In this document: piece after piece, positions 1 through 34,608 of the stretch
How the letters are laid out: each line of letters starts with the position of its first letter
Numbering within the stretch: position 1 is the stretch's first letter
Source of the DNA: Alphaproteobacteria bacterium
GTDB lineage: Bacteria; Pseudomonadota; Alphaproteobacteria; UBA9655
Assembly (NCBI GenBank): GCA_027459605.1
Contig: DAIDHR010000022.1
Span: 1-34,608 of the forward strand
Direction: 5' to 3'
Length of the DNA stretch: 34,608 nt
The notes under the pieces: generated by a model
The model's input: the letters and a program-made list of their open reading frames with translations, nothing else
What the model was told of the DNA's origin: nothing
The model's database searches: none
Program-made: the position numbers and the translations under genes

Positions 1-3
1 TTA

Positions 4-77
4 TCCCCCACTTTCTTATCGTTATTTTAGGCTTTCAGCTTACACTATTTTGGTTCGTTCTTAAAATGGTTTTACTA
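4..77. repeat. Left copy of 74-bp terminal inverted repeat
   Basis: Positions 4-77 are the exact reverse complement of 34535-34608. Similarity stops abruptly at 78, next to a TA-containing junction (tagtaaaacc on the reversed strand). This is what the edge of an insertion sequence or other dispersed element looks like when only its tip lies inside the window. No transposase is present, so the family cannot be named. Confidence 0.9.
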
Positions 78-326
78 AAGTGTTAAAAAAGTTAAAAGCT
101 AAACTTAGCCCAGTTTATATTTTTATTTTTCCATACTTTATCCAAAAGTCACACTTTTAAACTGGCCATTTTAATACCAGAGATTTTTTGGGCCTCCGCT
201 CTATTATTATTCCAGCATCACCTCTGCTAACCTAGCATCAAGAAACCTACCGATCTTAATTTTTATGATCAGCTTTGGCGACGATGACTCCAGATGTGCA
301 AAAAAGTGACTGAAACATAAAATTCT
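78..326. other. Gene-free stretch after the left repeat
   Basis: No reading frame with a start and ribosome site was found on either strand between the terminal repeat and the first gene. The 180-300 part is less AT-rich than its surroundings and is broken by stops in all frames, which would fit decayed coding sequence, but nothing recognisable remains. Confidence 0.5.
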
Positions 327-348
327 ATGTTAAGAGCATGTTAAGAGC
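327..348 (+). promoter_or_regulatory. Tandem 11-bp direct repeat, possible response-regulator operator
   Basis: The 11-mer atgttaagagc occurs twice head to tail (327-337 and 338-348), giving one helical turn between repeats. Heptamers spaced by 4 bp in direct orientation are the layout bound by OmpR/PhoB-family response regulators. It lies 33-54 bp upstream of the candidate -10 box at 381-386, where an activator would sit. The function is inferred. Confidence 0.45.
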
Positions 349-380
349 ATTGCTTAAAGAATTTTTAATCTTTAAGTTAA

Positions 381-386
381 TATAAT
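381..386 (+). promoter_or_regulatory. Candidate -10 box (TATAAT)
   Basis: A consensus TATAAT lies 31 bp before the chosen start codon at 418. No good -35 box is found 16-18 bp upstream, which fits an activator-dependent promoter using the direct repeat at 327-348. Transcription would begin near 393, after the alternative ATG at 385, so that ATG is unlikely to be the start. Confidence 0.45.
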
Positions 387-417
387 GCAAAACTACAAAG
401 GGGAGGATGCCCGATCA

Positions 418-738
418 ATGAGAAATATATATGTTTTGTTAACATGCTTTTTAATAGCACCATCCTTATATGCGGAGGATGTTAAACATGAAGATAACGA
501 GCAAAAATGCCGGAAAAAAGTTGAAATAAACAAAAGTCTCTGGCAAAAATTGAACGCTGGGGAGGCAACTGAAGAGAATTGCACGGCATGTATTAATAGC
601 GGGATTGATGCTCAGAATGAGTGTGTCAAGGATGCTCAAAACAAAAATAATCTGGAAACTGTAAATACCTATCTCTTAGGATGTAGGCAAATTTGTAAAA
701 AAATCCTTCCTACCCAACGAGGACAAGGAAAAAAGTAG
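418..738 (+). CDS. Small exported cysteine-rich protein
   Basis: Not a recognised family. The 106-residue product starts with a clear signal peptide (hydrophobic stretch at residues 4-17, cleavage site LYA at about residue 19), so the mature part of about 87 residues is exported. It is lysine-rich and polar and carries six cysteines (31, 55, 58, 69, 89, 93), an even number suggesting disulfides formed in the periplasm or outside the cell. The start at 418 is preferred over an in-frame ATG at 385 because a GGGGAGG ribosome site lies about 10 bases ahead and the TATAAT at 381 would place transcription start after 385. The C-terminal CX3C pair recalls the exported protein at 10417-10671. It could be a host-directed or inter-bacterial factor; no direct evidence exists. 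Confidence 0.75.
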   Translation: MRNIYVLLTCFLIAPSLYAEDVKHEDNEQKCRKKVEINKSLWQKLNAGEATEENCTACINSGIDAQNECVKDAQNKNNLETVNTYLLGCRQICKKILPTQRGQGKK

Positions 739-759
739 AAAATATATAAAAGGCTTTCC

Positions 760-781
760 TATAACAAATGGATTTGTTATA
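760..781. other. Perfect 22-bp palindrome between two small genes
   Basis: Ten-base arms (tataacaaat and atttgttata) flank a GG centre, 22 bp after the stop of the preceding gene. No T-run follows, so it is a poor Rho-independent terminator. It could be an mRNA 3' processing stem or a dyad operator for the small gene starting at 817. Confidence 0.5.
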
Positions 782-816
782 AACCCCTGTGTTAACGTTT
801 TTAAAAGGAAACTCAG

Positions 817-990
817 ATGATATATTACACTGCCCTTTTTATGCTTCTTCTTTCATCCCCTTCCTACGCATACTTAGATGGTGGCACGGCTAATATGTTG
901 ATACAGGTTATTTTTGGAGGGGTAGCAGGCGGCTTGGTTTTTATAAAGTTGTACTGGCAAAAAATCGTTTCTTATTTTAAGAAAAAATAA
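817..990 (+). CDS. 57-residue membrane mini-protein with YLDGGT motif
   Basis: Reading from ATG 817 gives 57 residues to TAA at 988-990, with an aaagga ribosome site upstream. The first 18 residues form a signal-like hydrophobic segment ending SYA, followed by YLDGGTANML, a second hydrophobic segment (about residues 28-45) and a basic tail KLYWQK...FKKK. Mini-proteins with a YLDPGTGS-type motif followed by a glycine-rich membrane helix and a K/RLYW motif are, from memory, common beside polysaccharide and sulfatase-like genes in many bacteria; the two genes downstream here are sulfatase-like. The likely role is a membrane accessory subunit of those enzymes, but this is inference from neighbourhood. 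Confidence 0.75.
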   Translation: MIYYTALFMLLLSSPSYAYLDGGTANMLIQVIFGGVAGGLVFIKLYWQKIVSYFKKK

Positions 991-1068
991 AAATTGACTT
1001 TTTAGATATGGATATAAAATAAATAATAAAAGAATCTATTCCAGCCAGAAGGGTAATAAAGAATAAAC

Positions 1069-2610
1069 ATGGATTTTATAGATAGACATCCGAACTCTAT
1101 ATATTACCTTGGTTTGTTTTTAGTTATAACTTGGCCTTTTTTTAGTTTCTTATCAAGCTCAACTAACAATCTTGAGGCTTCATATTTCCAACTCGCAATG
1201 ATCTTCGCTGCTTTTTTTGTCATTGCCTTGGCTCTCTGTGAAATAGTGAGAAGGGTATTCAAACTCGATTCTTTAACCATTTTAATTCTTTTTGCTTTTA
1301 TATATATATCGCTTTTCTACTATCAAAACTATGCACCTATTTTTTCGAGTATTGTCAAAGGGATGGAAGAAATTTTTCCACTTCAAAGGATTTATTTATT
1401 AGCAATATATTTAGTTCTTGGAAGCCTAATTCTTTTTATGGCTTCAAAATTTAAGGCCTTTCGTTTTGCGAGTTTAACTTTTATATTTGTTGTTTTTCTT
1501 TTTAGTTTCGGAGAATTTATAAGTATTACGATTATAAATAATTTATCAACAAGGGAAGAGCGGTCTATTTCAACTTCTGAAAATGAAAAGGCAACCATAG
1601 CAAATTATGAGTTAAAAAAGAGGCCAAATATATATTTCCTTCTTATGGATGCTTTTCCCCGTCATGATAATCTTCTCAGTGAAAGGGACAATTCTTCATT
1701 TTTGAATTTCTTTAAAGAGAGAGACTTTTTGGTTGCAGATCAGGCCTATTCCAATTATTCAAATAGCTGGCCATCATTTTCTTCTATTTTTAAGATGTCC
1801 TATGTACAAACAAAAGATATAATTAGGCATGATGTTCTGTCACCTGACAAAATTGTTTTTAAGATTCTAAAAAATAACAATTATGATATCGTTGTCATAC
1901 CGTCTCCCTATGCAGCATTTAATGGAAGGAATGTTGCAAATACTCTTATTTACCAAAATGCTGTATTAGGATGGCTTGTCTCTGATACGAGTAAAGAATT
2001 TTTTCACCAATCAGTCCTAAGAGATTATATACAAGGTGTAATTGGAAAACACTTGTATTTTTCTGTACCGGAAGTAGAAAAAATTTACACCTTAAATACT
2101 TCCAAACCTAGATTTGTTTTAATGCACTTTATGCAGTTTCATGATTATGTATTTGATAAGAATTGCAATATTTCTACACCAAAAAAGAATATTCCATATA
2201 TGGTAGGCAATATTTTTGGCGGGAAATTGGGTGATATGAAAATCAATTCAGCTTGTCATGAAAATCTAGTAGAAAATATAATTAATTTAATCATTTCAAA
2301 AGATCCAAATGGAATAATAATTGTTCAATCTGATCATGGTCCTTGGTATTGGCGATTTGGATATAGCCGAAGGGTAGATTTTAATAGGGGATATGGTATA
2401 TTTTCTGCAATGAGGCTACCTAATATAAATGTGCCTCCAGAGATTCAAGACTACCTGAAAAGTTCGCCAAGCCCAGTTAACGATTTTCGTATTGTATTTG
2501 CCCTTTTAGCGGACAAAAAGCCAGAACTACTCCCTTATGAAGCTTTTGTTTACGATACAAGCACGGGGAACATAACGAATAACACCAAAATGAGATATAA
2601 GGAAGAATAG
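1069..2610 (+). CDS. Membrane-anchored sulfatase/phosphoglycerol transferase-like protein (copy 1)
   Basis: The 513-residue product has about five membrane helices in residues 12-155 and a large soluble domain from about 185 to the end, the architecture of LtaS/OpgB-type and EptA-type enzymes of the alkaline phosphatase superfamily, whose catalytic domain faces the periplasm. Family landmarks are visible: the first metal Asp in NIYFLLMDAFP (D194), an NSWPSFSS segment (232-239) aligning with the N-T-x-P-S-x-x-S region that carries the nucleophile in relatives, with Ser233 in the usual Thr place, histidines in LMHFMQFHDY (353, 358), and SDHGPW (D422, H423). It probably moves a phospho- or sulfo-substituent on surface glycans or lipids; the substrate is unknown. 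It is followed after 114 bp by a close paralog. The ribosome site (agaaggg) is rather far from the start, about 15 bases. Confidence 0.8.
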   Translation: MDFIDRHPNSIYYLGLFLVITWPFFSFLSSSTNNLEASYFQLAMIFAAFFVIALALCEIVRRVFKLDSLTILILFAFIYISLFYYQNYAPIFSSIVKGMEEIFPLQRIYLLAIYLVLGSLILFMASKFKAFRFASLTFIFVVFLFSFGEFISITIINNLSTREERSISTSENEKATIANYELKKRPNIYFLLMDAFPRHDNLLSERDNSSFLNFFKERDFLVADQAYSNYSNSWPSFSSIFKMSYVQTKDIIRHDVLSPDKIVFKILKNNNYDIVVIPSPYAAFNGRNVANTLIYQNAVLGWLVSDTSKEFFHQSVLRDYIQGVIGKHLYFSVPEVEKIYTLNTSKPRFVLMHFMQFHDYVFDKNCNISTPKKNIPYMVGNIFGGKLGDMKINSACHENLVENIINLIISKDPNGIIIVQSDHGPWYWRFGYSRRVDFNRGYGIFSAMRLPNINVPPEIQDYLKSSPSPVNDFRIVFALLADKKPELLPYEAFVYDTSTGNITNNTKMRYKEE

Positions 2611-2724
2611 TAAAAGTACTTTTTTGAAGTTAGATTTGTAGAGAATTATTTTCCTTCATCAGGCTTTAAATCGTAATTAACGCCGGAATTCTGTCCCTTT
2701 CTGAAGAGATGATAAAAGCAGGCC

Positions 2725-4260
2725 ATGAATTTTACAGATAAGTCACATAATTTATTGTTTTACCCTGGGCTTTTTGCGGTTGTAGCTTGGCCATTTCTTA
2801 GCTTCTTATCAAGTCCGATTAATAATCTGGAGGCCTCTTATTTTCAGCTCGCATTAATCTTTTCTGCCTTTTTCCTTGTCAGTTTAATATCTTGTGAGAT
2901 CGTGAAAAGGATATTCAAGCTCGATTCTTTAATCATGTTAATTCTTTTTGCTTTTTTATATATATCTTTTCTTTATTATCATGATTATGCGGTAATTTTT
3001 TCGAATATTGTTAAAAAAACCCAAGGAATTTTCCCCCTTCAAAGAATTTATCTATTTGGGATCTATTTAGTTTTTGGATGCATTCTTCTTTTTTATGCTT
3101 CAAGATTTAAAGCTTTTCGTTTAGCAAGTCTAACCTTTATCTTTGTCGTTTTTCTTTTCAGCCTTGGGGAATTTTTAAGTTTAAGTTATATAAATCACTC
3201 ATCAACGAAAAGAACATCAACTATATTAGAGAATAAAAATAAAAAAAATGAATTATATTCATTTGAATTCAAAATAAAACCCAACATTTATTTCCTTATT
3301 CTTGATGCATTTCCTCGTCATGATATTCTTCTCAGCAAAAGGGATAATTCAGCATTTTTGGAGTTCTTTAAGAAAAAGGGTTTTTTAGTCGCTGATCAAG
3401 CCTATTCAAATTATTCAAATAGCCCCCCTTCATTTTCCTCTACGTTTGAGATGGCTTATGTGAAAAACGAAGATATAGTTAGGCATGACGTGCTCTCCCC
3501 TCAAAAGGAGGTTTTTACAATTCTTAAAAATAACAATTACGACATCATTTCTGTACCTTCGCCTTATGCAGCCTTTAGCGGTAAGAATGTAGCAAATAAA
3601 GTCATTTATAAAAATAATATACTAGGATCCCTTTTATCTGACACAAGCCAAGAATTTCTTCGCCGGTCTGTCCTTAGGGATTATTTGCAAGGTGTATTTG
3701 GAAAATATTTATATTTTTCAACGCTTGAGATAGAAAAAGTGTTGGCTCTAAAAGGTCCAAGACCATTATTTGTTTTTATACACTTTATGCATTTTCATGA
3801 CTATGTATTTGACAATACATGCAATATTGGAATACCAAAAAGAGATATCCATTATCAGGTTGGTAAAGTTGTTGGAGCAAACATTGGCGACATTAAAGGA
3901 AACTCAGCATGCTTAGAAAATTTAGTTGAAAAAATCGTCAACTTGATTGTGCTAAAAGACCCTCAAGCCATTATACTTGTTCAATCTGACCATGGGCCTT
4001 GGTATTGGCAATATGGATTTCCGCGGCGCGAAGATTTTGATAAAGGATTTGGCATATTTTCTGCAATCCGGCTCGCAAACGTTAATACCCCAACCAGGAT
4101 TCAAGAATACCTGAAAGATTCACCAAGTCCGGTTAACGATTTTCGGATTATATTTGCCCTTCTAGCTGGGAAAGAGCCAGATTTGCTTCCTTATAAAGCT
4201 TTTCATTGGGCAGAAGGCCAAACAGCAGACGTGACGAAATTCAGGTACAAAGAAGAATAA
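2725..4260 (+). CDS. Membrane-anchored sulfatase/phosphoglycerol transferase-like protein (copy 2)
   Basis: This 511-residue protein is a tandem paralog of 1069-2610, collinear over its whole length with no large gap. The shared N-terminal membrane block includes the NNLEASYFQLA segment. The catalytic landmarks are kept: NIYFLILDAFPRHD, NSPPSFSS with the same Ser in the nucleophile position, IHFMHFHDYVFD and QSDHGPWYW. The most variable part is the linker between the last helix and the catalytic domain (about residues 158-182) and the extreme C-terminus. Conservation of every active-site element in both copies argues that both are functional and that the duplication has split into two substrates or two growth conditions. 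It converges on clpX with a 59-bp gap without an evident terminator. Confidence 0.8.
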   Translation: MNFTDKSHNLLFYPGLFAVVAWPFLSFLSSPINNLEASYFQLALIFSAFFLVSLISCEIVKRIFKLDSLIMLILFAFLYISFLYYHDYAVIFSNIVKKTQGIFPLQRIYLFGIYLVFGCILLFYASRFKAFRLASLTFIFVVFLFSLGEFLSLSYINHSSTKRTSTILENKNKKNELYSFEFKIKPNIYFLILDAFPRHDILLSKRDNSAFLEFFKKKGFLVADQAYSNYSNSPPSFSSTFEMAYVKNEDIVRHDVLSPQKEVFTILKNNNYDIISVPSPYAAFSGKNVANKVIYKNNILGSLLSDTSQEFLRRSVLRDYLQGVFGKYLYFSTLEIEKVLALKGPRPLFVFIHFMHFHDYVFDNTCNIGIPKRDIHYQVGKVVGANIGDIKGNSACLENLVEKIVNLIVLKDPQAIILVQSDHGPWYWQYGFPRREDFDKGFGIFSAIRLANVNTPTRIQEYLKDSPSPVNDFRIIFALLAGKEPDLLPYKAFHWAEGQTADVTKFRYKEE

Positions 4261-4319
4261 AGAAATCATTTTAAACTTCCTTTCCAAAGTTGTTTATTTT
4301 TTCTGGATTTTTCCCTGCT

Positions 4320-5594
4320 TTAGGTATTTGTCGAGCCATCTAATGATTTTGGCTCTTTTTTCCCAAAGATAAGAAGAGGTTCGGCTCCATTTTGGATAAC
4401 TTCTTCATTAATGACAACTTCTTCCACTTTTTCTATCGTTGGAAGCTCAAACATGGTATCGAGGAGGGTCGCTTCCAGGATAGAGCGCAATCCCCTGGCC
4501 CCTGTTTTTCGGTCTATTGCTTTTTGAGAGATGGCTTTTAAAGCGCCATCAGTAAAGGATAACTCAACCCCTTCCATGTTGAAGAGGCGTTTGTATTGCT
4601 TAATAAGCGCATTTTTTGGTTCTGTTAAAATTTGAACTAAGGCGGCCTCATCTAAGTCATTTAAGGTTGCAATGACGGGCAAGCGTCCAATAAATTCAGG
4701 AATCAATCCAAATTTTAAAAGATCTTCTGTTTCAAGTTCTTCCAAAAGCTCTCCAGTTCTCCGATCCTCAGGCCCTCTAACGTCAGCCCCAAAGCCGATA
4801 GACGTTCCTCTCCCGCGAGCGGTGATAATCTTTTCAATTCCGGCAAAAGCACCTCCACAGATAAAGAGGATATTCGTCGTATCAACCTGTAAAAACTCCT
4901 GCTGGGGATGCTTCCGCCCCCCTTGGGGAGGAACAGATGCAACTGTTCCTTCCATAATCTTGAGCAAAGCTTGTTGAACCCCTTCACCGGATACATCTCG
5001 GGTAATAGAAGGATTATCAGATTTGCGCGAAATTTTATCAACTTCATCAATATAAACAATTCCACGCTGAGCTTTTTCCACATTATAGTCAGCTGCCTGA
5101 AGAAGCTTCAGAATGATATTCTCAACGTCCTCACCCACATAGCCTGCTTCTGTTAGGGTTGTGGCATCAGCCATTGTAAAGGGTACTTCGATAATCCGCG
5201 CTAACGTTTGGGCGAGAAGTGTTTTTCCACACCCCGTTGGCCCTACAAGGAGGATATTCGATTTTGATAGCTCAACATCGCTTGAGTGGCTCCCATGTTC
5301 AAGCCGCTTATAATGGTTATGGACAGCAACAGCTAAAACTTTTTTGGCTTTATCTTGCCCAATGACATAATCGTTTAAAACATCATAAATTTGTTTTGGT
5401 GTAGGAACGCCCTCTGGAGATCGAAGGAGAGGCCCCTTATTCTCTTCTTTAATGATGTCTGTGCAAAGATCAACACATTCATCACAAATAAAGACGGAAG
5501 GACCTGCAATAAGTTTTCTCACCTCATGTTGGCTTTTACCACAAAATGAGCAATAGAGAGGGCTTCTTGTATCTTCATCTTTTGATTTTGTCAT
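4320..5594 (-). CDS. clpX: ATP-dependent Clp protease ATP-binding subunit ClpX
   Basis: ClpX is the hexameric AAA+ unfoldase that feeds tagged proteins (such as ssrA-tagged ones) into the ClpP chamber in the cytoplasm. The 424-residue product is of normal length. Visible features: N-terminal four-cysteine zinc domain (C15, C18, C37, C40), Walker A GPTGCGKT (118-125), GYVG pore loop (151-154), Walker [10 protein letters not shown] (179-187), the GGRKH pore segment, and the sensor-2 GARGLR motif. A GAGGAA ribosome site precedes the ATG by 6 bases. It follows clpP in the standard tig-clpP-clpX order, but the 160-bp gap to clpP is long enough to contain its own promoter; a gene for Lon does not follow within the window. 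Confidence 0.98.
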
Positions 5595-5754
5595 GGTGTG
5601 TTCCTCTGCACTTTCCTAGGGAGCCTGCCGTCTTTCCTTACGTGCATCAACACTTGGTTCGGCAAAATAAAAAAAAATCCCTCTATTTGTAGGGTCGCAT
5701 AGATCTAACAACAAAAGGTTAACAAAAGAGATCAAATTATAATTTTTTTGAAAA

Positions 5755-6381
5755 TTATGCACTTTTCCTCTCTTCTGAAGGAATAGGTCTATGGGCGACA
5801 ACATGATCGATGAGACCAAACTCTTTAGCAGCCTCTGCGGTCATAAAGTTGTCTCGATCCATAGCCTTTTCAATTTTTTCTAAGTCCTGACCTGTACATT
5901 CCGAATAAATCTTATTAAGACGCTTTTTTATTTCTAAAATTTCTCGTGCATGGATTTCAATGTCAGAGGCTTGGCCTTGAAAACCTCCCCAAGGTTGATG
6001 GATCATAACCCGGGAATTGGGTAAACACTGCCGTTTTCCTTTTTTGCCTGCCGTTAAAAGAAAGGATCCCATAGACGCTGCTTGTCCAAAACACAACGTT
6101 GAAATATCTGGGCGGATATATTGCATGGTGTCGTAAATGGCAAGACCGGAAGTTACATTACCTCCGGGAGAGTTAATGTAAAGGTGTATATCCTTATTTG
6201 GGTTTTCAGATTCCAGAAAAAGAAGTTGGGCACAAACAAGGCTTGAGACCACATCATCGATGGGACCATTTATAAAAATTATCCTCTCCTTTAAAAGCCG
6301 TGAAAAAATATCAAATGACCTTTCTCCCCGGGCTGTTTGTTCGATGACGATGGGAACTAAATTATTCATGTGAGTTTCCAT
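5755..6381 (-). CDS. clpP: ATP-dependent Clp protease proteolytic subunit ClpP
   Basis: ClpP is the serine peptidase that forms the 14-subunit degradation chamber capped by ClpX. The 208-residue product contains the nucleophile Ser103 in GQAASMGSF, His128 in [10 protein letters not shown] and the Asp of the DRDNFM segment, as well as YINSPGG, the oxyanion-hole glycine strand. The ATG at 6381 is chosen because AAGGAG lies 8 bases upstream; a second ATG at 6369 lacks such a site. Only 14 bp separate it from the stop of tig, so the two genes are very probably co-transcribed, with the ribosome site of clpP inside that gap. Confidence 0.98.
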
Positions 6382-6395
6382 GAGAAATTCTCCTT

Positions 6396-7838
6396 TTATG
6401 TGCTCTTTTTCTTTGATGGTTTCTTTGTTTGTTTCACCATTGTCGATAGTTTTTTCTCGGCTTCTTCTTCTTCTTTTTCGAGAAGCTCTTGGAGTCCTTC
6501 TGGCGTAATTGTTTTATCTGTTACCTTGGATTGAGTTAAAATATAATCTATGACTTTATTTTCGAAAATAGGTGCTCTCAACGTTGCGAGAGCTGACTCA
6601 TTATTCCTATAATAGTCAAAAACTTCTTTTTCCCGACCAGGGAACTCACGGGCGCGCGTTAAGAGGGCTTGTTGAAGCTCTTGACTTGTAACCTTGATAT
6701 TATTTCGATTTCCAATTTCCGCAAGTAATATACCTAGTCGCACTCGCCGCTCAGCAATGGCTTGATATTCAGCTCGAACTTCTTCTTCTTTTCTACCTGC
6801 TGCCTCTTCAAAAGATTTTGCCCCAGGCTTTCCCTTGACGTTTGTGTTAGCTGCATCACTTTCATCGTAACCAATTTCATGGCAAAGTTGAGCCCAAATA
6901 TTATTAAACTCAAGGTCAACCATGTTTTGGGGAACCTCAAAATTAAATCTATCGGCTAACTCATCTAAAACGTGGCGTTTTATGTTAAAGAAGCTTTGAT
7001 TTTCATAATCTCTTGAAAGGGTTTTTTCAGCCCAAGTTTTCATGGCATCCTCTGATTCAAAGCCAAGTTTTTTTGCAAGATCATCATCAACCTTCAGGGG
7101 ATCAGCTTCATGGACATCTTTAATCGTGACTTCAAATCGAGCCGCTTTATTCGCATATCGCTCATCATGATAGTCTTTTGGAAAGGTGACGTTTACCTTA
7201 ACATGCTCTCCTTTGTTATGACCAATCAGTTGGTCTTCAAAGCCAGGAATGAATGTTCCCGATCCTAACTCAAGGTCATGATTTTTGCCAGATCCACCTT
7301 CGATCGGTGTGTCTCCGATAAATCCTTCGAAATCGAGAAAAACAACATCCCCTTTTTTAGTTTTACGGTCTTTTTTCAAAGGGTGGGTTTGGCGATTTCG
7401 CCGGGCAAAATTCTCAAGAATGTTCGATATAGCTTCTGAAGGAACTTTAACCACATGCTTCACAAAGGAAAGATCGTCTAGCTTAATTTCGCCTAATGTA
7501 GGGACGACTTCTAAGTCAATTTCAAAAGTTAAATCTTTCCCGTCCTGAAAAGTCTCAACGTTTGCTTTAGGTTTGAGAGCGGGCTTAATGCTATTATCTT
7601 TGGTGATTTGCTGGACACTCTTTTCAATACAATCTTCGAAAACCCTCGAGAGAGCATCCGCCTGATAATGCTGTTTCAAAATGGGAAGAGGAATTTTCCC
7701 AGGGCGGAACCCGGGAATATTAGCCCTTTTACCCATATTTTCCAAGTGAGTCCTCAGCTTTTCTTCTATTTCATTAGCCAAAATGGTGACCTTGTATGAT
7801 CGCTTTAGACCTTTAGAGAGTGTTTCAGTAATTTTCAT
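6396..7838 (-). CDS. tig: Trigger factor, ribosome-associated chaperone
   Basis: Trigger factor binds ribosomal protein L23 at the exit tunnel and shields nascent chains; it also has peptidyl-prolyl isomerase activity. The 480-residue product shows the ribosome-binding signature GFRPGKIP (43-50), an FKBP-type isomerase domain at about 155-245 ([17 protein letters not shown]...GFEDQLIG), and a helical C-terminal chaperone region. The tail from about residue 445 is very charged (runs of EEEEEAEKK, then KKPSKKK) and makes the protein somewhat longer than the roughly 430 residues of E. coli, as is common in alphaproteobacteria. It is first in the tig-clpP-clpX block; the ribosome site is weak (GAGATAG). 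Confidence 0.97.
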
Positions 7839-7915
7839 CGTATCTATCTCATTAACTTCCTACATAAAAAGGGTGGAAAAAGCTTAATAATCCTTTTCTC
7901 TTTTGTACAGTCCTT

Positions 7916-8000
7916 TGGTGCGGGCGAAGGGACTTGAACCCCCACGGCTTTCGCCACCAGATCCTAAGTCTGGCGTGTCTACCAATTCCACCACGCCCGC
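7916..8000 (-). tRNA. tRNA-Leu (anticodon UAG)
   Basis: The minus strand reads a full class II tRNA: acceptor GCGGGCG paired with CGCCCGC, D-arm with TTGGTAGAC, anticodon stem CCAGA/TCTGG around loop CTTAGGA (anticodon TAG), a long variable arm (TGGCGAAAGCCG), T-loop TTCAAGT, and a discriminator A with an encoded CCA. It lies 77 bp upstream of tig on the same strand and may be co-transcribed with it. Confidence 0.97.
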
Positions 8001-8313
8001 ATGGCGAAAAGTCATAGCACACACGATTCACTTTGGGAATGTGCTTTAAGACACCTATCAACCATTTATTCATTATTCATCGAATTGCTTAATTTAACCT
8101 TAAAAGGAAGCGTTGCCGTTTGTGTTAATAATCTTCGGTTCTTTTATAAAGACTCATTGGTAGATCGTTCAATAAAATTTACCATACGTAAGCACACTTA
8201 CTTTATTATTTTCATTAGTTTAAACCGGGATTTTAAAAAAGTCCAATTTTTAAATTGCCCATCTCACCATCTGACATTTTTTAGCTTTCCCCGATTGTTA
8301 TTTCCGCAAAAGC
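8001..8313. other. Gene-free stretch between tRNA-Leu and the MITE-like element
   Basis: No convincing gene. An open frame on the plus strand starts inside the tRNA border and runs into the mobile element at 8314; it has no ribosome site and no recognisable product. The sequence contains gttgccgttt near 8113-8122, which resembles one arm of the hairpin at 8600-8619 on the other side of the inserted element. Confidence 0.5.
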
Positions 8314-8572
8314 GCAGTAGTGTCCGGGGAACGTGGCTCAATCCCCATTCCTTGTCATCCTTGTGCAATAAATGCTTTGTTTTCCAAAGGAAAACATTAG
8401 CATTTATTAACACGAGGATCTCCTGACATTTCTAGATCCGGGGATGACAATTTTGGGATGTCATGACAATAGAGAGCAACAATATAAAGTCTCTGAAAAT
8501 TTATCCTTCCTTAACACATTAGTAAATCTGCATCCTCAGCAAGCTCTCTCCTTTTTCCCCGGACACTACTGC
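8314..8572. mobile_element. MITE-like element, 259 bp, with 18-bp inverted ends and 8-bp target duplication
   Basis: The ends are perfect inverted repeats: gcagtagtgtccggggaa at 8314-8331 and its complement at 8555-8572. The element is flanked by a direct repeat gcaaaagc (8306-8313 and 8573-8580), as expected of a target-site duplication. It contains no transposase, so it is non-autonomous and would be moved by an IS with the same ends elsewhere in the genome. An 8-bp duplication fits several IS families (for example ISAs1, IS256 or IS66 types); which one cannot be decided here. The interior carries a long palindromic repeat (8352-8450). Confidence 0.8.
8352..8450. repeat. Palindromic (REP-like) repeat nested in the MITE
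   Basis: Outer arms ttgtcatcc (8352-8360) and ggatgacaa (8442-8450) enclose an inner long hairpin, 8367-8408: aataaatgct pairs with agcatttatt and tgttttcc with ggaaaaca around an AAA loop. The 12-mer ttgtcatccttg at its left edge recurs at 15224-15235 between dnaK and dnaJ, so this is a dispersed family. Confidence 0.7.
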
Positions 8573-8599
8573 GCAAAAGCGGGAACCTAGATATAAACA

Positions 8600-8619
8600 A
8601 CGGCAACATTTGTTGCCGT
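8600..8619. other. Perfect 20-bp hairpin downstream of the methyltransferase gene
   Basis: Arms acggcaaca and tgttgccgt surround a 2-base centre. It lies about 40 bp past the stop of the minus-strand gene 8660-10045. The following minus-strand bases (tgtttatat) are only moderately T-rich, so it is at best a weak terminator of that gene. Confidence 0.5.
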
Positions 8620-8659
8620 GATCATGAGAAAAGGTACAGTTTGGCTTGGGGAGGTTTTT

Positions 8660-10045
8660 TTATTCTTTTTTACTTAACAACAAAAGATTTCGCGTTCCCT
8701 TATTTAATGAAATCATTTTTTCTATGTTAAAGTGTTGGCTAAGGAGATCCTTAAAATTATCCAACGTATAATCTTTGAAAATATCTGCCCTATTGCGAAG
8801 AAGGAATTTGACCATGGGATCAGTTTTATCGACCCACTCAACAATACCTTGTGGAGCGATAAATTTTAAAAATTGAACAAAACTGTTTAATGGAACATTT
8901 TGAGAAATACAAAGATGATGAATTAAGGCCAAAGCCATAAAGGAGTCGGTTTTTAGCCTTGTAAAAACATCTTTCCTTTCATTTAAGGACCACCCCATTG
9001 ATGGAGAAGGAGTCATCAGATTTAAAACAACTGGAACGATACTCTTATTTTTGTGCGAGTAAACCTGATCTATACACGTTGGGTCCAAGTCACAAGCAAT
9101 AACCTGGGAAGCTTTTGCAGCGATTAAAGAGTAATGACCTGTGTTGCACCCCAAATCCATCACAGATTTTGGGCCAAGTTTTTTCAAGCCCTCTCTTATA
9201 AAACTTTCCTTTTCCTTCGTATCATCAACTTCATAACTATTTTGGGAGTAATAATCTTTCCAAATGGATTTCCCCTTATTAATTTGAAGAGATTCAACGC
9301 AACCTCGCAAGTTTTTTATAAAATTTAATAAAGCTTTTTTTGGAAAAACCTGAGGTGAAAATTCATGACGGATGGTTGCTTCTGAAACTGTTTTACTTGA
9401 CGAGAGTTTTTCTTGTAAAAACACATACTTGAAAACCCCCCTTTTAAAGAGGGATGTTTTAGACATGGTCTTAGAAAGAATACTAACAGGAATACCTTGG
9501 TGAGTTGCTCGCCAAAAAGATTGAAAATCAACATTATGATGGGCTTGAAGCATTAAGGGATATAAAAATTCTTGGAGAAATTGAGAAAATCCTTCCCATG
9601 GTTGACCCTCTTGGTAAACATCTATAGATAATATGTCGTAAAAACAGGGCTTTCCCTTGTAAAAACTGATATTCCATGCAGTGCCATCTTTGAGAATAAA
9701 GTTGTTTTCAAGGAGTTCTTCAAGAAGATCAAGCATAAGGAGGCCCGCATCCTTAAGCATCGAAAAACTCCATTCAAATGGATAGGTTAAATACTCGATT
9801 TTTTCATGCCAAAGGACATGGTCACCAACAGAGACTTTCTTAGGAAACGTATCGGTCGCCTTTAGCAACTTTGTAGGAATTATCTTCCCTTCCTCAACCC
9901 ATTTATTAAAAAAAGGAAGATTGAGAAGAGTGTTCATCCGCGCATAAGCACCTGAACTCAAAGTTCGATAGATTTCGTTTTCATATGAAAATACATGCCC
10001 TTCAGGATCACGAAAGGATCCTTCATCAAATGCGGGAAGTGCCAT
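8660..10045 (-). CDS. NoeA-like class I SAM-dependent methyltransferase
   Basis: The 461-residue product resembles the NoeA (nodulation protein) family: an N-terminal half of kinase-like character opening with GSFRDPEGHVFSYENEIYR, including the LKDGTAWNISFYKGKPCFYD segment (118-137) and PWEGFSQFLQEFLYPLML (149-166), followed by a Rossmann methyltransferase domain with motif I VMDLGCNTGHYS (295-306) and the acidic ACDLD at the end of strand 2. The acceptor is not known; in rhizobia relatives affect host-specific nodulation, and in other bacteria they are mostly uncharacterised. An AAGGAGG ribosome site 6 bases upstream supports the ATG. It is isolated, with repeats on both sides (MITE downstream, REP upstream), so it may have arrived as a single-gene unit. 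Confidence 0.8.
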   Translation of the reverse strand: MALPAFDEGSFRDPEGHVFSYENEIYRTLSSGAYARMNTLLNLPFFNKWVEEGKIIPTKLLKATDTFPKKVSVGDHVLWHEKIEYLTYPFEWSFSMLKDAGLLMLDLLEELLENNFILKDGTAWNISFYKGKPCFYDILSIDVYQEGQPWEGFSQFLQEFLYPLMLQAHHNVDFQSFWRATHQGIPVSILSKTMSKTSLFKRGVFKYVFLQEKLSSSKTVSEATIRHEFSPQVFPKKALLNFIKNLRGCVESLQINKGKSIWKDYYSQNSYEVDDTKEKESFIREGLKKLGPKSVMDLGCNTGHYSLIAAKASQVIACDLDPTCIDQVYSHKNKSIVPVVLNLMTPSPSMGWSLNERKDVFTRLKTDSFMALALIHHLCISQNVPLNSFVQFLKFIAPQGIVEWVDKTDPMVKFLLRNRADIFKDYTLDNFKDLLSQHFNIEKMISLNKGTRNLLLLSKKE

Positions 10046-10416
10046 CTATTCCTCCTTAAAAAAGTTGAGAGAACATTGTGCTTATTCCGTCGTCCAAACC
10101 AAACATATGGTGGGAAAGAAAAAACATGTGTAAATATAACCATGCAGCACACTAGATACCCTTGGCATCAAGAAGACGTCATCATACGACCTGCTAGAAA
10201 GATGTCAAGATATTTGCCAGGTTACCCTTAACACATAAGTTTTACAATGAAGGACAATATCCAAGATCGTCATTGCGAACCCTGCAGAAAGTAGGGCAAA
10301 GCAATGACGATAACTTGTTGATTTTCAATGCTTGTATAAAAATTACCAGGTGTTGCACCCAGAATGACAAGTCCATTGATAATCGCTGACTCAAAAGTTT
10401 TTATCGAAAGCTTAGG
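10046..10416. other. Repeat-bearing intergenic region
   Basis: No supported gene in 370 bp. It contains a REP-type palindrome (10266-10311) and, at 10352-10365, the 14-mer gttgcacccagaat whose reverse complement occurs at 29660-29673. The minus-strand promoter of the methyltransferase gene should lie in 10050-10140, but no clear -35/-10 pair is visible. Confidence 0.6.
10266..10311. repeat. REP-like palindrome
   Basis: Arms atcgtcattgc (10266-10276) and gcaatgacgat (10301-10311) are perfect 11-bp complements; a second inner stem ccct/aggg lies between them. The form cgtcattgcga...gcaatgacg is a widespread intergenic palindrome type in alphaproteobacteria. On RNA it would fold into one long stem-loop between the two minus-strand genes. 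Confidence 0.75.
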
Positions 10417-10671
10417 TTATTCTTCTGCCTTCTTCTCACCTTCTCCAAACCACTCCCTACAAGCACCGAGGCAAGCCTTATAAACATCATCTTTGAAGTC
10501 TTCTGTACATTTTTTGGTTTCTTTCGCGCAAACCATATATGCCGACTCTCCAGCAGAGTTGCATATATCTTTACAAATTGCAGGGGTATGGGTACTAAAG
10601 CATGGAGTAAGGAAACTTCCCCCCATAAAAACAAGGGCTAAGCTTACTGTTTGAATAAGTTTTTTGTACAT
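10417..10671 (-). CDS. Small exported cysteine-rich protein
   Basis: No family recognised. The 84-residue product has a signal peptide (KK followed by a hydrophobic segment at residues 6-22, likely cleavage near residue 26) and a mature part of about 58 residues with six cysteines arranged CX3C (33, 37), C48, C55, CX3C (67, 71). The symmetric twin CX3C layout suggests a compact two-helix disulfide fold, but no known member can be named. The ATG has an AAAGGA ribosome site 8 bases upstream. The pattern resembles the C-terminal CX3C of the exported protein at 418-738. Possibly a secreted effector, toxin or envelope protein. Confidence 0.75.
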   Translation of the reverse strand: MYKKLIQTVSLALVFMGGSFLTPCFSTHTPAICKDICNSAGESAYMVCAKETKKCTEDFKDDVYKACLGACREWFGEGEKKAEE

Positions 10672-10778
10672 ATTTTTTTCCTTTTCGAGTTGTCATTTTA
10701 TCATTAAATTTAGTAAATAATTAAAATATTACTTACTCAGAAAATCATATGGAAAATTTCTTAAAAAAGAATTAATCT

Positions 10779-11495
10779 TTAAATCTTTAAAGCTTTTCTT
10801 TGAAGAGAAACAATTTCGCCAATACCTTGGCGAGCAAGACGCATCATCTCAAAAAGGGCTTCTTCTTCAAAAGGTTTATCCTCAGCGGTTGTTTGAATTT
10901 CTATAATAGCGCCTGCATCTGTTAAAACAAAGTTGGCATCGGCTTGGGCTGTACTATCCTCATCATAGTCTAAATCTAAAATAGGTGCACCATTCACAAT
11001 TCCACAAGAAACAGCTGCAACTTGATGGCTAATCGGAAGTGAGTCAATCTTCCCTTCACTCACAAGCTTTTGAAGGGCCCGGTGAAGGGCAACGTAAGCT
11101 CCTGAAATAGCAGCCGTCCGTGTTCCTCCATCAGCTTGTAATACATCACAATCAATTGTAATTTGTCTCTCACCGAGGGCTTTTAAATCTACAACAGATC
11201 TTAAAGCTCGTCCTATCAAGCGTTGAATTTCTTGAGTTCTTCCTGATTGCTTGCCTCGCGCCGCTTCACGATCCATGCGGCTATGAGTTGACCTAGGAAG
11301 CATGCCATATTCAGCTGTCACCCAACCTGTACCTTTATTCCTTAAAAAGGGAGGAACTTTTTCTTCAAGGGAGGCTGTACACAGCACGTGCGTATCACCA
11401 AATTTAGCAAGACAAGAGCCTTCAGCATGTTTAGCAAATCCGGTCTCAAAAGTAATCTCTCTCAGCTGATCCGGACGACGCCCTGATGGCCTCAT
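10779..11495 (-). CDS. rph: Ribonuclease PH
   Basis: RNase PH is a phosphorolytic 3'-5' exoribonuclease that trims tRNA precursor 3' ends. The 238-residue product has the normal family length and the expected sequence throughout ([36 protein letters not shown] with the catalytic-core arginines, [37 protein letters not shown]). A TTG codon 18 bp upstream in frame could be read as a start, but ATG 11495 has AGAGGAG seven bases ahead and matches the family start. It is divergent from hrcA with 72 bp between starts, a pairing found in many alphaproteobacteria. Its own promoter would have to lie in or beyond the beginning of hrcA. Confidence 0.96.
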
Positions 11496-11517
11496 AAAAA
11501 AACTCCTCTTCAAATGA

Positions 11518-11546
11518 TTGACGTAGCCCTAAGTCATTACTACATT
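11518..11546 (+). promoter_or_regulatory. Sigma70-type promoter of hrcA-grpE-dnaK
   Basis: TTGACG (11518-11523) and TACATT (11541-11546) are separated by exactly 17 bp, upstream of the hrcA start at 11568. Transcription would begin near 11553, which rules out the in-frame ATG at 11514. No CIRCE element is present here. Confidence 0.6.
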
Positions 11547-11567
11547 TTAAGTAAGGTGAAAAGAGCT

Positions 11568-12608
11568 ATGACCAAATTAGAAGAATTAGATAAAAGATCA
11601 CGAGAGGTATTTCGCCATATTGTTGATACCTACGTAGAAACGGGTGAACCTGTTGGTTCTAAGACTCTATCCAACCGTTTGGGCATATCCCTCTCACCTG
11701 CCACTATTCGCAACGTGATGGCCGATTTAGAGGAAGCAGGTCTCCTCTATGCTCCCCATACCTCAGCAGGTCGTATGCCTACGGATGCTGGTCTCCGTCT
11801 TTTTGTGCACGGCATTTTAGAAATTGGGGATTTAGCCCCTGAAGAACAAAAAGAAATCGAACGCCATTGTAAAGCAACGGGGAAAAGTGTTTCCGATGTT
11901 TTGGAAGATGCGACGAAAGCCCTTTCGGGACTAAGCCGTTGTGCAGGCGTTGTCCTTGCTCCCAAATCTGAAGCCATCCTAAAACATATTGAATTTGTAA
12001 GCCTTAGCCCAGGCAGAGTCCTTGTCGTGCTTATCACTGAAGATGGACTCGTGGAAAATCGAATTATTGAAACGCCCCTTGGCATTCCTCCCTCAAGCCT
12101 TATTGAAGCCGGAAATTATTTAAATAACCGCTTAAGCGGCAAGACTTTGAAAGAAGCTAAAATTCAAATTTTGGGCGAAGTTGAAGAAAACAGGAGCCAA
12201 CTTGATCTTCTCACCTCAAAAGTTGTGGAAGAAGGTCTTGCCATATGGGCCGGGAAAGGTACTTCCACTTCTCTTATTATCCGAGGACAGTCAAATCTTT
12301 TGCAGGATGTCCGTCATGTGGAGGAACTCAATTGTATCCGCCTTCTTTTTGAGGCCCTGGATACACAAGAAGAACTCCTCGAACTCCTCGATGCGGCCAT
12401 CGCAGCCGATGGAGTGCAGATTTTTATGGGATCTGAAAATAAACTATTCCAACTGTCCGGCTGTTCTCTTATTGTCTCTCCATATTCAACAGACAACGGA
12501 CGTATTGTAGGAGCTATTGGAGTAATCGGTCCTGCAAGATTAAACTATAGCCGTATCATCCCCATGGTAGATTATACGGCAAAACTGATTAGCAAAACGA
12601 TAGGGTAA
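11568..12608 (+). CDS. hrcA: Heat-inducible transcription repressor HrcA
   Basis: HrcA represses heat-shock genes by binding CIRCE inverted repeats and needs GroEL to fold. The 346-residue product begins MTKLEELDKRSREVFRHIVD and contains the winged-helix DNA-binding domain (SKTLSNRLGISLSPATIRNVMADLEEAGLL, then the HTSAGRMPTDAG signature) followed by the GAF-like domain and the C-terminal conserved GAIGVIGPARLNYSRIIPMVDYTA. The start at 11568 is chosen because the promoter at 11518-11546 starts transcription after the earlier ATG and the family starts near here. It is followed after 3 bp by grpE, forming hrcA-grpE-dnaK-dnaJ. Confidence 0.97.
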   Translation: MTKLEELDKRSREVFRHIVDTYVETGEPVGSKTLSNRLGISLSPATIRNVMADLEEAGLLYAPHTSAGRMPTDAGLRLFVHGILEIGDLAPEEQKEIERHCKATGKSVSDVLEDATKALSGLSRCAGVVLAPKSEAILKHIEFVSLSPGRVLVVLITEDGLVENRIIETPLGIPPSSLIEAGNYLNNRLSGKTLKEAKIQILGEVEENRSQLDLLTSKVVEEGLAIWAGKGTSTSLIIRGQSNLLQDVRHVEELNCIRLLFEALDTQEELLELLDAAIAADGVQIFMGSENKLFQLSGCSLIVSPYSTDNGRIVGAIGVIGPARLNYSRIIPMVDYTAKLISKTIG

Positions 12609-12611
12609 ACC

Positions 12612-13214
12612 ATGACTGAAAAAGAAGACCAACCTTCCGGAAATGAACCGCTCTCTGAATCAGAAGAAATTCTTAACTTAGAACAAGAAATCTCTTCGGC
12701 TGTCTCGAGAGAGGAAGAGCTAGAGGCTGAAGTTAATAAAATCAAAGACCAGCTATTAAGAACACTAGCGGAACTTGAAAACTACCGCAAACGAGCTGAA
12801 CGAGAGAGGGAAGAAATGGCTAAATTTGCCATTACCGGCTTTTCCCGGGATCTGCTCACTGTTGCTGATAACTTAAGACGCGCCCTTGAAAGCGCTTCTG
12901 CAGAGAGTGAAACCTCTGAAAAATTGCTTAAAAGCCTTTTAGAAGGTGTGGAAATCACCGAAAAGGAACTTCTTTTTGCTTTTAAAAAACATCATATCGA
13001 AAAAATTGAACCTTTAGGCCAGGCTTTTGATCATCACTTTCATCAAGCCATGTTCGAGGTGGATGATTCAGATCAACCCGCAGGAACAGTTGTGCATGTC
13101 CTTCAAAGTGGCTATCGCCTTCATGACAGGCTTTTAAGGCCAGCCCTTGTCGGCGTTGCAAAAGGAAAAAATTCAGAGGACACATTGCAACCGTCTGATG
13201 AGACACCTAAATAA
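12612..13214 (+). CDS. grpE: Nucleotide exchange factor GrpE
   Basis: GrpE is the dimeric factor that releases ADP from DnaK. The 200-residue product has the acidic, disordered N-terminus (1-25), the long coiled-coil helix (about 25-80, with [20 protein letters not shown]), and the C-terminal beta-domain ending in the signature [19 protein letters not shown] (about 167-185). The gene begins 3 bp after the stop of hrcA, so translational coupling is likely. Confidence 0.97.
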
Positions 13215-13264
13215 AAAAACAGAATGCGTTTCATTCTCACTGCTTGAAAAGAAAGAGGAATAAG

Positions 13265-15178
13265 ATGAGTAAAGTGATTGGAATAGACCTTGGTACCACT
13301 AACTCCTGTGTCGCAATTATGGATGGAAAAGAAGCTCGCGTTATTGAAAACGCTGAGGGGGCTCGAACAACACCGTCTATGGTTGCTTTTACAAATACAG
13401 GTGAAAGGCTTGTAGGACAAGCCGCAAAACGCCAAGCCGTAACAAACCCCGAGAATACGCTCTTTGCCATAAAACGTCTTATCGGGCGCCGTTATGACGA
13501 TCCTATGACGCAAAAGGATAAAGAGTTAGTCCCCTACAAGATTGTTGAAGGACCTAATGGAGATGCCTGGGTCGAGGTTCAAGGTAAAAAATATAGCCCC
13601 AGTGAAATCAGCGCGTTCATTCTTCAAAAGATGAAAGAAACCGCCGAAAATTTCTTAGGGGAAAAAGTAACGCAAGCCGTTATCACGGTTCCAGCTTATT
13701 TTAATGACTCCCAAAGACAGGCCACAAAAGACGCTGGTAAAATTGCCGGCCTTGAAGTTTTACGGATTATCAATGAACCTACTGCTGCTGCCCTTGCTTA
13801 TGGTCTTGATAAAAAGGAAGGGGAAGTTATCGCCGTTTATGACTTAGGAGGCGGAACTTTTGATATTTCAATCCTTGAAATTGGCGATGGTGTTTTTGAA
13901 GTTAAATCAACAAATGGCGATACCTTTTTAGGAGGAGAAGACTTTGATCAGCGCATTATCGACTACTTAGCTGATGAGTTCAAAAAAGAACAAGGGATAG
14001 ATTTAAGGAAGGACAAACTTGCCCTCCAGCGGCTGAAAGAGGCAGCTGAAAAAGCAAAAATTGAGCTCTCCAGTGCTATGCAAACAGATGTCAACTTGCC
14101 TTTTATCACAGCAGATGCCTCCGGTCCCAAGCATTTAAATGTGAAGCTAACCCGTGCTAAATTAGAAAGTCTTGTTGAAGACCTTGTTCAACGGACTATA
14201 AAGCCTTGCAAATCCGCTCTTGAAGATGCAGGTGTATCTGCAGGTCAAATTGATGAGGTCATCTTGGTCGGAGGGATGACTCGTATGCCAAAGATTATCG
14301 AGACTGTAAAAACGTTCTTTGGAAAAGAACCCCACCGAGGAGTCAACCCTGATGAAGTGGTTGCCCTTGGCGCTGCTATTCAAGGAGGTGTTTTGCGAGG
14401 AGACGTGAAAGACGTTCTTTTGCTCGATGTAACTCCCCTTTCCCTCGGCATTGAGACTTTAGGAGGGGTTTTCACCCGTCTTATAGACCGCAACACAACA
14501 ATCCCCACAAAGAAAAGCCAAATTTTCTCAACAGCCGACGATAACCAAGCAGCTGTGACGATCCGCGTTTTCCAAGGAGAACGTGAGATGGCAGCAGATA
14601 ATAAGCTATTAGGTCAATTTGATCTCACAGGAATTCCCCCTGCCCCGCGTGGCATTCCTCAAATTGAAGTCACTTTTGATATTGATGCGAATGGTATCGT
14701 TCATGTATCTGCAAAAGATAAGGCTACTGGGAAAGAACAGCAAATCCGTATCGAAGCTTCAGGAGGACTTTCTGAGCAAGACATTGACAAAATGGTCAAA
14801 GATGCAGAAGCTCACGCAAGCGAAGACAAAAACCGTCGAGAACTTGTTGAAATTCGGAATCATGCCGAGGCTCTTCTCCATACGACTGAAAAAACCCTTA
14901 AAGAACAAGCGGATAAAATTGGAACAGAGGATCAAGAAAAAGTTGAAGCTGCTGTAAAAGACTTACGAGAAGCCCTTGATTCTCCTGAAAAATCTGTGAT
15001 CCAACAAAAGATGGAAGTTTTAACCCAAGCTTCCATGGCTTTAGGAGAAGCTCTTTATAAAGCCTCCCAAGAGGATACCTCTTCTGAAATCAAGGATAAT
15101 TCGCAAGAAGCTAATAAAGAAGACGTTGTAGACGCTGAATTTGAAGAAGTTGATAATGAGAAGAAAAATGAAGAATAG
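13265..15178 (+). CDS. dnaK: Chaperone protein DnaK (Hsp70)
   Basis: DnaK is the ATP-dependent Hsp70 chaperone acting with DnaJ and GrpE. The 637-residue product shows all three Hsp70 signatures: [11 protein letters not shown] at the start, [15 protein letters not shown] in the middle of the ATPase domain, and [13 protein letters not shown]. The substrate-binding domain (about 385-500) and a helical lid with an acidic C-terminal tail containing [11 protein letters not shown] follow. The start at 13265 is used because AGAGGA stands six bases upstream and the family begins [10 protein letters not shown]; an in-frame ATG at 13244 would add seven basic residues. No CIRCE repeat or clear separate promoter is seen in the 50-bp gap after grpE. 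Confidence 0.98.
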
Positions 15179-15220
15179 CTCTCATCATTATCACTTTCTT
15201 AAACCCCCGCTCATTTCTCC

Positions 15221-15278
15221 CCATTGTCATCCTTGGGCTAGAAAAGTTGACATGCTGGGAGCTCACGGATCCTAACCT
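15221..15278. repeat. Remnant of dispersed repeat in the dnaK-dnaJ gap
   Basis: The 100-bp gap contains ttgtcatccttg (15224-15235), identical to the left edge of the palindromic repeat at 8352, and further on cacggatcctaac, resembling the right side of that repeat (cacgaggatctcctgac). The ribosome site of dnaJ (gggag near 15257) lies within it, so the repeat contributes the leader of dnaJ. Confidence 0.55.
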
Positions 15279-16436
15279 ATGGCAAAACAAGACTATTACG
15301 ATCTTTTAGGTGTTTCTCGCTCAGCTAAAGCAGAAGATATCAAAAAAGCTTACCGCAAACTTGCCATGAAATATCACCCCGATAAAAATCCTGGCGATAA
15401 AGAAGCCGAAAAAAAATTCAAAGAAATTAGCGAAGCCTACGACGTCCTCAAGGATGAACAAAAGCGGGCTGCCTATGATCGCATGGGACATGCTGCTTTT
15501 GATGGCAATATGGGTGGAGGCCCCCAAGGTGGGTTTTATCCCGGTGGATTTAATTTTGAAGCTTCTGGTTTTGGCAACATTTTCGATGACATGTTTAGTG
15601 AGTTCATGGGAGGCAGAGCCCGCCAACCGGAAGCCTCTCTTCGAGGAGCTGATTTACGCTACAACATGGAAATCACCTTGGAAGATGCCTTTAATGGCCT
15701 CAAAAAGAACATTAAAATTCCTACGAATGTCCCCTGTCATGTTTGTGATGGATCGGGTGCAACTCCAGGAACAAAGGCTGAAACATGTCCCACGTGTCAT
15801 GGTCTTGGAAAAGTCCATGCTCGTCAGGGCTTTTTTACCATCGAGCGGACCTGCTCCCATTGCCATGGCGCGGGTCAAATTATTAAAGACCCATGTAAGA
15901 CCTGCCATGGTTCTGGCCGTGTCAGGAAAGAAAAAACTCTTTCTATATCTATACCTGCAGGAATCGACGAAGGAGCACGTATCCGCTTAGCCAGTGAAGG
16001 AGAAGCAGGTCTCAGAGGAGGTGCTCCTGGAGACCTCTATATTTTCCTTCACATCAAACCACACAAGCTATTCCATCGTGACGGGTCGAACATCTATTGC
16101 CAGGTCCCCATTTCCATGACCACCGCTACCCTTGGCGGAGAAATCGAAGTTCCTTCTATTGATGGGCATAAAGCTCGGGTTAAAATCCCTGCGGGCACCC
16201 AATCGGGTAAACAGTTTCGCCTCAAAGGCAAAGGAATGTCGGTTTTAAGATCTTCATCCAGAGGGGATATGTATATCCAAACTCAAGTTGAAACTCCTGT
16301 AAACCTTTCTAAAAAGCAAAAAGAACTCCTCAAAGAATTTGCAGGGCTAGAAAAGAAAACCCACTCGAGTCCGCTTTCGGAAGGCTTTTTTGCAAAAATT
16401 AAAGATTTTTGGAGCGGAGATCGACGAGACTCTTAA
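15279..16436 (+). CDS. dnaJ: Chaperone protein DnaJ (Hsp40, type I)
   Basis: DnaJ delivers substrates to DnaK and stimulates its ATPase. The 385-residue product has all type I parts: J-domain (1-70) with the HPD motif in [14 protein letters not shown], Gly/Phe-rich linker (about 73-115), four CxxCxGxG zinc motifs ([32 protein letters not shown]; about 148-210), and the beta-barrel substrate domains to the C-terminus. The gap to dnaK holds a repeat remnant, so the two genes may be expressed at different levels. No terminator is evident just after the gene. Confidence 0.98.
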
Positions 16437-16525
16437 GGTTCACTTTTTTCATATAATCTACTTGACTTTTAAGAAAATTGTGATTACGTTAATTATAATT
16501 TTAAATGTAATTAATGGAGTTTTAA

Positions 16526-16975
16526 ATGAAAAAATTAGTGATTATTTGCTTATCATTTATGATAGGGACCAGCAATTTATATGCAACGCAATCAGAGGAT
16601 ATATTTAATTCGTTGAACAATAATATTAAAAAACACGTAAGTGTAATTGAGAAACTAAATGAAGACGAAAAAAAAGTAAAGATTAAGAAAGAATTTATTC
16701 CGCTTTTGGAAAAAACAAAACAAGAAGCCATGGACTTTCGTTTTTTGTGGAAGACACTCCAGCATAAGGAATGGCTTAAGATAACTCAGATATGCGCCGA
16801 GTACAAATCATGTGCCCATGGAAAGCTTGGAGAAACTCAAGAAGAACTTGAATCGACTAAAGAGGCTGTTAGAGCAAATTGGGGCTTCTTGAATCATTAT
16901 GGACATATGCCCTTAGTCCCCGTGGAGGTCTGGATTGACAATACCCGCTTAGGACAGTTTAAGCATCTGCTCTAA
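16526..16975 (+). CDS. Exported hypothetical protein
   Basis: Family not recognised. The 149-residue product starts with a signal peptide (KK, hydrophobic residues 4-17, cleavage site near LYA at residue 20). The mature part is charged and mainly helical up to about residue 115, with two cysteines spaced seven apart (QICAEYKSC) that could form one disulfide, and ends with a shorter segment rich in aromatic and proline residues (WGFLNHYGHMPLVPVEVWID). A GGAG ribosome site lies close upstream and a TATAAT box at 16494-16499 suggests its own promoter. A Rho-independent terminator follows at 17009-17037, so it is probably a single-gene transcript. Confidence 0.7.
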   Translation: MKKLVIICLSFMIGTSNLYATQSEDIFNSLNNNIKKHVSVIEKLNEDEKKVKIKKEFIPLLEKTKQEAMDFRFLWKTLQHKEWLKITQICAEYKSCAHGKLGETQEELESTKEAVRANWGFLNHYGHMPLVPVEVWIDNTRLGQFKHLL

Positions 16976-17008
16976 TTTCAGAAGAATTTAAAAGATCTTT
17001 AAGGATAC

Positions 17009-17037
17009 AAGAGGGAACCTTAGGTTCTCTCTTTTTT
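17009..17037 (+). terminator. Rho-independent terminator
   Basis: The stem gagggaacc / ggttctctc (one G-T pair) around a TTA loop is followed by a run of six Ts. It lies about 35 bp after the stop of the exported protein gene 16526-16975. The 3' end of a tiny minus-strand frame (17020-17154) overlaps it. Confidence 0.85.
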
Positions 17038-17154
17038 GCTATCTAAGAATCCGTTTCTTTTATCCTGGTCATCTGTTATCATTGCAAATAGAGAGGGAGA
17101 TAATAACCAGAATGGTATTGCCGCACCAAGTAAAAATTTAATCATTATGATCAT
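17020..17154 (-). CDS. Possible tiny exported peptide (44 residues)
   Basis: The minus strand has ATG at 17154 (or 17145) reading to TAA at 17020-17022. The product begins with a lysine-containing hydrophobic segment (MIKFLLGAAIPFWLLSPSLFA) that looks like a signal peptide ending LFA, followed by about 20 charged residues (MITDDQDKRNGFLDSKKERT). A GGTGA sequence lies 11 bases before the second ATG. No homolog can be named. Against it: short length and overlap with the terminator at 17009-17037. The ATG at 17145 is preferred on ribosome-site spacing. Confidence 0.35.
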   Translation of the reverse strand: MIIMIKFLLGAAIPFWLLSPSLFAMITDDQDKRNGFLDSKKERT

Positions 17155-17294
17155 ATTCACCTATAATAAATAATACTATAATACCAGTTTTGCCTAAGGG
17201 ATAGAAATTTGCGAAAAAGAAAGAAGAAGGCTTAGCTTAGAAAGTACAATATCACAACTTTTTTTGTCTCTTCTTATCCAGAACTAAGCTTATA

Positions 17295-18572
17295 TTATTT
17301 TGTTCTCACTATTTTTTTAAGTTTTTGATTTTTTAGTGGTTTCCTTTTAGGTGGCAAGGTATAAACATTAGACTTTTTCTGCTCCCCTTCTCCAATATAG
17401 TCGCGAGTAAGAGGCGCAAGTTCTGGATTCTTCATCATCTGGATTTGAAAGACCATAAAGCCACGTTTCCGAAAGGCAACTTCACAGGATGAAAGATAAA
17501 AATTCCACATACGAAAAAAACGATCACCCCAAATCTTTCTTACTTTATCCTGGTTTTCTAAAAATCGAGAACGCCATTCTCGCAGGGTTTCTGCATAATG
17601 GTGATGGAGAATTTCAATATCAGTTACATAAAGATTTTCTGGCTCAAGAGCCTCAAGAGTCTCAGAAAGCGCAGGACAATATCCGCCTGGAAAAATGTAC
17701 TTCTTAAGCCAAGGGTTGGGCCGGCTAGGCCCTCTTGAACATCCGATAGAATGGAGTACAGCAAAGCCATCGTCCTTGAGAAGATTTGAAACTTGGTTAA
17801 AAAATTCACTATAATGCTTAATGCCGACGTGCTCGAACATACCTACAGATACAATCCTATCGTAGACGTCCTTTTCTTGACGATAATCACGTAGATAAAA
17901 ACGGACACGATCTTGAAGCCCATCTTTTTTTGCTCTTTCTGTTGCCACTCGATGCTGCTCTTCTGATAAAGTAAGCCCCGTGACATTTACTCCAAATTCA
18001 CGAGCAAGCATTAGCGCGAGCCCTCCCCAGCCACATCCAATATCAAGTACACGCTGCCCGGGCTGAAGACGAAGTTTAGCTGCTAAATGGCGTTTTTTAT
18101 TTTCCTGTGCTACTTCTAGGCTATCATCAAGACATCTAAAATAAGCACAAGAATATTGCATGTCCTTATCAAGAAAGAGCCTATAGAAATCTTCTGAAAG
18201 ATCATAGTGATGAACCACGTTCTTTTGAGCCTTAGGAATAGGGTTATAGTCGTGAAAAAAAAGCCGAAGAGCGTTCATATTATTGAGCACAGTTTCAACA
18301 GGAGAAAAGTCATTTTTCTGCAGATTAATGGCACAAAATGTAAGAAAATCGTATATATCCCCATTCTCAACTGTAAGGTCGCCATCCATATAACCTTCTC
18401 CCAAGGAAACCATGGGAGAATAGCAGAGACGGTGTTCTAAAGCCTTAGAATGAATACGAAGCGTCACCTTTGGAGTAGCCGTTGCTGAGTAGATGTAGGC
18501 CTTTCCCTTACTATCTATAAAGGTCAATGTTCCAATTTTGACAAGTCGTTTCAAGAAATAACGGAATAGCAC
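17295..18572 (-). CDS. cfa: Cyclopropane-fatty-acyl-phospholipid synthase family protein
   Basis: These enzymes transfer a methylene group from S-adenosylmethionine to the double bond of unsaturated acyl chains of membrane phospholipids, stiffening the membrane under acid or stationary-phase stress. The 425-residue product has the N-terminal lipid-binding region (with SLGEGYMDGDL), the family segment HHYDLSEDFYRLFLDKDMQYSCAYF split over 121-145, the SAM motif VLDIGCGWGG (175-184), and the later family sequence RIVSVGMFEHVG. The start is GTG at 18572, with AGGAGG four bases before it. The tail is basic (KKRKPLKNQKLKK), typical of a peripheral membrane protein. The symbol is by family; paralogs of this family exist and the exact substrate is unproven. 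Confidence 0.88.
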   Translation of the reverse strand: MLFRYFLKRLVKIGTLTFIDSKGKAYIYSATATPKVTLRIHSKALEHRLCYSPMVSLGEGYMDGDLTVENGDIYDFLTFCAINLQKNDFSPVETVLNNMNALRLFFHDYNPIPKAQKNVVHHYDLSEDFYRLFLDKDMQYSCAYFRCLDDSLEVAQENKKRHLAAKLRLQPGQRVLDIGCGWGGLALMLAREFGVNVTGLTLSEEQHRVATERAKKDGLQDRVRFYLRDYRQEKDVYDRIVSVGMFEHVGIKHYSEFFNQVSNLLKDDGFAVLHSIGCSRGPSRPNPWLKKYIFPGGYCPALSETLEALEPENLYVTDIEILHHHYAETLREWRSRFLENQDKVRKIWGDRFFRMWNFYLSSCEVAFRKRGFMVFQIQMMKNPELAPLTRDYIGEGEQKKSNVYTLPPKRKPLKNQKLKKIVRTK

Positions 18573-18662
18573 GTAACCTCCTCTCTTTAAAATGTAATTA
18601 TTTTTGGGAATTTTTTATTTCTTTGCACAATATCCCAAAAATCGAATTACTTCTTTCCTAGA

Positions 18663-18986
18663 TTATTGAAAATCGCCATGTTCAGCTTGTGACTTCATGC
18701 TAGATTGTAATTGATGGAGGACTTCATCCATTTTTTCAATTTTTTTCAATTCCTCCACATTTACAGATGGCCTTTCTACTTTAAATGCTCCTGTCATCCA
18801 GTCTTTTATGCCGAAGTAAATAGAAATAAGGATAAAAAGAAAAGAAAACAAGGTCGTTATAGTTCCAATAAAAGTAGCAATGGCACTACCATTTCCACCT
18901 TTATGGAAAGCCCAAACAAGAAGCGCTCCTCCTGCAGTAAAAGCTAGAAACTGAAGAGATAAACTTGCAAAGAAAATCAGTGCCAT
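18663..18986 (-). CDS. Small inner-membrane protein, two helices and a coiled-coil tail
   Basis: Not a recognised family. The 107-residue product has two membrane helices (about 3-26 and 36-60) followed by a cytosolic-type tail with a heptad-like stretch (VEELKKIEKMDEVLHQLQSSMKSQ). The short loop between the helices is glycine-rich (HKGGNGS). AAAGGA about 8 bases upstream of the ATG supports the start. It sits between cfa and tpiA on the same strand with gaps of about 90 and 120 bp, so it may be expressed alone or with cfa; its role is unknown. Confidence 0.7.
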   Translation of the reverse strand: MALIFFASLSLQFLAFTAGGALLVWAFHKGGNGSAIATFIGTITTLFSFLFILISIYFGIKDWMTGAFKVERPSVNVEELKKIEKMDEVLHQLQSSMKSQAEHGDFQ

Positions 18987-19104
18987 ATGTATATTCCTTT
19001 TTTGTTATGCCTATATGGTAAATTATAAAATAAATCTTAAATTTTAGTAAACAAGAAAAAAAATATGGGATTAAATACACCAAACCTTGAGAAATCTATC
19101 GATG

Positions 19105-19854
19105 TTATCTTGTAGAAGCGTTGATAACTTCCCAAAATTCGTCTAGTTTCAAACTGACGCCTCCGACAAGCAATCCATCCACATGGGGGAGATTTAAAAA
19201 GAGATCGGCATTTTTAGTATCGACTGATCCTCCATAAAGAGTTGGAATAACCCCCCCACTTGCATGCTTGATAGAAAGCTCGTGCTTCATGAGCCCTAGT
19301 ACCTCTTCAATTTGATCTGGAGTAGGTGTATGACCCGTACCAATAGCCCATAGAGGCTCATAAGCAACAAGAAGCTCATGAGGTGCAAAATCTTTGGGCA
19401 AATCAGAATCAAGTTGACTTGATACAACATGAAGGGCTTTTCCACCTTCTCGATCTTCGGAGCTTTCTCCAATACAAAGAATGGGGCGAAGTCCAGCCGC
19501 AATAGCCCCCTCCACCTTTTTTCGAACCATCGTACTACTTTCATGATGATGTCGCCTTCGCTCACTGTGCCCAACAATCACATACTTGCACCCGACATCA
19601 ACGAGTTGCGAGGCACTTACATCTCCCGTAAATGCACCACTTTTTTCAGGATGACAATCTTGAGCTCCTACCTCAATTGGTGATCCTTTAAGAATTTCAA
19701 CAACAGATGCTAGGTAAGGGTAGGACGGACATAAAATAATATGGGGAAGTGGACGGTTTGTTTCCTGAATCCTTTTTAAAAATCCAGAAGCTAGTTTTTG
19801 CGCTTCTGTCTTGGTACCATTCATTTTCCAGTTACCAATAATGTATTGTTGCAT
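19105..19854 (-). CDS. tpiA: Triosephosphate isomerase
   Basis: TIM interconverts dihydroxyacetone phosphate and glyceraldehyde 3-phosphate in the cytoplasm. The 249-residue product shows the catalytic lysine region IIGNWKMNGTK, the catalytic histidine in VIVGHSERRRHH, the catalytic glutamate in VAYEPLWAIGTGHTP, and the phosphate-binding YGGSV and GLLVGGVSL segments. The start is placed at ATG 19854 because AGAGGA is seven bases upstream and the family begins a few residues before GNWKMN; the frame stays open 48 bp further upstream without support. It is divergent from the T6SS operon. Confidence 0.97.
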   Translation of the reverse strand: MQQYIIGNWKMNGTKTEAQKLASGFLKRIQETNRPLPHIILCPSYPYLASVVEILKGSPIEVGAQDCHPEKSGAFTGDVSASQLVDVGCKYVIVGHSERRRHHHESSTMVRKKVEGAIAAGLRPILCIGESSEDREGGKALHVVSSQLDSDLPKDFAPHELLVAYEPLWAIGTGHTPTPDQIEEVLGLMKHELSIKHASGGVIPTLYGGSVDTKNADLFLNLPHVDGLLVGGVSLKLDEFWEVINASTR

Positions 19855-19993
19855 CGCTCCATCCTCTTTATTTTTTGTGATATTTTTGCTTATAAGCCAC
19901 ACATATGTCCAGAGAGTAATGAAAAATGAATAAAATTCTACCCTTTTCTCATATTTTTCTGTACACTGAGCAAAAATTAATAGGGTAAAAAGG

Positions 19994-20998
19994 ATGGCAC
20001 AGCCCTTACTACAAGATGCTAAAAATTATGATCCACATGGTCTTTTGGGACAACCAGCTCCTCCGCAACCTCCTCTGCACCCAATGGTAACAGGAGGAAA
20101 CTATGTTCCATCTCCTCCTCCTTTACCCATAAACAATATAAGCATGCCCAGTAGTGAACAAACAAAAGGAAACATTGTGTATATGAGCAAAATTTCGTTG
20201 CTCACTATAGCTTTTAGTTTAACCCTACTTGGTGCATTTACTTTTTTGAGCGGTTTTCTTTTAGGTACATGGTTTACAACCCCAGTACCCCCCCCTTATT
20301 CTTCTGTAATGAGCTCAAGGGAAACTCCTGCCTTAGGACTTTCGTATCCTGAACAACCTATAGTCCAGCAACCGAGACCTAGTTCACAAAAAAACAAGGT
20401 TCTTCAAACTTTTGTAGAGGAAACAAACCCGGCCGTGAGTAGCGCAATTAGTGAACCTATAGCTTCGAATACCCCAAGGTATTTAAGCCCTCTTGTCACT
20501 GCAACTCAAAGGGCGATTGGAGAAGAGGTAGGCCAAAGGGTTCAGCAGGAAGTAGGCCAACAGCTAGGACAATATTCCCCTCAACCTACTTCTCCTGAAA
20601 ATACCCTTCAACACACACCTCCTTACCAACTTTCAACAGGAGAAATTCATCCCCCTCTTCCTACCTTTTCTCCAAAAGGAGCTCCATCCCTGGGCTCTCC
20701 TGGGGCAACTTCACCTCTTTCCGCTGATAGAGGAAATGAGCTCTACACAGTCCAACTTGGGGTGTATGCCGCTAAAGATAATGCTTATGCCCTTGTCAAC
20801 CATTTGCAAGGATTGAACCATACATCCCATGTAACTGAGGGGAAAGCATCGGACGGAAGCAATATATATTATGTTCACAGTGGGCTTTACAATGACTATA
20901 CTACCGCCTTAGAAGCAGCCACTCAATTTTCGTCATCTCAAAATATTCCAGGTGCGATCGTTGTCAAAGTCTCCCCTAATCATAAAAGTGCTTCATGA
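19994..20998 (+). CDS. Membrane-anchored SPOR-domain protein, first gene of the T6SS operon
   Basis: The 334-residue product is a bitopic membrane protein: a proline-rich cytosolic N-terminus (1-60), one membrane helix (about 66-91), a long Pro/Gln/Ser-rich periplasmic linker (95-250), and a C-terminal SPOR domain (about 253-330, YTVQLGVYAAKDNAYALVNHL...YYVHSGLY). SPOR domains bind denuded glycan strands of peptidoglycan, mostly at division sites. The gene overlaps tssJ by 4 bp (ATGA), so the two are translationally coupled, and an AAAAGG ribosome site precedes its own ATG. T6SS membrane complexes usually need a peptidoglycan-binding module, and none is seen in TssL here; this protein is a good candidate for it. 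It could instead be an unrelated division protein sharing the operon. Confidence 0.8.
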   Translation: MAQPLLQDAKNYDPHGLLGQPAPPQPPLHPMVTGGNYVPSPPPLPINNISMPSSEQTKGNIVYMSKISLLTIAFSLTLLGAFTFLSGFLLGTWFTTPVPPPYSSVMSSRETPALGLSYPEQPIVQQPRPSSQKNKVLQTFVEETNPAVSSAISEPIASNTPRYLSPLVTATQRAIGEEVGQRVQQEVGQQLGQYSPQPTSPENTLQHTPPYQLSTGEIHPPLPTFSPKGAPSLGSPGATSPLSADRGNELYTVQLGVYAAKDNAYALVNHLQGLNHTSHVTEGKASDGSNIYYVHSGLYNDYTTALEAATQFSSSQNIPGAIVVKVSPNHKSAS

Positions 20999-21732
20999 GT
21001 TCAGGAATGATATCACAATTACGGGAAATAACGTCACTCCTCATTTTGTTAGGTATGCTAGGGCTTTCTGGATGTTCTAATGAAAATCTCCCTGAGCTTT
21101 ATATTGAAAGTGTTTCTATTTACACTGAACCCGATACAAATCAAAATTCAGCCACAGCAGTTGATCTTGTCATAATTTATGATGAAGAACTTGTGAAGAT
21201 CTTAGGACGAATGTCAGCGGCACAGTATTTTGCCTCCTCAAAACAGCTTCTTCTAGATAACCCTTCCCTACTAGACATATGGCATTGGGAACTTGTTCCT
21301 GGACAAATTGTCCAAGATTTTTCACCCCCTCAAGAGGAGGGTGATTCTTATGCAGCGTATGTATTTGCCAACTATCTTACACCTGGATCTCATCGAATCA
21401 AAGTCTCACCACATGGAATTGTGAAAGTACTTCTCATGAAAAATGATCTTAAAAATTTGGCAGAATATGAACTCCACGAAGCAAGGACAGGTACAACCAT
21501 GTCTGATGTTGCAAGTGAAATTGAGGAACCTGAAGAAGAGTATAAAATCAAACTAGGTCCCATTAATGAACTTCCACGCCCTTGTAAAGTGCCTCCCCCT
21601 CACCCGATCCAAAATCCTAACGAACAGTGTTGGGCTGGTCCTCCAAAGAATTATATCCCAAGGAAACCTATTCCGATTGTAACTCGGCCTTTAAACCCCC
21701 CACCTGTGCTTCGGAATCCATATAGAAAATAA
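20995..21732 (+). CDS. tssJ: T6SS outer-membrane lipoprotein, TssJ-like
   Basis: TssJ is the lipoprotein that links the TssLM complex to the outer membrane. The 245-residue product has a signal peptide with lipobox LSGC (Cys27) and a domain (about 35-165) of the right size and character: ELYIESVSIYTEPDTN, TAVDLVIIYDEELVKIL, WHWELVPGQ. The final 60 residues are proline-rich and basic, an extension beyond the usual TssJ length. Assignment rests on the lipobox, operon position directly before tssK and general pattern; sequence conservation of TssJ is low, so a different T6SS lipoprotein is possible. Nine bp separate it from tssK. Confidence 0.7.
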   Translation: MSSGMISQLREITSLLILLGMLGLSGCSNENLPELYIESVSIYTEPDTNQNSATAVDLVIIYDEELVKILGRMSAAQYFASSKQLLLDNPSLLDIWHWELVPGQIVQDFSPPQEEGDSYAAYVFANYLTPGSHRIKVSPHGIVKVLLMKNDLKNLAEYELHEARTGTTMSDVASEIEEPEEEYKIKLGPINELPRPCKVPPPHPIQNPNEQCWAGPPKNYIPRKPIPIVTRPLNPPPVLRNPYRK

Positions 21733-21741
21733 GGTGAAAGA

Positions 21742-23079
21742 ATGGCGAAATTAAATATTGATCCCATCCAATGGCATGAAGGTATGCTTCTTATGCCTCA
21801 ACATTTCCAGCAAACCGATATCCGGGTGGAAAATCTAATTAACTATTATATGTCTCATTCTTTTCCATTTTTTTGGGGGGTTGTTCAGCTTAAAATCGAT
21901 GAAGCTCTTTTAACAACAGGGTTATTCCGTCCTACTGAACTGGAAGCCATCATGCCAGACGGACTTTTAGTAACAGATCTTCCAAAAACAAAAACTCCTT
22001 TGCAACTGGATTTATTACCTTTCCAGGATAAACTAGAAATAAGCCCTTATTTCATATACTTATGTATTCCTCAAGAAACCGTGACAGAAGTGACAGGAGA
22101 AATATCTCGTTACACCTCCATGTTAAACCCCAATGTAGTCGATCTTAACACAGGGGAACAAGCAATAGACATTCCGCGGTTGGTTCCCAATCTCTCTCTT
22201 CAACTTGGCCAAGAGCCGCCAGCCCATTTTGTTAGCTTACCACTCGCCCAAGTCACTTATGATGCAAAGAGTTTTTCATTGACAGACTATCTCCCTCCTC
22301 AAGTTCAAGTTGATACCCTGTCGGGTCTGGGTCAGATGTGCAACATACTTGCTCACCGTTTGCGGCAAAAATTGGGATATTTGCAGCAAAAGGTTCAGGC
22401 AGTTGGAGGACAAGTTACACAAGACCCTTTTTTTGAAGAAATAGAAGATGTACGGCTGAAGCTCATTGCAGGCCTTTTGCCCTTTGAGGCAGTCGTTTCC
22501 CTTGAGAAAGCTCATCCCTTTATGATTTATCACGAGTTATGTGCACTTGCTGGCCAAATATCTGGCGTAACTTATGGTGAAATCCCTCCGCGTTTTGAAG
22601 CCTACAAGCACTCTGATCTGCGAAGTACCTTTGGACAAGTTATTGATTATATTGGAAAGGTACTCGATGAGATTGAAGAAAGCTATACGGTCATCCCATT
22701 TACCTTAAAAGACCGTGTGTTCACCTTGCAACTTCAATCAGCTTGGGTTGAAGATCGTCTTGTCTTAGGTGCACGCGCCCAACCAGGCATGACAACAGAG
22801 GAGTTATTAAGCTGGATCAATAATTGCGTCATTGTCACTGATCGATATATTACCCTTGCAAAAGATAATCGTGTATTGGGAGCTAATCGAAAGATTGTTG
22901 CTGAAGTTGCAGCAATGAACCTAGTTCCAGCTCGTGGGGTTCAACTTTTTGTCGTTGATGTAGACCCCCATTATATCGATCCAAAAGGAATTTTGTGTCT
23001 TTTCAACATATCTGACGATGATTTGACCAGGCCCACAGAAGTTGTTCTTTATCAATCTAGCCAGAGAACACTCAGGTAA
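21742..23079 (+). CDS. tssK: T6SS baseplate subunit TssK
   Basis: TssK is the trimeric adaptor that connects the T6SS baseplate to the TssLM membrane complex. The 445-residue product has the normal length and the family's N-terminal signature WHEGMLLMPQHFQQ (residues 11-24), followed by the conserved middle and the C-terminal domain with GVQLFVVDVDPHYID. The ribosome site is AAGGTGAAAG. It is followed by a 119-bp gap with a 17-bp palindrome before tssL, the only sizeable break in the operon. Confidence 0.95.
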   Translation: MAKLNIDPIQWHEGMLLMPQHFQQTDIRVENLINYYMSHSFPFFWGVVQLKIDEALLTTGLFRPTELEAIMPDGLLVTDLPKTKTPLQLDLLPFQDKLEISPYFIYLCIPQETVTEVTGEISRYTSMLNPNVVDLNTGEQAIDIPRLVPNLSLQLGQEPPAHFVSLPLAQVTYDAKSFSLTDYLPPQVQVDTLSGLGQMCNILAHRLRQKLGYLQQKVQAVGGQVTQDPFFEEIEDVRLKLIAGLLPFEAVVSLEKAHPFMIYHELCALAGQISGVTYGEIPPRFEAYKHSDLRSTFGQVIDYIGKVLDEIEESYTVIPFTLKDRVFTLQLQSAWVEDRLVLGARAQPGMTTEELLSWINNCVIVTDRYITLAKDNRVLGANRKIVAEVAAMNLVPARGVQLFVVDVDPHYIDPKGILCLFNISDDDLTRPTEVVLYQSSQRTLR

Positions 23080-23083
23080 GGAA

Positions 23084-23100
23084 ATTAACATAATGTTAAT
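23084..23100. promoter_or_regulatory. 17-bp palindrome ATTAACAT-A-ATGTTAAT, candidate operator
   Basis: Perfect 8-bp arms around a single central base lie 4 bp after the tssK stop and 99 bp before tssL. The same arms with a different central base occur at 29303-29319, just after the operon. The repetition argues for a bound regulator rather than a terminator; neither site is followed by a T-run. Confidence 0.5.
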
Positions 23101-23198
23101 TAAAATTTATTTAAATTTTGATGAATTAGGATAAGATTCTTCCTTAAGTATAAGAGGCGTCTCGACCTAAATAAGAAAAACAAAGGAAAGTTTAATTC

Positions 23199-23978
23199 GT
23201 GGCACGATTTTATAAAAAGAATGAGCGAGCAACTTTCATCGTTGAGAGCTTTGAAGAATTTTATAAGAATGTCTTGAAGCACAAACAACTTGTGTTGGCT
23301 AAACCATGGAAAAGAATAGAAGGAGAAGGCGAATCTTCTCCCAATGCCACTGCAGAATATATTCTTTCAAAGCTTCAAACCTTTCTTGAGGAGCAATCAG
23401 CAAAAGCTTCTTATGGAGGAAGCAGCTTCGAAGAAAATTATTATGATGAAGCTCAGTTCGTAATGGTCGCTCTTGCGGATGAAGTTTTTTTACATTTAGA
23501 TTGGCCCGGAAAAGGGTATTGGGAAGCTAATCTCCTTGAACAACGTCTCTATGATACGCACAGCGCAGGGCAGGTTTTTTTTGAGAGGCTGGATGAGTTA
23601 TTGAAACACAAAGATCCTATAAAAACTGATATGGCAACCCTTTATTTGAATGCATTAGGGCTGGGTTTTAAAGGAAAGTATCGCCATTTTGATGATGCTG
23701 GAGCTTTAAAAAATTACCGTAACCGCCTTTTTACTTTCATTAATCGAAGAGATCCTTATCTGTTTCAGAAAAAAATTCACCTTTTCCCTGATTCATATGC
23801 TCATACTTTGGAAGGAGGAGAAGCCAAAGAACTTCCAAACCTCAGAAACTGGTATCTTGTGTTCACAGGCATCGCTCTTACCTATCTTTTAGCCTCATAT
23901 ATTATTTGGTATGCGGGCACAGCGGAGATCTCGCAAATTGCAAATACAATTGTTACCTATAGCACGACAACGGAATAG
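23199..23978 (+). CDS. tssL: T6SS inner-membrane protein TssL (DotU family)
   Basis: TssL is a tail-anchored protein of the T6SS membrane complex, with a cytosolic helical domain that contacts TssK and TssM. The 259-residue product has the DotU helical domain (with FVMVALADEVFLHLDWPG and the later KGKYRHFD, matching family positions), then a C-terminal membrane helix (about 219-240, LVFTGIALTYLLASYIIWYAG) and a short periplasmic end. It lacks the C-terminal OmpA-like peptidoglycan-binding domain that extended TssL proteins carry. The start is GTG at 23199 with AAAGGAAAG about 10 bases upstream. It is followed closely by tssM. Confidence 0.92.
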   Translation: MARFYKKNERATFIVESFEEFYKNVLKHKQLVLAKPWKRIEGEGESSPNATAEYILSKLQTFLEEQSAKASYGGSSFEENYYDEAQFVMVALADEVFLHLDWPGKGYWEANLLEQRLYDTHSAGQVFFERLDELLKHKDPIKTDMATLYLNALGLGFKGKYRHFDDAGALKNYRNRLFTFINRRDPYLFQKKIHLFPDSYAHTLEGGEAKELPNLRNWYLVFTGIALTYLLASYIIWYAGTAEISQIANTIVTYSTTTE

Positions 23979-23984
23979 GGAGGG

Positions 23985-26900
23985 ATGATGATAAGTGATC
24001 ACTTGACTCGTTTATCTTACTTCTTCCCCTGGAGTCTTGTTGTCGCCCTTATCCTCGCAATTATCTTTGCCATTCTGGGCATTATAATTTTTAGAAGAGC
24101 TCTAAGAAAACAACAGGAACCTGAAGTTGAAAAGGCCTCCCCATTTATCGAGAGGTGTAAGCAATTTTTTGCTCGTTTTGGCTATTTCCCCACTGATCCC
24201 TTAAGTCAGTCTTTCACGTATGCCTTAAAATTGATGCACGAATTTATTGGTGGAGAGCAGTTCCGTTATCAAATGCCTTGGATTGTCATGGTAGGTACCA
24301 GTAATGCTGGGAAAAGTTCTATGCTCCAAAGCTTGGAGTTGGACAGACCAATAGGACGCCCCCATTTTGATTTCAAAGGAGGAGATAAGCCTCTCTGTGA
24401 TTGGGGTTTTTTCAACCACGGCATCGCTTTAGATCTAGATGGAAAAATCGTCCTTGACCCAGTTCACGCAATCTCTGACGAAGCAAATTGGAAACTTTTT
24501 CTCAATTTATTGACTCACCACCGTCCGAAAAGACCTTTAGACGGAGTTGTTTTAACAATTCCAGCTTCTGAATTTGTGGGACAAACAGCCCTTTCTCATG
24601 ACGATATTATGATTCGCGCTGAATACCTTTACGGGAAGTTATGGAAAATGCAGCATATTACTGGTATGAGAGTTCCCATTTATGTTGTTGTAACTAAATG
24701 TGACCTTGTCCCAGGTTTTGATAGCTTTTGTCAATCCATCCCCACTCATAACAGACGAGACATTTTTGGGTGGTCAAATGATCACGCCGTTGATTCAATT
24801 TATGCTCCCGAGTGGATAGATGAAGCTTTTTCTTCTATCAATGAATCTCTTTATCGAGCTCAGGAGGAAATTTACGCCGATGGCAAAACCACCGATAATC
24901 GTGATGGTGTGTTTTTATTCCCGATTGCGCTTAATCAAGTAAAGGGCGGAATAGAAACATATGCAAACCATTTGTTTAAGCCCTCAAGCTATCATGAGTC
25001 ATTCTTTCTACGTGGAATCTATTTTATTGGTGATAGTCACCTTGATAAACCAAGCTCGGAATCTACCTCTGCTTCGGAAGTGTCGTCCCCTTTCCAAAAT
25101 CGAGATGATGAGAAAAAACGCAACCTTTATTTTGTTGATAATCTCTTTGAAAATAAAATCTTCCGAGAAATAGGTCTTGCAAGACCTTTATCTCGTACTC
25201 TTTTGGGCAATACAACGGCAATGAAATATGCCAAGGTTATCACAGCCTTATTAGCTGTTGGTGGTACAATTGCTCTTTTACGCGCCAATGATACACTCCA
25301 GAAAGCAAAAATGAACCTCGTTCCTGCTCTTTCTCAAGTCCAGGTTACGCTAGAAAAAATCCATGGTCAAAACGTTGGGACAGAAGTAGGTCGAGTTTTC
25401 TTTGATGATCAAGCTCAAGTTCTTTTAAATACAATGACTCAAATTAGCGTAAATCATCTTACCTCTCCTTTCATTCCTCCCTCTTGGTTTGATAATTTGG
25501 ATGCGAAAATTAAATATATAATGGGGCTCGCTTATGATCACGTCATTCTTCGATCAATGGCCAACGAATTAATCTATAAAGCTCAACAACTTTTTTCTCT
25601 TGATACAATCATTCCCGTTACAGAACCTGTTGGAAATGGCATTAATCCACTACAAACAAATGAATTTTACCGTTTGAAAAATTATATTGTTGCCGTGCGA
25701 ACATTAGAGCTTGAAGCCAATAAATTTAACGAGTTGGGAATGACATCAAGTTTAAGGGATGTAGCAGATATCATCAAATACTTATTCAATTATGAAATGC
25801 CCGCTGCTTTTTATGAAAATGATGAATATTACCTTGCGGCCTTAAAGCGAACAAACCTCAAGTTGTTTGACTTTGATGGATATCGTGACAATGCCTCAAT
25901 TAAATTACGAAAACTTTTCGACGAGTTTCAGATTTCAACTTTTGATGCAAATCAAATGATCCCAGGGTTAACCAACCTTATAAATGGCCTTGATGAATTT
26001 TCAGGAGCCAGGAATTATACAGCTTATGATGCAGACCTTTTACGTAATATTCTCAACAGTCTCCAAGAAACAGTTGACTCTATTAGCAATCCAGGGTTGC
26101 AATGGATTGATGCTGATCACTTTAATCCAGGTCCCCAATATGAATATGTAATTGGGCTTATCATTGGATCTAACTTTTTCTCAACAACCCTGGCCTCTGA
26201 CCTCATCCGAGAGATTGATCAAAACTTTACAAACTTCAAAAAACGTCTTGGTTCCTTAACTTCTCCACTCATTAAAGGTGGGAATCTCTTTAATGTCGAA
26301 AATGGCATGGCCGTCGCTCGTCCATCTCAAGGAGCTCTCGAACTTCTCGAGGACTTAAAGGCTTTCTTCAATGAACCATTCATGGCAGAAGCAGTGAGTA
26401 AAGCGATTTTAACGACCATTCCTACTGGCTCAATTTTATTGTGGGATACCCTACGTCTTCAAGAAGGGGTCAACCTGGTGGATGTCTATAATAATTTTAT
26501 GAATTCTCGCCTTTTACAAATGCCTAAGGTACTTCAGCCAATCCTTCAAAAAGTTGCGCGAGAAAGCCTTACAAAAAACCTCATTAGCCATATTGCGAAT
26601 GCGGAAATCTTTAGTTCTCAAACTATTACAGGAGGAAATATTTCGCCCGAAGATTCATTGTTGTCACAAGTTCAAAATTACCGAGCTGCTGCCCCCTACC
26701 TTGAGCAGCTTTTATTTGATTTAAAGGCAAACAATGCAAATAACGCCTTTAGTATCTTAAAGAATCTTCTTATTTCTCAAGCCTATAGCCCTATAGAAAA
26801 GCTCGATGAAATTTTAACAGAAGAATCACCTTATGCAATCAAGATGAACTCTTTTGATTGGTGGGATGGAAATTGCATGCTTGGCCTAGAAGCTTTTGGG

Positions 26901-28166
26901 GTTTCTAATCTTACTGAACTCAAAAACTATCTGAACCTCCAAAGGGATCGAATTAACTATTTAGCTCGCGAGTTTGCAGAACCGCTTGTGTCTTTTTTGG
27001 AACAAATTAATAAGGAAGGCATGCCTGGTAATTTGCCCTTAGTCACAAAATGGGTTGGAATTATTAACGAACTAAATGGATATGCTAGAAAAGCCCCAGG
27101 TAACGGGCTTGTGGAGCTGGAAGATTTCATTCTAAATACCCTTAATGAGGTCACACTAGGCACATGTAAAAAATATCTAAGCGCCATTAACAAGTTTCCC
27201 CTCTCCCAAGACTTTTTTGTGAGCATTCTCTTAAACCTGGAAGAAAAACTCCTTAATCGTTGCACTAACCTCTCAGGTTGCGTCTCAGCAGATAGTTATT
27301 CTCAATTAGCCCAATTCTTTAATGTTAATTTAGCTGGGAAATTTCCTTTTGTTAAAACAGTCGAGGATTCTGTTTCTGATGCAGATCCCGAGGATATCCG
27401 CACATTCTTTGAAATGATGGATAGTCAAGGTAGCAACGTGAAAGCAACTTTAAAAGAAGCAACAAATTTGGGACAATCTGGAAAGGATGCTCTTGCCTTT
27501 ATTGAACAAATGGAAAAAGTCAGAAGTTTCTTCGGTGGATATTTAGCTCCAAATTCAACTCTTCCCTACCCAGCCTTTGGCCTTAATATTACCTTTAGAG
27601 TGAATAGAGAAAGAGAAGTTTATGCAAATGAGGTCCTCGATTGGAAATTTACCGCAGGGGATACGACGATTACCATGCGCTCCCCTTCCCATAAATGTTA
27701 CTGGATGTTTGGAAATCCTGTAAAAGTAACATTCCGTTGGGCACTCAATAGTCCACTACAACCTGAGATGGTAGAAGGGATACCGAACTTGGATGTGCAA
27801 GGTGAGAATGCATCCTTTATTTATTCAGGACCTTGGGCGCTTTTAAGGCTTCTACGACAACACCAAGCAGACCCCTGTAATTTTGACTCATTAAAAGATG
27901 AAACCCCCATCACCCTCCGTTTTGATATTCCTTTAATAGGGGATCACACTAGTAAACTAGGAAACGGTACAGAGGATATTGAAAAGGCAAGCGTTTTTGT
28001 CCGATTTGAAACGTCCCCAGTCGCCATGCAGCCGGTGAAAAAAGAACAAACAAGCATGGGACCGCCCCCCAAACCAAATGATCAAAACCAAATCCGTTTG
28101 GGAAAACCTGTTGCTTTGCCTTATTTCCCATACAACGCCCCCCGCCTTGAAACCCCAAGGAGCTAG
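23985..28166 (+). CDS. tssM: T6SS inner-membrane protein TssM (IcmF family)
   Basis: TssM spans the inner membrane and periplasm and forms the channel of the T6SS membrane complex with TssJ and TssL. The 1393-residue product has two N-terminal helices region (about 14-37), a cytosolic NTPase-like domain with intact Walker A GTSNAGKSS (104-112) and a VTKCDL element (236-241), the family FLRGIYFIGD stretch (341-350), a third membrane helix (about 414-433), and a long periplasmic part ending in the TssJ-binding C-terminal beta domain. Length is at the upper end for the family, and the last 30 residues are proline-rich. Two ATGs in a row begin the gene; the second (23988) has better spacing to AGGGAGG. 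The ribosome site of tssA overlaps its end. Confidence 0.95.
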   Translation: MMISDHLTRLSYFFPWSLVVALILAIIFAILGIIIFRRALRKQQEPEVEKASPFIERCKQFFARFGYFPTDPLSQSFTYALKLMHEFIGGEQFRYQMPWIVMVGTSNAGKSSMLQSLELDRPIGRPHFDFKGGDKPLCDWGFFNHGIALDLDGKIVLDPVHAISDEANWKLFLNLLTHHRPKRPLDGVVLTIPASEFVGQTALSHDDIMIRAEYLYGKLWKMQHITGMRVPIYVVVTKCDLVPGFDSFCQSIPTHNRRDIFGWSNDHAVDSIYAPEWIDEAFSSINESLYRAQEEIYADGKTTDNRDGVFLFPIALNQVKGGIETYANHLFKPSSYHESFFLRGIYFIGDSHLDKPSSESTSASEVSSPFQNRDDEKKRNLYFVDNLFENKIFREIGLARPLSRTLLGNTTAMKYAKVITALLAVGGTIALLRANDTLQKAKMNLVPALSQVQVTLEKIHGQNVGTEVGRVFFDDQAQVLLNTMTQISVNHLTSPFIPPSWFDNLDAKIKYIMGLAYDHVILRSMANELIYKAQQLFSLDTIIPVTEPVGNGINPLQTNEFYRLKNYIVAVRTLELEANKFNELGMTSSLRDVADIIKYLFNYEMPAAFYENDEYYLAALKRTNLKLFDFDGYRDNASIKLRKLFDEFQISTFDANQMIPGLTNLINGLDEFSGARNYTAYDADLLRNILNSLQETVDSISNPGLQWIDADHFNPGPQYEYVIGLIIGSNFFSTTLASDLIREIDQNFTNFKKRLGSLTSPLIKGGNLFNVENGMAVARPSQGALELLEDLKAFFNEPFMAEAVSKAILTTIPTGSILLWDTLRLQEGVNLVDVYNNFMNSRLLQMPKVLQPILQKVARESLTKNLISHIANAEIFSSQTITGGNISPEDSLLSQVQNYRAAAPYLEQLLFDLKANNANNAFSILKNLLISQAYSPIEKLDEILTEESPYAIKMNSFDWWDGNCMLGLEAFGVSNLTELKNYLNLQRDRINYLAREFAEPLVSFLEQINKEGMPGNLPLVTKWVGIINELNGYARKAPGNGLVELEDFILNTLNEVTLGTCKKYLSAINKFPLSQDFFVSILLNLEEKLLNRCTNLSGCVSADSYSQLAQFFNVNLAGKFPFVKTVEDSVSDADPEDIRTFFEMMDSQGSNVKATLKEATNLGQSGKDALAFIEQMEKVRSFFGGYLAPNSTLPYPAFGLNITFRVNREREVYANEVLDWKFTAGDTTITMRSPSHKCYWMFGNPVKVTFRWALNSPLQPEMVEGIPNLDVQGENASFIYSGPWALLRLLRQHQADPCNFDSLKDETPITLRFDIPLIGDHTSKLGNGTEDIEKASVFVRFETSPVAMQPVKKEQTSMGPPPKPNDQNQIRLGKPVALPYFPYNAPRLETPRS

Positions 28167-28167
28167 C

Positions 28168-29235
28168 ATGTCTCAATATACGGAGTTAGATCAAAATCTT
28201 GACCTTCTTCTAGAGCCAATCCAGGGTAAGAAGCCCTGCGGTAACTCCCTACGTTATACAGAAGTTTATGATCAAATTCGCGAAGCTCGCAGAGAGGAGG
28301 ACGAAAAACTTCCGAAGGGAGTTTGGAAAACTGAAGTCAAGAAAGCTGATTGGGAACAAGTTAACTACCTTTGCCAAGAAGCCCTTAAAGAGAAAACCAA
28401 AGATCTTCAAATCTCGGCCTGGCTTACAGAGTCTTGGCTTCATTTAGAAGGAGTTAGAGGTCTAGCTCGAGGATTGGAGCTTCTTTTAAACCTCACCCGT
28501 AAATTCTGGAATGATATCCATCCCGAGATCAGTAAGGGTGGATATGAACTGCGGATCGTCCCCTATGAGTGGATAAATACGCGCTTAAGCGAAGAATGCC
28601 AATGCATCTTAATCAGTATCCCTTCGGATCATGCCCCTCTTCCCTATCGCCTCCTCGATTATAATGAAGCCAACAGACTCGAGTTATCTCAAAAGCAAGG
28701 AGTACCCCACCCCCCTGAAGAAAAGCAACCATCTCTTGCAAAAATTTCTTTGAGCATTGATCAAACACCTATTTCCTTTTACCGCCACATAGATGAGAGC
28801 TGCACGTTGGCACTAAAGATGATGTCTGAACTTGAAGACGAGCTTCGAATACATTTGGGAGGGGAAGCTCCCTCATTTTATAAGTTACGCGAAAGAGTTG
28901 ATTCAATACATCGATTTGCACGCCAAATTCTAGATGAAAGAGGAGAAAAAAAAGAAAATAAAAAAAGTATTCCGAAAGAAGTCTCCCACCCAACCTTCCC
29001 CAAAAAATCCTTATCTAGCTCCATTGAAAATCGCGAGCACGCTTATGCCATTTTAGGAGAAGTAGCGTCTTACCTTGAACGTATTGAACCCCATAGCCCA
29101 ACCCCATACCTCATTCATCGGGCAATCTCATGGGGGAATATGAACCTATCCGAGGTTTTTTCTGATACCCTTCAAAATGGTCAAGACCTTTCTTTACTTC
29201 TCAATCTCCTAAATATTAAAAAGGAAACTCTTTAA
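28168..29235 (+). CDS. tssA: T6SS protein TssA (ImpA family)
   Basis: TssA caps the growing T6SS tail and coordinates sheath polymerisation. The 355-residue product has the ImpA N-terminal domain (about 8-130): DLLLEPIQGKKPCGNSLRYTEVYDQIREARREED, written here in family terms as LLxPI-G-xPxGxxLRY, then WxxV, the LTESWLHLEGVRGLARGL stretch and FWNDIHPE. A variable linker with basic runs (268-290) leads to a C-terminal segment EPHSPTPYLIHRAISWGNMNL, typical of the class with a short C-terminus. The start is ATG 28168, one base after the tssM stop, with AAGGAG upstream; an in-frame ATG 90 bp earlier lies inside tssM and is unlikely. It is the last gene of the operon. Confidence 0.92.
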   Translation: MSQYTELDQNLDLLLEPIQGKKPCGNSLRYTEVYDQIREARREEDEKLPKGVWKTEVKKADWEQVNYLCQEALKEKTKDLQISAWLTESWLHLEGVRGLARGLELLLNLTRKFWNDIHPEISKGGYELRIVPYEWINTRLSEECQCILISIPSDHAPLPYRLLDYNEANRLELSQKQGVPHPPEEKQPSLAKISLSIDQTPISFYRHIDESCTLALKMMSELEDELRIHLGGEAPSFYKLRERVDSIHRFARQILDERGEKKENKKSIPKEVSHPTFPKKSLSSSIENREHAYAILGEVASYLERIEPHSPTPYLIHRAISWGNMNLSEVFSDTLQNGQDLSLLLNLLNIKKETL

Positions 29236-29302
29236 ATCAACTCAGATGAAGCTCTAGAAAGCTAAAAATCTGTAAACAAGATAGTCATTTTTCTACGAAT
29301 CC

Positions 29303-29319
29303 ATTAACATTATGTTAAT
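29303..29319. promoter_or_regulatory. 17-bp palindrome ATTAACAT-T-ATGTTAAT, candidate operator
   Basis: Perfect 8-bp arms identical to those at 23084-23100; only the centre differs. It is 68 bp after the tssA stop and about 100 bp before the Cys-rich peptide gene at 29420, so it may control that gene. Confidence 0.5.
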
Positions 29320-29419
29320 ATTTTTCATGAATTATAGAAGGAAACATTAAGTAAATGAGGAATAATGGCGAGTATCATGATAAGAAACATGTATTTAGGA
29401 AATTTAAAAGGAGGAAAAT

Positions 29420-29623
29420 ATGAATAGAGTAATTCTCTTAAGCATGGTTGGAATAGGATTTATGGGAATGATAATTGAATCCGTAAGTGCAAACCATGAT
29501 AGCTGCAATATTGAAGGTCAATCCTGCACATGTTCAAATACAGGATGGGATGGTGCATGTGGTTATGGTAATCTTAAAATGGGATTATATTGTCAGTGTT
29601 GGGAACCGGATGATCATTTTTAG
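29420..29623 (+). CDS. Small exported cysteine-rich peptide downstream of the T6SS operon
   Basis: Family not recognised. The 67-residue precursor has a signal peptide (hydrophobic residues 4-19, cleavage after VSA at about 24), leaving a mature peptide of about 43 residues with six cysteines (29, 36, 38, 47, 58, 60) in a CX6CXC...C...CXC pattern, a knottin- or EGF-like spacing. It is also rich in Gly and aromatic residues (NTGWDGACGYG, MGLYCQCWE). A strong AGGAGG ribosome site stands close to the start. It follows the T6SS operon on the same strand with a candidate operator between. A role as secreted toxin, adhesin or protective peptide is possible but unproven; Sec export makes it an unlikely direct T6SS cargo. 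Confidence 0.75.
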   Translation: MNRVILLSMVGIGFMGMIIESVSANHDSCNIEGQSCTCSNTGWDGACGYGNLKMGLYCQCWEPDDHF

Positions 29624-29649
29624 TAGCATCCATCCGACCTGAGCATAGA

Positions 29650-29697
29650 AGTCCGTCCAATTCTGGGTGCAACCGCACTAATACCAATAGGCGGACT
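29650..29697. repeat. Imperfect inverted repeat sharing a 14-mer with 10352-10365
   Basis: Arms agtccgtc (29650-29657) and ggcggact (29690-29697) enclose attctgggtgcaac (29660-29673), the exact reverse complement of gttgcacccagaat at 10352-10365. Both sites also have a nearby agtcc. This looks like a second dispersed intergenic repeat family. Confidence 0.5.
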
Positions 29698-29704
29698 CTG
29701 TTAC

Positions 29705-29734
29705 AAAAAATGAAACATCATGCACTCATGATGT
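29705..29734 (-). terminator. Rho-independent terminator of the cold shock gene
   Basis: On the minus strand acatcatg and catgatgt pair around a four-base loop (29715-29734), followed by a T-rich tract (complement of 29705-29710). It lies 19 bp past the stop of the minus-strand gene 29753-30289. Confidence 0.75.
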
Positions 29735-29752
29735 CGTGAGGGTTTAAATTTT

Positions 29753-30289
29753 CTAACGAATGACCTTGAGTATTCGTGCCTCTCGCCCACGTTCAGAAGA
29801 TGAAACTTTAAGCTGCACTCTAACGCCTGGCTCAAGAGACTCATAGCCAGCTGCTCTTAGAACTGAAGCATGGAGGAAAATATCTCGTTCTCCATCATCA
29901 GGATAAACAAATCCATATCCTTTTAAAGGATTAAACCACTTGACCTCACCCTCAATTTCTTCCAAAGTTTCAGGATCAAATGCAGGTGAGCGGGGTCCTA
30001 AAAAGGCTGGGGAAAACCGAGGCTCTCTCGGAGCAAATTTAACTTCTAAGACACGCAAGACTTGCTTTCCCCTCCGACCTGGCCCTACATCACAAACGAT
30101 GCGGTCCCCCTCTTCAACTCTTCGACATCCAGCAGCATCCAAAACGGAAAAATGCATAAATATATCTGCCGATTCGTCATCAAGAACTAAAAAACCATAC
30201 CCTTTTTCCGGATTGTACCATTTTACCTTAGCGTCAATACGCTCAATTTCGTTTTCATTTATTTCATCAAGAACGGCTTGGTTCATCAT
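29753..30289 (-). CDS. Cold shock protein with two cold shock domains
   Basis: The 178-residue product carries two cold shock (OB-fold) domains, about residues 18-86 and 112-178, each with both RNA-binding motifs: KGYGFLVL and DIFMHFSVL in the first, KGYGFVYP and DIFLHASVL in the second. Such tandem-domain proteins are typical of alphaproteobacteria, where they act as nucleic-acid chaperones that melt mRNA structure in stress or stationary phase. The linker (87-111) is proline-rich. Either of two adjacent ATGs (30289, 30286) may be used. The 5' untranslated region may be long: the next gene upstream on the other strand begins at 31015, and no promoter can be fixed. Confidence 0.92.
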   Translation of the reverse strand: MMNQAVLDEINENEIERIDAKVKWYNPEKGYGFLVLDDESADIFMHFSVLDAAGCRRVEEGDRIVCDVGPGRRGKQVLRVLEVKFAPREPRFSPAFLGPRSPAFDPETLEEIEGEVKWFNPLKGYGFVYPDDGERDIFLHASVLRAAGYESLEPGVRVQLKVSSSERGREARILKVIR

Positions 30290-31014
30290 TTTTAACTACC
30301 CCCACTCAATTATCAAACTGTATGCTTTCTCTTCTTAAATAAATCAAGAAATCGCAGAAAAAGTTGCGTTATTTTTTTTTAAAGTGGCATATAAGTCACA
30401 ACCTACCCCATTTTTGAGAATATACCACACCCTCCACCTCTATCCAAGAATTATTTTCTAACTACTTGTTTACATAAAATAATTAAAATAAAATTGCATC
30501 AAATATAATTAATACCTACTATTCAATTCGCGAAGGAAATATGTGAGATATCACCCCATCTTTACAGGGAGAAGATTGGGCCCAGTCTCTACCCCGACTC
30601 AGGAGAAGTTGGCCTTGATATCATTAGGACAAATAAAAATAAAATGTAGCTAGAATTATATGGTTATGTGGCTTCATAAATGTCTCCCTTTTTTCAGCAA
30701 AACAAAACAAGAAGGTTCAAGAAAACTATGTTTCCTTAAAACTAGTTTATTTTTTCACAAAATTTCCTTTTATTCCCGTAGGATATAAAAAAGTCTTAAG
30801 AAAGTGTTAAAATTTGACTACCACTGATCGGAAAATATGGTAAGATAAAAGTGAAAATTGGAAGTAAATTAAATTATTTTTCAAGACTTATGATAATTTT
30901 TCATTATTAAATATAGTATACGGGTGTTTTAAAGTAATTATACGCTTTGTATTACCCATACATGTGGGAAGCACATTAACATCTAAGTCACCCACTAATC
31001 CAAAGGAGGAGCAC
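30290..31014. other. Long AT-rich intergenic region (725 bp)
   Basis: It separates the divergent cold shock gene and the gene at 31015. No supported gene was found. One GC-richer patch (about 30545-30620) has an imperfect inverted repeat cccatctt...aagattggg and could be a decayed intergenic repeat. A promoter candidate lies at 30814-30841. Both flanking genes probably have their regulatory sites here. Confidence 0.6.
30814..30841 (+). promoter_or_regulatory. Candidate promoter for the gene at 31015
   Basis: TTGACT (30814-30819) and TATGGT (30836-30841) are spaced by 16 bp. The leader to the start codon would be about 165 bases. In such AT-rich DNA a chance match is possible. Confidence 0.3.
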
Positions 31015-31341
31015 ATGCCAGTTAAGGATACTGTAAAAAAAGCTATTAAAAAGCTTGAAATGCTATGTGAGTCTTATGAAAAAGATCCCCTAGGAAAGTT
31101 TGATGATTTAGACCAAACGGTAACCCACTTAAGCTATGAGGTCCAAACTCTTGATCTTGCTTCTGACATAACTTTAAAAAAGGAACTAAATACACTCCAA
31201 TCAGCTCTGTTAAAGCTGTCTAGTGTTCTCAAAGAGCGCCAAGAGAATATCGAACGCCAAGTCAATGAAATTCACGTTCATCAACGAGCTCTTCATGCCT
31301 ATGCGCGAGTGGCAAATAACAACATGGAATCCTTTGCTTGA
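31015..31341 (+). CDS. Small helical hypothetical protein
   Basis: Family not recognised. The 108-residue product has no signal peptide and no membrane helix. It appears fully helical with several heptad stretches (KKAIKKLEML; LKKELNTLQSALLKLSSVLKERQENIERQVNEI split over about 59-90) and ends with RALHAYARVANNNMESFA. This kind of pattern is found in chaperone-like and FlgN/FliT-like proteins as well as in unrelated coiled coils, so no function is proposed. The start at 31015 is chosen because AAAGGAGGA lies four to six bases upstream; an earlier in-frame ATG at 30964 lacks this. Confidence 0.7.
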   Translation: MPVKDTVKKAIKKLEMLCESYEKDPLGKFDDLDQTVTHLSYEVQTLDLASDITLKKELNTLQSALLKLSSVLKERQENIERQVNEIHVHQRALHAYARVANNNMESFA

Positions 31342-31447
31342 AAGTGGATTTGTTAATTAGAAATTTACCTACAATCGGCAGTAGGACTGGCGCGAATTGA
31401 GATAGATCTGCTTCTAGGTAGAGCCACCTCTTTCGTTGGAAAAACCT

Positions 31448-31660
31448 TTAGATATTGATATACTCAAAGGATTTCAAATTCTCGGGCAGGTATTCGAAAA
31501 CGAGCTCAATGAGCCTAGTCAACCCACGTGACAAGCGCAAGCCCCAAAGAGCCTGCCCCGCGAAGGCGGGGCAATGTGCCTGAAACTTGAAAGGCGAAGA
31601 ATATACCTCATATTTTCTTCCAAAGCCCTTTCCAATCCTATAAAAAACCTTTACATTTTA
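31448..31660 (-). repeat. Probable dispersed repeat with protein-like open frame, before sodB
   Basis: This GC-richer block contains a strong hairpin (31554-31573: tgccccgc, loop gaag, gcggggca). On the minus strand one frame stays open for about 70 codons, ending at TAA 31448-31450; it reads ...CPAFAGQALWGLRLSRG... then a segment with VFEYLPENLKSFEYINI, but has no ATG or GTG start and no ribosome site. It looks like a palindromic intergenic repeat that happens to keep, or once kept, coding capacity. It is not annotated as a gene. Confidence 0.5.
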
Positions 31661-31680
31661 AAAAACTATGGAGAATAACA

Positions 31681-32292
31681 ATGGCCTTTGACCTCCCCAC
31701 CCTTCCCTACCCAAAAAACGCCCTCGAACCCCATATTTCAGAGAGAACATTAACCTTCCATCATGAAAAACATCACCAAGCTTACCTAACAAACCTTAAT
31801 AATCTTATCCAAGGGACAGAGCTTGAAAAGGAATCTTTAGAAGAAATTATTCAAGCAACGGCCAATAAAACTGAAAAAGTAGGAATTTTTAATAATGCAG
31901 CTCAGGTTTGGAATCACACTTTTTATTGGCACTCCCTCACTCCAAAAGGGGGAGGAGAACCAAAAGGAAGTTTGGGTAAAAAAATTCTTCAAGACTTTGG
32001 GAATTTGGAAGAATTTACAAAAAGCTTTAAACAAGCTGGTGTTAGTCAATTTGGAAGTGGTTGGGCGTGGCTTGTCCTAGACAAGGATGGCACCCTTAAA
32101 GTGACAAAGACTCCTAATGCTGACCTTCCCCTTGTTCACGGGCAGAAGGCTCTTCTTACCTGTGATGTATGGGAACATGCCTACTACCTTGATTATCAAA
32201 ATAGGCGCCCAGATTACCTCGATATTTTCCTGAAAAACTTAGCAAATTGGGATTTTGCCCAAGATAACTTCGAGGAAGCGATGCCCTCATAG
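31681..32292 (+). CDS. sodB: Superoxide dismutase, iron type
   Basis: SodB converts superoxide to hydrogen peroxide and oxygen in the cytoplasm. The 203-residue product is of family length with all metal ligands: His27, His79 (in NNAAQVWNHTFYWHSL), Asp162 and His166 (CDVWEHAYYLDY). The Gln in NAAQVWNH and the overall pattern indicate the iron form. Start ATG 31681 has GGAG about 8 bases upstream. A repeat element occupies the preceding 230 bp and would contain or border its promoter. The next gene encodes a His-rich exported protein. Confidence 0.97.
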   Translation: MAFDLPTLPYPKNALEPHISERTLTFHHEKHHQAYLTNLNNLIQGTELEKESLEEIIQATANKTEKVGIFNNAAQVWNHTFYWHSLTPKGGGEPKGSLGKKILQDFGNLEEFTKSFKQAGVSQFGSGWAWLVLDKDGTLKVTKTPNADLPLVHGQKALLTCDVWEHAYYLDYQNRRPDYLDIFLKNLANWDFAQDNFEEAMPS

Positions 32293-32498
32293 GGGCCTCT
32301 CTTTCTTTTCAAAGTCGTTCACTTTTTTTCTCAGGTTAAGAAGGTTCTTGCGGTACGTGCTCAACCTAAAAGTAAGGTACCATGTTAGTTTTTCTCTTTT
32401 TGAGTGCTCTTTGGGAAAAGTTTTTGATTTAAAATCATTGACTTCTGCAAAGATGAAAAATATACTTTAATTTCATAAAATGAAAGGCAAAAGGGAAA

Positions 32499-32741
32499 AT
32501 GAGAATCAAAACAACATTAATAATAATCTCTGCTATCATTCTACACTCACCAGTTCTTAATGCGACCGTAAGTAAAGAAGATATCCAAAATGCAGTATAC
32601 GGAAAAAGCCCAGAAAATGCTGAGCAAGCTATTCGCGTTTCAGGAACCTATAGCCAACATTATGCTGGCCAGCATCATAGTAACCACAATCATCATAGCC
32701 ATCATAGTAATCACAGTCATCATAGCCATCATAGTGAGTAA
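32499..32741 (+). CDS. Exported histidine-rich small protein, likely metal-binding
   Basis: The 80-residue product has a signal peptide (hydrophobic residues 5-18, cleavage near LNA at about 22), a short polar middle (VSKEDIQNAVYGKSPENAEQA) and a 25-residue tail made of HH, S and N, with 14 histidines. Such tails bind Zn, Ni, Cu or Fe, so it may buffer metal in the periplasm or outside. The tail is encoded by an imperfect tandem repeat (18-mer at 32691-32708 and 32718-32735), and its length may vary among strains. The gene is followed by a strong terminator. Its position after sodB is suggestive but no shared function is shown. Confidence 0.75.
   Translation: MRIKTTLIIISAIILHSPVLNATVSKEDIQNAVYGKSPENAEQAIRVSGTYSQHYAGQHHSNHNHHSHHSNHSHHSHHSE
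32691..32735. repeat. In-frame tandem repeat, 27-bp period
   Basis: The 18-mer catcatagccatcatagt starts at 32691 and again at 32718, nine codons apart, each giving HHSHHS. A further partial unit, catcatagtaaccacaat, lies at 32673. Slippage would add or remove whole nine-residue units without changing frame. Confidence 0.85.
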
Positions 32742-32783
32742 AGCTAGTCGCGGGTTGCTAAAATATTATGCTGCATAGCTTAT

Positions 32784-32813
32784 AAAAAGCCTTAGATTTC
32801 TAAGGCTTTTTTT
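32784..32813 (+). terminator. Rho-independent terminator
   Basis: Stem gccttag (32789-32795) and ctaaggc (32800-32806) around an ATTT loop, with flanking A and T runs that extend the stem and give a U tract. It ends the His-rich protein transcript; with its A-run it could also work from the other strand. Confidence 0.9.
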
Positions 32814-32836
32814 ATAAGTTAAGGAATTTATTTAAA

Positions 32837-34513
32837 ATGATGTTTAATAAAATTCTATTAAACGATACGTTTCCTTTTAGAGAGAAACTACTTTTCTACC
32901 TTACCCTGTTTCTTATTTTTTTTTCCTTTTTTGTTTCACCTTTCCTCACTTTAAATAAATTTTTTGACCCGTATACCACAATTAAATGGATTTTCGTTCT
33001 TTTTAGTATAAATATTTTTATTTTTTTATTTTTACTTTATTCAAAATATATAGTTTTACCTCACTTACCTAAAATTTCCTTATATCTTATAGGGCTAATT
33101 GTACTTATTATGGGAATTAATTCATACATTCATGAAGTTCCATTGTTTTCTTATGAGAATATAAGGCGGCTGTTATTTTGGGGGGTTTCTATTTTCTTTT
33201 TAAATTTTTTTTACGAACAAAAAGAACAAGGGTTTGTAATCATTGAAAAAATTATATCCCTATCTTTAACTGTTTTTTTATGCTTGGCTTTTTATCAGTA
33301 TATTTTGCACTCTCACATTCCGCCTTATATAACCTTTGGAAATATTAATTTGTCTGCAGAATTTGTAGGGTTTTCTCTTGTTTTTCCCTTTGGAATGGTA
33401 ATGCGCACTTGGAGAGAATCTAAAAAATCACCCCTTCTTAATCTATTGATAGCCGCCACACTCGCTTACTTATACTTTACTTTTTGTCGCTCTATCACTA
33501 TAGCTGTTGCTATAATGATCATTTTTTCAATATACATAAATAAAAATTCATTTCAAGAAATCATAAAAATAATAAGTATCACAGCTCTGTTTATAATAAT
33601 CATTTACAAAATCACAGAATTGCTCCACCCCTCTCTAAGTATTGCAGCGCCTGCTAAGTCGTTCTCCTTTAGATGGCTCCTATATCTTGATGTTATCCAA
33701 ATGATTATGGATAACCCCTTGGGGGTTGGGCTCGGTCAGTTTGAATTTGCTTCTCTTCCTTATCTGGCAAACCTCTTTCCTGAGCATAATGAAACAATTA
33801 TTTTTCTTAGTCCTCATAATGAATTTTTACATTACTTATCAGAAGAGGGGGTGATCTTGTCTATCTTATTCTTTTTATTAGGAACCAGTGTTCTTTTTAA
33901 TTTTTTGAAAGATATCAAATTAATTTTTATCCGCTACCCCGAATTCCCTTTATTCTCTATTGTTCTTTTCACCCAATCACTCTTTCAATTTCCCTTAATT
34001 GAACCTCTTCCTTATTGTATAATAGCTATGATGTTAGGCTATTGTTTCTCTCTCATAAAACAAGATTACGTCATTTGCAAATTAACAAAAAGTTTGCGGA
34101 GCACTCTTTTAGGCGGACATTTTTTAGTCTTTATAATACTCACATTTTATTTTTCATCTGAATATATTTCATCTAATTTTCCTAATAATGAAGCCCTTAA
34201 TAAAAAAGCCTGTTCCTCAGTAAGTCGGAATTGGTACGCGTGCTTAAATGTTGCTTCATCTTACATAAAGAAAGCTAATTATTCACAAGCTGAAGCTTAT
34301 GCTCTACGTACACTTAAATGGCAACCTTTTAACCATCAAGGAATAAAGACCCTCGGTTTTATTTCTCTTTATCAAGGTCGTAGAGAAAAAGCCTGTAAGT
34401 TATTTGAAATATATAATTCTTTTTTTCAAAATAAAACCTCCCTTCGACAAGTCATAAATCAGGAATGTTCAGATGACTTTAAAATGAGCGCCACCAACTT
34501 AGAAAAAAGATAG
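32837..34513 (+). CDS. O-antigen ligase/polymerase-like membrane protein with TPR-like tail
   Basis: The 558-residue product has about a dozen membrane helices up to residue 460 and a periplasmic-type C-terminal part. The large loop holds the Wzy_C family pattern: FRWLLYLDVIQMIMDNPLGVGLGQFEF followed by LSPHNEFLHYLSEEGVI, i.e. the R...W, PLGxGxGxF, and HNExL..xxExG elements (about 276-340). This family includes O-antigen ligase WaaL, Wzy polymerases and PglL-type protein glycosyltransferases, which move lipid-linked glycans outside the membrane. The tail (about 465-540) shows two TPR-like helical pairs with NYSQAEAYALRTLKWQPFN, seen in many PglL-like members. Which acceptor is used cannot be told. 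It has an aagg site before the double ATG and a terminator upstream. Confidence 0.8.
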   Translation: MMFNKILLNDTFPFREKLLFYLTLFLIFFSFFVSPFLTLNKFFDPYTTIKWIFVLFSINIFIFLFLLYSKYIVLPHLPKISLYLIGLIVLIMGINSYIHEVPLFSYENIRRLLFWGVSIFFLNFFYEQKEQGFVIIEKIISLSLTVFLCLAFYQYILHSHIPPYITFGNINLSAEFVGFSLVFPFGMVMRTWRESKKSPLLNLLIAATLAYLYFTFCRSITIAVAIMIIFSIYINKNSFQEIIKIISITALFIIIIYKITELLHPSLSIAAPAKSFSFRWLLYLDVIQMIMDNPLGVGLGQFEFASLPYLANLFPEHNETIIFLSPHNEFLHYLSEEGVILSILFFLLGTSVLFNFLKDIKLIFIRYPEFPLFSIVLFTQSLFQFPLIEPLPYCIIAMMLGYCFSLIKQDYVICKLTKSLRSTLLGGHFLVFIILTFYFSSEYISSNFPNNEALNKKACSSVSRNWYACLNVASSYIKKANYSQAEAYALRTLKWQPFNHQGIKTLGFISLYQGRREKACKLFEIYNSFFQNKTSLRQVINQECSDDFKMSATNLEKR

Positions 34514-34534
34514 ATTTGCAGAGGTGATTTACTA

Positions 34535-34608
34535 TAGTAAAACCATTTTAAGAACGAACCAAAATAGTGTAAGCTGAAAGCCTAAAATAACGATAAGAAA
34601 GTGGGGGA
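34535..34608. repeat. Right copy of 74-bp terminal inverted repeat
   Basis: Exact reverse complement of 4-77. Identity begins at tagtaaaacc directly after a TA-rich junction and runs to the last base of the window. The element itself continues beyond the window. Only 21 bp separate it from the stop of the O-antigen ligase-like gene. Confidence 0.9.

Follow-up and report, generated by a model that had tools for sequence, protein, structure and literature searches.

A SPOR-domain protein encoded directly before tssJ: a predicted wall-binding accessory of type VI secretion systems in Alphaproteobacteria

Anchoring of the type VI secretion system (T6SS) to the cell wall is known mainly through OmpA-type domains and from few model bacteria. 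One such module is TagL (SciZ) of enteroaggregative E. coli, which has three transmembrane (TM) segments and an OmpA/Pal/MotB wall-binding domain and is recruited to the TssJLM membrane complex (PMC8253398, PMC10433429). In the so-called evolved TssL proteins a C-terminal OmpA domain is fused to TssL, and the wall-binding function thus resides within the membrane complex. SPOR domains have also been associated with secretion, with 14 DotU/TssL-SPOR fusion proteins being described by Broms et al. 2012 (PMC3326028). Other T6SS-linked accessories that bind or cut the wall are TagN, TagP, TagW, TagV and TagX; compared by description, TagV carries an SH3b domain, TagX is a peptidase and the others present a predicted wall-binding domain, and a SPOR description was not found for any of them in the literature searched. 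In the T6SS of related symbionts a tssK-tssL-tssM-tssA arrangement has been reported, with no SPOR protein described (PMC8163844).

The locus studied here lies in a stretch of 34,608 nucleotides (the window), which corresponds to contig C22 of an alphaproteobacterial genome of 1.91 Mb in 85 contigs. Its T6SS operon opens with a gene for a 334-aa protein (19994-20998, + strand) that is bitopic, with a single TM helix, a Pro/Ser/Gln-rich linker and a C-terminal SPOR domain. Like TagL, this protein would be an inner-membrane accessory with a periplasmic wall-binding domain, but it has one TM helix and a SPOR domain, and its gene is coupled to tssJ. Relative to evolved TssL, the TssL of the window is short and the wall module would be a separate protein with another fold. 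The DotU/TssL-SPOR fusions share with it a SPOR domain serving the T6SS, the difference being that the domain belongs there to TssL and here to a separate, TssJ-paired bitopic protein. No description of such a protein was found in the literature searched, and it is taken as new within that scope. The SPOR-based module is best read as a variation on the theme of TagL and evolved TssL. Moreover, Pfam finds OmpA domains in the TssL of each of five canonical T6SS tested from the class and in none of the TssL proteins from the tested systems with a SPOR protein, in line with SPOR and OmpA being two alternative wall modules.

The + strand of the window carries, in this order, the SPOR gene, tssJ, tssK, tssL, tssM and tssA. 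The divergent tpiA gene (- strand) lies 91 bp upstream of the SPOR gene, which is therefore the head of the operon; a promoter scan found no forward-strand site. The SPOR gene overlaps tssJ (20995-21732, + strand, 245 aa) by 4 bp (ATGA). Downstream on the same strand, tssK (21742-23079) was identified by PF05936 (E 5.9e-42) and by TIGR03353 above its cut-off, tssL (23199-23978) by PF09850 (E 3.6e-26), tssM (23985-28166) by PF14331 (E 2.2e-51), and tssA (28078-29235 for the listed ORF, the real start being probably further downstream) by PF06812 (E 8.5e-37) and TIGR03363 above its cut-off. The initial annotation had described a bitopic SPOR protein overlapping tssJ at the operon head and a TssL without a peptidoglycan-binding extension. 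The former description is borne out by the ORFs, the PF05036 match, the AlphaFold2 model and the divergent tpiA, and the latter by the domain content of TssL, where Pfam detects DotU (residues 58-235 of 259) and nothing else. None of the three OmpA-domain genes of the genome lies on either of the two contigs where T6SS genes were found.

The TM helix of the SPOR protein (residues 67-94; 20192-20275, + strand) is modelled by AlphaFold2, for the greater part with a pLDDT of about 90. Lys and Arg residues precede it and none directly follow, from which an N-in/C-out topology is predicted. The SPOR domain (residues 249-326; 20738-20971, + strand) is delimited by Pfam, fold and residue counts: PF05036 matches residues 249-324 (E 1.9e-8, 34.9 bits against a curated cut-off of 21), and the model displays at 250-326 the RNP-like SPOR fold made of two alpha-beta repeats, which aligned best to the solved SPOR domains of RlpA (Z 10.2-10.4, including RlpA with denuded glycan), CwlC and DedD. 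Pfam found no OmpA/Pal/MotB domain in the protein. Outside the TM helix and the SPOR domain the model is of low confidence. This applies to a conserved helix of the periplasmic linker (residues 162-190; 20477-20563, + strand), supported by the alignment, in whose region P161, L164, P166 and L167 are invariant across the GTDB order of the host genome; this helix is a possible docking site.

Regarding ligand binding, Q254 and the aromatic residue 258 correspond to RlpA Q270 and F274, positions described as part of the glycan groove of RlpA (PMC6895207), and they are kept in 14/15 (Q254) and 15/15 (Y/F258) of the order's SPOR proteins. Where RlpA R309 and FtsN R285 have Arg the protein has Tyr, and a His occupies the position of RlpA R311. 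Residue 295 is H or Q within the order and mostly R or K in other T6SS SPOR proteins. The basic patch of known SPOR domains is itself built from non-homologous residues (PMC6895207). The groove Gln and aromatic are kept and the basic patch is altered; the domain may bind denuded glycan.

The gene overlapped by the SPOR gene, called TssJ-like in the initial annotation, has no Pfam match, T6SS-SciN included, and receives no NCBIfam name; T6SS-SciN gives weak, sub-threshold matches to the TssJ of the Caedibacter and Caedimonas relatives. Its assignment as TssJ is supported along three lines. Cys27, the lipobox Cys of a predicted outer-membrane lipoprotein signal, follows a hydrophobic leader and is invariant in all 15 TssJ proteins of the order. 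The predicted structure, a transthyretin-like fold with a helical insert at residues ~35-160, followed by a variable Pro-rich tail, matches the solved TssJ proteins Lip, SciN, TssJ1 and the EAEC core (4a1r, 3rx9, 3zhn, 6ixh) with Z 11.1-11.5 and rmsd 2.4-2.9 over 109-120 residues. TssJ proteins and their complexes take all of the five top ranks in the structural comparison, the next match being IglE at 7.8 and the others at or below 6. Finally, the TssJ family profile matches the gene before tssK in about 40 other T6SS loci. A match of TssJ to designed Ika propellers in a single-sequence phmmer search of the PDB was dropped, as the family profile does not keep it.

Within the GTDB order, tssK is present in 15/17 genomes and the SPOR gene in the same 15, where it stands directly before tssJ and upstream of tssK in every case (15/15, loci read individually). 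An inserted ORF separates tssJ from tssK in one of these genomes (G001); its operon is broken between tssJ, tssK, tssL and tssM by repeated 324-aa ORFs and one further ORF, probably insertion sequences (L043:3657-10712), and the SPOR gene and tssJ are still adjacent. The two genomes without tssK (G006 and G002) also miss the SPOR gene. Both hold tssC and G006 has no tpiA, which suggests an assembly gap, and for this reason they were dropped as negative controls.

A search of genome contigs with the SPOR protein as query returned no match, because its sequence is of low complexity and fast-evolving. Loci outside the order were taken from a TssK-family alignment scan and a class-wide draw, and were read directly. 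Among the 64 T6SS-bearing alphaproteobacterial genomes drawn outside the order, the SPOR-tssJ pair occurs in 18, from about 13 families, the two genes overlapping by 4 bp or being separated by a short gap. PF05036 independently backs most of the 18 pairs, and Pfam confirms those of Caedibacter, Caedimonas, Pacificispira and Arenibaculum, where the SPOR gene directly precedes tssJ; in two very small genomes (G163 and G261) the SPOR domain falls below the Pfam threshold and was assigned with our own profile or by eye. On a quick TssK tree, which does not fix how often the pair was gained, its distribution is clustered, requiring 9 changes (7 with corrected labels) where shuffling gives a mean of 29.9. 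With missed cases corrected, the TssK clade of the window carries the pair in every one of its 22 members. Many carriers are relatives of symbionts living inside protists.

TssJ-TssK systems devoid of the SPOR gene also exist. The gene is absent beside the related T6SS of Azospirillum and Paracaedibacter/Odyssella, and it is therefore not universally needed in such systems. The expectation that it always accompanies the T6SS operon in relatives thus held in 15/15 genomes of the order and failed in these lineages; conversely, no relative carrying the gene without a T6SS was found among the genomes sampled. Different genes occupy the place before tssJ elsewhere. In Azospirillum-type T6SS this is a gene for a helix-turn-helix-like protein (L140:4331-4879, L157:4761-5369), and in one family a gene for a glycine-rich lipoprotein, located directly before tssJ or overlapping it (L241:2071-2535, L245:1781-2239, L248:1176-1649). 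A bitopic SPOR-less protein is encoded directly before tssJ at L147:4666-5277 and L163:3644-4174. One record labelled Mesoflavibacter (Bacteroidota; L074) has a T6SS with a TssK nearly identical to that of the alphaproteobacterial G391, and is probably a mislabelled MAG.

The SPOR gene appears to be tied to tssJ rather than to the rest of the operon. In three clear cases where tssJ lies away from tssK (G149, G364 and G261), the SPOR gene precedes tssJ at a distance of 31, 12 and 28 bp, respectively, with tssJ and tssK being about 103 kb apart on a single contig in G261. It follows that the SPOR gene goes with tssJ, not with tssK. The remaining genomes with an unlinked tssJ show no adjacent SPOR gene, and none of the loci examined has a SPOR gene beside a tssK lacking tssJ. 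Paired contrasts of TssJ adjacency and SPOR presence gave only 4 supported independent pairs, too few for power.

A 2025 review stated that the T6SS of Holosporineae apparently lack TssJ (PMC11909080). The profile built here detected diverged, often unlinked TssJ candidates in 22/27 genomes checked, which bears on that statement. Such candidates, often far from tssK, occur in the Holosporales-like genomes of L212, L213, L215, L217-L225, L230 and others; the simple pattern used does not recognize a lipobox in all of them.

The TM helix itself carries a signature, F84-L-S-G87-F-L-L-G91 in the window protein (20243-20266, + strand). Its general form, F-x2-G-F-[LFIG], is present in the best TM windows of 15/22 lineage representatives where shuffles expect 0.49, a figure to be taken as a description and not as a pre-planned test, since the signature was first noticed in these same sequences. 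It is nearly absent from other TM windows, and nearly every hit there is an additional member of this family.

The linkage in 15/15 genomes of the order, its recurrence in about 13 other families and the persistence of the pair when tssJ is unlinked make a T6SS-dedicated wall-binding protein a well supported prediction. This is the part of the wall-anchor reading proposed in the initial annotation that stands; the protein is not obligate in every such system. Operon position is by itself no proof of a shared complex. Judging from sequence and model, we nevertheless consider it probable that the protein serves the T6SS membrane complex as a dedicated accessory subunit and links it to peptidoglycan, with a wall anchor or recruiter working with TssJ being the best reading. 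The TM helix would pack through its F-x2-G-F face against TssL, TssM or itself, the long periplasmic linker, itself of low complexity, would span to the wall and the SPOR domain would grip peptide-stripped glycan, the TssJLM complex being thereby held at, or built at, amidase-processed wall. The SPOR protein would in this manner take the job that OmpA-type domains perform in TagL and evolved TssL, via an unrelated domain. It can be suggested, tentatively and with considerable doubt, that the F-x2-G-F plus SPOR family is a new T6SS subunit whose cassette with TssJ couples assembly to peptidoglycan that is denuded or septal, whereby firing sites would track wall remodelling; the septal bias would follow only by analogy with known SPOR domains in division. 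If the preferred reading is true, a wall-binding domain unrelated to OmpA and with a narrower ligand, denuded glycan, has been paired with TssJ in lineages among which relatives of protist symbionts are found, and the cell site where such T6SS are built becomes testable.

Alternatively, the SPOR protein could act in division or housekeeping and simply have the T6SS operon as its neighbour. SPOR proteins are usually division proteins, and FtsN, DedD, DamX and RlpA share the fold, with the TM-linker-SPOR plan being FtsN-like. Yet PF05036 has one to three further matches per genome of the order, and in the window's own genome, as well as in G006 and G002, the other two SPOR genes are an FtsN-like one with argS and nagZ as neighbours and an RlpA-like one next to dacC. 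The argS-SPOR-nagZ locus of the own genome lies separately on contig C7. The T6SS-linked gene is thus an extra gene, distinguished also by its own TM signature, and it is found next to tssJ time and again in many families, also where tssJ is unlinked from tssK, which renders this explanation highly improbable. A less remote alternative, still quite improbable, is that the true T6SS component consists of the TM helix and linker, which would help the assembly of TssJ, TssL or TssM, with the SPOR domain as an optional add-on. The wide conservation of the TM signature speaks for it, as do bitopic proteins devoid of SPOR that are found in the same place in G021, with the F-x2-G-F signature, and in G126 and G229, with a similar F-x2-G-Y. 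Two genomes with a SPOR-less bitopic protein before tssJ indicate that the domain is dispensable in some, but most carriers retain it, including genomes of about 0.6 Mb.

Instead of a load-bearing anchor, the SPOR protein could be a placement and wall-opening factor that senses amidase-made denuded glycan and brings a hydrolase, or the membrane complex as it forms, to this site, possibly the septum. The peptide-stripped glycan to which SPOR domains bind is enriched at the septum (PMC6895207), and local wall cleavage is required for T6SS assembly (PMC8253398). In G021, in addition, a LytM-type peptidase gene directly precedes that of a SPOR-less TM protein, with tssJ following (L233:1360-2560). 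This arrangement was seen once, however, and the window operon contains no hydrolase gene, so that a placement role appears unlikely next to the preferred role as a wall anchor or recruiter.

Away from the T6SS operon, adjoining ORFs of 513 and 511 aa at positions 1069-4260 of the window are both weakly matched to sulfatases, over one and the same stretch of residues, and look like a tandem duplication.
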